Assembly: GCA_017541035.1 (NCBI GenBank)
Contig: JAFXZW010000114.1
Location: forward strand, 1-49,477
DNA length: 49,477 nucleotides
Source: Eubacterium sp.
Lineage (GTDB): Bacteria > Bacillota > Clostridia > Lachnospirales > Lachnospiraceae
Direction: 5' to 3'
This document shows positions 1 to 49,477 of this stretch, piece after piece; position 1 is the stretch's first letter, and every line of letters begins with the position of its first letter. The position numbers and the translations under genes were made by a program. The notes beneath the pieces are model-generated. The model made no database searches. It was given only the letters and a program-made list of their open reading frames with translations, and had not been told where the DNA came from.

Positions 1-58
1 GATACGTTCACAAGAGAATTCCCGATCAGGGAAAAAAAGCTTTTAGGAGGAAGAAGAA

Positions 59-1096
59 ATGGCAGTAAAGGTAGCTATCAATGGTTTCGGTCGTATCGGT
101 CGTCTGGCTTTTCGGCAGATGTTCGGCGCAGAGGGTTATGAGGTTGTTGCAATCAACGATCTTACAAAGCCTTCCATGCTGGCACACCTGCTGAAGTATG
201 ACACAGCTCAGGGCGGTTACGCAGGAGTGATCGGTGAGAACCTTCACACAGTTACAGCTGATGATGAGGCTAACACCATCACCGTTGACGGAAAGACTCT
301 GAAGATTTATGCAATGGCAAATGCAGCTGACCTTCCGTGGGGAGAGATCGGAGTAGACGTAGTTCTCGAGTGCACCGGTTTCTACTGCTCCAAGGAGAAG
401 TCTCAGGCTCATATCGATGCCGGCGCTAAGAAGGTTGTTATTTCCGCACCTGCAGGCAATGACCTTAAGACTATCGTATTCTCTGTAAACCAGGATACTC
501 TGACAGCTGATGATCAGATCATCTCCGCTGCTTCCTGTACAACCAACTGCCTTGCTCCCATGGCAAAGGCTCTGAATGACTATGCTCCGATCCAGTCCGG
601 TATCATGAGCACCATTCATGCCTACACCGGTGACCAGATGATCCTTGACGGACCGCACAGAAAGGGTGATCTGAGAAGAGCAAGAGCCGGCGCTGCTAAT
701 ATCGTTCCCAACTCCACAGGTGCTGCTAAGGCTATCGGCCTGGTTATCCCCGAGCTGAACGGTAAGCTGATCGGTTCTGCACAGAGAGTTCCGGTTCCGA
801 CAGGTTCCACAACCATCCTGACCGCTGTTGTTAAGAAGGCTGATGTAACCAAGGAAGGCATCAATGCTGCAATGAAGGCTGCCGCAAGTGAGTCCTTCGG
901 CTACAATGAGGATCAGATCGTATCTTCCGACGTTATCGGTATGAAGTACGGTTCACTCTTTGATGCAACCCAGACCATGGTAAGCAAGATTGCTGATGAC
1001 CTTTATGAGGTACAGGTTGTTTCCTGGTATGACAATGAGAATTCTTACACATCTCAGATGGTAAGAACGATTAAGTATTTTGCCGAGTTAGCATAA
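59..1096 (+). CDS. gap: Type I glyceraldehyde-3-phosphate dehydrogenase
   Basis: Glycolytic enzyme that oxidises glyceraldehyde-3-phosphate to 1,3-bisphosphoglycerate with NAD in the cytoplasm. The 345-residue protein opens with the Rossmann motif NGFGRIGR (residues 8-15). Asp34 after the second strand fits NAD rather than NADP use. The catalytic motif SCTTNC puts the nucleophile at Cys160, and His187 in STIHAYT is the general base. The ATG follows AGGAGG by about 8 bases, which fixes the start. pgk and tpiA follow in the order usual for Firmicutes, but long hairpin-rich gaps separate them. Length and motifs are ordinary for the family. Confidence 0.97.
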
Positions 1097-1100
1097 AGCC

Positions 1101-1290
1101 ATGCGCATACGCGAGATTTGCTGTGCATGAGCTTGCTCATAAGCACAGCTAAATCGAAGCGGATGCATACGGCGCAAGCCGAGGCGTCGACGTACGCGAA
1201 GCGTACGGAGAGGCCGAGCATGGCGCATACGCAAGATTTTGCTATGCATGAGCTTGCTCATAGGCACAGCAAAATCGTAGCGGATGCATT
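1101..1290. repeat. Compound palindromic repeat cluster between gap and pgk
   Basis: Two imperfect copies of a hairpin of about 68 bases lie at 1101-1169 and 1220-1290. Each centres on ATGAGC-TT-GCTCAT flanked by arms of the type GATTTGCTGTGC / GCACAGC(T)AAATC, and each ends in GAAGCGGATGCAT or GTAGCGGATGCAT. Between them sit CGGC-GCAA-GCCG (1170-1181, a GNRA loop) and CGTACGC-GAA-GCGTACG (about 1190-1206). With the pgk leader terminator this fills the 307-base gap. The open frame across it (1118-1339) is a by-product of the repeat. It looks like a REP/MITE-type non-coding element; its role is unknown. Confidence 0.8.
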
Positions 1291-1351
1291 TTCATATTGC
1301 AAAGTACTGTCGAAGTCAGAAGACCTCGAAACATATTGAACACCTGACACG

Positions 1352-1386
1352 GGGTCCGGTCTTTCAAAGGACCGGACCCTTGTTTT
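1352..1386 (+). terminator. Terminator-like hairpin upstream of pgk
   Basis: GGGTCCGGTC (1352-1361) pairs perfectly with GACCGGACCC (1370-1379) and is followed by TTGTTTT. It ends 17 bases before the pgk ATG, so it either ends gap transcription or acts as an attenuator in front of pgk. No clear promoter is seen between it and pgk, which favours partial read-through. Confidence 0.65.
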
Positions 1387-1403
1387 CATTTAGGAGGAAG
1401 AAA

Positions 1404-2618
1404 ATGTCTCTCAACAAGAAATCTGTAGATGATATCAATGTAAAAGGCCAGCGCGTACTTTGCCGCTGTGATTTCAATGTTCCCTTAAAGGAAGGCAAGA
1501 TTACCGATGAAAATCGTCTGGTTGCTGCACTTCCCACTATCAAGAAGCTGATCGCTGACGGCGGTAAGGTCATCCTTTGCTCTCACCTGGGTAAGGTAAA
1601 GACCGATGAGGATAAGCTTACAAAGACTCTGGCTCCCGTAGCAGTACGTCTTTCCGAACTGCTTGGTCAGGAAGTAAAGTTTGTTCCGAATGAAAATGTA
1701 GTCGGAACGAACGTAGTAGAAGCAGTAAATGCAATGAAGGATGGCGATGTGATCCTTCTTGAAAATACCCGTTTCCGCAAGGAAGAGACCAAGAACGGAG
1801 AAGAGTTCTCCAAGGATCTGGCAAGCATCGCTGATGTATTTGTCAATGATGCATTCGGTACCGCTCACCGCGCACACTGCTCCAATGTTGGTGTAACCCA
1901 GTATGTGGACACAGCTGTCGTTGGTTACCTGATGCAGAAGGAGATTGATTTCCTCGGCAATGCCGTAGAGAATCCTGTACGTCCCTTCGTTGCCATCCTT
2001 GGTGGTGCAAAGGTTGCGGATAAGCTGAACGTTATCTCCAATTTGCTGGAGAAGTGCGACACCCTCATTATCGGCGGCGGTATGGCTTACACCTTCCTGA
2101 AGGCTCAGGGTAAGGAAGTTGGTCTTTCCCTCGTTGATGATTCCAAGATCGATTACTGCAAGGAAATGATCGAGAAGGCAGAGAAGCTCGGCAAGAAGCT
2201 CCTCCTTCCCATCGATACTGTTGTCGCTGCCGGCTTCCCGGATCCCATTGACGGACCCATCGAAGTTAAGACCGTTTCTTCTAACGAGATTCCGGCTGAT
2301 ATGGAAGGACTGGATATCGGTGAGAAGACCAGAGAGCTCTTCGCTAATGCAGCAAAGACTGCAAAGACCGTTGTCTGGAACGGACCTATGGGCGTGTTCG
2401 AGAATCCGACACTCGCAGCAGGAACCATCGCAGTTGCTCAGGCCCTTGCCGAAACGGATGCGACTACCATTATCGGCGGCGGTGACTCCGCAGCAGCCTG
2501 CAATCAGCTGGGCTTTGGCGACAAGATGAGCCACATGTCCACCGGCGGCGGTGCTTCCCTTGAATTCCTTGAGGGTAAGGAGCTTCCCGGTGTTGCAGCA
2601 GCCAACGACGCGAACTAA
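1404..2618 (+). CDS. pgk: Phosphoglycerate kinase
   Basis: Transfers phosphate from 1,3-bisphosphoglycerate to ADP, the first ATP-yielding step of lower glycolysis. The 404-residue protein begins MSLNKKSV. Substrate motifs [14 protein letters not shown] and [11 protein letters not shown] are present, as are the nucleotide-side motifs [17 protein letters not shown] and GGGDSAAA and the terminal [14 protein letters not shown] chose ATG 1404 because AGGAGGAAG lies directly before it; the in-frame upstream extension to 1284 runs through the terminator-like hairpin and repeat and matches nothing in the family. It lies between gap and tpiA on the same strand. Confidence 0.96.
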
Positions 2619-2638
2619 TTAAGCGGTGCATATGTCCG

Positions 2639-2680
2639 GGATCACGACAGCTGTGCCTGCACGAAGCTGTCTTTTGATCC
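2639..2680 (+). other. Stem-loop downstream of pgk
   Basis: GGATCA (2639-2644) pairs with TGATCC (2675-2680), GACAGCT (2646-2652) with AGCTGTC (2665-2671), and the apex GTGC-CT-GCAC closes the loop. There is no run of T after it, so it is more likely an mRNA 3' end stabiliser or processing element than a classic terminator. Confidence 0.55.
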
Positions 2681-2689
2681 AGCCATGTA

Positions 2690-2746
2690 TGGCGCGCGAT
2701 AGCGCGACGGAGCATGAAGCGTAGCGGAATGCGACGGACGCCGCGA
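2690..2746. repeat. REP-like GC-rich element between pgk and tpiA
   Basis: This stretch is far richer in CpG than the coding DNA around it. It contains CGCGC-GATA-GCGCG, a GCGACGGA sequence repeated at both ends, and the core GAAGCGTAGCGGA flanked by GCAT/ATGC. The core resembles the GAAGCGGA and GTAGCGGA tails of the gap-pgk repeat, so the two probably belong to one family of intergenic elements. No coding potential is seen. Confidence 0.5.
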
Positions 2747-2804
2747 GAAAAAAGATATCACCAAATCAAAATATAATCAAAAAGTTCAATATAGGAGAAC
2801 AACA

Positions 2805-3551
2805 ATGGCAAGAAAGAAGATCATCGCAGGAAACTGGAAGATGAATATGACCCCGACCCAGGCTGTGGCTTTGGTTGCCGAGTTGAAGGATCTGGTCAAG
2901 AATGATGCGGTTGATGTGGTTTACTGTGTACCGGCTATTGACATCGTACCTGTTGTTGAAGCTGTAAAGGGAACCAATGTTCAGGTAGGCGCAGAGAATA
3001 TGTATTTCGAGGATAAGGGCGCATACACCGGCGAGATCTCCGCTGAAATGCTGGTAGATGCAGGCGTTAAGTATGTTATCATCGGACATTCCGAGCGTCG
3101 TGATTATTTCAAGGAATGCGATTGCACCCTGAATAAAAAGGTGAAAAAAGCTATTGAAGCAGGTCTTACCCCCATTCTTTGCTGCGGAGAGTCTCTTGAG
3201 CAGAGAGAAATGGGCGTTACCATGGATTGGATCCGCTTACAGATCAAGTCCGATCTGACCGGCGTTGCAGCTGATGACGTGAAGAATCTCGTTATCGCTT
3301 ACGAACCCATTTGGGCAATCGGAACCGGCAAGACCGCTACCACCGAGCAGGCTCAGGAAGTTTGCAAGGGTATCCGCGATTGTATCGCAGAGATTTACGA
3401 TGAAGCGACTGCCGAGGCAGTACGTATTCAGTATGGTGGATCTGTCAATGCAGGCAATGCTGCTGAGCTTTTTGCACAGCCGGATATCGACGGTGGCCTT
3501 GTAGGCGGGGCTTCCCTGAAGGCTGACTTTGGAAAGATCGTAAATTACTAG
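2805..3551 (+). CDS. tpiA: Triosephosphate isomerase
   Basis: Interconverts dihydroxyacetone phosphate and glyceraldehyde-3-phosphate. The 248-residue TIM barrel has the N-terminal GNWKMN with the catalytic Lys, the IIGHSERR motif with the catalytic His, the [14 protein letters not shown] motif with the catalytic Glu and the start of loop 6, and the phosphate-binding YGGSV and GGLVGGAS motifs. ATG 2805 follows AGGAG by 8 bases. It closes the gap-pgk-tpiA series. No pgm or eno follows; mscL comes next. Confidence 0.97.
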
Positions 3552-3558
3552 GATCTGA

Positions 3559-3618
3559 ATTCTGAACCCGAGAAGAATGCTTTCTCCCCTTAGCTGGGAG
3601 ATGCTTTGGGTTCGGAAT
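3559..3618 (+). other. Stem-loop between tpiA and mscL
   Basis: ATTCTGAACCC (3559-3569) pairs with GGGTTCGGAAT (3608-3618) with one G-U pair, and CTCCCC and GGGAG pair inside. It occupies most of the 89-base gap and has no T run, so a terminator is unlikely. It could separate the expression of mscL from that of tpiA. Confidence 0.5.
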
Positions 3619-3640
3619 GAACAGTAAAAGGGGGATAATC

Positions 3641-4045
3641 ATGAAGAAGTTTTTTGCTGAATTCAAAGAATTTGCCCTGAAGGGCAATGTCATGGATATG
3701 GCAGTCGGTGTTGTTATCGGTGCTGCGTTCAAGGCAATCATTGATGCATTAACAGAATTTATTATCAATCCGATTATTGGCTGCTTTATTCAGGGCGGTC
3801 TGGAAGGATGGACAGTTACCATCGGCAAAGCTGAGCTTGGTCTCGGTGCATTTATCATGGCAATCATCAACTTCATTATCATTGCATTTGTACTTTTCTG
3901 CGTTGTGAAGTCGATGAATAAGCTGAGAAACATCCGGAAAAAACCCGAAGAAGCTGCACCGCTCACCAAGAAGTGCCCGCTTTGCCAGAGCGAGATCGAT
4001 ATCAAAGCGATCAAGTGCCCGCACTGCACAGGCGATATTCAGTAG
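3641..4045 (+). CDS. mscL: MscL large-conductance mechanosensitive channel with C-terminal zinc ribbon
   Basis: Homopentameric membrane valve that releases solutes on hypo-osmotic shock. The 134-residue protein starts MKKFFAEFKEFALKGN, the typical amphipathic MscL N-terminus, followed by TM1 with the glycine-rich pore segment DMAVGVVIGAAF. TM2 is at about residues 72-93. The cytoplasmic tail replaces the usual terminal helix with CPLC...CPHC, two CxxC pairs that look like a zinc ribbon. I chose ATG 3641 (GGGGG eight bases upstream) over the in-frame ATG 3617. The ribbon tail is seen in other clostridial MscL proteins as far as I recall; its purpose is not established. Confidence 0.93.
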   Translation: MKKFFAEFKEFALKGNVMDMAVGVVIGAAFKAIIDALTEFIINPIIGCFIQGGLEGWTVTIGKAELGLGAFIMAIINFIIIAFVLFCVVKSMNKLRNIRKKPEEAAPLTKKCPLCQSEIDIKAIKCPHCTGDIQ

Positions 4046-4051
4046 TTTATC

Positions 4052-4087
4052 AAACTGTCGGAGATATATTCTCCGGCAGTTTTTTTC
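4052..4087 (+). terminator. Intrinsic terminator after mscL
   Basis: AACTGTCGGAG pairs with CTCCGGCAGTT (one G-U pair) around a 7-base loop and runs into seven T residues. It ends the tpiA-mscL transcript. Confidence 0.9.
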
Positions 4088-4159
4088 TGTCGCAAAAAAG
4101 CACCTTGGGGGATTGTTCCTTTGCGCGTCTTAAATTAAGTATACAGAAACATCAAAACA

Positions 4160-4168
4160 TGTTATAAT
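4160..4168 (+). promoter_or_regulatory. Extended -10 promoter for the EAL protein
   Basis: TGTTATAAT gives a TGn extended -10 with a perfect TATAAT at 4163-4168. No good -35 stands at 17 bases, which suits an extended -10 promoter. The start codon is at 4263, leaving a leader of about 90 bases in which no clear fold is visible. Confidence 0.65.
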
Positions 4169-4262
4169 TGTTATTACGAAACATAAGCTTGATGCGGTTT
4201 TTATGAGAAGCTGACAGAAATAATTACCTTGAGAGTATATACTTCTTTGGAGAGGAAGGCTT

Positions 4263-5969
4263 ATGAATCTGGAAGAAATCCTCCAATTACAACAGAAAAA
4301 GCTTTTAGAGTATCCTCTTGAACGTCGCCATAAGCTGGATCGTCTTTTTGTTGCGTTTTCTATTGTCGCGGAAGGAACCTATGTTTATCTCTGCGATATG
4401 AAATACGACATTTCCCGCTGGTCAAAGGCGGCGGTAGATCATTTCGGCCTGCCGGGTGATTACATGTATGACGCCGGTGATATTTGGGAGAACTTTATCC
4501 ATGAGGAGGACCGGGAAATATACCATGCCGGCATCGATGATATTTTTTCCGGAAAAAGCAATGGCCATGATATGCAGTACCGTGCTCAAAAAAGAGGCGG
4601 CGGTTATGATGTCTGTACCTGCAGAGGCGCAGTGCTTCTGGACGAGAATGATAAGCCGAATTACTTTGCGGGCGTGATCCGAAATCATGGTTATCAGAAT
4701 CAGATGGACAGTCTGACGGGTCTACGCAATCAGTATGGCTTTTTTGACGATCTGCAGTCCAATCTGAACCGGTGTCAGGAAATGAGCGTATTTATCACCG
4801 GTATCAGTAAATTCTCCGAGATCAATGAAGTTTATGGATATGATTTCGGAAACCGTGTTCTTCAATGCTTTGGACGCTTTCTCTGTGAGGTTGTGGGCAA
4901 TTCCGGAAGTGTCTACCGGATTGACGGAACGAAATTCGCGGTGATCAGCAATACGGCGAAGATAGAATTTATCCGGGAGAGATACAGGGCATTTCGAAGA
5001 CATTTCCGCTCGGATTTCCAGGTGGATGGAAGGAATATCCTGCTCGAGCTGAATGCCGGTTATGTATTTGTCAATCATTTCGATGTGGATACGAAAACCA
5101 TATTTGCCTGCCTGAACTTTGCCTATACAGAGTCAAAGACCAGAAGGCAGGGCGGCCTGGTGGAATTCTATAATGACCTGAATGAGAGCAATCGCTCGCG
5201 GATCGAGCGTTTGAATGCGATCCGTAACTCCATCATGCATGGTTATCAGGGCTTCTATCTTTTATATCAGCCTGTTGTGGATGCTTTTTCCGAGAATCTG
5301 ATTGGTGCTGAGGCCCTCCTTCGCTGGAAGAATGATAAATTCAACGTGGTTCCGCCGGATCAGTTCATTCCGTTTCTGGAATCGGATCCTCTTTTTCCGG
5401 AGTTGGGAGAATGGATCCTCAGAGAAGCGCTTTCAGCAGCAAAACAGATACTTTCGCATTTCCCTGACTTTGTCATGAATGTGAATCTGTCCTATACCCA
5501 GCTGGAGCGGTCGGATTTCTGCGATGTGGTTGTCCGGGCCATTCAGGAAGCAGACTATCCGGCAGAGCATCTGTGTCTGGAGGTTACGGAACGCTGCCGT
5601 CTACTGGATATGGATCTTTTGAAAAATGTTCTGGCCAGCCTGAAGTCACATGGCATCCGGATCGCTCTTGACGATTTCGGTACCGGTTTCTCATCTGTAG
5701 GACTTGTCAAAGATCTTCCCTTTGATATCATTAAGATCGATCGTTCCTTTGTTCAGCAGATAGAGAACGATGATATGGAACGTGAGCTGATGCGACATTT
5801 CTCAGGCCTTGCTTCCTCCTTTGGTGCGAAGGTATGTGTGGAGGGAATCGAGACGGAAGGAATGAGGGATATTTTGCAGAAATATCATGTTCAGAGCTTC
5901 CAGGGGTATTATTATGCAAAGCCCCTGACACTGGAGGATTTCCTGAACTGGAAGCCTCAAAATAAATAA
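4263..5969 (+). CDS. Cyclic-di-GMP phosphodiesterase: PAS-like, degenerate GGDEF, EAL
   Basis: Predicted to hydrolyse c-di-GMP to pGpG. Residues 35-140 resemble a PAS sensor fold, 148-305 a GGDEF fold and 318-562 an EAL domain. The GGDEF active loop reads RIDGTKF (219-225), so cyclase activity should be lost. The EAL domain keeps EAL (Glu350), NVNLS (Asn408), LEVTE, ALDDFGTG (Asp470/471), KID (Lys491), EGIE (Glu528) and QGYYY (Gln547), all expected for catalysis. There is no membrane segment, so it is cytoplasmic. It stands alone between terminators. The inactive GGDEF may still bind GTP and tune the EAL domain, as known for similar proteins. Confidence 0.9.
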   Translation: MNLEEILQLQQKKLLEYPLERRHKLDRLFVAFSIVAEGTYVYLCDMKYDISRWSKAAVDHFGLPGDYMYDAGDIWENFIHEEDREIYHAGIDDIFSGKSNGHDMQYRAQKRGGGYDVCTCRGAVLLDENDKPNYFAGVIRNHGYQNQMDSLTGLRNQYGFFDDLQSNLNRCQEMSVFITGISKFSEINEVYGYDFGNRVLQCFGRFLCEVVGNSGSVYRIDGTKFAVISNTAKIEFIRERYRAFRRHFRSDFQVDGRNILLELNAGYVFVNHFDVDTKTIFACLNFAYTESKTRRQGGLVEFYNDLNESNRSRIERLNAIRNSIMHGYQGFYLLYQPVVDAFSENLIGAEALLRWKNDKFNVVPPDQFIPFLESDPLFPELGEWILREALSAAKQILSHFPDFVMNVNLSYTQLERSDFCDVVVRAIQEADYPAEHLCLEVTERCRLLDMDLLKNVLASLKSHGIRIALDDFGTGFSSVGLVKDLPFDIIKIDRSFVQQIENDDMERELMRHFSGLASSFGAKVCVEGIETEGMRDILQKYHVQSFQGYYYAKPLTLEDFLNWKPQNK

Positions 5970-5975
5970 TAAGAC

Positions 5976-6020
5976 TGAAACGAAGAACATCGCCGCAGGT
6001 CCCGGCGATGTTCTTCATTT
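5976..6020. terminator. Bidirectional terminator between the EAL gene and gatD-like gene
   Basis: GAAGAACATCGCCG (5982-5995) pairs perfectly with CGGCGATGTTCTTC (6003-6016), flanked by GAAAC and ATTTC. The two genes converge here, so one stem can serve both strands. Confidence 0.85.
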
Positions 6021-6036
6021 CATGAGGAAATGCTCC

Positions 6037-6780
6037 TTAATAGGTTTTATGATCGCTGGAAAGCTCCTTTACGGAGGCTTCGTATGCAGCATTTTCCAAA
6101 TGCAGATCCATGGGCTTCATGACAAAAGAGGGATCCTTTCTCATGATGACGGATTGGACATAGTGGGAGAGAAATACAGGATTTCTAACCAGAAGCGGTC
6201 CGATTGTATATGTACCGATGAAATGTTCCCGTACCACGCCCTCTTTCCGGTCTGCCGTGTCAATAAAGGCTTTTTCGGAGGATTCCACAGTTGATCCGGA
6301 ATGATTCTCGAAACCGATGAATTTCTCATCCGCAGATAACTGCGTTCCATCTGCAGAGAAGGGAAAAACCACATCCGAAAGAAGGAGATCATTTACGATC
6401 CTTCTTTCATACAATGTGGAAAAATCCAACAGGCCAAGGGCTTTATGGGTCTTTTTACCCATAATGAGCTTTTGCCCAAAAAGTTCAAAGGAATTACCGG
6501 TAGCCAAGATATGTGTGCCATGGGAAATAGCATAGGCCAGGGGAGTTCTGTATTTTCTGAGATCCATCAGTGCAATCAGAAGTCCGCGTTCCGTAGCGCT
6601 TCCAAGATAGATCACGTCATAAGACTCAATCTTCTTCGGCTCATCAGCCGTAAGTCTGTCAACAGTCACACGAAATCCCTGCTGTTCAAGCTTTTTCGCA
6701 AGGATCAGAACATTTCCGCTGTCCCCGTACAGGTTGCAGAGGTCATGGTAGAAGTAGCCGATACGTATCTGATGATTCAT
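6037..6780 (-). CDS. GatD-like class I glutamine amidotransferase homologue lacking catalytic Cys and His
   Basis: GatD normally releases ammonia from glutamine for MurT, which amidates D-Glu of lipid II. This 247-residue protein has the GatD frame: start RIGYFYHDLCNLYGDSGN, then GFENHSG (156-162) and GTYTIGP (189-195). At the nucleophile loop, where the family has ICGGYQLLG, it reads TGNSFELFG (94-102), putting Gly95 in place of the Cys. At GTYxHGP the His is replaced by Ile193. I re-read both sites from the DNA strand. It overlaps the upstream murT-like stop by 4 bases (ATGA), so the two are translationally coupled. Glutaminase activity is not expected; a structural or regulatory role, or another nitrogen source, is inference. 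Confidence 0.82.
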   Translation of the reverse strand: MNHQIRIGYFYHDLCNLYGDSGNVLILAKKLEQQGFRVTVDRLTADEPKKIESYDVIYLGSATERGLLIALMDLRKYRTPLAYAISHGTHILATGNSFELFGQKLIMGKKTHKALGLLDFSTLYERRIVNDLLLSDVVFPFSADGTQLSADEKFIGFENHSGSTVESSEKAFIDTADRKEGVVREHFIGTYTIGPLLVRNPVFLSHYVQSVIMRKDPSFVMKPMDLHLENAAYEASVKELSSDHKTY

Positions 6781-8219
6781 GCGTTAACCTCTCTTTCCTC
6801 AGTACAGAAGCTGCGAGCCTGTGCAAGAAATGGCTCGACCATGTCAAAATTCAGAATGCCGTACACATCGCCCTCAGTCCCCTTCAGCATCTCCGGAAGG
6901 CTGTCCATGGTATCTGCCTGCAGGATTTTCTCTTCGGGAAAGCCGGCCAGAGAGAGCCGTAAAGCAAAATGCGGAGCATAGGGGCCGATGCAGAGCACCC
7001 GTTCCACTTCCGGTCGGTTCAGGATCTCCATATCAAGATCATACAGCCAGGACAGATCAAAATGACTGTAGCGGCGGCTGATCTCGCGGACACCCATAAC
7101 CAATACCTTCTTTCCGGGACGGTGATGGGTATAATAATGAGCCAGATTATAGGTTGCATTATTTTCAGCCTTGCAGCTGATGGATACGAACTTCCTGTCC
7201 GGTGTTTCGACTTCGGAGTAGATCTTATCACTGAGCTTCTGTTCCCGGAGCACATCAGCTGTCACATCCTTCGGAATGCCAAGGATATCCGCAGCACCAT
7301 AAGCGGCAGCCAGATTATAAAGATGGAAGAGCAGCATGGCATCTACGGGAAGAGTAAGCATGCCGTTGATGGTAATCTTTTTTTCCTCCGGATCCACTTC
7401 TGTGATGGTATAGTCCGGCGTTTCTCTTTCAAAATCGCAGGATGGACAGGAAAAACCGCCCACCGAACCGTACTGAAAATACCTGTAATTCATATGCTTG
7501 CCGCAGCGAGGGCAGTATACGCTGTCCTTTACGGCTGTGGGAAGCGTGACATAGGACTCATCGAATTGCTCGATGCCGAAGGTGCGCACGGTTCCCCGGT
7601 GTCTTTCCGCCAGTCTGGCGGTTACCGGATCATCTCCGCTGACCAGAAGCACCGTATCTTCGGGGATCCCTTTCCAGATCTCCGCTGCCACAAGGTCAAA
7701 ATGTCCCTGACGGGGCGGCTGATCCCTTGTAACGTTATTGACGATCACAAGAGAGGGGTGGATGTATTTAGTGACTTCCTTCAGATACCTCTCGTCCACC
7801 TCCAGGACGATGGCATCCTCCGGAATACGTCCGTCCCAGGTTACGTGCTTTACCATAGTGGAAGCGATTCCGCGGATCATATTGGAGCCTTCAAGATTAT
7901 GGCACACCGTCCGTCCGCTGCGACGCAGCAGTTCCGCAATGATTGCAGTAGTGGAGCCTTTTCCGCTGCTTCCGGTCACCATGATCACCTCATCCGGATA
8001 TGATAATTTCGAGAGCCAGCCGGGAAATTCCTTGATCACGAATTTTCCGGGAAATGTACTTCCGTCTTTATGAAGAGCATTTTCCATTTTCAGTATGGTC
8101 TTTCCGGCCAGAGTTCCAAGTTGTCGTACCATTTGTTTTTCCCTTTCTTTCTTCGGCATGCAGGGTTGAGATATGACATATTTTACCATATCTCTGAAGC
8201 TGCGGGTATCATAATTCAA
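6777..8219 (-). CDS. murT: MurT-like Mur ligase family protein (DUF1727 C-terminus)
   Basis: MurT is the ATP-using subunit of the lipid II isoglutaminyl synthase. The protein has a Mur ligase P-loop VTGSSGKGSTT (81-91), closer to the folylpolyglutamate synthase GKGS form than the usual GTNGKTTTT. It also has the LEVDER and NNVTRDQ motifs, a four-Cys ribbon CPRCG...CPSCDFE (236-264) typical of MurT, and a C-terminal DLSWLYDLDME matching the MurT DxSWxxDxDxE segment. The usual KNPxGFN of DUF1727 is replaced by KAENNATYN. The longest frame starts at TTG 8219; ATG 8132 (residue 30), preceded by AAAGGGA, is an equally good start. It is paired with the Cys-less GatD-like protein. Confidence 0.82.
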   Translation of the reverse strand: MNYDTRSFRDMVKYVISQPCMPKKEREKQMVRQLGTLAGKTILKMENALHKDGSTFPGKFVIKEFPGWLSKLSYPDEVIMVTGSSGKGSTTAIIAELLRRSGRTVCHNLEGSNMIRGIASTMVKHVTWDGRIPEDAIVLEVDERYLKEVTKYIHPSLVIVNNVTRDQPPRQGHFDLVAAEIWKGIPEDTVLLVSGDDPVTARLAERHRGTVRTFGIEQFDESYVTLPTAVKDSVYCPRCGKHMNYRYFQYGSVGGFSCPSCDFERETPDYTITEVDPEEKKITINGMLTLPVDAMLLFHLYNLAAAYGAADILGIPKDVTADVLREQKLSDKIYSEVETPDRKFVSISCKAENNATYNLAHYYTHHRPGKKVLVMGVREISRRYSHFDLSWLYDLDMEILNRPEVERVLCIGPYAPHFALRLSLAGFPEEKILQADTMDSLPEMLKGTEGDVYGILNFDMVEPFLAQARSFCTEEREVNA

Positions 8220-8255
8220 AAAAAATCCCGCTATACGGAATAATTAATTTTTTTC

Positions 8256-8284
8256 TTGCAATCCATAATAAAATGTGCTATATT
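8256..8284 (+). promoter_or_regulatory. secG promoter
   Basis: TTGCAA (8256-8261), a 17-base spacer and TATATT (8279-8284). The start codon at 8337 leaves a leader of about 45 bases. Confidence 0.8.
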
Positions 8285-8336
8285 ACCACAGTATGATTTT
8301 TCAAGAGCTGTTATTTTTTTCTGGGAGGAATAAGCA

Positions 8337-8573
8337 GTGAAAACCGCACTTACCATAGCATTGATCGTAGATTGTATTCTGCTGATGATCGTTATTCTGA
8401 TGCAGGAAGGAAAGGAAAACGGTCTGACCGGAACTCTGACCGGCAGCGCCGATACATATTGGTCAAAGAACAAAGGACGTTCCAAGGATGCAATGATCAA
8501 GAAGATCACTGTATTTCTGGCCGTATTATTTTTCTTGCTTTCTATCGCACTCAGTTCCAAGTGGATTGGGTAG
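8337..8573 (+). CDS. secG: Preprotein translocase subunit SecG
   Basis: Small membrane subunit of the SecYEG channel. The 78-residue protein has two hydrophobic helices (about 4-22 and 56-74) joined by the loop QEGKENGLTGTLTG, which matches the SecG pattern of QxGKGxGL plus a Gly/Ser-rich loop. The start codon is GTG at 8337, preceded by GGGAGGAAT. As in many Firmicutes, secG lies directly upstream of rnr and smpB. Confidence 0.93.
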   Translation: MKTALTIALIVDCILLMIVILMQEGKENGLTGTLTGSADTYWSKNKGRSKDAMIKKITVFLAVLFFLLSIALSSKWIG

Positions 8574-8596
8574 CGTTGATTTCGCATAGGGGAGAT

Positions 8597-8633
8597 AAGG
8601 GTGCTTTGAACGATGTGTCAAAGGCCCTTTTTT
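8597..8633 (+). terminator. Intrinsic terminator after secG
   Basis: AAGGGTGCTTTGA pairs with TCAAAGGCCCTT (one bulge) and ends in a run of T. It separates secG from rnr. Confidence 0.85.
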
Positions 8634-8645
8634 ATTTTGTAGCGG

Positions 8646-8674
8646 TTGACATGTTCCCATATGTGTCATATGCT
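8646..8674 (+). promoter_or_regulatory. rnr promoter
   Basis: Consensus TTGACA (8646-8651), a 17-base spacer and TATGCT (8669-8674). It sits right after the secG terminator, and the ATG at 8712 is about 30 bases past the likely transcript start. This argues against the longer frame beginning at 8646, inside the promoter. Confidence 0.8.
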
Positions 8675-8711
8675 GATACTATATGCGGAAGGCTGGTTTG
8701 GGGGTGGCATT

Positions 8712-10877
8712 ATGACGGATGAAGAATATAAGGAAAAACAGGAAATAGAAGAGCTGAAGAGTGACTGGCAGGAAAGAATGCTGGCGCTGATGAACCGCAG
8801 GGATTACAAGCCCATGAAGCTGAAGGAGCTTTGCTTTCTGCTGGAGATATCGGGGGCGGAGAGGGACATTTTCCTTGATCTTTTGAATGAAAAGGTGGCA
8901 GACGGGAGTCTGCTCCGGACAAAGCATGACAGGTACCTTCTTCCGCCGAAGGATGTGCTGACGGGGGAATTCTACGGGAGCAAAAAGGGTTACGGATTTG
9001 TTCGTGTCCCCGGTTATGAAGAAGATTTCTTTATCCCGGAAAAAAGCGTGAACGGGGCATTTCAGGGAGATAAGGTTATGATCCGCCTGCTCTCTACGGG
9101 CCATGGAAATCATGAGGAGGCAGAGGTGGTGAAGATCCTGTCCCGGGGGATTACGGCCGTGACGGGAACCTATCTGCTTCGGGACAATATCGGTTTTGTG
9201 ACTACGGGAAACCGCAGGCTGGGAACGGATATCTATATCCCGGCCGGTAAGGATATGAAGGCCGTGGACGGAAATATAGTCGTTGCGGAGATCGAACGTT
9301 ATGATTCCAACGGCGGTGCACCGGAGGGACGGATCACGGAGATCCTCGGACATATCGATGATCCGAAGGATGATGTGCTTCTTGTGGTTCGGGCGTTCAA
9401 TATCCCGGAGGAATTTCCGGAGGAAGTCATGGCTTCACTGGAGTCTCTGCCGGATCATGTGCCCCCGGAGGATATCAAAGGCAGGAAGGATCTCAGAGAC
9501 TGGGAAACCGTTACCATAGACGGGGAAACAGCCAAGGACTTTGATGATGCCATTTCACTGACCGAGGAGAACGGAATCTATCATTTGGGGGTACATATCG
9601 CGGATGTGAGCCATTATGTTCCTGAGGGAAGCCCTCTGGATCTGGAAGCTTTGAATCGCGGGACCAGTGTTTATCTGGCAAATACCGTAGTTCCCATGCT
9701 TCCGCATCAGCTCTCCAACGGTATCTGTTCCCTGAATCCGGATACGGACCGGCTGACCCTTTCCTGTATCATGGATATTGATGAAACGGGGAAGATCCTG
9801 TCCCATGAGCTCTGTGAGAGTGTGATCCATTCACATGCCCGGATGACTTATACGGATGTGAAGAAGCTGATCGACGAGGAAGAGGATGCTCCGGTCGAAA
9901 CATACAAAGCATTGATTCCGCTTTTTAAAAGGATGGCCCGTCTGTCTGCTCTGCTTCGTGCGAGAAGAAGGGAAAGAGGGTCCATTGACTTTGATATCCG
10001 GGAAACGGAAATCGTTGTGGGAGAGGATGGCAAACCCTCCGATATCCGTGCAAATGACAGAAATGTGGCCACGAAGCTGATCGAGGATTTCATGCTGGCT
10101 GCCAATGAAACTGTAGCAGAGGATGTATTCTGGCAGGAGATACCTTTTGAATACCGCATACATGAAGCACCGGATGAGCGCAAGGTAGAGGCTCTGAAAT
10201 ATATGCTGCGTACCTTCAAGCTGTATCTGCATGGCGGACGGGAAGCAATACATCCCGGAGAATTCCAGAGGATCCTTTCGGAGATCGAAGATAAGCCTTA
10301 TGAAGCCATGATCGAAAAGCTGACGCTGCGTACCATGCAGCGGGCCCGATACGGAACGGTATGCGCGGGACATTTCGGACTGGCCACAAAGTATTACTGC
10401 CATTTTACATCACCGATCCGCCGTTATCCGGATCTGCAGATCCATCGTATTCTGAAGGAAAATTTGCACGGAGAACTGACACCCGCCCGTATAAAGCATT
10501 ATGAGAATATCCTTCCCGAAGTGGCGGCCGACAATTCCCTGAAGGAACGCCGGGCAGACGAGGCAGAACGGGATGTGGACAAGCTGAAACAGATCGAATA
10601 TATGGAGGAACGTCTGGGGGATGTTTTTGAAGGAATCATTTCCGGATTCAATAACCAGTCCATTTTCGTTGAACTGTCGAATACCATAGAAGGCGTGATC
10701 CCGCTGGGGATGCTGTCGGATGATTTTTATGAATATCATGAGGAAGCCTTTGAAATGGTCGGAAATCGGACAAAAAAGACCTACCGGATCGGTGATCCGG
10801 CAGTGATCCAGGTAGTTAAAACCGAGAAGGCGGAACGGAGGATCGTATTCCGGTTCTATGACGCAGAAAAAGCATAA
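8712..10877 (+). CDS. rnr: Ribonuclease R
   Basis: 3'-to-5' hydrolytic exoribonuclease of the RNase II/R family, acting on structured RNA and on mRNA released by tmRNA. The 721-residue protein has an N-terminal helical region, two cold-shock OB domains (YGSKKGYGFVRVPG, about 80-230), and the RNB domain with the acidic metal motif TIDGETAKDFDDAISL plus HIADVSHYV. The RNB domain also has ATKYYCHFTSPIRRYPDL, and a C-terminal S1 domain (EGIISGFNNQSIFVEL) follows. ATG 8712 was chosen because the promoter covers the upstream extension. smpB follows 12 bases later and tmRNA about 1 kb on, the classic trans-translation neighbourhood. Confidence 0.96.
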   Translation: MTDEEYKEKQEIEELKSDWQERMLALMNRRDYKPMKLKELCFLLEISGAERDIFLDLLNEKVADGSLLRTKHDRYLLPPKDVLTGEFYGSKKGYGFVRVPGYEEDFFIPEKSVNGAFQGDKVMIRLLSTGHGNHEEAEVVKILSRGITAVTGTYLLRDNIGFVTTGNRRLGTDIYIPAGKDMKAVDGNIVVAEIERYDSNGGAPEGRITEILGHIDDPKDDVLLVVRAFNIPEEFPEEVMASLESLPDHVPPEDIKGRKDLRDWETVTIDGETAKDFDDAISLTEENGIYHLGVHIADVSHYVPEGSPLDLEALNRGTSVYLANTVVPMLPHQLSNGICSLNPDTDRLTLSCIMDIDETGKILSHELCESVIHSHARMTYTDVKKLIDEEEDAPVETYKALIPLFKRMARLSALLRARRRERGSIDFDIRETEIVVGEDGKPSDIRANDRNVATKLIEDFMLAANETVAEDVFWQEIPFEYRIHEAPDERKVEALKYMLRTFKLYLHGGREAIHPGEFQRILSEIEDKPYEAMIEKLTLRTMQRARYGTVCAGHFGLATKYYCHFTSPIRRYPDLQIHRILKENLHGELTPARIKHYENILPEVAADNSLKERRADEAERDVDKLKQIEYMEERLGDVFEGIISGFNNQSIFVELSNTIEGVIPLGMLSDDFYEYHEEAFEMVGNRTKKTYRIGDPAVIQVVKTEKAERRIVFRFYDAEKA

Positions 10878-10889
10878 AGGTTAGATGAT

Positions 10890-11357
10890 ATGAAAGAAGA
10901 AACAAGAAAACTGATCGCTAATAACAAAAAAGCCTACCATGATTATTTCATCGAGGAGACCTATGAGGCAGGCATTTCCCTGGCCGGTACGGAGGTGAAA
11001 AGCCTCCGGCTGGGGCAATGCAGCATCAAGGAAGCCTATGTCGGTGAAAAGGACGGGGAAATGTACATTTATCACATGCACATCAATCCCTATGAGAAAG
11101 GAAACATTTTCAATAAAGACCCGCTTCGGACGCGGAAACTGCTTCTGCATAAATCCGAGATCCGAAAGCTTACCGGCGCTGCTTCCCAGGACGGATATAC
11201 CATCATGCCGCTGTCCGTCTATTTTAAGAACGGAAGGGCAAAGGTTGAAATCGGCCTGGCGAAGGGTAAAAAACTCTATGACAAGAGAGCCGATATTGCA
11301 AAAAAGGACCAGAGACGGGAAGCAGAGCGGGATTTCAAGGTGAGAAATCTGAAGTAG
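10890..11357 (+). CDS. smpB: SsrA-binding protein SmpB
   Basis: Binds tmRNA and delivers it to stalled ribosomes. The 155-residue length is normal. Family marks are [28 protein letters not shown], the [10 protein letters not shown] strand, HKSEIRKL and the basic tail [24 protein letters not shown], which enters the mRNA channel. It lies 12 bases after rnr, probably in one transcript, with its partner tmRNA downstream. Confidence 0.97.
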
Positions 11358-11408
11358 CCGCAGGATCCTGATGAAGTCATCCGGGGACACAAAACATAAA
11401 AAAATCAC

Positions 11409-11437
11409 TTGATTTTGCAGAGACATTTCATTAAAAT
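11409..11437 (+). promoter_or_regulatory. Promoter for the small membrane protein
   Basis: TTGATT (11409-11414), 17 bases, TAAAAT (11432-11437). The downstream ATG is at 11471. It could also carry transcription into ssrA, since no terminator is seen between. Confidence 0.65.
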
Positions 11438-11470
11438 AGGGTAGATGTTTCGGAAAGAAGGAACGAGAGA

Positions 11471-11848
11471 ATGAGTCAGGAAAAGGTAGATCGCTACAAA
11501 GAGGAAAAGAAGAACCGTGCAAAGAACATGAAAAAGGCCAGGATCAAAAAGGTGGTGATCATCTTTCTGGTGGCCCTGATCCTGGGAGCGGGAATCGGTT
11601 TTCCTCTTGGCAGATACATCTATAATTACAAGAAGACACATGTAAATGAAGAAGAGATATTTATTTCCTCTCATGAGTACAAAGACTGGTTTACTAATTT
11701 CTGGGTAGAGAATTATTCTGATTTTTATACCGGTTCAGAGCTTGCCACTGAGGAAAATTCTTCTTCTGACAACACAGAACAGGCTTCTGAGAGTACGGAA
11801 GCCAAAAAAGAGGAGACGGAAGCTCCCTCTACGGAAGCAAACCAGTAA
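11471..11848 (+). CDS. Single-pass membrane protein with acidic extracellular tail, unknown function
   Basis: No family recognised. The 125-residue protein has a strongly basic N-terminus (KEEKKNRAKNMKKARIKK), one membrane helix at about 27-45 (VVIIFLVALILGAGIGFPLG) and an outward tail with a YKDWFTNFWVENYSDFY segment. The final 35 residues are a Ser/Thr/Glu spacer of the kind seen elsewhere in this window (12.3 kb and 41.2 kb genes). The basic inside end predicts N-in, C-out. It sits between smpB and ssrA with its own promoter. ATG 11471 has AAGAAGGAACGAGAGA before it. Confidence 0.75.
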   Translation: MSQEKVDRYKEEKKNRAKNMKKARIKKVVIIFLVALILGAGIGFPLGRYIYNYKKTHVNEEEIFISSHEYKDWFTNFWVENYSDFYTGSELATEENSSSDNTEQASESTEAKKEETEAPSTEANQ

Positions 11849-11885
11849 TCTCCACCACCGCTCAATTCCGTATTGTTAATCATAA

Positions 11886-12233
11886 GGGGTTGTACCGGTT
11901 TCGACAGGGATTTTGAAATCCCGGCAGCCATCCGTGGTCCGTGATCCACGTTAAAAGTGCGGAAAAAAATAAACGCTAAAGAAGAAAAATTAGCACTTGC
12001 TGCCTAAGGGCAGCTTGTCGGCTGGCGCATCATCCGCTGTGTGCCTGATCCGGCATCGAACAGGCGGAGCACGTTCTTCCCTAAGCTTTGCGGGTTGAAA
12101 CGATTTATGAAGCTACTGAACCCTTCCGTCTGTCTTTGGACGTAAGGGAGAGGGAATGTTAAAGCAAAGACTGTGATGGGAGATACCGGTATGGAAGGGT
12201 CTTTGGACGCGGGTTCGATTCCCGCCAGCTCCA
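11886..12233 (+). ncRNA. ssrA: tmRNA, tag AKEEKLALAA
   Basis: Rescues stalled ribosomes with SmpB. The 5' end GGGGTTGTACCGGTTTCGACAG and the 3' end GGGTTCGATTCCCGCCAGCTCCA form the tRNA-Ala-like half; GGGGTTG pairs with CAGCTCC with two wobbles. The resume codon is GCT at 11975, and the frame to TAA at 12005-12007 encodes AKEEKLALAA, ending in the LALAA degron. CCA is not encoded after the discriminator A (12233). Pseudoknot arms are visible, for example CTGCCTAAGGGCAG next to the tag stop. A promoter is not obvious; TATTGT at 11871 is a possible -10. Confidence 0.96.
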
Positions 12234-12234
12234 T

Positions 12235-12261
12235 AAAAAAGCACCGTTTGGTGCTTTTTTC
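12235..12261 (+). terminator. Intrinsic terminator after tmRNA
   Basis: AAAAAAGCACC-GTTT-GGTGCTTTTTT, a perfect stem with a T run directly after the tmRNA 3' end. Confidence 0.92.
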
Positions 12262-12266
12262 ATATG

Positions 12267-12295
12267 TTGCAATAAGAATATGTTTGTGGTAGTAT
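12267..12295 (+). promoter_or_regulatory. Promoter for the DHHW protein
   Basis: TTGCAA (12267-12272), 17 bases, TAGTAT (12290-12295). Transcription should begin near 12302, so the ATG at 12304 has no room for a ribosome site. This supports the GTG at 12349. Confidence 0.8.
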
Positions 12296-12348
12296 GATGC
12301 GAAATGTTTTTACGGCTTGATAAAGCCGGGTCAGGGAGGATCGATCAC

Positions 12349-13560
12349 GTGGAACAGGAAAACCGAAACGGAAATCGAGGAAAGAAAAATACGGCAACCA
12401 TGGTCACCGCCATTATCTGTATGGCGCTTTGCGCTGTCGCTTTGGGGCTGATCATTATGATCTCCGTGAATCTGATGAAGGAAGATGAAAAGGAGACAAA
12501 AGCTGCAAATACGGAGGCCTACGTAATTTCGCAGCTCGATGCCCGGGAAAATACGGCTGCAGTGAAGCCGGTTGCTACAACGGCAACCGAAAAACCCACC
12601 ACCGAAGCACCAACGACCGAGAAGCCTACGACAGAAGAAGTACTTCCGGACGGAACAAAATACGAAGTACCCGCTCCCTGCGGGGATCTGTATGTTCTGG
12701 ACGGCCAGCTGTTCAATCCCTGCTGTGCCGGTCACGGAACCGGAGACTACTATGCAAGCATGGTCAATACGGTAGGCTCCAAGCTGCCCGAAGGGGTACA
12801 GCTCTATAATCTGGTTGCGCCCACAGCATTTGGAGCTTGTCTCTCCGTTGATGTGCAGGAGGAAATGATCGGTGCAAACCAGCCGGAACTGATCGATTAC
12901 ATTTACAGTCAGGTTGATCCGAAAAATGCCAAAACTGTCAACGCTTATCAAAATATCACGAAGCATAATGCGGAATATATCTACTTCAATTCCGACCATC
13001 ACTGGACGATAAGAGGTGCGTATTACGCATACCAGGCATGGTGTGAGGCAAAGGGGATCGAAGCGCATCCGATTGATTATTTCAAGAAGCAGTATGCTTT
13101 CCCCGGATACCTTGGCTATTTCTATGGTCTGGCGAATAAGCCCTCCTTCCTGAGCGAGAATCCGGATACGGTTGAGGCCTTCGTTCCAAACGGAACCAAC
13201 GATATGGTCTTTACGGATAAGGATGGAAATGAGATCGCATGGGATGTTGTCAGGGATTATTCCGAACGGAACGGCTCCTATGTCTGCTTTATCGCAGGCG
13301 ACCAGCCCCTTGTGTATATTGAAAATCCGGCGATCAAGGACGGGTCGGCCTGCATGCTGGTGAAGGAATCCTACGGAAATGCTTTCGCAACGCTGCTTGT
13401 AGACCATTATCAGTATGTATATGTTGTGGATTATCGTTACTATGAAGGCAACTGTACAAAAATGATCAATGATCACAATATTAAGGATGTTATCATTCTG
13501 AACAACCTGGAAGCGATCGGCGGAAAGCGCTGTGATATGATCATGTCGCTGTTCAAGTAA
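12349..13560 (+). CDS. DHHW-family surface protein (AlgX/AlgJ-like SGNH fold)
   Basis: Membrane-anchored extracytoplasmic protein with the SDHHWT motif that names the DHHW family, plus the terminal KESYGNAFATLLVDHY segment resembling the SGNH-like part of AlgX/AlgJ O-acetyltransferases. Residues 18-42 form one membrane helix, followed by a Thr/Glu/Pro spacer rich in TTEKPTTE repeats and the globular domain from about residue 105 to 403. GTG 12349 was chosen as start: AGGGAGG stands 9 bases before it and the upstream ATG lies at the predicted transcript start. A role in polymer modification or binding at the envelope is inference from the fold; the substrate is unknown. Confidence 0.8.
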   Translation: MEQENRNGNRGKKNTATMVTAIICMALCAVALGLIIMISVNLMKEDEKETKAANTEAYVISQLDARENTAAVKPVATTATEKPTTEAPTTEKPTTEEVLPDGTKYEVPAPCGDLYVLDGQLFNPCCAGHGTGDYYASMVNTVGSKLPEGVQLYNLVAPTAFGACLSVDVQEEMIGANQPELIDYIYSQVDPKNAKTVNAYQNITKHNAEYIYFNSDHHWTIRGAYYAYQAWCEAKGIEAHPIDYFKKQYAFPGYLGYFYGLANKPSFLSENPDTVEAFVPNGTNDMVFTDKDGNEIAWDVVRDYSERNGSYVCFIAGDQPLVYIENPAIKDGSACMLVKESYGNAFATLLVDHYQYVYVVDYRYYEGNCTKMINDHNIKDVIILNNLEAIGGKRCDMIMSLFK

Positions 13561-13593
13561 GCATCTTCCGGGCTTAACGTCCGGGGGCCTACA

Positions 13594-13624
13594 ACAAAAA
13601 ACGCAGCCCAGTCCCCGCTTTTTG
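13594..13624. terminator. Possible shared terminator between convergent genes
   Basis: ACAAAAA(AC)GC pairs with GCTTTTTGT around a C-rich loop, with A and T runs on the outer sides that could work on both strands. The stem has a two-base bulge, so this is weak. Confidence 0.4.
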
Positions 13625-13628
13625 TCTG

Positions 13629-14654
13629 TTACAGTTTTCCGTTCTGATTCATCAACGCCCGGATCAGACATGCGGCATAGGCGTGCAGAGTCTCAGGACG
13701 TCCAAGCAGTGAATCATCCGCAGCCACATAACCGGTTTTTTTCTGCTCGGGACGGCAGTAAACTGTCACACCAGTAAAATCGGCAGCAGGAAGAAAGAAG
13801 CCTTCTGTACTGTCTTTCGTGATCCGGCAGACCATGGTTTCTGAGAATATCGGGAGCTTCAGAACAAGATGATCCCCTTCGCCGGTAAGGGCCATTCCGC
13901 CTCCGGTTGTAACAAGAGGGTGAGGCAAGGGGTGTTCCGGATTAACCGGAAGGACGAGCCGGAGAGCATTTCCTTCCTGCTCCATGGAGAGTGTGCCGAG
14001 AGTAAAGTCGCCTGCACATAGCTCGGTCAGGGTATGAAGTCCTGCCAGGTGGAACATTCCCTCCATATCATCACGGTTATGCAGAAGCACCAGACTCCGG
14101 CTTCTCAGTGATCCGGAGGAAAGGAACGATAAGTAGACATCGATCAGCTGTCCGCCGTCATATTTGTCCTCCCGGCAGATACCGAGATACTGTTCCACGG
14201 TTTTCTGACGTACATTCGGCAGCCCGAGGGCGTATTTGAAAGGACGGATCTCCTTCAAAAGATCCACGGAAAGAACCTCCGACATCCGATCGGGAATCTC
14301 TCTGCCGGCAGTTGATCTGATCTTCTCCATTCTTCCCCGGACAAAGGGAATATCAAAGGTATTTCCGTTGAAATGAAACAGCGCTTTTTTTCCTTCGAGG
14401 AGTTCCATAAAGGCTTCGATCATTTCCGGTTCGCTGCAGCCATCGTCGTTGAAAAACTGAAGTATGTGCCATGAACCATCCTGCCAAAGGTTGATTCCGA
14501 TAATATAAATAAAAGAATTACGGGGAGAAAGGCCTGTGGTTTCCAGGTCAAACATCAGTACATTTTCACGCCCATAAACCGCGGCCAGGCGGTCCCATTC
14601 CGGCACTTGAGAGGCGTTCACACTTTCGTCAAATTTTAACATTTGTATACCCAC
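13629..14654 (-). CDS. YprB-like ribonuclease H-fold exonuclease
   Basis: Predicted DnaQ/RNase H-fold 3'-5' exonuclease of the YprB (RNase_H_2) family. The first acidic motif is DLETTG (Asp36, Glu38), the second FNGNTFDIPFVRGR, and HNRDDMEGM is the closing acidic motif. The first 200 residues cover the nuclease; the last 130 form a beta-rich tail without a recognised domain. The longest frame starts at GTG 14654; ATG 14642 (MLKFDESVN) is a fair alternative, and neither has a strong ribosome site. It is transcribed away from the DivIVA-like gene. The substrate is unknown. Confidence 0.8.
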   Translation of the reverse strand: MGIQMLKFDESVNASQVPEWDRLAAVYGRENVLMFDLETTGLSPRNSFIYIIGINLWQDGSWHILQFFNDDGCSEPEMIEAFMELLEGKKALFHFNGNTFDIPFVRGRMEKIRSTAGREIPDRMSEVLSVDLLKEIRPFKYALGLPNVRQKTVEQYLGICREDKYDGGQLIDVYLSFLSSGSLRSRSLVLLHNRDDMEGMFHLAGLHTLTELCAGDFTLGTLSMEQEGNALRLVLPVNPEHPLPHPLVTTGGGMALTGEGDHLVLKLPIFSETMVCRITKDSTEGFFLPAADFTGVTVYCRPEQKKTGYVAADDSLLGRPETLHAYAACLIRALMNQNGKL

Positions 14655-14701
14655 TTTTTTGTCAATTTATGATAGAATAAGTATAACACATTTTTTTATT
14701 G

Positions 14702-14729
14702 TTGAAAGTCTGAAAAAATGTGTTATAAT
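14702..14729 (+). promoter_or_regulatory. Promoter for the DivIVA-like gene
   Basis: TTGAAA (14702-14707), 16 bases, and TATAAT (14724-14729) with the TGn extension. A TGT-TATACT sequence on the opposite strand at about 14690-14680 may serve the divergent exonuclease gene. Confidence 0.8.
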
Positions 14730-14771
14730 TCTACCTTAGAGAATATTTTGTTGATACGGAGGACGTGTAGC

Positions 14772-15230
14772 ATGATTCAACCGATTGACGTAAGGACACA
14801 ATCTTTTAAGAAAGGGCTTTTCGGTTATAAAGCAGCGGATGTGGATTCCTTCAAGGAAACCGTTTCCCGTGCATATGAAGAAGCTTTTAATGAGAATAAC
14901 AAGCTGAAGGAAGAAAATGAGCGCCTCAATAAGGTAATTGAGGAAAACCGTCTGAAGATCTTCGAGCTTGAGAAGCAGCTTTCCGGTGATGGAAAGGATG
15001 CAAAGAAAGGACAGGGTAAAGCACAGGATGTCCCTTTAAAGGGTAAGGATGATAAGAAGGCAGATGCCTCCGCTACATCCAAGTTCTTCAAGCAGGCTGA
15101 GGAAACAACCGTAATCGGCGGAGACGATGATGAGGTCTTTGTCGGTGAGATAGAGGAAGCCCGCAAGCCAAATAAGGCCATGATCGGAGACGGAGAGGAA
15201 GAAGGCGGAGACGACTTCGAGTTTCTGTAA
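14772..15230 (+). CDS. DivIVA-domain protein
   Basis: Short DivIVA/GpsB-type protein, a membrane-curvature or division-site organiser. Residues 1-40 hold the DivIVA signature IDVRTQSFKKGLFGYKAADVDSF, followed by a coiled coil to about residue 75. A low-complexity acidic and basic C-terminus ends GDDFEFL. The 152-residue length is near that of GpsB-like proteins rather than full DivIVA. ATG 14772 follows GGAGG by 9 bases; the longer in-frame version (14718) starts inside the promoter. It is followed by ruvA, ruvB and zapA, so chromosome and division genes cluster here. Confidence 0.85.
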   Translation: MIQPIDVRTQSFKKGLFGYKAADVDSFKETVSRAYEEAFNENNKLKEENERLNKVIEENRLKIFELEKQLSGDGKDAKKGQGKAQDVPLKGKDDKKADASATSKFFKQAEETTVIGGDDDEVFVGEIEEARKPNKAMIGDGEEEGGDDFEFL

Positions 15231-15251
15231 AAACCAGAGTGACGAAATGAG

Positions 15252-15282
15252 AAAGAGTGCTGCGGAAGCGGCACTCTTTTTT
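15252..15282 (+). terminator. Intrinsic terminator after the DivIVA-like gene
   Basis: AAAGAGTGC pairs with GCACTCTTT and is followed by more T residues. It ends 14 bases before the ruvA ATG, so ruvA depends on read-through or an unseen promoter. Confidence 0.8.
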
Positions 15283-15295
15283 CGGGAGAAGATGA

Positions 15296-15892
15296 ATGAT
15301 CGCATATATTCGAGGAATAATGACATCCGCAGAGGAGGACGGCGTAGTGCTGGAAACCGGGGGGATCGGTTTTTCCATTCATACCACCGGACGGGACCGG
15401 GATCAGCTGATCCGTGAAGGAAAGGAAGAAGTATTACTTCATACGCATCTGCAGGTTCGTGAGGATGAACGGGTTCTCTTTGGTTTTCTTTCTAAAACGG
15501 ATCTCCGGAATTTCAGAAAGCTGATCTCCGTGAACGGTGTCGGACCGAAAGCTGCTCTGTCTATCCTGAACCTTATGACAGCTGAGGAGCTGTATCTTGC
15601 CGTACAGTCCGGGGATGCAAAGAGCATTGCGAAGGCCAACAACATCGGTCCGAAATTGGCACAGCGTGTCGTGCTCGAATTAAAGGATTCACTGGAAACA
15701 GAAAGCATACCGGCCGTATTTGCAGAAGATCTTTCCGTGGAAACTCCCGGAAATGCGCTTATGGATGCGGTAGAGGCGCTGGAAGCACTGGGGTATTCCC
15801 GTACGGAAGCTCTTCGTGCGGTACGCAGCATCGAAGGAAGGGAACAGCTTTCAACAGAGGAACTCCTGTCTGCGGCATTACGCAGACTCTGA
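15296..15892 (+). CDS. ruvA: Holliday junction branch migration protein RuvA
   Basis: Junction-binding tetramer that loads RuvB. The 198-residue protein has the N-terminal OB domain (MIAYIRGIM...GIGFSIHT), two helix-hairpin-helix motifs (LISVNGVGPKAALSIL and ANNIGPKLAQRVVLELKD) and the C-terminal RuvB-binding helix bundle (ALMDAVEALEALGYS). All parts are normal. ruvB follows 81 bases later. No ruvC is present, while a RecU resolvase is encoded at 31.4 kb, the usual Firmicutes combination. Confidence 0.96.
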   Translation: MIAYIRGIMTSAEEDGVVLETGGIGFSIHTTGRDRDQLIREGKEEVLLHTHLQVREDERVLFGFLSKTDLRNFRKLISVNGVGPKAALSILNLMTAEELYLAVQSGDAKSIAKANNIGPKLAQRVVLELKDSLETESIPAVFAEDLSVETPGNALMDAVEALEALGYSRTEALRAVRSIEGREQLSTEELLSAALRRL

Positions 15893-15973
15893 AATTGGTA
15901 ACGATTCAGCTGTTATACGAACGGAATACTTGCCAATAAGACTGTACAGAAAATGATTTAAGGACCGAAATAC

Positions 15974-16978
15974 ATGGAGAGAAGGATCATTACAACCGAA
16001 GTGACTCCGGAGGAGGAAAAGCAGGAGGCAGGGCTTCGCCCCACCAGTCTGAACGAGTATATCGGTCAGGAAAAGGTGAAGAAGAATCTGCGGGTATTCA
16101 TCAATGCGGCTCTGAAGCGGCATGAGTCCCTGGATCATGTCCTGCTTTATGGCCCTCCGGGACTGGGAAAGACAACTCTTGCGGGAATCATTGCCGAGGA
16201 AATGGGCGTTCAGTTGAAGATCACCAGCGGGCCGGCCATCGAAAAGCCAGGAGAGATCGCTGCAATCCTGAATAATCTTTCCGAGGGTGATGTGCTTTTT
16301 ATCGACGAGATCCATCGGCTGAATAAACAGGTGGAGGAGGTCCTCTACCCGGCAATGGAGGATTTTGCCATCGATATCATAATCGGCAAAGGAGAGACTG
16401 CCCGTTCCCTGCGCCTGAAATTACCGCATTTCACACTGGTTGGCGCAACCACACGGGCCGGAATGCTGTCTGCACCGTTAAGGGATCGCTTCGGAGTTGT
16501 GGACAGGCTGGATTTTTATTCCATAACCGAACTGATGCAGATCATACTCCGATCCGCAAAGGTACTGGAGCTTTCCATCGATGAAGAGGGAGCGCTGGAG
16601 ATTGCAAAAAGATCCCGCGGAACGCCGCGTCTGGCCAATCGTTTTCTGAAAAGGGTACGTGATTTTGCAGAGGTTGAACATTCCGGCAAAATAGATTATA
16701 CTATAGCAAGCAGGGCGCTGGATCAGCTGGATGTTGACAGCGCCGGTCTGGATGTAACGGATCGTACGATCCTTACCACCATTATCCGTCAGTTCCGCGG
16801 AGGGCCTGTGGGACTGGATGTACTGGCAGCATCCATCGGCGAAGATCCGGGAACTCTTGAGGATGTATACGAACCGTATCTGATCAAAAACGGATATATC
16901 CACCGGACGCCGAGAGGACGTGTAGCATCGGAGGAAGCTTATCATCAGCTGGGACTTACAAATCTGTTAAAGGATTAG
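15974..16978 (+). CDS. ruvB: Holliday junction helicase motor RuvB
   Basis: AAA+ hexamer that drives branch migration. The 334-residue protein has Walker [10 protein letters not shown], Walker B FIDEIHRL, sensor 1 GATTRAG, the Arg finger region LRDRFG, sensor 2 GTPRLANR and the C-terminal winged helix ([35 protein letters not shown]). All are typical. AAGGA precedes the ATG. It is followed by zapA after 13 bases, so ruvB-zapA-U32 are likely one transcript. Confidence 0.97.
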
Positions 16979-16991
16979 GGGGAAGAGCAAA

Positions 16992-17402
16992 ATGGCACAG
17001 AAGACAGATATACCGGTAGTGATCAACGGAAAGGTAATCACTCTCAGCGGGTATGAGGGAGAGGACTATCTTCAGAATGTGGCAACCTATATCAACGGAA
17101 AGATTTCCGAATGTAAGGCGTCCGAACAATACAGGAGAATGAATACGGAATATCAGGGAGTGCTTTTGGCTCTGAACATTGCGGATGATTATTTTAAGGC
17201 GAAACAGAAGGCTGAGGAAGTGTCCCGGGATGATTCGGAGAAGGAGCAGCAGCTCTATGATCTCCGTCATGAGGTGATCGAGGCACAGATCAAGCATGAA
17301 GCGGCTTTGAAACTGGTTGAGGAGTACAAGGAACAGATCAATGCTCTCCAGAGGAAGATCGTTCAACTGGAGGCGGAAAAGGATCGGAATAATGACAGAT
17401 AA
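16992..17402 (+). CDS. zapA: Cell division protein ZapA
   Basis: Promotes FtsZ bundling at the division ring. The 136-residue protein has the ZapA N-terminal fold (VVINGKVITLSGYEGEDYLQNVATYINGKI) and the ALNIADDYFKAK segment, followed by a long coiled coil (about 65-133) rich in Glu and Lys. This is the usual Firmicutes form with an extended coil. Its end overlaps the U32 gene by 11 bases, an arrangement common in Clostridia. Confidence 0.9.
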   Translation: MAQKTDIPVVINGKVITLSGYEGEDYLQNVATYINGKISECKASEQYRRMNTEYQGVLLALNIADDYFKAKQKAEEVSRDDSEKEQQLYDLRHEVIEAQIKHEAALKLVEEYKEQINALQRKIVQLEAEKDRNNDR

Positions 17403-19701
17403 GACTCCGGAAATATTAGCTCCCTGCGGAACAATGGCTGCTTTTCAGGCGGCTCTGAATGCCGGAGCGGATGCGATGTACATGGCGCTGAAGCAGTTCG
17501 GCGCCCGCGCGTATGCGGATAATTTTACGTTAGATGAGCTTCTTCATGCCCTTGAAGAGGCTCATTTGCATGAAAGGAAGATATATCTGACACTGAATAC
17601 CCTGCTGACGGATGAAGAGTTAAAGCAGGTTCCGGAGCTCATTAAGCCTTTATGCCGCGAAGGACTGGATGCGGTTCTGATTCAGGATTTCGGACTATAC
17701 CGGCTGCTTCATGAGGTCTTTCCGGAGCTTACGCTTCATGCCAGCACACAGATGAATCTCTGCTCTGTGCAGGGGGCGCGGTATGCCGCGGAGCTGGGTT
17801 TCACCCGGGTGGTTCCCGCCAGAGAACTGACTCTTTCCGAACTGCGGGATATCCGCGAGAAGGCGGGGATCGAGGTGGAGGCCTTTGTCCATGGCGCAAT
17901 GTGCTACTGCTACAGCGGACGCTGCTTCCTCAGCTCCTTTCTGGGAGGAAGAAGTGGTAACAGGGGAAGATGTGCCCAGCCCTGCAGAAGAAAGCTGAAC
18001 GGAGAGTACCGCATGTCCATGAAGGATCTATGTACCCTTCATGAAGTGCCGGATCTGATGGAAGCAGGTATCGATTCCCTGAAGATCGAAGGCCGAATGA
18101 AAAATGAATATTATGTAGCCGCTACTGTGGATGCCTATAAGGCAATGGTTGATGATGTTCGAAGAGGATGCTTTACACATGAACGGGCAGACCAATACGA
18201 AGACCGGATGAAGGAAACCTTTCACAGGGGCGGTTTTACGCACGGATATCTTCACCGGACCTCCGGCTCGGATATGGTTGATCCCTCCATGCCGGGGCGC
18301 GCGGGAGTGAGAATCGGTGAGATCCGGGAATGCGGAAAGGGAGAAATCATTGTCAGTCTGGAAAAAGCTCTGTCACAGAAAGATGCTCTCGAGGTACGGA
18401 TCAGGGCAGAAGAGGAGCCGCTGCGCCTGACCTCCCCCGTAAAGGCAGAGGCAGGAAATGAAGTGCACCTTCAGGCTGCAGGGACGAAAAGCCTGCACCC
18501 GGGAATCCCGGTTTTTCGAGTACGGAATGCCATGCTTCATCAGGAACTGGAGGATCGCATTCTGAACCGTCCGCCCAGAATTCCGGTGGTTCTTACCCTT
18601 ACGCTTAAGGCCGGGGAACCGGTCAGGATTACAGCCAGAGAAGACAGGGGAGAGGAAGCGGAATGCCTGGGAATGCGTTCTGAAAAGGCAGCTGCCCGTC
18701 CGGTTTCGGATACGGTGATCCGAGACAAGGTGGGAACTCTTTCCGAAACAGATTTCTTTCTGAGGGAACTGATCATAGATAATGACGGGGCCTCCTTCCT
18801 TCCGGCAGGTGAACTGAAACGGCTGCGCAGAGAAGTGCTGGAAAAGCTGCGTGAGAAGATCATCCGCAGAAACGCCCCGGTTATTCATATTCCGGAGGGC
18901 GAAACCTGCCGATCCTTTTTTGAAGCAACAAAGGAGGAACATGACATCCCGGATCAATCCCGGGGAGAGATCATCTGCCAGGTTACCCATCTCCGGCAGG
19001 CACGTTTTCTGATGCTTCTTCCGCAAAAGCCGGATGTGATCATTTTCCGAAATGATCTTCGCTGGATGGATACGGAGGAGATAGCGCTTTTCGGAAAACA
19101 GAAAAAAAATATCAGACTGATAGTGGGGTTCCCGGCTATTTACCGGGGAATCATTCCCGGGGAGCTTATGGAGAAGCTTTACCGGCTTTCTCAGAATCTG
19201 GACGGTGCTTATCTGCCGGGGATCGACAGCTTTGCCTGGTACCGGGAGCGTGCGATCCATGATGAAGGGCGAAAGCTCCTTATTCTGGGAGAGGCTCTGT
19301 ACCGGGCGAATAATGCGGCAGAAAAGCATTTCCGGGAAGCAGTGAAATCCTATCCCGGGACGGTATGGACGGAAGCTCCCTACGAGTTAAAGGAAGGGGA
19401 AAGTCCTCTATCCGATCTGCGTACTGTCTACGGTTGTCTTCCCATGATGCGGACTGCCCAGAATCCCGGACAGAACGAAGGAGAGCATTTATCTTTGGAC
19501 GGAGAGGATTACCTTCTCCTTTATCCGAATCCGAAAATGTGTTATAATAATTTGTTAAGTTCCCGGCCTGTCTTATCGGATACGACTGCGGAACGAAAAG
19601 CTTATCTTTTTACCGAAGAGGACGAGAAATGGATGGAACGGATCCTTCGGGGTGCAAAAGACCTGCCCCGTCCCGGGATCCGGCATAAGGGACTGATATG
19701 A
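17392..19701 (+). CDS. U32 family protein (RlhA/TrhP-like RNA hydroxylation type) with DUF3656
   Basis: Members called peptidase U32 include RlhA and TrhP, which take part in hydroxylating 23S rRNA cytidine and tRNA uridine. This 769-residue protein has the opening PEILAPCGTMAAFQAALNAGADAMYM, the Cys-rich signature (residues about 168-200, CYCYSGRCFLSS then NRGRCAQPCR) and SLKIEGRMKNEYYVA. A long beta-rich C-terminal part fits DUF3656. ATG 17392 was chosen because AAGGA precedes it and it abuts zapA; the upstream extension is the wrong frame of zapA. It ends in a 4-base overlap with the ftsW gene. The exact substrate RNA cannot be read from sequence. Confidence 0.85.
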   Translation: MTDKTPEILAPCGTMAAFQAALNAGADAMYMALKQFGARAYADNFTLDELLHALEEAHLHERKIYLTLNTLLTDEELKQVPELIKPLCREGLDAVLIQDFGLYRLLHEVFPELTLHASTQMNLCSVQGARYAAELGFTRVVPARELTLSELRDIREKAGIEVEAFVHGAMCYCYSGRCFLSSFLGGRSGNRGRCAQPCRRKLNGEYRMSMKDLCTLHEVPDLMEAGIDSLKIEGRMKNEYYVAATVDAYKAMVDDVRRGCFTHERADQYEDRMKETFHRGGFTHGYLHRTSGSDMVDPSMPGRAGVRIGEIRECGKGEIIVSLEKALSQKDALEVRIRAEEEPLRLTSPVKAEAGNEVHLQAAGTKSLHPGIPVFRVRNAMLHQELEDRILNRPPRIPVVLTLTLKAGEPVRITAREDRGEEAECLGMRSEKAAARPVSDTVIRDKVGTLSETDFFLRELIIDNDGASFLPAGELKRLRREVLEKLREKIIRRNAPVIHIPEGETCRSFFEATKEEHDIPDQSRGEIICQVTHLRQARFLMLLPQKPDVIIFRNDLRWMDTEEIALFGKQKKNIRLIVGFPAIYRGIIPGELMEKLYRLSQNLDGAYLPGIDSFAWYRERAIHDEGRKLLILGEALYRANNAAEKHFREAVKSYPGTVWTEAPYELKEGESPLSDLRTVYGCLPMMRTAQNPGQNEGEHLSLDGEDYLLLYPNPKMCYNNLLSSRPVLSDTTAERKAYLFTEEDEKWMERILRGAKDLPRPGIRHKGLI

Positions 19702-21155
19702 GCTTACTGATCTGTGCGATTTCGAAATACCTGATCCTGATCTTCATGGCAATCTTCACCGCCCGGTGCTTTCTGTATTTTACGGCAAAAACCCATGAGA
19801 AAAGAAAGCATATCGCTAATTTCCAGGTGGTGGATATTTTTGCCATTCATTTTCTGTGCCATCTCACCATGTATCTTAATACAAGAGAAACCCAGGTGAT
19901 CTGGTATTATCTTGTGGAGCTGGTCATTTCCATCCTGTACATGGTGCTTTTCCGTATCTTTTATCCAGAGGCTTCCCGGCTGATCATCAATATCATCACT
20001 CTTCTTATGCTGACTGGTTACAGTATGCTGACCCGCCTTGACCGGGACATGGCTGTGAAGCAGTTTATTCTGGCTTCCATAGCTCTTTTTCTGACCAGCC
20101 TTATTCCCTATGTCATGGGAAAACTGAAAACCATGAAGAACTGGACGGTCCTTTATGGTATCGCCGGCATACTTTTCCTGCTGACGGTATTTATTCCCGG
20201 CCTCGGTCAGAATATCTACGGCGCACAGAACTGGATCTTTATCGGAGGCATTTCCATTCAGCCCATGGAGCTGGTAAAGATCATCTTCGTTCTATTTGTT
20301 GCCAGCGGACTGGTAAAGGCGAAAACGCTGAAGGACATTATCATCAATGCCGTGATATCAGTGATTTTCATGGGCGTTCTTGCCGTGGAGAAGGACTTCG
20401 GGGCCATCACCATTTTCTATATCACTTATATTACCATGGTTTATCTGGCCACTTCACGGCCGATCTTTCTTTTCGGAGGGATTGCTCTGGCGGTGGGTGC
20501 CGTTATCCTGGGATACTTCATTTTCAAGGATACTCTGTTTGCTCATATTATTATACGTGTTGAGGCCTGGAAGGATCCCTGGGCCTACCAGGATACGGGA
20601 GGTTATCAGCTCAGTGAGTCTCTTTTCTCCATTGGGACGGGAGGTTTCACCGGGGTTGGCCTGGGCAACGGCCGGCCGTATCTGATACCTGTTGTAACCA
20701 GTGACTTCATTTTCTCGGCGATATGTGAAGAACTGGGAAGCATTTTCGGCCTCTGCCTCATCCTTGTTTATATCAGCGGATTTATCGCAATGGCAAATGT
20801 GGCGACGAAATGTAACCAGCCGTTCTATAAATACATGACATTTGGTTTTGCCATCAGTTTTATTACACAGGTTATGCTGAATATCGGAGGCGTGACTCGG
20901 TTTATTCCTTCCACGGGAGTAACGCTGCCGTTGATCAGTTACGGACTCAGCAGTATTTTCTGTACCTTGATCATGTTTTCCATGGTGCAGTACATTTATG
21001 TCCTGGTAAGCAGGGAAGGAGAACAGCAGAATGAAGAGGAAAGAGCCTTACGAGCCGCAGCCAGGGCAGCAGCGGCCTTACAGCAGCGATCCGACAGTGC
21101 CTTCAGTCCCGGATACTCCGAATACGGAGAAGCGCCGTATCAGGAAGGGCAGTAA
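19698..21155 (+). CDS. ftsW: SEDS peptidoglycan glycosyltransferase FtsW/RodA type
   Basis: Polytopic lipid II polymerase of the SEDS family. The 485-residue protein has about ten membrane helices and the SEDS marks NWIFIGGISIQPMELVKI, EKDFGAITIF, GTGGFTGVGLGNGRPYLIPVVTSDFIFSAICEELG and FIPSTGVTLPLISYG. The Asp in VTSDF matches the catalytic region. The C-terminus (450-485) is an Ala- then Tyr/Glu-rich soluble tail coded by DNA that also codes the start of the next gene. It is coupled to the U32 gene by ATGA and to a class B PBP downstream, a standard SEDS-bPBP pair. Sequence alone does not separate division from elongation use. Confidence 0.9.
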   Translation: MSLLICAISKYLILIFMAIFTARCFLYFTAKTHEKRKHIANFQVVDIFAIHFLCHLTMYLNTRETQVIWYYLVELVISILYMVLFRIFYPEASRLIINIITLLMLTGYSMLTRLDRDMAVKQFILASIALFLTSLIPYVMGKLKTMKNWTVLYGIAGILFLLTVFIPGLGQNIYGAQNWIFIGGISIQPMELVKIIFVLFVASGLVKAKTLKDIIINAVISVIFMGVLAVEKDFGAITIFYITYITMVYLATSRPIFLFGGIALAVGAVILGYFIFKDTLFAHIIIRVEAWKDPWAYQDTGGYQLSESLFSIGTGGFTGVGLGNGRPYLIPVVTSDFIFSAICEELGSIFGLCLILVYISGFIAMANVATKCNQPFYKYMTFGFAISFITQVMLNIGGVTRFIPSTGVTLPLISYGLSSIFCTLIMFSMVQYIYVLVSREGEQQNEEERALRAAARAAAALQQRSDSAFSPGYSEYGEAPYQEGQ

Positions 21156-22656
21156 GGAAGAGGATGAATATCTTTTTTCCACCCATACACCGGAAGCGGA
21201 ACAGCTGAAAATATTCCTTGATAAAAAGGAAATGCAGCGCGTGAAGAGCCGCGTCAAGAATAAACCCATCGTGTACCTGACCTATGCGGTTGTGCTGATC
21301 TTCCTTGCCATGTTCGGTTTTATCATTTTTTTCCTGGTGCACGACGCAGAGAATGTCATCGCCAGAAGCAGCAACCGCAGACAGGATACTCTGGCTAATT
21401 CCGTAAGTCGCGGGCAGATCCTTTCTTCAGATGGAGCGGTACTGGCGAAAACAGAAGAAAAAGATGGAGAAGAGGTACGCGTCTATCCCTACGGCGAAAC
21501 CTATGCCCATGTGGTAGGGTATAACGATTACGGGAAATCCGGTCTGGAACTGTCCATGAATTTTCATCTTCTTACGTCCCATGAGAATATCTTCCAACAG
21601 ATAAATGATGATCTGGCCGGGAAAAAGAAACCCGGTGACAATGTGGTAACTACGTTGGACTCCCGCCTTCAGTCCGCGGCCTACAAGGCTATGGGAAAGC
21701 ATAAGGGAGCAGTGATCGTGATGGAGCCCGATACCGGAAAGATACTTGCCCTGGTGAGCAAGCCCGGATTTGATCCGAATGAGATTGACAAGGTCTGGGA
21801 GGAAATCCATACGCAGGAGGGACAGAAGAGTTCCGTTCTGGTAAACCGCGCCACCCGTGGACTCTATGCTCCGGGGTCAACATTTAAGGTAGTGACAGCG
21901 CTGGAATATATCCGTGAGCATCCTGATTATGATTCATACAGCTTCAAATGCACCGGTACAGCCGAATTCGAAGGTGTGAAGATCATCTGTATCAACAAAA
22001 AAGTACACGGGAATGTGAATCTGGAACAGTCTCTCGGTTATTCCTGTAATACCAGTTTCGCCAATATCGGTATGAATGAGATCAGTATGGATGGTCTGCA
22101 TAAGACGGCAGAGGAGCTTTTATTCAATAAGGCTCTCCCTTATGACGGCGACTGTGCTCGCTCATCCTTTACCCTGACAGGAAGTACCTCCCGGACCCTG
22201 ATTCCGCAGACAGTCATCGGTCAGGGTGAAACCACCATTACTCCTTTGCACAACGCGATGATCCTTTCGGCCATTGCCAATGGCGGCGTGGTTATGAAGC
22301 CGTATCTGGTCGATCATACGGAAAATGTAAACGGGACAGTGGTTAAGTCCTGGTCCTCCGAATCGGCCGCAACGATCATGACTGCCAGGGAGGCAAAGAC
22401 ACTGCAGGAGCTGCTTCTGTCAACAGGATCCTATGGAACCGCAGCCTATAAGTTCAAAAACTACCGGCACAAGATTGTCGGAAAGACCGGTACTGCGGAA
22501 AAGGACAGTGAGGGGCATCTGAATTCCTGGTTTGTCGGATACTCCAATCCGGAGGATCCGGATATTGTGGTCTCGGTTGTAATCGAGGATTCCGACGCTG
22601 ACGGTCTGACAGGCGTTAAGGTTGCGGCCGCTGTCTTTGAAACCTATTATCCCTGA
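21031..22656 (+). CDS. Class B penicillin-binding protein (PbpA/FtsI-type D,D-transpeptidase)
   Basis: Cross-links peptidoglycan made by the adjacent SEDS protein. The 541-residue protein has a long Pro-rich and charged cytoplasmic tail (1-78) and one membrane helix (79-103). The transpeptidase has the active Ser in STFK (283-286), the SCN motif (338-340) and KTG (485-487). The short pedestal resembles PbpA rather than full FtsI. ATG 21031 is preceded by AAGGAG with good spacing and lies inside ftsW, giving a 125-base overlap in a different frame; the next Met (residue 68) has no proper ribosome site. The overlap makes the pair tightly coupled. Confidence 0.9.
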   Translation: MKRKEPYEPQPGQQRPYSSDPTVPSVPDTPNTEKRRIRKGSKEEDEYLFSTHTPEAEQLKIFLDKKEMQRVKSRVKNKPIVYLTYAVVLIFLAMFGFIIFFLVHDAENVIARSSNRRQDTLANSVSRGQILSSDGAVLAKTEEKDGEEVRVYPYGETYAHVVGYNDYGKSGLELSMNFHLLTSHENIFQQINDDLAGKKKPGDNVVTTLDSRLQSAAYKAMGKHKGAVIVMEPDTGKILALVSKPGFDPNEIDKVWEEIHTQEGQKSSVLVNRATRGLYAPGSTFKVVTALEYIREHPDYDSYSFKCTGTAEFEGVKIICINKKVHGNVNLEQSLGYSCNTSFANIGMNEISMDGLHKTAEELLFNKALPYDGDCARSSFTLTGSTSRTLIPQTVIGQGETTITPLHNAMILSAIANGGVVMKPYLVDHTENVNGTVVKSWSSESAATIMTAREAKTLQELLLSTGSYGTAAYKFKNYRHKIVGKTGTAEKDSEGHLNSWFVGYSNPEDPDIVVSVVIEDSDADGLTGVKVAAAVFETYYP

Positions 22657-22664
22657 TATTTTCC

Positions 22665-22693
22665 TTGATTTACCCATCTGATACTGGTATAAT
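22665..22693 (+). promoter_or_regulatory. Nudix gene promoter
   Basis: TTGATT (22665-22670), 17 bases, TATAAT (22688-22693) with the TGn extension. It lies just after the PBP stop. Confidence 0.82.
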
Positions 22694-22711
22694 CTTGAAC
22701 AAGTATAAGTT

Positions 22712-22745
22712 ACCGAATGCAGTAAGGCATTTGGTGACCACTCAC
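22712..22745 (+). promoter_or_regulatory. Structured leader before the Nudix gene
   Basis: ACCGAATGC (22712-22720) pairs with GCATTTGGT (22727-22735, one G-U). GGTGA (22733-22737) can pair with TCACC (22742-22746), which competes with the first stem. The ribosome site AGGAGG begins at 22752. Two mutually exclusive stems next to a ribosome site could act as a small switch, but this is inference. Confidence 0.4.
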
Positions 22746-22765
22746 CATGTTAGGAGGGTTGTGTA

Positions 22766-23218
22766 GTGTCAGAAGCAACAAGCTGTGGTGGTGTGGTGAT
22801 CTATCGGGGAAAGATACTTTTGCTTTACAAGAATTACCGGAACAGATATGAAGGCTGGGTTCTTCCAAAGGGCACAGTCGAAAAGGATGAAGACTTCAAT
22901 GAAACCGCTCTTCGTGAGGTTCGTGAGGAGTCCGGTGTATCTGCGCAGATCATGAAGTATGTCGGAAAGACGAGCTATACCTTCAGTACGTCTACCGAAA
23001 CCATCAACAAGAGTGTCCATTGGTACCTCATGATGGCTGACAGTTATTTCAGTAAGCCGCAGCGTGAGGAATTCTTCTGTGATTCCGGTTATTACAAGTA
23101 TCATGAAGCCTACCACCTCCTGAAATTCCCAAATGAAAAGCAGATTCTGGAGCAGGCCTATGGTGAATATCAGACCTTACGGAATGCCAATCTCTGGGGA
23201 TGCAAAAAGTACTTTTAG
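22766..23218 (+). CDS. Nudix hydrolase
   Basis: Hydrolyses a nucleoside diphosphate linked to another group; the substrate is not evident. The Nudix box is perfect: G-x5-E-x7-REVREESGV at residues 36-58, preceded by GGVVIYRGKILLLYKNYRNRYEGWVLPKG. The 150-residue length is normal. The start is GTG 22766, with AGGAGG 8 bases upstream. It is a single-gene unit between its own promoter and a strong terminator. Confidence 0.92.
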   Translation: MSEATSCGGVVIYRGKILLLYKNYRNRYEGWVLPKGTVEKDEDFNETALREVREESGVSAQIMKYVGKTSYTFSTSTETINKSVHWYLMMADSYFSKPQREEFFCDSGYYKYHEAYHLLKFPNEKQILEQAYGEYQTLRNANLWGCKKYF

Positions 23219-23221
23219 AAG

Positions 23222-23246
23222 GAGCCCGGGGTAACCCGGGCTTTTC
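23222..23246 (+). terminator. Intrinsic terminator after the Nudix gene
   Basis: AGCCCGGG pairs perfectly with CCCGGGCT, followed by TTTTC. Confidence 0.88.
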
Positions 23247-23284
23247 TTCTGACTGATGGAAAAAGTAACCGAAAGACCGGAGCT

Positions 23285-24310
23285 ATGAACGAGAAGGAAG
23301 ATTTTGAACTGAAACAGAATACTGATAACGTATTTACGGAAGCTGACGCGAACTTTGTAAGAGAATCGGTAAATAAGGCGAAAGAGGAAGAGAGGAGTCA
23401 CAGAAACCGGACGGATGAATTCCGACAGATGATGAAGGGTGCGGAAAAAAAGCGCAGAAAGAACCGTGTCTTAAATATCCTTCTGGTGGTTTTTGCGGCT
23501 GTTTTTCTTGTATCCGGTTTCTTTCTGGTTCGTTATTATATTGCCTCTCACAATAACCAGAAGCTGGTGGATTCCCTGAAGGAAATGCTGGATACGGAAG
23601 AACCGGGCGAGAATCCCGCGGAAAAAGAGAATCCGGAAACGCCTTCCTCGAAGGACAAATCATCGGAGAAAGAAGAGAAAAGCACTCCGGAATCCCCCTT
23701 TGTCAATGTGGGCGGAAAGCTGGTTTTACGTAAATTCGGAAAGATATATGAGAAGAATCCTGATTTCGTCGGTTGGCTCAGTATAGAGGATACCTCTGTA
23801 GACTATCCTGTCATGTATACCCCTTACGACGAAGAAAAGTATCTTCGGAAGAATTACGACGGCGAATATGCTTTGGCGGGAACTCTTTTTCTCGCGGCTG
23901 ACAGCGATCCTGTGCGGCCGGCTACCAATCTGATCATTTACGGACATAATATGAAGGACGGAAGCATGTTTTCGGATATCCTCAAGTATAAAAAGCAGGA
24001 TTTCTACGAGGAGCACAAGCTGATCCGATTTGATACCATTTACGGAACGAATACTTATGAGGTGCTGGCGGCTTTTCCGGGTCAGATTCTGGAAATGGGA
24101 GCGGAGGGCTTCCGGTATTACACCTTTTTTAACGCGGAGACAGCAGAGGATTTTAACGATTATATCGAAAATGTCACCGCTCTCAGCGTGATCAGAACGA
24201 CAGCCGAGGCAGCTTTCGGAGATGAATTGCTGACACTTTCCACCTGTGAAAATGTTGGTGCCAATGAAGGAAAACGTTTTGTGGTCGTTGCAAAACGCAT
24301 CGGAGAATAA
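23285..24310 (+). CDS. srtB: Class B sortase
   Basis: Membrane transpeptidase that attaches proteins to the cell wall. The 341-residue protein has a charged cytoplasmic N-terminus, a membrane helix at about 62-83, a Glu/Pro/Ser linker (100-138) and the sortase domain. Catalytic residues are His221 in YGHNMKDG, Cys321 in LSTCEN and Arg331 in GKRFVVVAKR. The N-terminal tail is longer than in classic SrtB. No gene with a recognisable sorting signal is seen in this window, and the large surface protein at 39.5 kb has no LPXTG, so its substrate lies elsewhere. Confidence 0.9.
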   Translation: MNEKEDFELKQNTDNVFTEADANFVRESVNKAKEEERSHRNRTDEFRQMMKGAEKKRRKNRVLNILLVVFAAVFLVSGFFLVRYYIASHNNQKLVDSLKEMLDTEEPGENPAEKENPETPSSKDKSSEKEEKSTPESPFVNVGGKLVLRKFGKIYEKNPDFVGWLSIEDTSVDYPVMYTPYDEEKYLRKNYDGEYALAGTLFLAADSDPVRPATNLIIYGHNMKDGSMFSDILKYKKQDFYEEHKLIRFDTIYGTNTYEVLAAFPGQILEMGAEGFRYYTFFNAETAEDFNDYIENVTALSVIRTTAEAAFGDELLTLSTCENVGANEGKRFVVVAKRIGE

Positions 24311-24334
24311 AAAAAGGAGGAACAATTCCTCCTT
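24308..24334 (-). terminator. Terminator after tRNA-Leu
   Basis: On the minus strand AAGGAGGAA-TTG-TTCCTCC is followed by seven T. It starts right after the tRNA 3' end and may also help end the convergent sortase transcript. Confidence 0.85.
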
Positions 24335-24337
24335 AAG

Positions 24338-24421
24338 TGCCGGCAGTGGGACTTGAACCCACACACGGTTGCCCGTAACAGATTTTGAGTCTGCCTCGTC
24401 TGCCAATTCCGACATGCCGGC
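24338..24421 (-). tRNA. tRNA-Leu (anticodon CAA)
   Basis: Acceptor arms GCCGGCA and TGCCGGC pair fully, with discriminator A. The D arm holds GGAATTGGCAGAC, the anticodon stem GCAGA/TCTGT closes the loop CTCAAAA (anticodon CAA, reads TTG), a long class II variable arm follows (TACGGGCAACCGTG), and the T arm has GGGTTCAAGTCCC. CCA is not encoded. It is 84 bases long. Confidence 0.95.
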
Positions 24422-24423
24422 AA

Positions 24424-24577
24424 GGTTCGAAATTCCTTCAGGAATTTCGAATCTGGAACGTACCCAACTCCGAAGGAGTTGTCCGCAAAGCGGATTTTTG
24501 ACCGGCCATCCTTTGCCGGGCAAAAAGGTTTGGTACCGAAACGTACCCAACTCCGAAGGAGTTGTCCGCGAAGCTAC
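24424..24577 (-). repeat. Structured leader of tRNA-Leu with a duplicated UUCG hairpin
   Basis: About 155 bases lie between the likely transcript start and the tRNA. On the transcribed minus strand there are two copies of GGACAACTCCTTCGGAGTTGGGTACGTT, at 24457-24484 and 24540-24567. Each carries AACTC-CUUCGG-type loops. A perfect GAAATTCC-TTCA/TGAA-GGAATTTC stem lies next to the tRNA 5' end. Other stems (TCCGC-TTT-GCGGA, CCGGC...GCCGG) fill the rest. An open frame crosses it on the plus strand, but palindromes explain it better. Confidence 0.65.
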
Positions 24578-24583
24578 CATCGA

Positions 24584-24612
24584 ATTCTATCATAGAGAGG
24601 TATACTTGTCAA
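24584..24612 (-). promoter_or_regulatory. tRNA-Leu promoter
   Basis: Minus strand: consensus TTGACA (24612-24607), exactly 17 bases, TAGAAT (24589-24584). This strong promoter sits back to back with the start of the 73-aa gene. Confidence 0.85.
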
Positions 24613-24834
24613 ATGTTTCAGAGTAAAAAAAGGAAGTCCCTCCAACCGGTGATCGCTGCAATTCAGAATGATCTGGCCAATAATTACAAAGATAATGCGG
24701 TAGAAGGCATTATGAAGCTGCGTAAGGAGCTGGAGGAAAACGGCGATGAATTAAAAACAAAAGAACAGCAGGAACTGAAGAATCTTCTGATGCATTTCGA
24801 AGAAGATGTCAGAAACTTTAAAAGGACATATTAG
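24613..24834 (+). CDS. Small conserved-looking protein of unknown function (73 aa)
   Basis: No family recognised. The protein is charged and helical (MFQSKKRKSLQPVIAAIQND...), without membrane segment or Cys pairs. ATG 24613 was chosen because the earlier in-frame part runs through the tRNA leader repeats; GAGAGG lies about 12 bases upstream. It ends 12 bases before galT and has typical codon use, so it is probably real and co-transcribed with galT. Confidence 0.65.
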   Translation: MFQSKKRKSLQPVIAAIQNDLANNYKDNAVEGIMKLRKELEENGDELKTKEQQELKNLLMHFEEDVRNFKRTY

Positions 24835-24846
24835 AGGAGGCATTTT

Positions 24847-26346
24847 ATGGGACTGAGTAAGGACATTGATCAGCTGATCCGTTACGGAGAAATATCCGGA
24901 CTGCTGACAAAAGAGGATGAGATCTACACCCGGAATCGTCTGCTTCAGCTCTTTCGAGAGGATGCATATGACGGGGAAGGTGCTGATGCAGCTGAGGAGC
25001 TTCCTCTGGAACAAATATTGAAGTCACTGCTGGATATTGCTGTCGAGCGGGGACTCTGTGAGGATTCCGTCAGCTTCCGCGATCTTTTTGATACGGAGAT
25101 CATGGACTGCCTTCTGCCCAGGCCTTCGGAAGTGGCGAAACGTTTTTGGGAAAAGTACCGGATCTCTCCGAAAGAAGCTACAGATGATTATTATCGATTC
25201 AGCATGGCCTCGGATTATATCCGTACATATCGCGTAAAAAAGGATATGCGCTGGAAGGTGGACAGTGAATACGGAAAGATCGACATTTCCATCAACCTGT
25301 CCAAGCCGGAAAAGGATCCCAAGGCGATTGCCGCGGCGGGAAGAGCAAAAAGCTCCGGTTATCCGAAATGTCTTCTCTGCATCGAAAATGAAGGCTATGC
25401 CGGACGTGTGGATCATCCGGGAAGGGCCAATCACCGGATCATACCGCTAACCGTGAACGGAACCGCATGGGGACTGCAGTATTCTCCCTATGTATACTAT
25501 AATGAGCATTGTATCCTGCTGAACAGTCAGCATGTTCCGATGAAGATCGACAAGAATACCTTCCGGAAGCTGCTGGATTTCGTCCGGCAGTTCCCTCATT
25601 ATCTGATGGGATCCAATGCGGATCTTCCTATTGTGGGTGGCTCCATACTGTCCCATGATCATTTTCAGGGCGGCCATTATGACTTCCCCATGGCGGAAGC
25701 GCCCATCGAGACTCCCTTTATCATCCCCGGTTATGAGGATGTGGAGGCGGGCATTGTACGCTGGCCTCTTTCCGTGATCCGGATCCGCTCGAAGGAGATT
25801 CCGAGACTGGTGGATCTGGCAGATCATATCCTTCATGTCTGGAGAGGCTTCAGCGATCCTTCCGTGGGGATTTTTTCCGAGACGGAGGGTACGCCTCATA
25901 ATACCATTACACCCATTGCCCGCTGCCGGGACGGTGTCTTTGAACTGGATCTGACATTACGGAATAACCGGACAACCGATCATCGTCCTTTGGGGCTTTT
26001 CCACCCGGGGCCGGTGTATCATCACATCAAGAAAGAAAATATCGGTCTCATCGAAGTAATGGGACTTGCCGTCCTTCCGGCCCGTCTGAAGAATGAGATC
26101 TTTGATGAGCTGCGGGAAGCGCTGCTTACAGGAGGGGATCTTCACGCAACGCCGACTCTTGCCTCTCATGCCGATTGGGCTGAGGAGATCCGGAAGAAAT
26201 ATGCTCCCTTTGATGAGAATACCATTGACCGCATCCTGATGGATGAAGTGGGAAAGGTTTTTGTCGGTGTTCTGGAGGACGCAGGCGTATTTAAGAGGGA
26301 TAAGGCAGGGAAGGAAGCATTCCTTGATTTTACAAGGACTCTATAG
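24847..26346 (+). CDS. galT: Galactose-1-phosphate uridylyltransferase, class II
   Basis: Leloir pathway enzyme exchanging UMP between UDP-glucose and galactose-1-phosphate. The 499-residue length and the motifs CLLCIENEGYAGR, HRIIPL and GGSILSHDHFQGG (HxHxQ-type active His) mark the Firmicutes class II enzyme. AGAGGAGG precedes the ATG. galE follows on the same strand. No galK or aldose epimerase is in the window. Confidence 0.95.
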   Translation: MGLSKDIDQLIRYGEISGLLTKEDEIYTRNRLLQLFREDAYDGEGADAAEELPLEQILKSLLDIAVERGLCEDSVSFRDLFDTEIMDCLLPRPSEVAKRFWEKYRISPKEATDDYYRFSMASDYIRTYRVKKDMRWKVDSEYGKIDISINLSKPEKDPKAIAAAGRAKSSGYPKCLLCIENEGYAGRVDHPGRANHRIIPLTVNGTAWGLQYSPYVYYNEHCILLNSQHVPMKIDKNTFRKLLDFVRQFPHYLMGSNADLPIVGGSILSHDHFQGGHYDFPMAEAPIETPFIIPGYEDVEAGIVRWPLSVIRIRSKEIPRLVDLADHILHVWRGFSDPSVGIFSETEGTPHNTITPIARCRDGVFELDLTLRNNRTTDHRPLGLFHPGPVYHHIKKENIGLIEVMGLAVLPARLKNEIFDELREALLTGGDLHATPTLASHADWAEEIRKKYAPFDENTIDRILMDEVGKVFVGVLEDAGVFKRDKAGKEAFLDFTRTL

Positions 26347-26423
26347 AGATAAAATACCTTTTTACCTCATAACCATGTATTTATAAAAAAGAATCTCTAG
26401 AAAAAAATTACGGAGGAACGAAC

Positions 26424-27428
26424 ATGAAGATACTTGTCAGCGGCGGAACGGGATATATCGGCTCCCATACCTGTGTGGAACTGCTTCAGAGCGGCCATGA
26501 GGTTGTCATTTTTGATAATCTCTATAATTCGAAGGAAGAGGTAGTAGACCGTATCAAAGGAATCACGGGAAAAAATGTCACCTTCTATAAGGCGGATATG
26601 CTGGATCCGGCATCCATGCGAAGGATCTTTGAGGAGAACGTCTTTGACTGCGTGATCCATTTTGCCGGCCTTAAGGCTGTGGGAGAATCTGTTGCAAAGC
26701 CTCTGATGTATTATGAGAATAATATTGCAGGAACGCTGAATCTCTGTAAATTGATGAATGAGTACGGCGTGAAGCGGATTATTTTTTCTTCCTCGGCCAC
26801 GGTATACGGAACGCCGAAGACGGTTCCCATTACGGAGGATTTCCCGCTTTCCACAACAAATCCCTATGGTTCCACAAAACTCATGCTGGAACAGATCCTG
26901 ACGGATTTCACAGTGGCCGATCCGCAATGGAGTGTGGTGCTGCTGCGTTATTTCAATCCCATCGGTGCCCATGAGAGTGGTCTCCTGGGAGAGGTGCCCA
27001 ATGGCATTCCGAACAATCTGATGCCTTACATTATGCAGGTGGCTGTAGGCAAGCTTCCGGAACTTGGGGTTTTCGGAAATGATTATGATACCCCGGACGG
27101 AACCGGCGTCAGAGATTATATCCATGTGGTAGATCTGGCGAAGGGGCATGTGTGCGCAGTGGATAAGGTTATGGGGACCACCGGCACGAACATCTATAAT
27201 CTCGGTACCGGGCATGGCTACAGCGTACTGGATATCGTCCATGCTTTCGAAGAGGCAAACGGTGTAAAGATCCCGTATTCCATTAAGCCCCGGCGTCCCG
27301 GCGATGTGGCCATGTGCTATGCAAATCCGGCGAAGGCAAAGGAAGAGCTGGGCTGGGAAGCAAAGTTTGATCTTTCCCGTATGTGCAGGGATTCCTGGAA
27401 TTTTGCCGTAAAATACAACGAGAAATAA
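26424..27428 (+). CDS. galE: UDP-glucose 4-epimerase
   Basis: Interconverts UDP-galactose and UDP-glucose, supplying both the Leloir pathway and polymer synthesis. The 334-residue short-chain dehydrogenase has GGTGYIGSHT (NAD binding), SSSATVYG (catalytic Ser), NPYGSTK (Tyr-x3-Lys) and the substrate-binding RYFNPIGAHESGLLGE. ACGGAGG precedes the ATG. It lies 77 bases after galT; the gap is AT-rich without a clear terminator. Confidence 0.96.
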   Translation: MKILVSGGTGYIGSHTCVELLQSGHEVVIFDNLYNSKEEVVDRIKGITGKNVTFYKADMLDPASMRRIFEENVFDCVIHFAGLKAVGESVAKPLMYYENNIAGTLNLCKLMNEYGVKRIIFSSSATVYGTPKTVPITEDFPLSTTNPYGSTKLMLEQILTDFTVADPQWSVVLLRYFNPIGAHESGLLGEVPNGIPNNLMPYIMQVAVGKLPELGVFGNDYDTPDGTGVRDYIHVVDLAKGHVCAVDKVMGTTGTNIYNLGTGHGYSVLDIVHAFEEANGVKIPYSIKPRRPGDVAMCYANPAKAKEELGWEAKFDLSRMCRDSWNFAVKYNEK

Positions 27429-27454
27429 AGTATCGGAAAAGAGTATTCGAGAAA

Positions 27455-28375
27455 ATGACTGATAGAAACAGAAAAAAAAGAAAAAGACTGGGAGCGCTGA
27501 TCGTCGTTCTGGTCCTTTTTACCGTAATCCTTGCAGGGGCGATCTGGTTTGTGTACTGGAACTGTCACTCAGATAAGGAGGAATTCCGGAAAGCCGGGAT
27601 CACGGCCATGAAGAACGGATCCTATGAGATCGCCCTTTCGGATTTTGAAAAATCACTGAACGAGAAGCAGTGGTTCACGGGAGATATGGATCTGGATACC
27701 AAAATGTATATCGGATCCTGCTATCTGCATCTTGGCCGGTATGAGGATGCGGCAAAGCTTTACCGAAACCTGTCCAAAGAGCAGAGTAGTGCCATCGATT
27801 CCTCGGCAGTAAAGGCCATGCTGGACATGGCGGAGGCAAATCTTTTGATCGACAGTATCGGAAGCAGTGACATTTCCGTTCCTGACGACGCCATGATCGC
27901 AACCCTTCTGGAAAAGACCTCCTCGGACAGCGGGCTTTATCTCTATCTTGCCTCCGCTTATAACCGGAGAAAAGAATATGACAAGGCTGAAGCGGCCGTG
28001 GAGTGCTACCTTAAGGATCATCCCATGAACAGCTATACGGCCTATGAGATTTCTTCCATGTACCTCAGGGAGAAGAATACGGAGGCTGCCCGGCCGGTCA
28101 TCGAAGAAGGGCTCTCTGCCCCGGACGGCATTTTCAGGGATCTTCTGCTGTACAATCAGGTTATGCTGCTTGAAGGCGCCGGTGAATATGAAAAAGCTTA
28201 TGAACAGGCCAAAAAGCTGCATGAACAATATCCGGAGAATAAAGATATGGAACGGGCTTATTCCTTCCTGGACAGCCGGGTCAATCCGGATACAACACCG
28301 GTAAATCCCTTCTCCGATGCCATACCGGAGGAAGAATGGGAAGCGATCCGTCAGCGGATCGACAGTGGACAGTAA
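27455..28375 (+). CDS. TPR-repeat membrane protein
   Basis: Unknown role. A very basic N-terminus (TDRNRKKRKRLG) precedes one membrane helix at about 12-35, then an outward helical part with tetratricopeptide-like repeats (MKNGSYEIALSDFEKSL, SCYLHLGRYEDAAKLY, ASAYNRRKEYDKAEAAV, EGAGEYEKAYEQAKKL). The 306-residue version starts at ATG 27455; the longer frame from 27383 overlaps galE and is not credible. The ribosome site is weak. TPR proteins like this usually scaffold complexes at the envelope. Confidence 0.78.
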   Translation: MTDRNRKKRKRLGALIVVLVLFTVILAGAIWFVYWNCHSDKEEFRKAGITAMKNGSYEIALSDFEKSLNEKQWFTGDMDLDTKMYIGSCYLHLGRYEDAAKLYRNLSKEQSSAIDSSAVKAMLDMAEANLLIDSIGSSDISVPDDAMIATLLEKTSSDSGLYLYLASAYNRRKEYDKAEAAVECYLKDHPMNSYTAYEISSMYLREKNTEAARPVIEEGLSAPDGIFRDLLLYNQVMLLEGAGEYEKAYEQAKKLHEQYPENKDMERAYSFLDSRVNPDTTPVNPFSDAIPEEEWEAIRQRIDSGQ

Positions 28376-28384
28376 GGAGACCAT

Positions 28385-29785
28385 ATGTCTGAACGTAAGA
28401 TACCGGAGGCTTTTCTCCGAAGAATGCAAATGCAGCTGGGAGATACGGAGCCTTTTCTTAAGGCTATGGCTCTTCCTGTGGAGCACGGTCTCCGGGTCAA
28501 TTCCCTGAAACTGACTCCGGATGAGCTTACGGAAATGGTTTCCTGGAAGCTTTCTCCCATTCCATGGTGCCCCTCGGGTTTTTATCTGGAGGGGGAGGAG
28601 GATGCTTCCCGCAATCCCCTTTATTATGCCGGAGCGTATTATCTTCAGGAACCCAGCGCAATGCTTCCCGCTGCGGTCCTTCCGGTGGAACCCGGGGACC
28701 GGGTGCTGGACCTTTGTGCGGCTCCGGGTGGGAAATCCACTGCTCTTGCCGCTAAACTGCAGGGAAGAGGAGTTCTGGTCTGTAATGACATATCCGCCAG
28801 CCGCGCCCGGGCGCTGATTAAGAATCTGGAGCTTTTCGGTGTGACAAATGCGGTAGTGACAGCCGAAACCCCGGAACGCCTGGCCAAAAGCTTCTCCGGA
28901 TATTTTGATAAGATCCTGATCGATGCACCCTGTTCCGGTGAGGGCATGTTCCGAAAATCCCGGGCCATGATCACTGACTGGACAGAAGAAAAAACGAAAG
29001 AATACGCTGCTCTGCAAAGAGATATCCTGGATCATGCGATCCGCATGCTGCGTCCCGGAGGAAAGCTTCTGTATTCTACCTGCACTTATGCTCCCGCCGA
29101 GGATGAAGGATCCGTACAGTATCTGCTTACACATCCTGTTGCCCGGGAACTGAAGCTAACCTTATCCGATATTCCATGGGAGCCCGGTTTTCTTCCCGGA
29201 AACCCCGACTGGATTCCGGATGGTTTGCAGGAGATACGAAAGACAGTACATCTGATCCCTCATCTGGTTCGGGGAGAGGGGCATTTTGCGGCACTTTTTG
29301 AAAGCAGACTGGAAGAGGAGAAAAGGAGCGCCGAAGAAACCATCGGGAAAAAGCTGAAACCCGACGTTTCCTTTGCGGAATTTGCTTCTCTGATCCGGAC
29401 ACAATATGATCCCCAAAGACTTCTTTCGCGTGACGGATATCTATCCTATGTACCGGAGGATAAAGGCCTTTCGGGGAGACTTGCGGGACTGCGGATTCTG
29501 AGAAAGGGGCTTTTTCTGGGAGAAATCCGGAAAAACCGTTTTGAGCCCTCACAGGCACTTTCCATGACGCTGTCCCCGGACAGCTTTGCAAACTGCCTTT
29601 CCCTTGCTCCCGATGATGACCGTGTCATGCGGTATCTGAAGGGAGAAACGCTGGACTATGATTCCGGAGAAGCGGAAAAGGGATGGGTGCTCATCACACT
29701 GGGTAATTTGCCCCTTGGCTTCGGAAAAGCAAATAAAGGGCAGATTAAGAATAAATATCTTCCGGGCTGGCGTTACGGGGCTTAG
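28385..29785 (+). CDS. RsmF-like RNA m5C methyltransferase (NOL1/NOP2/Sun family)
   Basis: SAM-dependent methyltransferase making 5-methylcytidine in rRNA or tRNA. The 466-residue protein has the SAM motif LDLCAAPGGKST (108-119), the first active Cys in DAPCSGEGMFRK (Cys183), the nucleophile in YSTCTYAPAEDEG (Cys233), and a C-terminal RsmF-type RNA-binding part ending GFGKANKGQIKNKYLPGWR. GGAGACC precedes the ATG. The target cytidine is not determined by sequence. Confidence 0.92.
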   Translation: MSERKIPEAFLRRMQMQLGDTEPFLKAMALPVEHGLRVNSLKLTPDELTEMVSWKLSPIPWCPSGFYLEGEEDASRNPLYYAGAYYLQEPSAMLPAAVLPVEPGDRVLDLCAAPGGKSTALAAKLQGRGVLVCNDISASRARALIKNLELFGVTNAVVTAETPERLAKSFSGYFDKILIDAPCSGEGMFRKSRAMITDWTEEKTKEYAALQRDILDHAIRMLRPGGKLLYSTCTYAPAEDEGSVQYLLTHPVARELKLTLSDIPWEPGFLPGNPDWIPDGLQEIRKTVHLIPHLVRGEGHFAALFESRLEEEKRSAEETIGKKLKPDVSFAEFASLIRTQYDPQRLLSRDGYLSYVPEDKGLSGRLAGLRILRKGLFLGEIRKNRFEPSQALSMTLSPDSFANCLSLAPDDDRVMRYLKGETLDYDSGEAEKGWVLITLGNLPLGFGKANKGQIKNKYLPGWRYGA

Positions 29786-29801
29786 GATGGAGGTTTTTAC
29801 T

Positions 29802-30353
29802 ATGACAGCCAAAGGAAATTACGGCTATGCCAGAGGACAAAAGAGACTCAGACTGATTTTGATGCTGGTCTGCTTCCTCTTTATTTTAACAGATGTTTTG
29901 ATCAGTCTGATATTTTTTCAAACCAAAAAGACGCTGTTCGTGGTCATAGCCTGCGTGATTGCCATTCCCTTTGCCAAAAATCTGATCGGTTATCTAATGC
30001 TTATCAAGTTTGAACCTCTTTCTGAGGAGGATTACAAAGAAGCTGAAGCAATCTCAAATGTGATCATGGCATATGACATTTCCGTTACGGATACCAACGG
30101 AGTCCTTTTTTATCCCTGCGTTGCAGTGTATAATAATAATGTGATCGGACTTTTACAGCAGGGACAGAATCAGAAGAAAAAGGACGCAGTGGAATACCTG
30201 AAAAAAGTACAGGAACGTGTTTCCACAAAGCCCCGTGTGATCGTGGTGGATTCCCTGAAGGACATGCGCCGCGAATTGTCCCGGCTCACACCTCCGAAGG
30301 AGAAAAAGGGTGATGTATTCATTGCCGAAAAACTATTGGAATTGGGGTTATAA
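29802..30353 (+). CDS. Two-helix membrane protein of unknown function
   Basis: No family recognised. The 183-residue protein starts MTAKGNYGYARGQKRLRL and has two membrane helices (about 17-39 and 45-68), a short acidic linker and a soluble alpha/beta domain (about 80-183). The domain has VLFYPCVAVYNNNVIGLL and RVIVVDSLKDMRRELSRL. ATG 29802 has GGAGG 8 bases upstream; an ATG at 29787 in the same frame overlaps that site. It is packed between the methyltransferase and the pseudouridine synthase (2-base gap), so it is in the same operon. Confidence 0.75.
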   Translation: MTAKGNYGYARGQKRLRLILMLVCFLFILTDVLISLIFFQTKKTLFVVIACVIAIPFAKNLIGYLMLIKFEPLSEEDYKEAEAISNVIMAYDISVTDTNGVLFYPCVAVYNNNVIGLLQQGQNQKKKDAVEYLKKVQERVSTKPRVIVVDSLKDMRRELSRLTPPKEKKGDVFIAEKLLELGL

Positions 30354-30355
30354 GC

Positions 30356-31378
30356 ATGAGAGAAATAGAGATCACTAAAAATGAAGCCGGTATGAAGCTG
30401 AAAAAACTCTGCTTTTTTTACCTGAAGGATATGCCCGAGAGTTTTACTTACAAAATGCTCCGGAAAAAGAATATCCTGTTGAATGAAAAGAAAGCATCCG
30501 GCGATGAACTGCTGCAGGTGGGAGATAAGGTACAGCTTTATCTTTCGGAGGAAACCCTGGGCAGGCTCAGAAATGAAAAAGAAAATGAGGTGCTTCCCGA
30601 TATCAGGGATTATCCCTGGCTGACAAGGGAACGGATTCTGTATGAAACGGATGATTATCTGTTCGTTGATAAGCCTGCCGGTATTCTGTCACAGAAGGCA
30701 AAGGAGGATGACAGATCCGTCAACGATGCCGTGATCGCCTATTTGCTATCCAAAGGGGAAATCACACCCGAGAGTCTGGATATCTTTCGTCCCTCGGTCT
30801 GCAACAGGATTGATCGTAATACCAGCGGGATCGTTGCGGCCTCCAAAAGCCGCAAGGGTGCAAAGGATCTGAATAACTATTATCATCAGAAGGATAACCG
30901 GGGTATCGGAAAGTATTATCTGGCCATTGTCCACGGGCATTGTACCTTAAAGGGACATTTTGACAGGCTGGATTATGTGAAGGCACGCGTTGATAACCAG
31001 GCCTACGTATGGCTGAGGGGAGGGAGAAGACCGGCGGAAACTCTTCCCTTCGGAAAACCCGTACCCATTTATACGGAAATGTATCCTCTTGCTTATTCAA
31101 AAGAAAAGGATATTACGCTTATGTTGTTCCGTCTTCATACAGGCCGTTCTCACCAGATCCGTGTTACCATGCAGCATTACGGCTATCATGTTGCCGGAGA
31201 TCCGAAATACGGAAACCCTGTCAGAGATCATTTCCTGGATCCTGACCAGAAGGGGCAGCTTTTGCTGTCCTATCTGCTCCGACTTCCGGAAGGAGCTTTG
31301 GTGAAAGCTTCGATACCGGAATCCTTTCTGAAGTATTTCCCGCAGGCAGAGAAGCTGGCTGAAAAAGAGATTAAATAA
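30356..31378 (+). CDS. RluA-family 23S rRNA/tRNA pseudouridine synthase
   Basis: Isomerises uridine to pseudouridine. The 340-residue protein has an N-terminal S4-like RNA-binding part (MLRKKNILLNEKKASGDELLQVGDKV) and the catalytic domain with CNRIDRNTSGIV, the RluA RxDxxTSG motif with the catalytic Asp. FRLHTGRSHQIRVTMQHYGYHVAGDPKYG follows. All marks are normal. It overlaps nothing but follows the membrane protein by 2 bases and precedes recU by 11. Confidence 0.93.
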   Translation: MREIEITKNEAGMKLKKLCFFYLKDMPESFTYKMLRKKNILLNEKKASGDELLQVGDKVQLYLSEETLGRLRNEKENEVLPDIRDYPWLTRERILYETDDYLFVDKPAGILSQKAKEDDRSVNDAVIAYLLSKGEITPESLDIFRPSVCNRIDRNTSGIVAASKSRKGAKDLNNYYHQKDNRGIGKYYLAIVHGHCTLKGHFDRLDYVKARVDNQAYVWLRGGRRPAETLPFGKPVPIYTEMYPLAYSKEKDITLMLFRLHTGRSHQIRVTMQHYGYHVAGDPKYGNPVRDHFLDPDQKGQLLLSYLLRLPEGALVKASIPESFLKYFPQAEKLAEKEIK

Positions 31379-31389
31379 GGGGAGTCCGG

Positions 31390-31932
31390 ATGGCTACATG
31401 GAATTCCAGAGGTCTCAGGGGCAGCGGCCTGGAGAATCTGGTGAATCATACAAATGAATATTATCGCCGCAACCGTCTGGCGCTGGTGCAGAAAATCCCG
31501 ACGCCCATTGTTCCCGTCCGGTTTGAAAAGAGTACTCACAGGATCACGGATGCTTATTTCGAAAAGGATTCCACTGTGGATTATATCGGTGTTGTACAGG
31601 GGATTCCGGTCTGTTTTGATGCAAAGGAAAGTAAGACGGACACCTTTGAGCTTCGGAATATCCATCCGCATCAGATCCATTTTATGCAGGAATTTGAGGA
31701 TCAGGGAGGAATCTCCTTTATTCTCCTGCATTTTACCATGCGAAATGATTTTTATTATATGACCTTCCGCGAACTGACTGGATTTCTGGAACGGGTTCAG
31801 GAAGGCCACCCCAATAATCTGAAATATCTGGAGCTCCGGGATGAATACTTCCTTCATCAGAAGGAAGGTGCTCTGGTTCCCTATCTACAGGGAATTGAAC
31901 GGGATCTTCTGGAGCGGGACGGAAAGGAGTAG
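31390..31932 (+). CDS. recU: Holliday junction resolvase RecU
   Basis: Firmicutes resolvase partner of RuvAB. The 180-residue protein has the RecU pattern: an N-terminal Arg-rich start (NSRGLRGSGLE), QKIPTPIVPVRF, STVDYIGVVQGIPVCFDAKES with the conserved Asp and Glu-x-Lys type nuclease residues, and the HPHQIHFMQEFEDQGGISFILLHF core. Slightly shorter than the B. subtilis protein. GGGGAG precedes the ATG. It lies 3 bases from nadE. Confidence 0.9.
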   Translation: MATWNSRGLRGSGLENLVNHTNEYYRRNRLALVQKIPTPIVPVRFEKSTHRITDAYFEKDSTVDYIGVVQGIPVCFDAKESKTDTFELRNIHPHQIHFMQEFEDQGGISFILLHFTMRNDFYYMTFRELTGFLERVQEGHPNNLKYLELRDEYFLHQKEGALVPYLQGIERDLLERDGKE

Positions 31933-31935
31933 GAC

Positions 31936-33888
31936 ATGTTTGATTTTTACAGAGTTGCTGCCGTTGTGCCGGAGCTTTCCGTAGGAGATCCGGTTTATAA
32001 TACGGACCGGATTCTTGAAAAGCTGGAAGAGGTTTCCTCCTACAATCCGGCGGTGATCACATTTCCGGAGCTGGCTGTATCCGGATACAGCTGTCAGGAC
32101 CTGTTCTTCCAGGATACTCTTATGCGAAACGTGAGGGAAAGTCTGTCCCGTATCAGGAAGGCAACTGTCGGAAATGAAGCAGCTGTGATCGTCGGTGCTC
32201 CCGTGATGATCAGGGGTCAGCTCTATAACGGGGCCTTTACCTTCCTGAAGGGAAAGCTGCTGGGAATCACCATTAAGACATTTCTTCCCAATTATCATGA
32301 ATTCTATGAGAAAAGATGGTTCTGTTCAGCAGACCAGCTGCCCGTAAATGCAGTGTCCGGTGACGAGCTTTTCATCGAAGGAGTGCAGGAGGAAATCCCT
32401 GTAGGGAATCGCCTTATCTATGATCTGGGCGGAAAGCTTTCCTTCGGCGTGGAAATCTGTGAGGATCTCTGGGCACCCATTCCTCCCTCAGCCGCCATGG
32501 CACTTTCCGGGGCAGAACTGATCGTGAACCTTTCCGCATCCAATGAACTGATCGCCAAGAGAGAGTACCGGAAGAATCTTATCCGGCAGACATCCGCGAA
32601 TCTGGTGGCAGCATACCTTTACTGTTCCGCAGGCTCCTCGGAATCCACCCAGGATGTGATCTTCTCCGGTCACTGCATGCTGGCGGAGAATGGCGTGGTT
32701 CTGAATGAGAATAAAGATTATATCGCATCGGACTATCTGATGATCGCTGACATCGACCTGGGCAAGCTCCGGGGAGAACGTGTCCGGATGAAATCCTTTG
32801 CGGATGCCGCATCCCATTATCGTGGAATGGCCGGCCGCTGCCGTGTCCTTAACGCAGCGGAAGCTGTATGTCCGGAATCGGACAGATCCTATTATCTCCT
32901 GGCAAAGCATCCCTTTATCCCTGCTTCCCGGACGCGTCTTCTGAAACGCTGCACGGAGATCTTCGACATGCAGGTGGGAGGGCTTGTCAAACGACTTTCC
33001 GTAACGGGAGCCCGTCCCGTGGTAGGTGTATCGGGAGGAATGGATTCCACACTGGCCCTTCTCGTATCTGCAAGGGCACTTCAGAAAATGAACCGTCCCG
33101 CAGAGGAACTGATCGCCATTACCATGCCGGCCTTCGGTACTTCAGACAGGACCTATCAGAATTCCCTGCTTCTGATCAAGAGTCTGGGTGCGATTCCCGT
33201 GATCATCGATATCCGTCTTTCCTGCGAGCAGCATTTGCGGGATCTGAAGCATGACCCAGATCTGAAGGATCTGACCTATGAGAATACCCAGGCCCGGGAG
33301 CGTACACAGGTACTGATGGATTATGCAAATATGCACGGCGGCCTGGTAGTCGGTACAGGAGATCTGTCCGAGCTGGCTCTCGGCTGGTGTACCTATAATG
33401 GAGATCAGATGTCCATGTACGGTGTAAACGGCAGCATACCCAAGACTTTGGTACGCTGGATGATCGATACGGTAGCCGAGAACAGACTGTTCCCGGACAG
33501 TACCGTGGTCCTGCGGGATATTCTGGATACACCCATCAGCCCCGAGCTTCTTCCTCCGGACGAGCACGGACGGATCACTCAGAAGACGGAAGATAGTGTG
33601 GGGCCCTACGAGCTGCACGATTTCTTCCTGTATTACACTCTGCGTTACGGTTTCTCCCCTGAGAAGATCAATTATCTGGCAAACCGCGCCTTCCGTGGGG
33701 ATTATGACAGCGAGACGATCCTGAAATGGCAGAAGCTCTTCGTACGACGGTTCTTCTCCCAGCAGTTTAAGCGCAGCTGCATGCCGGATGGGGTCAAGGT
33801 GGGTTCCGTAGCCATGTCACCCAGGGGTGATCTCCGGATGCCCAGCGATGCATCGGCAATGGCGTGGCTGAAGGAACTTGAGGAATAA
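31936..33888 (+). CDS. nadE: Glutamine-dependent NAD+ synthetase
   Basis: Amidates deamido-NAD to NAD using glutamine. The 650-residue protein has an N-terminal nitrilase-type glutaminase domain with Glu45 in TFPELAVSGYS, a Lys in the KTFLPNYHEFYEKRWF region and Cys in VEICEDLWAP. The C-terminal synthetase has the P-loop GVSGGMDSTLAL, plus GTGDLSELALGWCTYNGDQMSMYGVNGSIPKT. Both halves are intact. It ends the 28.4-33.9 kb operon. Confidence 0.95.
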   Translation: MFDFYRVAAVVPELSVGDPVYNTDRILEKLEEVSSYNPAVITFPELAVSGYSCQDLFFQDTLMRNVRESLSRIRKATVGNEAAVIVGAPVMIRGQLYNGAFTFLKGKLLGITIKTFLPNYHEFYEKRWFCSADQLPVNAVSGDELFIEGVQEEIPVGNRLIYDLGGKLSFGVEICEDLWAPIPPSAAMALSGAELIVNLSASNELIAKREYRKNLIRQTSANLVAAYLYCSAGSSESTQDVIFSGHCMLAENGVVLNENKDYIASDYLMIADIDLGKLRGERVRMKSFADAASHYRGMAGRCRVLNAAEAVCPESDRSYYLLAKHPFIPASRTRLLKRCTEIFDMQVGGLVKRLSVTGARPVVGVSGGMDSTLALLVSARALQKMNRPAEELIAITMPAFGTSDRTYQNSLLLIKSLGAIPVIIDIRLSCEQHLRDLKHDPDLKDLTYENTQARERTQVLMDYANMHGGLVVGTGDLSELALGWCTYNGDQMSMYGVNGSIPKTLVRWMIDTVAENRLFPDSTVVLRDILDTPISPELLPPDEHGRITQKTEDSVGPYELHDFFLYYTLRYGFSPEKINYLANRAFRGDYDSETILKWQKLFVRRFFSQQFKRSCMPDGVKVGSVAMSPRGDLRMPSDASAMAWLKELEE

Positions 33889-33917
33889 TTATGTTCCACC
33901 TGTTTGGTTAAGGTAAA

Positions 33918-33948
33918 AACTTTCATGTAAAGTTAGGGGAAAATCCCC
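33918..33948. promoter_or_regulatory. Inverted repeats in the nadE-GH5 gap
   Basis: AACTTT-CATGT-AAAGTT (33918-33934) is a perfect 6-base-arm dyad that could be an operator for the GH5 gene. GGGGAAAATCCCC (33936-33948), followed by GGTTTTCGTTT, is a short weak terminator candidate for nadE. A TATAAA at 33973-33978 may be the GH5 -10. None of these is certain. Confidence 0.35.
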
Positions 33949-34017
33949 GGTTTTCGTTTCCTCCCTCTCCGTATAAACTTAAGTAAAAAGATTTCCAAAA
34001 CGGAAAGGGAGGAAACC

Positions 34018-35900
34018 ATGAAGAAGAAAATGAAACGTCTTATGTCCGGCATCCTTGCGGGACTTCTTTCTTTTTCGATAACAGCCTGCGGCAGTTCGGA
34101 GAAGACAGCAACCACTGATACAGAAATAACCACATCCAAGGAAGGAAATGCTACGGAAGAAACGACCGAGAATAATAAGGAAAAAGACTCCGGACTTTCC
34201 GGTTATACGGCAACAGAGCTTGCAGTGATCCTGGGCAACGGCTTTAACCTTGGCAACACCATGGAAGCTGCGGACATGACCAGGCCGGGAGACTATGCAA
34301 AAAACCAGCCGGCACACTTCGAAACCCTGTGGGGCCAGCCCATCACAACAAAGGAATGATCGATGATATCCACAATGCGGGTATGGATACCCTTCGGATT
34401 CCCGTTGCCTGGACAAATGCCATGGATATAGAAAATGGGGATTATACCATCGGCGAAGCATATATGGCACGTGTCAAGGAGATCGTGGACTGGGCTTTGG
34501 AGGACGGTATGTTCGTAGTCCTGAACGATCACTGGGACGGCCAGTGGTGGGGCGTTTTCGGAGAAAAGGATGAGTCCCGCCGAAAGATCGGCTATGACAT
34601 TTTCACAAGTATGTGGACCCAGATTGCGGATACGTTCAAGGATTATGATGAGCATCTGATCCTAGAGGGCGGAAATGAGGAACTGGGCGACCGATTCAAT
34701 GATGTCGGGAATCCCATTGTACAAAACGGAAACGGCCTCTCCAAGGATGAATGCTATGAGACGGCGAATAAAGTGAATCAGCTTTTTGTAGATACCGTCC
34801 GTGCATCCGGCGGAAAGAACGCAGAACGTTTCCTTCTGATTCCGGGATATGGTACGGATATTACCCAGACACTGGACAGCCGTTGGAAGATGCCCACAGA
34901 TACCGCGAAGGAGAAGCTTTTCCTGTCCGTGCATTACTACACTCCCTGGAGCTACTGCGGCAGTTCGGGCTCTTCGACCTGGGGCACAAAGAAGAATTAT
35001 GAGGAAATGAACACCCTTATGAAGAATCTTTCCGTTTATCCGGAAAAGGGAATCCCGGTGATCATCGGTGAGTGCGGTGTGCTTCCTACCTCCAACCGTG
35101 AAATGAAGCCCAACTGGAACCTCTGGTATGATAATTTCTTTGCCAACTGCGATCTGTACGGGTATGTTCCTCTGCTTTGGGATACCGGAAATATGCTGGA
35201 TCGGAATACGCACAAATGGATTGATGACGGTGTGAAGGATTTCCTGATTCAGAACAGCTATGAGAAGCAGAAGTCCATGTCTCCGGAGGAGATCAGGGCC
35301 GCTGCGGAGAAAAGAATGGCTGACGGTTTAAGCGCCGCTCCCGAAACCTTTGATTCCTCCCAGAAGCTGGCAGGTGACGGAACGGCGATTGCCTGGATCA
35401 TGTGGGATTCCATGGACTGGAGTATCGTTTACAGCGTGGGTGATACCTATGATCCGGATTCCAAAACCTTCGGCATCAAGGCAACTGATGTAGAAGTGAC
35501 AGGTGAGGGAACCTATACCATTTCCCTTGATTTCACCGGTACGGATAATAAGAAATCGGACGGAACCGCATTCTCGGCCATCGGTATTGCCAATGGCGAG
35601 GAGCTTTTCCCCGGTTATATCATCAATATCAAAAAGGTGCTCATTAACGGTAAGGAATATAAGCTGCACGGCAGAAACTATACCTCCTCGGATGACGGAC
35701 TTTGCACACGGAGCAACCTTTATAATGAATGGGTACCCAGTGTTCCCGAAGACGCCCGGACCATGGGAGGCGGAACTACAGGCTGCAGTCCTACCATTCT
35801 GGAAAAGGAGTGCGGAGCAGTGGAAACCATCGAAATCACCTTTGACTACCTCCCGGGTGAACAGGGAATCTCAACGAATGATGCCAATTCCAAGAACTGA
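34018..35900 (+). pseudogene. GH5-type endo-glycanase lipoprotein with C-terminal NLYNEW module, interrupted by a -1 frameshift
   Basis: A secreted glycoside hydrolase split in two frames. The first (34018-34359) has a lipoprotein signal peptide with lipobox SITAC and Cys24, a Thr/Glu spacer and the GH5 opening LGNGFNLGNTMEA. It stops at TGA 34357-34359. One missing base in AAGGA(A)ATG at about 34355 restores the text WGQPITTKE-MIDDIHNAGMDTLRIPVAW, which continues to 35900. The second part has the acid/base Glu in EGGNEELG, HYYTPW, the nucleophile Glu in VIIGECG and LLWDTGN. The last 160 residues (35370-35858) are a module shared with the 39.5 kb surface protein. It may be a true mutation or a sequencing error. 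Confidence 0.85.
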
Positions 35901-35926
35901 GAAAGCATGGGCGGGAGGTACCTCAT

Positions 35927-37411
35927 TTGAATAATAAGTACTATGACACCTCAGAGTGGCTGCGTCACATCGAAAAGGGGATCGCACAGGGCCCCTTTTC
36001 GGCGGACTGGGACAGCCTTTCCTCCTTCCGGGTGCCGGATTGGTTCTTAAAGGAGAAATTCGGAATCTTTCTTCATTGGGGACTCTACAGTGTTCCGGCC
36101 TACCGGAATGAGTGGTATTCCCGGAATATGTATATCCAGGGGACGCCGGAATTTGACTATCATAGAAAGACCTACGGTCCTCAGAAGGATTTCGGATATA
36201 AGGATTTTATCCCCCTTTTTCGGGCAGAGCATTTTGATCCGAAGGAATGGATCCGTCTTTTTAAAGAAGCGGGAGCACGTTATATCTTCCCGGTAGCCGA
36301 GCATCACGACGGCTTTCAGATGTACCGATCGGCTCTTTCTCCCTGGAATTCCTTTGAAATGGGTCCGAAGAGGGATGTGATCGGTGAACTGAAGCGTGAA
36401 GCCGAAAAGGAAGGACTGCATTTCTGTACCTCCAGCCACCGGGCAGAGCATTGGTGGTTTATGGGGCATGGGAAGGAATTTGACAGCGATGTGAAAGACC
36501 CCCTGTCCCTGGGAGATTTCTACTGGCCTGCCATGCCGGAGCCGGATAATTTTGATATGCGGAGCACCCCCTTTCCTACGGAGGAATACCTGAACGACTG
36601 GCTCATCCGTACGGTGGAGCTGATCGATCTTTTTTCTCCGGAGCTTCTTTACTTTGACTGGTGGATCGGACATGAAGCCTTTAAACCCTATCTGCAAAAG
36701 CTGATGGCTTATTACTATAATCGAATGGCAGCATCCGGAAAAAGGGCTGCTGTCTGCGGAAAGCTGGATGATATTGCTTTCGGAACAGGCATCGCGGAAG
36801 TGGAGCGCGGCGGTTTCGCGGAAGCAAAGGCTTTCCCCTGGCAGACGGATACAGCCGTGGCACGTAATTCCTGGTGTCATACCACATCCCTGAATTATAA
36901 GAGCAGCCGGGAGATCATCGGTAACCTGATCGATGTAGTGAGCAGGAACGGGAATCTTCTTCTGAATGTTGGTCCCACCGCGGATGGAACGATCCCGGAG
37001 GGCGACAGAAGGATTCTTTCCGATGTGGGAGAGTGGTTAAGGATCAACGGTGAAGCTGTCTACGGAAGTCATGTATGGCGCATCTCGGGAGAAGGACCTA
37101 CAAAGGATGAAGAGGGCGCCTTTAAGGATGATACCGAAAAGACCTATACGGATCAGGATATCCGTTTTACCACCGGTCATGGAGCCATCTACGCTTTCGC
37201 CATGCATTTCCCCGATACGGGCAAACTGCTTATCCGGTCAATGCCGGCGAAGGATACGGAACAGGCTCCGGCTTTTCTGGGAATCATTCGGAATGTCCGT
37301 ATACTGGGATTTGATGAGTCCGTGAGGTTTGAAAGAAGGGAGGACGGACTTCTGGTTACAGCTGATGTGTCCTCCGCTTTCCCGGTGGTGATCAGGATCG
37401 ATGTTGCTTAA
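35927..37411 (+). CDS. GH29 alpha-L-fucosidase, cytoplasmic
   Basis: Removes alpha-L-fucose from glycans with retention. The 494-residue protein shows the GH29 pattern WFLKEKFGIFLHWGLYSVPAY.NEWY, the VAEHHDGFQMYRS motif, the nucleophile region LLYFDWWIG with Asp, and GNLLLNVGPTADGTIP. There is no signal peptide, so it should act on imported oligosaccharides. The start is TTG 35927 with GGGAGG 10 bases before it. It follows the GH5 gene by 26 bases and precedes the sensor kinase by 34, so all three are likely one operon. The acid/base residue cannot be named with confidence. Confidence 0.9.
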   Translation: MNNKYYDTSEWLRHIEKGIAQGPFSADWDSLSSFRVPDWFLKEKFGIFLHWGLYSVPAYRNEWYSRNMYIQGTPEFDYHRKTYGPQKDFGYKDFIPLFRAEHFDPKEWIRLFKEAGARYIFPVAEHHDGFQMYRSALSPWNSFEMGPKRDVIGELKREAEKEGLHFCTSSHRAEHWWFMGHGKEFDSDVKDPLSLGDFYWPAMPEPDNFDMRSTPFPTEEYLNDWLIRTVELIDLFSPELLYFDWWIGHEAFKPYLQKLMAYYYNRMAASGKRAAVCGKLDDIAFGTGIAEVERGGFAEAKAFPWQTDTAVARNSWCHTTSLNYKSSREIIGNLIDVVSRNGNLLLNVGPTADGTIPEGDRRILSDVGEWLRINGEAVYGSHVWRISGEGPTKDEEGAFKDDTEKTYTDQDIRFTTGHGAIYAFAMHFPDTGKLLIRSMPAKDTEQAPAFLGIIRNVRILGFDESVRFERREDGLLVTADVSSAFPVVIRIDVA

Positions 37412-37445
37412 CGCCTGTGTAAAATGACAGTACGGAGTATGGTCG

Positions 37446-39254
37446 ATGTTACGTGACAAGCTGAAAAATCTGAAGCTGCGGCAGAGAATGTTGCTGGTCT
37501 ATGCGATCGGCTGTCTTCTGCCGCTTCTTTTTATTGTGGTTTTCATGATCAATTCCTCACGTAACACACTGATCTCAATGGAGATTGCCGACGAAAAGCA
37601 GAAAATGAACACAGTGAAGGAAGAGCTGGAGGAAGCTATGGATCGTTCCGTGGATCTGTCCGAGCGGATGTTCTTTGACAGTATGCTTCAGATGATCGGT
37701 ATTTCTCCTGTCGCCGAGGAAGATACCCTGCTTTTTGATTTCCGTGACTTTGACCACCTGATGAACTATGCACGGCAGAATGTCGGAAGCATCTCATCCA
37801 TTTCCATCTATGTAAATCCGGGTACCGTGGAAAGGGTGGATAACCGCCGTTTCCGTCTGATCACGGATACGATACGGGAAAAGGAATGGTACAAAAATAC
37901 CATTGCTGCTGCCGGACTCCCGAGCTGGTCCTATCTGACTGATTTCGCCACGGGCAGGCGAAGCATACGTCTGACGAGAATTCTGTATTCCCGCACCACC
38001 CGTGAGGAGATCGGTATCATCAGCATATCCCTGGATCCTGCTCTGACCGAGGATTTTGTCCTTGAAATGGAGGGCTTCACCGTCATGACATTGAATGACA
38101 GAAGCATCGTTCATGCCAATTTCGACATAACGGAGGAGGAAGCAGCGCTTCTTCTTTCCAAATCAGAAGCATCCGAAAATAATACACGTATCCGCTTTCG
38201 CGGTTTTGTCTGTGCGCTTACGGAAATCCGAATCACTCCCCGAACCTCCACGGATTACTATGAGATCCTTACGGCCAGACCTCTTGGAGATATCGATGCC
38301 GCTGTCCGCGGAAATATGAGAAGCACCGTGATCCCTCTTATTCTGGCAGCACTGGTCATGCTGCTTGCCATTTTTCTGTTCAACAGCTGGTTTACGAAGC
38401 GGATCACCGCCCTCGGTTACGCCATGCATAACGTGACCATGAAGAAATATGATGCGGCGGAAGATGTGATCGGTGATGCGAAGGATGAGATCTGGGAGCT
38501 TTATAATGATATGAATCATATGGTGACGGATATGCAGGAGCTGTCCGAAGCCGCTGCCAATGAGAGGATACAGAAGGAACTGATCTATTCCCGCCAGCGG
38601 GATGTGGAATTCAAGATGCTCACAACACAGATCAATCCGCATTTCCTCTATAACACGCTGGAAAATATCCGTATGCTTGCGGTGATCAATCATGAAAATG
38701 AGATTGAGGACATTTCCGTCCGGTTGACCAGGCTTCTCCGGAGCTCTCTGGAAGCCGGAAGCGAACTGAAGACCCTGGCCTGGGAGATGGATAAGGTTGA
38801 CTGTTATATCGGTATTCAGGATTACCGTTTCGGGGACCGGATCTCCGCCAGTATCGAATATGATCCGGAACAGGCGGAACAGGTAATGATCATGCCTTTT
38901 CTGATTCAGCCCTTCGTGGAGAATGCCTATGTCCATGCTATGGAGGAAATGGATGAGGGAGGACAGATCCTGATCCGGGCGGAAATCGGCAAAACTTTGG
39001 ATATCATCATTCAGGACAACGGACGCGGCATGAGCCGGAAGGAGCTGACCCGGATCCTGAGCAGTATGAATGATGTGGAAGAGCTGGACCGGACTCATAT
39101 CGGCGTTGCCAACGTAAATCAGCGGATCCGACTCCGTTTCGGGGAAGCCTACGGTGTTACCTTTACCAGTGAGGAAGGAAAGGGTACTACCGTGAAGCTG
39201 CATATGCCGCTGATCCGTAAAAATGAAGTTTCTCCACCCGGAAAAGAGGAATAA
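37446..39254 (+). CDS. YesM-type sensor histidine kinase
   Basis: Membrane sensor of the class that pairs with YesN-type AraC regulators in carbohydrate uptake loci. The 602-residue protein has membrane helices at about 16-35 and 294-313, an extracellular sensor domain between them (double Cache-like) and a HAMP linker. The His kinase domain has MLTTQINPHFLYNTLENIRML (phospho-acceptor His399), the N box QPFVENAYVHAM and the G boxes DNGRGMS and GVANVNQRIRLRFG. The partner regulator is probably the YesN-type gene at 46.8-48.4 kb on the other strand, not adjacent as is usual. Confidence 0.92.
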   Translation: MLRDKLKNLKLRQRMLLVYAIGCLLPLLFIVVFMINSSRNTLISMEIADEKQKMNTVKEELEEAMDRSVDLSERMFFDSMLQMIGISPVAEEDTLLFDFRDFDHLMNYARQNVGSISSISIYVNPGTVERVDNRRFRLITDTIREKEWYKNTIAAAGLPSWSYLTDFATGRRSIRLTRILYSRTTREEIGIISISLDPALTEDFVLEMEGFTVMTLNDRSIVHANFDITEEEAALLLSKSEASENNTRIRFRGFVCALTEIRITPRTSTDYYEILTARPLGDIDAAVRGNMRSTVIPLILAALVMLLAIFLFNSWFTKRITALGYAMHNVTMKKYDAAEDVIGDAKDEIWELYNDMNHMVTDMQELSEAAANERIQKELIYSRQRDVEFKMLTTQINPHFLYNTLENIRMLAVINHENEIEDISVRLTRLLRSSLEAGSELKTLAWEMDKVDCYIGIQDYRFGDRISASIEYDPEQAEQVMIMPFLIQPFVENAYVHAMEEMDEGGQILIRAEIGKTLDIIIQDNGRGMSRKELTRILSSMNDVEELDRTHIGVANVNQRIRLRFGEAYGVTFTSEEGKGTTVKLHMPLIRKNEVSPPGKEE

Positions 39255-39258
39255 GAAG

Positions 39259-39289
39259 AATGCGGTGCCAGATGGTACCGCATTTTTTA
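39259..39289 (+). terminator. Intrinsic terminator after the sensor kinase
   Basis: AATGCGGTGCC pairs with GGTACCGCATT (one G-U) and runs into six T. Confidence 0.9.
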
Positions 39290-39326
39290 TGAGTAAAATA
39301 ATTACCGCTTTTTAAGTGAAAATCCT

Positions 39327-39366
39327 AAGGTATCAATATTTTACCTTTCTTGTTAAAATTTTAACA
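39327..39366. promoter_or_regulatory. Palindromic operator candidates upstream of the surface protein
   Basis: TGTTAAAATTTTAACA (39351-39366) is a perfect 16-base palindrome, and AAGGTA...TACCTT (39327-39347) is a second dyad. The 215-base gap is AT-rich and otherwise holds only the upstream terminator and the ribosome site. TTGTTA (39350) with AATGTT 17 bases on is a poor promoter, as expected for an activated gene. Binding by the YesN-type regulator or another factor is inference. Confidence 0.45.
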
Positions 39367-39469
39367 GTCGTTAATGTTGTGATCACTCAGTTCCCACATT
39401 GGAAGAAAAAAGCCTTACGCAGGGACGGAATGTTCACAGGATCATCATGAAAAGAAGAGGAGAACGAAG

Positions 39470-41389
39470 ATGAAGAAACTGCTGAAACGCATTTCTGCAA
39501 CGCTCGTAGCCGGTGTGCTGGCAGTAGCCGCCGTACCTCACATTGCGTTTGCAGGAGAAGCAAGGGATGCCGAGATCGCCGCTTATAAGGACGGTACCGC
39601 ATACCTTTCCATCAACAATTCCGACTGGGCTGACTTTGATGCGACCTACACAACAGCGGAAATCACCGGAAACGGTACCTATACCGTATCCATGGAAGCA
39701 AAAGAACCCCAGAATCTGGCACAGTTTAATGCTCTTCAGGTAAAGAACGGTGAGACTGTGATGGGAAATCAGTCCATCGTGACCGTTGACTCCATTAAGA
39801 TCAATGGCTCTCCCATTGAAATGGCCGGTTACAGCTACACCTGTTCTGCAGATGGTGCCGGTATCGAGACACGTGTAAACCTTTATAATGAATGGAACAA
39901 GCCTACGGATGATTCCGGAGCGATCGCAAAGGATACCCGTTGTGAGCAGGATGCAGCAGGAGCTACCGCAATGCTCTGGGGAGCTGACAAGCTCGAAGGA
40001 TTCCAGTCCGTAGAAGTAACCTTTACCGTTTCCCATTTCGGTGAAAATGTAGCGGAAGAGGTAGTAAAGAACAAGGAAGCAAAGCCGCTTCCCGCTGAAG
40101 GAACTCTCACCTACATCCAGTACGCTGATAAGGACTGGGCTAACCAGACCTGGAGCGGCTCCGATGCGGAAACGATTGTCTGCAAGAATGCAACCGTTAC
40201 CGGTGCCGGTGAGTACACGGTAGGAATCGAGATCAACGCCAAGGCTGATGCACCGGCTAAAGGCTTTGCCTTTATCGATGTTGAGATCCTGAACGGCGAA
40301 GAGTATTTCCCCTATGGTTACATGAACATCAAGAACGTTAAGGTTAACGGTGCGGATGCCGCGCTGGAAGGCGCTCCCTACACCAGCTCCGATGACGGTG
40401 TAACAACTCGTGTAAACCTGTACAATGAATGGGTAGATACCTCCAATAAGGATTTCGGCGGAAGACTGGCAGAAGGCATCGACGCCAAGACAGCTTCCCC
40501 CGTTTCTCTGAAGATCGTGACTGAAAAGCCCGATGAGGAGATCAAGTCCGTAGAAGTAACCTATGAGCTTTTCACAGAAGGCGGAATTCCTTTTGGTTCT
40601 TATGTTGAAACCAAAGAAGAGCCCGTTGATACCACCGGCCCCTGGACAGCATTCATGATGTTCTCCGATGGTAAGGAACAGTCTTGGCAGAACTTCAACC
40701 CCGGCGTAGGTACGGAAGCAACCGTAACCGGTGACGGCGTTTATGAAGTAGCCATCAAGGCAGAAGATGTAAATGCAACCACCAAGGCAGAACCTCAGCA
40801 AGGCGCACTGGTATTCCTGGTTGATATTCAGGAAATGGGCAAGGCTATGAAGTCTGTCGGCACCCTTCGCGCAAATGATAAGGATGAACTCAAGGATACG
40901 GATGCCAAGGTTAAGATCGCCGTATTCGTAGACGGCAACAAGATCACAACCAACAGCGACAGTCTGGTTCTCGGTGATATCGAGGGTAACGGACGTTTCC
41001 GTATCGACATTTCCAACGCATATGACGGATCCGGCACAGGCATCGGTGAGAATCCGGCCTGCGATACCGCAGCACTGACTCCCGAGAAGGAAGTTCGGGT
41101 GGTATTCGCTATCTCCGGTACCGGCGTAGGTACAGCAGGTGATACCAACCTTGAGAAGTATCTGGAGGAGAAGGGTTACGTAGAGAAGGTAACCGAAGCT
41201 CCTACAACCGAGAAGGCTACTGAGGCTACAACAGCTGCTCCCACAACAGACACAACGGAAAAAGCCAAGACCGAGGAGAAGAGCGGCCTGTCCACAGGCG
41301 CGATCATCGGTATCGTATGCGGCGGTGTTGCAGTCGTTGCCGCAGCAGTATGCGGAATCCTTGTAGCAAAGAAGAAAAAGAAAGACTGA
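39470..41389 (+). CDS. Membrane-anchored surface protein with three NLYNEW modules
   Basis: Secreted protein of 639 residues with signal peptide (about 1-28, cut near AFAG-EA). It has three related modules of about 150 residues at 43-190, 213-367 and 391-554, a Thr/Glu/Pro linker (575-600), a C-terminal membrane helix (608-633) and the tail KKKKKD. There is no LPXTG. Module 2 has NGEE.FP.GY.NIK.V..NG, YTSSDDG (304-310) and NLYNEWV (316-322); module 1 has YTCSADG and NLYNEW; module 3 is more diverged. The same module ends the GH5 enzyme at 35.4-35.9 kb. I know no named family for it; carbohydrate binding at the cell surface is the likely job by context. Confidence 0.85.
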   Translation: MKKLLKRISATLVAGVLAVAAVPHIAFAGEARDAEIAAYKDGTAYLSINNSDWADFDATYTTAEITGNGTYTVSMEAKEPQNLAQFNALQVKNGETVMGNQSIVTVDSIKINGSPIEMAGYSYTCSADGAGIETRVNLYNEWNKPTDDSGAIAKDTRCEQDAAGATAMLWGADKLEGFQSVEVTFTVSHFGENVAEEVVKNKEAKPLPAEGTLTYIQYADKDWANQTWSGSDAETIVCKNATVTGAGEYTVGIEINAKADAPAKGFAFIDVEILNGEEYFPYGYMNIKNVKVNGADAALEGAPYTSSDDGVTTRVNLYNEWVDTSNKDFGGRLAEGIDAKTASPVSLKIVTEKPDEEIKSVEVTYELFTEGGIPFGSYVETKEEPVDTTGPWTAFMMFSDGKEQSWQNFNPGVGTEATVTGDGVYEVAIKAEDVNATTKAEPQQGALVFLVDIQEMGKAMKSVGTLRANDKDELKDTDAKVKIAVFVDGNKITTNSDSLVLGDIEGNGRFRIDISNAYDGSGTGIGENPACDTAALTPEKEVRVVFAISGTGVGTAGDTNLEKYLEEKGYVEKVTEAPTTEKATEATTAAPTTDTTEKAKTEEKSGLSTGAIIGIVCGGVAVVAAAVCGILVAKKKKKD

Positions 41390-41421
41390 TCGTCAGCCTC
41401 TTGACGACAGATAATGGCAAC

Positions 41422-41459
41422 AAGAGGGCAGCATACCGGACAAGGCGTGCTGCCTTCTT
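41422..41459 (+). terminator. Stem-loop after the surface protein
   Basis: AAGAGGGCAGCAT pairs with GTGCTGCCTTCTT (two G-U pairs) around a 12-base loop. There is no strong T run, so it is a partial terminator or processing site that would let the importer genes be expressed at a different level. A shorter stem TCGTCA/TGACGA lies just upstream (41390-41407). Confidence 0.55.
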
Positions 41460-41509
41460 ACAGGAAAAGAAGCTTGTTAAGACACTGTAGATAAGGCGGG
41501 AGGATACCT

Positions 41510-43195
41510 ATGAAGGATAAAGAAACGACGGATAAGATGCCGTCGGTGTCCAAACCGGATGACCTGTTAAACAGAGTCATGGAAGAATCATCCTCAGCTT
41601 TCGAGGACGTAAATGCGGATGAAGCAGAAACGGCCATGGAAGAGATGGAGAAACGCCGGGAAGAAATGGAACAGGCAATTGCAGAAGATAAGCCTGCCCC
41701 AGGAGCCTATGCCATTCACATGAAACGGGCAAAGGAGCTTGAGGAACAGGTTCTCACTCTGGATAGCAAAAAGAAAAAAAAGGAACGGGAGCCTGTCTGG
41801 ATCGTTTACGGAATCCACAGGGTCGTAGCTCTCATCATGTTCTTCATGATCTTCATCCCCGGACTGAATCCCGCCAGGCTCAGCGGACTGATCTCCGATA
41901 ATCTGTCCCTGTTCACCTCGGCAATCTCCTATAACAGTCTGGTGGAAAATGTAGGGCGAGGATTCCGAAGGGGCTGGGTTGAGGAAAGTACCTTCCAGTT
42001 CATTTTCATAGCTGCCATCGTTCTTCTGGTTGGCATTCTGATCGCATCCGCCGCAGCCTGCATCAATCTGGGTAATCTGAAATGCAAGCGGATCGCCCAT
42101 CTGGTCAGTCTGGGAGGTATTCTGGTTTCCGGCGCGGGAATCGGACTTCTGATCGCAGGCTATGAAAAAATGAAGGAAAGCGGCAATCTGGAGAAGGCAG
42201 CACCGGAATTCTCTTTCGGAATTATTTTCTACATCATCTTGCTGTCAATCATTCTGATCGCTACGATCGTAGAACTGATCTGTACTCCGAAACCGGAAGC
42301 AGGCATGAAGGCAGCTATGGAATCCCGTTTTAAGCTGTTCCTGATGTTCCTTCCCTTTGCACTGTTGGCCTTTGTATTCTGCTATCTTCCTCTTTGGGGA
42401 TGGCGTTATTCCTTCTTCAATTATCGGTCCGGCGGAGAACTGACATCCGATAATTATGTGGGATTCTACTGGTTTAAGTATCTTTTCACCAATGCGGCAA
42501 CAAGGGGCGAGATCTTCCGGGTGCTGAGAAACACCCTGGCCATGAGTGGTCTTGGCATCCTGACAAGCTGGATTCCTCTGGCCTTTGCGGTCTTCCTGAC
42601 GGAGATCAATTCCAAGCCATTTAAGCGAATTGTCCAGACACTGACAACCATTCCCAACTTCATCAGCTGGATCCTGGTGTATACCGTTGCGCTGGCGATT
42701 TTCTCCACCGACGGTTTTATCAACACCATTTTCGGCGCAACAGGCAATCATCTGATGGGTGACAACTACACCTGGCTGAAGATGCTGCTCTGGGGACTGT
42801 GGAAGGGCGTAGGCTGGAGCGCCATCATTTATATCGCCGGTATTTCAGGAATCGACCGACAGCTTTATGAAGCGGCCCGGGTTGACGGTGCCGGACGATT
42901 CCAGAGAATCTGGCATGTGACGATCCCCGGACTTCTGCCTACCTATATGGTCATGCTGCTGATGGCAGTAGCGGGCATGCTGTCCAACGGTCTGGATCAG
43001 TATCTGGTATTCAGTAACGCAGATAATATGGAACATATGGAGGTTCTTGACCTTTACGTATATCATCTGGGCTTCGGCGGAGGCAGTATCCCGCTGTCCA
43101 CGGTAATCGGTATGGCCAAGTCTCTGATCAGTGTGGCGCTGCTCTTTATGGCTAACGGAATCTCCAAGCTGGTTCGCCATGAAAGTATCGTATAA
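41510..43195 (+). CDS. LplB-type ABC sugar permease with a 270-residue N-terminal membrane extension
   Basis: Inner-membrane permease of a CUT1-family oligosaccharide importer. The normal LplB-like domain runs from about residue 275 (LMFLPFALLAFVFCYLPLWGW) to 561 and has the EAA loop YEAARVDGAGRFQRIWHVTIPGL. The usual protein is about 300 residues; this one is 561. The extra part is a charged coiled-coil region (30-92) followed by about four membrane helices (97-117, 163-186, 197-217, 236-258) resembling nothing I recognise. GGGAGG precedes ATG 41510. It pairs with the YtcP-type permease 12 bases downstream. No ATPase gene is present, so a shared MsmK-like ATPase elsewhere is expected. Confidence 0.9.
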   Translation: MKDKETTDKMPSVSKPDDLLNRVMEESSSAFEDVNADEAETAMEEMEKRREEMEQAIAEDKPAPGAYAIHMKRAKELEEQVLTLDSKKKKKEREPVWIVYGIHRVVALIMFFMIFIPGLNPARLSGLISDNLSLFTSAISYNSLVENVGRGFRRGWVEESTFQFIFIAAIVLLVGILIASAAACINLGNLKCKRIAHLVSLGGILVSGAGIGLLIAGYEKMKESGNLEKAAPEFSFGIIFYIILLSIILIATIVELICTPKPEAGMKAAMESRFKLFLMFLPFALLAFVFCYLPLWGWRYSFFNYRSGGELTSDNYVGFYWFKYLFTNAATRGEIFRVLRNTLAMSGLGILTSWIPLAFAVFLTEINSKPFKRIVQTLTTIPNFISWILVYTVALAIFSTDGFINTIFGATGNHLMGDNYTWLKMLLWGLWKGVGWSAIIYIAGISGIDRQLYEAARVDGAGRFQRIWHVTIPGLLPTYMVMLLMAVAGMLSNGLDQYLVFSNADNMEHMEVLDLYVYHLGFGGGSIPLSTVIGMAKSLISVALLFMANGISKLVRHESIV

Positions 43196-43207
43196 GGGGG
43201 TGAGTGA

Positions 43208-44206
43208 ATGGAAGTCGGCGAAAAAGAACTAAGCAGAAAAGACCGGAAGAAGATCATCCTGGCTACAGCTCCCGACGGAAGTGAGATCAAGCTCACCGCC
43301 CGCAGCACGAAGCACAAATACACGGGAAAGGATATCATTTTCTACATCTTTGATTATACCTTTTACGCAATCTTTACGATATCCTGCTTCTTTCCGTTTT
43401 ACTACATTTTCATCAATACGATCTCGGATGCCAAGCTGGTTAACAGCGGATCCATTAACTTCATCCCGCAGGGACTGAACATCCAGAACTATCTGGCCCT
43501 CCGGAATGCATCAGATCTGGGAACCTCCATTCTGGTATCCGTCGGACGGACGATCCTGGGTACGGCACTTATGGTGATGGCCTCCGCATTTGTGGGCTAT
43601 CTTGTGACGAAGAAGGAAATGTGGGGAAGAAAATTCTTCTATCGTTTCCTGGTCATTACCATGTATTTCAACGCAGGTCTGATCCCCTGGTATCTGAATA
43701 TGCAGATGCTGGGACTGACCAACAGCTTTGCTGCCTATATCATACCAGGTATTGTGGCACCCTATAACATCATACTGGTAAAAACGTATATTGAATCCAT
43801 ACCATCGGAGCTGGAGGAGAGCGCCTTTATCGACGGGGCCTCCTTCTGGACGGTGTTCCGAAAGATCATCTGGCCGCTGTCAAAACCGATTCTGGCTACC
43901 ATAGCCATCTTCGGCGCCGTAGGACACTGGAACAGCTTCCAGGATTCACTGATCCTGATGACGGATTCTCCGAATCTTTACACGCTGCAGCACAGATTGT
44001 ATATTTATCTTAACACCAGCAGCAACATTGCGAATATCATGAACCAGTCCACCGGCGGCAACAATGCGGCTCTGGATTTCGCAAATAACGGACTTCTGAT
44101 CAAATACACCGTATCCATGGTATCGGTCATCCCGATTCTTCTGGTATATCCCTTCATGCAGAGGTATTTCGAGGAAGGTATCATGCTGGGTGCGGTCAAG
44201 GGATAA
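43208..44206 (+). CDS. YtcP-type ABC sugar permease
   Basis: Second membrane subunit of the importer. The 332-residue protein has a hydrophilic start of about 45 residues, then six membrane helices and the EAA loop LEESAFIDGASFWTVFRKIIWPLSKP. It ends with QRYFEEGIMLGAVKG, the common C-terminus of this family. AAGGGGG precedes the ATG. It is normal in length apart from the slightly long N-terminus. Confidence 0.93.
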   Translation: MEVGEKELSRKDRKKIILATAPDGSEIKLTARSTKHKYTGKDIIFYIFDYTFYAIFTISCFFPFYYIFINTISDAKLVNSGSINFIPQGLNIQNYLALRNASDLGTSILVSVGRTILGTALMVMASAFVGYLVTKKEMWGRKFFYRFLVITMYFNAGLIPWYLNMQMLGLTNSFAAYIIPGIVAPYNIILVKTYIESIPSELEESAFIDGASFWTVFRKIIWPLSKPILATIAIFGAVGHWNSFQDSLILMTDSPNLYTLQHRLYIYLNTSSNIANIMNQSTGGNNAALDFANNGLLIKYTVSMVSVIPILLVYPFMQRYFEEGIMLGAVKG

Positions 44207-44265
44207 AGGGCTTCATGCTGTCCTTATACTGAGGGCAGATCATTTTGAGGAGGTAGAAAAGCAAC

Positions 44266-46056
44266 ATGAAGAAAAGATCACTGAAAAAATCCATTCGTCG
44301 CGGACTGGCTGCCGGTCTTACCGCTGCCTTTATGATGGGAACACTGACATCCTGCGGCGGCTCCGGCAACAGTACCACGGAAGCGGGCGGAGCAAGCTCA
44401 CAGGAAGCTTCTTCTTCCGAAGGAGGCAGCTCAGGTACAAAAGCCATTAATCCTGAGGATTTCAAGAGGGAAACCCTTACACTGAATGTTTTCTCCGAGC
44501 GTGCCAATTACTCCGGTGAGCAGACCGGCTGGTCGGCAAAGCTGTTCCAGGATCTCTTTAACGTAAAGATCAATATCGTGCCGAACGGAGAAGGCGTTTT
44601 TGATACCCGTATGGAATCCGGTAATATGGGTGATATCGTAGTATTCGGTTCCGAGAATGATTACATGCAGGCACGTGATGCAGGACTCCTCTTTGACTGG
44701 GAAGAGGATAATACTCTGGCTGAGTACGGTCCCTACATCAAGGAAAATATGTCCTATGCTCTGGAAAAGAACAGAGGCATGAGTAAGGATAACAAGATCT
44801 ATGGTCTGGGCTATGAAGTAGCAACCAATTCCAAGGATCTGCAGAGCTTCTTCTATACCTGGGATATCCGCTGGGATCTCTATGCAAAGATCGGTTATCC
44901 TGAGGTGAAGACCATGGATGACCTGGTAGAGGTCTTCAAAAAGATGAAGGAAATCTGCCCGACAGACGACAACGGAAAGCCAACCTATGCTGCATCTCTG
45001 TGGCCGGACTGGGACGGTGACATGGTTATGTATGTAAAGTCCACCGCAACGGCATACTACGGCTATGATGAGTTCGGTGTAGGTCTGTATGATCCCTCTA
45101 CCGGAAAGTTCTACGGTGCACTGGATGATGATTCTCCGTATCTGCAAATGCTGGATTTCTATCACAAGCTGTATATGAATGATCTTCTGGATCCGGATTC
45201 CATGACAACGACCTACGATACCATGATCCAGAAAGTAAAGAGCAGCGGTACATTTTTCTCCATCTTCAACTATGCAGGATGTCTTGCCTATAACACTCCG
45301 GAGCATATGGAAAGCGGACGGATGATGAGAAGTCTGACACCGAAGGATGCTTCTCCCATTGTCTACGGTCTGAATGTCCTGGGTGGAAATAACTACTGGG
45401 CCATCGGTGCGAATACCGAGTATCCCGAAGTATGCATGGAGATCATCAATTACATGTGCACACCGGAAGGACGTATGAATTTCGAGTACGGTCCCAAGGG
45501 GATCACCTGGGATTATGATGAGGACGGAAATACCTACTTTACCGAACTTGGTAAGAAGACCAACAGTGATGGCTCCACCGTGCTGGAAGGCGGCGGATAC
45601 AGCGGAACCTTTAAGGATGGTCAGAACCAGATGAATATGACCACCTGGTCCATCGATGCATCCAACCCCGATTCCAACGGAGAGACCTATAATGACGAAA
45701 ACTGGAAATCCAATCAGTCGGAAGCAACCTGCGATGTAGATAAGGACTGGAGAGAGAAGACAGGTTGTACGACAACAAATGAGTATATGCTGAAGGGTAA
45801 CTACATGGTATCTCCCGGTTCAGCTTACGTTATGCCGATCAAGTCGGATGAGCTGAAAACCACCTGGGCGCAGGTTACCAAATGTATCCGTGAGAATTCC
45901 TGGAAAGCGATCTACACCAAGACCGATGAGGAATTCAAGTCTGTAGTCAATGCCATGAAGGCACAGGCAAAGGGCTTTGGTTATCAGGAATGCTGGAACT
46001 GGTGCAATGAGCAGGCAGCTCTCCGTAAGTCGGCAGAGGATTCCGCAGCAAACTAA
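44266..46056 (+). CDS. LplA-type extracellular solute-binding lipoprotein
   Basis: Captures oligosaccharide for the LplB/YtcP permeases. The 596-residue protein has a lipoprotein signal with lipobox LTSC and Cys30, a Gly/Ser spacer to about residue 60, and a family 1-like binding fold rich in Trp, Tyr and acidic residues (for example WSAKLFQDLFNVKINIVPNG and a Trp-rich end GYQECWNWCNEQAALR). AGGAGG precedes the ATG. Family members of this size bind long oligosaccharides; the exact ligand cannot be read. Confidence 0.93.
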   Translation: MKKRSLKKSIRRGLAAGLTAAFMMGTLTSCGGSGNSTTEAGGASSQEASSSEGGSSGTKAINPEDFKRETLTLNVFSERANYSGEQTGWSAKLFQDLFNVKINIVPNGEGVFDTRMESGNMGDIVVFGSENDYMQARDAGLLFDWEEDNTLAEYGPYIKENMSYALEKNRGMSKDNKIYGLGYEVATNSKDLQSFFYTWDIRWDLYAKIGYPEVKTMDDLVEVFKKMKEICPTDDNGKPTYAASLWPDWDGDMVMYVKSTATAYYGYDEFGVGLYDPSTGKFYGALDDDSPYLQMLDFYHKLYMNDLLDPDSMTTTYDTMIQKVKSSGTFFSIFNYAGCLAYNTPEHMESGRMMRSLTPKDASPIVYGLNVLGGNNYWAIGANTEYPEVCMEIINYMCTPEGRMNFEYGPKGITWDYDEDGNTYFTELGKKTNSDGSTVLEGGGYSGTFKDGQNQMNMTTWSIDASNPDSNGETYNDENWKSNQSEATCDVDKDWREKTGCTTTNEYMLKGNYMVSPGSAYVMPIKSDELKTTWAQVTKCIRENSWKAIYTKTDEEFKSVVNAMKAQAKGFGYQECWNWCNEQAALRKSAEDSAAN

Positions 46057-46083
46057 AAAGACTAAGAATAACCATGTAAATAA

Positions 46084-46118
46084 GAGCGAAGAATCCGGGT
46101 GGATTCTTCGCTCTCTTC
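46084..46118 (+). terminator. Intrinsic terminator after the solute-binding protein
   Basis: GAGCGAAGAATCC pairs perfectly with GGATTCTTCGCTC around GGGT, followed by TCTTCAT. The T run is broken, so some read-through into the YesL gene is possible; no promoter is evident in the 45 bases before that gene. Confidence 0.82.
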
Positions 46119-46161
46119 ATGTTAGACTTGATTCAGTAACCTGAGGATCGGAGAAAAGGAC

Positions 46162-46818
46162 ATGAAAGTATTCAGTATTGACGGACCTCTTTATAAATTC
46201 GCAACGGCAGTGACCAGTGCATTTCTGCTCAGTCTCTGCTGGCTTGTAGGTACTGTGATCGGTCTGGGGCTTACCGTGGGGGTTTCTACGGTGGCCTGCT
46301 TTGACGTGGGGCTGAAAATGGTGGAAGGGAAGGAAGGATATATCGTCCGCCAGTATATTCAGGCCTACAAAAAGAATCTTCGTCACGGTATTCCCATGGG
46401 GATCATTTGCCTGATTTCCTTCTATACCGTGTATTTGGATTTTGAATTGTTCCGAAAAATCGAAAATGCAACGATTTTTCTCCCAATCTGGGGATTTTTG
46501 TCAGCGGCGATTTTCTTCTGCTGTTTTGTTTATGCTTTTCCCCTTTCCGCGCGGTATACGAATACTTTTACCAATACCATCAAGAATTCCTTCCGCATTT
46601 CAACCCGTTATGCGGGCAGGACGGCGCTGATGGCTGTCTGCCTCATCATTATCATTCTTGCATTCCAGTGGAATCTTACCACCATGTTGATCGGCCTTAT
46701 CATCGGTCCTGCCGCCATAATCCTTACCGTTTGCAGCTTCGCCATGCCGATCTTCCGGAGAATCCAGAAGGAGAATACGGAAGAAGGAATCGAAAGCTAC
46801 GATGAGCCGGAGGATTAG
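46162..46818 (+). CDS. YesL family protein (DUF624)
   Basis: Polytopic membrane protein found with LplA/LplB/YtcP importers and YesM/YesN systems; function unknown. The 218-residue protein has about five membrane helices, the KFATAVTSAFLLSLCWLVG start and the ARYTNTFTNTIKNSFRIST segment typical of DUF624. AAAGGA precedes the ATG. Its stop codon overlaps the stop of the convergent yesN-type gene by 3 bases, so there is no terminator between the two. Confidence 0.88.
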   Translation: MKVFSIDGPLYKFATAVTSAFLLSLCWLVGTVIGLGLTVGVSTVACFDVGLKMVEGKEGYIVRQYIQAYKKNLRHGIPMGIICLISFYTVYLDFELFRKIENATIFLPIWGFLSAAIFFCCFVYAFPLSARYTNTFTNTIKNSFRISTRYAGRTALMAVCLIIIILAFQWNLTTMLIGLIIGPAAIILTVCSFAMPIFRRIQKENTEEGIESYDEPED

Positions 46819-48404
46819 GAGGATAATATCTGCTTCCGGTATTCAGCCGGAGAGCTTCCGGTATATTTTTTAAACTTGATATGGAAATAATCCACATTTC
46901 GATAGCCCACCATCTCCGCCACGCGGTAGACGGGGGCTTTTGTTGTTGCCAGAATATCCTTTGCCTTCTCTACACGCAGAATATCCAGATAGGTATTGAA
47001 ATTCTGCCCCATCTTTCGACTGAAGATCTTACCCAGATAGGAGCTGTTGTAGCCGAAGAGGGGAGCAATGGTCTCCAAAGTAATATTCGTGGAGTAATTA
47101 TGATCGATATAGGAGATCACATCGTCAATGATATTGTCACGGGAGGTATATCCCAGAGCCGTCATGATGTGGTCGAACTGCTCCGTAAAGAAGAGGATCA
47201 GCTCATAAAGAAAATGACTGTTCCGGAAGAATTCCACCACCTCAACACCGGACCGGAAGGGAATTTCCGTCTGGTTATAAAGCCGCAGCAGTTTATCCTT
47301 GATGGAGAAGGCAAGATCCATCAGAAGCTTCTTCTGGTCATCCACGGAAAGGGGACAGCTTTGCTGGAGATAAAGTTCCATTTCATGCAGAGTTTCCGCG
47401 ATCTGTTTACGGTTGAATACCTGAAGCAGATTGATCAGCCGTTCCGTATATTCGGAAACAAAATGCTCGGTGATTTCCTTTTTCTCATTTTCCGAAAGCA
47501 TTTCCTGTTCCGTATCATAATCCGGAGCCGGATAGACAGACGGATCATAAACCATGGCATGCTGTCCGCGGTAGGCAAAAAAACGATGTTCCAAAAGAAG
47601 CAGCGCTTCCTGATAGGAGCGAGGAATATCCCCTACATGCTCCACAACGGAACCGCAGGCAATGAAGACCTGATCCAAAGGAGAATTATCCTCCGGAGGC
47701 AGTTCATTTTCGTATTTCCCGAGAAGTGTCTTCAGACGTTCAATAGGGTGGTGACCCTTCAGCAGGAGCACATCACGGTCATCAATGGTGATGGATTCCA
47801 GTTCTCTTTCATTGGGATTGGCAACACGAAGGATATCCGCAAGGCGGTAACTTCCTTTCTTGTCTTTTGCATAATCTTCACAGAAAAGTACCTGATAGGA
47901 GGAGTGGGTGAGAGAGAGGTCTCTGATCTCTTCCTCCCGCAGATCCAGTTCCCCCAGAAGAAAACCCCGCAGCAGGGATTTTCTTGTTTTGCTTAGAAAG
48001 CTGTCCTTTGAATGCTTCTGTCTTTTTTCTTCATCCAGCTCAGACTTTGCCTTTCGAAGTCCCTGAAGAAGCGCCTCCTTATCCACGGGCTTTGTCAGGT
48101 AAGCCAGGACGCCGTAGCTTATGGCGGTCTTGGCATATTCAAAATCCGAAAAGCCGGAGAGTACGATCACCCTTCCCTTGAAGCCGTTTTCACGGGCCTG
48201 CCGGATGACATCGAGTCCGGTCATCAGAGGCATACGGATATCGATCAGAACAACGTCCGGCTGATTTGTCAGGATATAATCCAGAGCATCTCTTCCGTTC
48301 GCAGCCTGACCGCTTACCGAAAAGCCTTCGGAATTCCAGTCAATGATACCTGAAAGTCCCATACGTATAATCTTTTCATCATCGGCAATAAGTACCTGAT
48401 ACAT
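46815..48404 (-). CDS. YesN-type response regulator with AraC DNA-binding domain
   Basis: Transcription factor, probably activated by the YesM-type kinase at 37.4 kb. The 529-residue protein has a receiver domain (1-120: acidic pair in ADDE, phospho-acceptor Asp55 in LIDIRMP, Lys in YLTKPVDK) and a middle helical region. Two AraC helix-turn-helix motifs close it (NITLETIAPLFGYNSSYLGKIFSRK and VYRVAEMVGYRNVDYFHIKFKKYTGSSPAEYRK). ATG 48404 follows AAGGGAGAA; the longer frame to 48446 adds 14 residues without a ribosome site. It is on the opposite strand to the genes it likely controls and downstream of the esterase gene. Confidence 0.92.
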   Translation of the reverse strand: MYQVLIADDEKIIRMGLSGIIDWNSEGFSVSGQAANGRDALDYILTNQPDVVLIDIRMPLMTGLDVIRQARENGFKGRVIVLSGFSDFEYAKTAISYGVLAYLTKPVDKEALLQGLRKAKSELDEEKRQKHSKDSFLSKTRKSLLRGFLLGELDLREEEIRDLSLTHSSYQVLFCEDYAKDKKGSYRLADILRVANPNERELESITIDDRDVLLLKGHHPIERLKTLLGKYENELPPEDNSPLDQVFIACGSVVEHVGDIPRSYQEALLLLEHRFFAYRGQHAMVYDPSVYPAPDYDTEQEMLSENEKKEITEHFVSEYTERLINLLQVFNRKQIAETLHEMELYLQQSCPLSVDDQKKLLMDLAFSIKDKLLRLYNQTEIPFRSGVEVVEFFRNSHFLYELILFFTEQFDHIMTALGYTSRDNIIDDVISYIDHNYSTNITLETIAPLFGYNSSYLGKIFSRKMGQNFNTYLDILRVEKAKDILATTKAPVYRVAEMVGYRNVDYFHIKFKKYTGSSPAEYRKQILSS

Positions 48405-48461
48405 TTTTATTCTCCCTTTAGATAAACGGCAGTCGTTTACGGACATACGGTTCTCAGAGTT

Positions 48462-49442
48462 TTACTGTACACCGGCTTTTTCTTTAATCTCTTCCACATA
48501 ACCGCTCTGCATCAGAATCCAGTTTACGGAATGCTGCATCCAGTTTGCTGCATAGGGATAGTACTGACAGGGATCCTGGGCAGTCACATAATCTGAAAGT
48601 GAGATTCCATGGGCACCGCCGGAATAGAGATGGAGTTCCACAGGTATTTTTTCCCGGCTTAAAGCCGCTGCCAGTTCCAGAGAGTTATCGGGAAGGATCA
48701 GTCCGTCATCAGCGCAATGCCAGATAAAGGCGGGACAGGTATCCTTCGTTACCCATTTCTGCAGGCAGTAACGTTCCTCCTGCTCCGGCGTGTATTCACC
48801 ATCGAATAGATAGGCATTCATGGCAGCCTCGAAATCCACGAAGCAGCGTCCCTCCGTCGGATCATAAACGAATATCTTTGAGAGGGGCATTTTGGGGTGC
48901 TTCTGACCGAAATCGACGGTTGAAAGGTCTGCGTCAGGAGAAAGCCCAATATCCATATGACGGTCTGTTTTCGTGAGATCGATCACAGGATAGCCGAGGA
49001 TCATTCCGTTGGGACGGATTTCCTGAAAACGTCCTTCATATTCAGGAAGAAGATCGGGATCATTCCAGAAAACCCCCAGCTGACAGGCTACATGGGCACC
49101 TGCAGAGAAACCTGCTACGTAAATCTGTTCCGGGTCAATATACCAGACATCGGATTTCTTCCTGATATACTCCACAGCTGCGGCTATATCGTGAAGCGGA
49201 CCCGGAGCTACTGCGTATTCTCCAATGCCGTAGCGAAGCACTGCTGCATGAAAACCTGCCGCCAGATAACGAAGAGCAACCGGATCCCCCTCCCGGTCCG
49301 AAAGGAAGCAGTAACCTCCTCCCGGACAGACGATCACCATGGGACGGGTGACCTCCTGCTGGTATTCGGCGGAATGCTCCAGACGGTAGACGGTAAGGGT
49401 GACATTTCTCTCCTCTGACAGAGTGATGATCTCTTGAAGCAT
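48462..49442 (-). CDS. Alpha/beta hydrolase, acetyl-ester type carbohydrate esterase
   Basis: Predicted serine esterase, probably deacetylating or de-esterifying imported oligosaccharides. The 326-residue protein has the oxyanion motif CPGGGY (39-44), nucleophile elbow GFSAGAH with Ser113, Asp in HCADDGLILP and His in GGAHG, the pattern of BD-FAE and xylan esterase-like proteins. There is no signal peptide, so it is cytoplasmic. AAAGGAA precedes ATG 49442. It lies 57 bases upstream of the yesN-type gene in the same direction, so the two are likely co-transcribed. Confidence 0.85.
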   Translation of the reverse strand: MLQEIITLSEERNVTLTVYRLEHSAEYQQEVTRPMVIVCPGGGYCFLSDREGDPVALRYLAAGFHAAVLRYGIGEYAVAPGPLHDIAAAVEYIRKKSDVWYIDPEQIYVAGFSAGAHVACQLGVFWNDPDLLPEYEGRFQEIRPNGMILGYPVIDLTKTDRHMDIGLSPDADLSTVDFGQKHPKMPLSKIFVYDPTEGRCFVDFEAAMNAYLFDGEYTPEQEERYCLQKWVTKDTCPAFIWHCADDGLILPDNSLELAAALSREKIPVELHLYSGGAHGISLSDYVTAQDPCQYYPYAANWMQHSVNWILMQSGYVEEIKEKAGVQ

Positions 49443-49477
49443 AACATGTTTCCTTTCATAAAATAATGGAAATGAAA

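Follow-up and report, generated by a model that had tools for sequence, protein, structure and literature searches.

An apparently unnamed module on a plant cell-wall-cutting enzyme and on the neighbouring surface protein of a rumen bacterium

Organization of the locus

The window, which is the whole 49,477-nucleotide stretch of Eubacterium sp. DNA that was analysed, contains towards its right end a group of rightwards-transcribed genes encoding a GH5 enzyme, a GH29 enzyme, a sensor kinase, a surface protein and the components of an ABC importer, followed by two leftwards-transcribed genes (Table 1). A plasmid search gave no match.

Table 1. Predicted genes and protein features of the locus, with coordinates in the window.
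Feature	Coordinates	Strand	Evidence
GH5 gene, first piece: signal peptide with lipobox cysteine and start of catalytic domain; ends in frameshift	34018..34359	+	ORF
GH5 gene, second piece: remaining catalytic domain and C-terminal module	34329..35900	+	Pfam Cellulase 4.1e-42
C-terminal module of GH5 enzyme (profile core 35379-35861)	35367..35897	+	Pairwise and profile comparison; 80 related loci kept
GH29 alpha-L-fucosidase	35927..37411	+	Pfam 5.5e-97
Sensor histidine kinase	37446..39254	+	Pfam His_kinase 6.8e-22
Surface protein: signal peptide, M1, M2, M3, Thr/Glu-rich linker, C-terminal membrane helix, lysine-rich end	39470..41389	+	Translation
Module M1	39590..40045	+	Pairwise and profile comparison
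Module M2	40088..40606	+	Pairwise and profile comparison
Module M3, remote relative of M1	40634..41128	+	hhalign 89% to M1
Likely membrane anchor, then KKKKKD	41297..41368	+	Translation
ABC permease 1	41510..43195	+	Pfam BPD_transp_1; conserved beside surface gene
ABC permease 2	43208..44206	+	Pfam BPD_transp_1 2.7e-11; order conserved in related loci
Extracellular solute-binding lipoprotein	44266..46056	+	Pfam SBP_bac_1
DUF624 membrane protein	46162..46818	+	Pfam 2.8e-12
AraC-type response regulator	46815..48446	-	Pfam Response_reg and HTH_18
Alpha/beta-hydrolase esterase, BD-FAE like	48462..49442	-	Pfam 2.6e-19

In the assembly a frameshift breaks the GH5 gene into two pieces in two frames; relatives have intact orthologues (e.g. 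L034, L037 and L044), with which the LGNGFNLGNT stretch of the first piece aligns. The second piece has its best PDB matches in 6xrk and 1edg, and the PDB sequence matches include several GH5_4 enzymes, one of which, 6xsu, is named as such.

No LPXTG motif is seen in the translation of the surface protein, and its matches to Podoplanin and PdsO are below the cut-off and lie mostly on the linker and membrane helix. Orthologues of the protein are present in 11 of the 99 genomes searched, including its own. Anchoring is not uniform, since the homologues of L051, L067 and L098 are without the C-terminal membrane helix and a simple lipobox pattern is present in only 44 of the 69 GH5 proteins with a complete N-terminus. 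A PDB sequence search at E 0.001 with the solute-binding lipoprotein gave no match, not even to the A. bescii xyloglucan protein 9PMY.

A module shared by the GH5 enzyme and the surface protein

A sequence-only reading of the window had proposed that the GH5 tail and three segments of the surface protein are the same module. Smith-Waterman comparisons against 500 shuffles give a score of 225 (z 28.5) for M2 and the GH5 tail, 148 (z 19.2) for M1 and the tail and 149 (z 17.9) for M1 and M2, and profile-profile comparisons among the three using hhalign reach probabilities of 99% or more; the GH5 tail, M1 and M2 are one family. The family profile spans 35379-35861, 39593-40039 and 40100-40576, close to the originally proposed 35370-35858, 39596-40039 and 40106-40570, and the sequence marks described as common to the GH5 tail and M2 are present. 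The module is about 160 residues long with conserved aromatics at W18, Y50, F69, Y105 and W122, together with a strongly conserved polar stretch, T-R-x-N-L-Y-N-E-W. R115 and N117, numbered along the GH5 tail, are conserved as well.

The identity does not extend to M3, whose pairwise z values of 3.0 (M1), 2.8 (M2) and 1.1 (GH5 tail) are not significant. By hhalign it aligns with M1 at 89% over 130 columns and with the last module of distant homologues at 81%, but with M2 and the GH5 tail at 16% and 36%; all 21 control comparisons between module sets and three unrelated families are at or below 1.6%. Judged by profile comparison M3 is only a remote relative, and the surface protein carries two copies plus this relative instead of the triplicate first described. 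The N-type modules of L042 and L045 are not supported as family members (hhalign 0.7-40%).

Family searches

Neither Pfam nor the PDB offers a sequence family that covers the module, and the sequence-only reading, which recognised no named carbohydrate-binding family in it, holds for these two collections. A PDB match to 7c5x (E 0.0022) among the 98 modules searched is judged to be due to chance, its 21 bits over the whole chain being assembled from three repeats of 4-8 bits, and nothing credible came from PDB searches using the surface-protein profiles and those built on a distant group of GH5-Big_2 proteins. Membership of CBM65 is rejected: CBM65_1 is absent from the 15 families matched by any of the 98 modules at E 0.1, and direct comparison with 32 CBM65 domains cut by motif gives hhalign values of 0.1-2.0%. 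The same Pfam library does find CBM65_1 elsewhere in the window's genome, where contig C101 encodes a lipoprotein with three CBM65 domains beside two ABC permeases, a GH130 and a GH36, an arrangement in which an already known binding family forms tandem modules next to an importer.

A description of the module or the surface protein was not found in the open-licence literature searched, and the available text of PMC10318527, PMC9675976 and PMC10076258 contains no such protein. It is nevertheless conceivable, if unlikely, that the module belongs to a named CAZy family that has no Pfam model, leaving only the surface protein and the locus as new; this bears on novelty and is compatible with the glycan-binding role favoured below. 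One candidate is CBM72, which by its description resembles the module in lying at the C-terminus of rumen glycoside hydrolases, sometimes in tandem, but differs in having a 134-residue core with a key W-Y-W spaced by 31 and 12 (available text of PMC4725902), for which there is no obvious fit among the module's conserved columns when spacing alone, without alignment, is compared. The other is the xyloglucan-binding module of the GH5_4 enzyme Ra1831 of R. albus, which is described as distantly like CBM65 (PMC4954948, available text), the family whose direct comparison with the module is given above.

Distribution and synteny

One GTDB scan yielded 229 relatives, 80 of which were kept for analysis. 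The module is carried by a GH5 protein in all 80 and is C-terminal in 79, forming a contiguous unit attached to a carbohydrate-active enzyme, as CBMs in general are defined. The module is widespread but sparse, given its recovery from two of 295 genomes order-wide and 12 of 391 class-wide (own genome included in both, and ten of the 12 weak). Very remote relatives are present in large GH5-Big_2 proteins and in one Big_2 protein that matches dockerin weakly.

In all 59 distant full-length GH5 proteins the tail is more similar to its counterpart in the window than the catalytic domain is to its own (means of 58% and 51%), a comparison biased by the choice of loci according to tail similarity. 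Even so, it runs against the idea that the module has a structural role, as a spacer or an Ig-like stalk raising the enzyme and the surface protein above the wall. That role is suggested by the tandem arrangement and by a few sub-threshold Pfam matches to Big and PKD domains; we regard it as very unlikely. A tree built from 99 module rows places every one of the 60 GH5 tails to the same side of a branch supported at 100/99, consistent with a single old split that has been maintained since.

Permease 1 is shared, at an identity of at least 45%, by 26 loci including the window; it is encoded on the GH5 strand in 25 of them and on the opposite strand in one (L062). The tandem-module surface gene is present in 25 of the 26 and lies directly upstream of the permease in 23; in L102 it precedes a split permease ORF, in L089 it is upstream of GH5, and in L062 a GH94 gene rather than the surface gene is upstream of the permease. 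At 53 of the 80 kept GH5 loci the surface gene was not found within up to 10 kbp on each side, many contigs being short.

These loci bear on another possibility, that the module is a docking domain through which the enzyme and the surface protein bind each other, or the importer, to build a complex at the membrane without touching glycan directly. Both partners carry the same module in conserved loci, and the polar stretch would suit such a function, but GH5 tails with no surface gene in view at those 53 loci, the lipobox already present on many of the enzymes and the very remote relatives in the Big_2 proteins described above, where CBMs are commonly found, all argue otherwise, and we consider docking rather improbable.

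Neighbouring enzymes

A GH29 gene lies beside GH5 in the genus and also in L094, L099, L103 and L109. Within the genus GH31 is present in nine of 15 loci (L032-L039 and L044), and GH42 is found in L037, L039, L044, L094, L099 and L069. The addition of GH31 and GH42 to GH5 and GH29 in the genus matches a published xyloglucan set. The tested R. cellulolyticum xyloglucan locus has an ABC importer, a two-component system, GH31 and GH42 (PMC4780118, available text), and the A. bescii xyloglucan model has an ABC importer, GH31 and GH42 (PMC12710961, available text). The window genome's own xyloglucan set is incomplete: its best GH31 match, at 29%, is not a close one, and a GH42 search made without a positive control gave no match.

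A putative surface capture system

We think it fairly probable that the module is a glycan-binding module, used both by an endo-beta-glucanase and by a surface protein that captures glycan for the ABC importer, with xyloglucan-type beta-glucan as the probable ligand. The homology, domain architecture, synteny and neighbours are observed; from them we infer that the module binds glycan, which ligand it takes, where each step occurs and that the surface protein has a capture role. In this scheme a membrane-anchored GH5 endo-beta-glucanase would carry one copy of the putative glycan-binding domain of about 160 residues after its catalytic domain, and two copies with a remote relative would make up a surface protein that is likewise anchored in the membrane and whose gene accompanies that of the importer. 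At the membrane the surface protein would retain polymeric beta-glucan, xyloglucan being the likeliest, and the GH5 enzyme, attached to this polymer through its own module, would cut it. Oligosaccharides would be taken by the solute-binding protein and imported through the permeases, and side chains would be stripped in the cytoplasm by GH29 and, in relatives, also by GH42 and GH31. The two-component system would switch the locus on.

The capture role beside the importer, as the sequence-only reading had it, gains from the synteny kept across Clostridia, from the xyloglucan-type neighbours in relatives and from the CBM65 lipoprotein beside an importer in the window's own genome. The many GH5 loci with no surface gene in view weigh against it, as do the GH94 gene in L062, the incomplete xyloglucan set and split GH5 gene of the window genome and the uneven anchoring. 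The recurrence of the GH5 and surface protein pair beside the same importer in many gut Clostridia suggests a conserved Gram-positive means of holding polysaccharide at the cell surface. More tentatively, and as something possible rather than probable, many gut Clostridia may have a Sus-like design with no outer membrane, in which a dedicated tandem-module capture protein, its gene lying with those of the ABC importer, would hold polymer close to a membrane-bound endo-enzyme with the same module. Within one genome this design may have arisen from two or more unrelated module families, namely CBM65 and the one described here.

How polysaccharides are held before import in Gram-positive gut and rumen bacteria is poorly known, and the published xyloglucan models begin at the solute-binding protein (available text of PMC4780118 and PMC12710961). 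The importer-tied surface gene and the presence of the same module on the endo-enzyme make the capture idea directly testable, and a model of the module could let annotators identify loci and enzymes of this kind across roughly two hundred genomes.

Comparison with known systems

SusD is an outer-membrane lid protein. No SusD Pfam family is matched at E 1 by the surface protein or ten homologues (for L107, among the best 25 of 35 matches), and the suggestion of a Gram-positive counterpart of SusD-type binders stands as a likeness of role and not of sequence family. The best PDB match of the E. ruminantium GH5 is 3zmr, the B. ovatus GH5. As here, the B. ovatus xyloglucan locus combines a GH5 endo-enzyme, separate surface binders and an importer (PMC12710961, available text), but it is Gram-negative with TonB-dependent SusC/SusD.

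The R. cellulolyticum xyloglucan locus (SBP2458 ABC transporter, Xyl31A, Gal42A, Glu3A and a two-component system) has an importer, regulator, GH31 and GH42 as in the genus orthologues; it differs in that extracellular cutting is by cellulosomal enzymes, and the available text of PMC4780118 mentions no surface capture protein. The C101 lipoprotein likewise has tandem glycan-binding modules in a transporter locus, although of another module family (hhalign 2% or less) and with mannan-type enzymes. Sas20 of Ruminococcus bromii is described as another surface protein of a Gram-positive bacterium that has no catalytic domain and binds glycan through two domains, but its setting is starch and the amylosome complex (PMC9112005, available text).

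Module homology and distribution

A module of ~160 residues forms the C-terminal tail of the GH5 enzyme and recurs in the surface protein, which consists of a signal peptide, three segments (M1, M2 and M3), a linker and a C-terminal membrane helix. The GH5 tail, M1 and M2 are homologous far above chance (M2/tail z = 28.5, M1/tail z = 19.2, M1/M2 z = 17.9; 500 shuffles), whereas M3 has no significant pairwise likeness to the other modules (z = 1.1–3.0). In profile comparison (hhalign probability), M3 scores 89% against M1 across 130 columns and 81% against the final module of distant homologues, compared with 16% against M2 and 36% against the GH5 tail; 21 control comparisons with three unrelated families gave at most 1.6%. 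The sequence-only reading that the tail and all three segments are one module thus holds for the tail, M1 and M2, but M3 is related only remotely, and the surface protein therefore has two copies and one remote relative, not a triplicate.

That reading had recognised no named family and proposed profile searches, and these agree: Pfam gave nothing above cut-off in the module region of the window proteins, ten distant surface proteins or 98 single modules (best E-value for the latter 0.0014, to an unrelated family, judged by E-value only), NCBIfam gave no match above cut-off for the window surface protein and GH5 pieces, and sequence and profile searches of the PDB gave no module match save one chance-like match. 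A separate doubt concerns novelty, as the module could belong to a CBM family that is already named but has no Pfam model, which seems rather unlikely. The 98-row alignment has five invariant columns (Y50, E78, T106, T114 and R115) and six conserved at 90% or more (W18, F69, Y105, N117, N120 and W122).

A pattern scan of 84,980 species (one genome each) returned 405 matches, and 229 of these are relatives. Among the best 80 of these 229, which by record titles belong to Lachnospiraceae, Oscillospiraceae, Christensenella, other Clostridia and one Anaerolineaceae bin, the module is borne by a GH5 protein in all 80 and is C-terminal in 79; of the 69 proteins whose N-terminus is complete, 66 have lengths of 580–690 residues and 44 fit a simple lipobox pattern. 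Weak, remote relatives occur within large GH5-Big_2 proteins and one Big_2 protein whose dockerin match is below threshold (L119–L123, L125 and L128).

In an unrooted maximum-likelihood tree of 99 modules, 60 GH5 tails and 39 surface modules lie on opposite sides of one branch (support 100/99; 200/200 bootstrap trees). A single old split, maintained since, is the simplest reading, although not proved because the tree is unrooted and the bootstrap not fully converged. Of the full-length GH5 proteins from distant loci, 59/59 are closer to the window protein in the tail than in the catalytic domain (means 58% vs 51%; 11/80 proteins, truncated or with stops, were dropped), a comparison biased upward by choosing loci on tail similarity. 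The GH5 tail of the Anaerolineaceae (Chloroflexota) record, L065, pairs with Clostridiales L055 (100/94), reflecting either a mislabelled bin or transfer.

Locus organization and the importer

The window spans the whole of contig C34, from an assembly of 2.98 Mb that is 95% complete. Its GH5 gene carries a frameshift, which may be genuine or may have arisen in assembly; intact orthologues are present in other loci (e.g. L034, L037 and L044).

Features of the window and of related loci
Location	Strand	Feature	Remarks
Window 34018-49442	one strand	GH5, GH29, histidine kinase, surface protein, two ABC permeases, solute-binding protein, DUF624 protein	in this order
Window, end of 34018-49442	opposite	response regulator, then esterase	after DUF624 protein
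Window, about 34329-34359		frameshift	breaks GH5 gene in this assembly
L042:7343-9160; L045:14624-16429		substitute gene in the surface gene's operon position	product has two different N-terminal modules, last-module type, membrane anchor
L062:2-4423	-	close permease 1 relative	GH94 gene in the surface gene's place; near module-bearing GH5
L102:4280-5807; L106:8477-10489		permease and GH5 genes	each divided over two ORFs in these assemblies
L107:1106-3409		surface protein	N-terminal hydrophobic helix, coiled-coil-like stretch, then three modules
L152:8664-10595	-	lipoprotein with three CBM65 domains	contig C101 of the window genome (G000)

Module-bearing surface proteins are encoded in 24 of the best 80 of 229 loci (7 from the genus, 17 distant), and related proteins sharing only the last module type in three more (L042, L045 and L089); none was found in the flanking DNA examined of the other 53, many of which are short contigs. 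The N-terminal region of the L107 protein is perhaps an alternative anchoring mode. Permease 1 (at least 45% identity, either strand) is present in 26 of 81 loci (the 80 and the window), and 25 of these have the surface gene, directly upstream of the permease in 23, upstream of a split permease ORF in L102 and ahead of GH5 in L089. Most commonly, the surface gene is followed by permease 1, permease 2 and the solute-binding protein, in many cases by DUF624 as well, and last by GH5. The sole exception, L062, has a GH94 phosphorylase-type gene upstream of the permease; GH94 is a beta-glucan enzyme.

Gene neighbours and putative substrate

By BLAST, with one call of each confirmed by Pfam, GH31 lies downstream of GH29 in 9/15 genus loci (L032–L039 and L044) and GH42 in three (L037, L039 and L044). 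Distant loci encode GH29 and GH42 (L094, L099), more distant GH31 proteins (L088, L101), GH43-CBM6 (L073, L090) or GH94 (L062). Among proteins with solved structures, the GH5 is related to cellulases, xyloglucanases and mixed-linkage glucanases. An excerpt of PMC4780118 describes a tested R. cellulolyticum xyloglucan locus with a GH31 alpha-xylosidase, a GH42 beta-galactosidase, an ABC importer and a two-component system, all four of which have counterparts in the related loci here, and, according to a figure legend there, the clusters in other species include alpha-fucosidase genes; the A. bescii xyloglucan model, in an excerpt of PMC12710961, includes GH31, GH42 and an ABC importer. Counting against xyloglucan, the best GH31 match in the window genome is only 29%, on another contig, and a GH42 search of that genome, run without a positive control, gave no match, so the window species may follow the pathway in part or use a different beta-glucan. 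Xyloglucan has about an even chance of being the main ligand.

A CBM65 parallel and the proposed role

Pfam CBM65, a family that includes xyloglucan-binding members (PMC4954948, in part), occurs in 16/200 genomes of the family, including the window genome, where three domains lie on a single lipoprotein. This adjoins two ABC permeases, GH130 and GH36, with a 482-residue ORF in between, and looks like a galactoglucomannan-type capture locus using a known CBM. The arrangement recurs with a solute-binding protein in L155, and L153 has a solute-binding protein and GH130 at its CBM65 locus. Profile comparison finds no relation between CBM65 and the present module. The window genome thus contains two cases of tandem modules carried by a surface lipoprotein next to an importer, built from unrelated modules, which makes capture likelier. 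The module probably binds glycan and has a capture role; a module that docks proteins instead is unlikely, and one that acts as a spacer very unlikely.

From the observed homology, architecture, synteny and neighbours, we infer that the module would bind beta-glucan; polymer would be gathered by the surface protein and cut by the lipoprotein GH5 while its own module holds on, and oligosaccharides would be taken up via the solute-binding protein and permeases. No description of the module family or its tie to the importer was found in the open-licence papers searched, and within that literature these appear new. Surface proteins built from glycan-binding modules are already a known kind, among them Bacteroides surface binders and Sas20, which an excerpt of PMC9112005 likewise describes as a surface protein of such modules.
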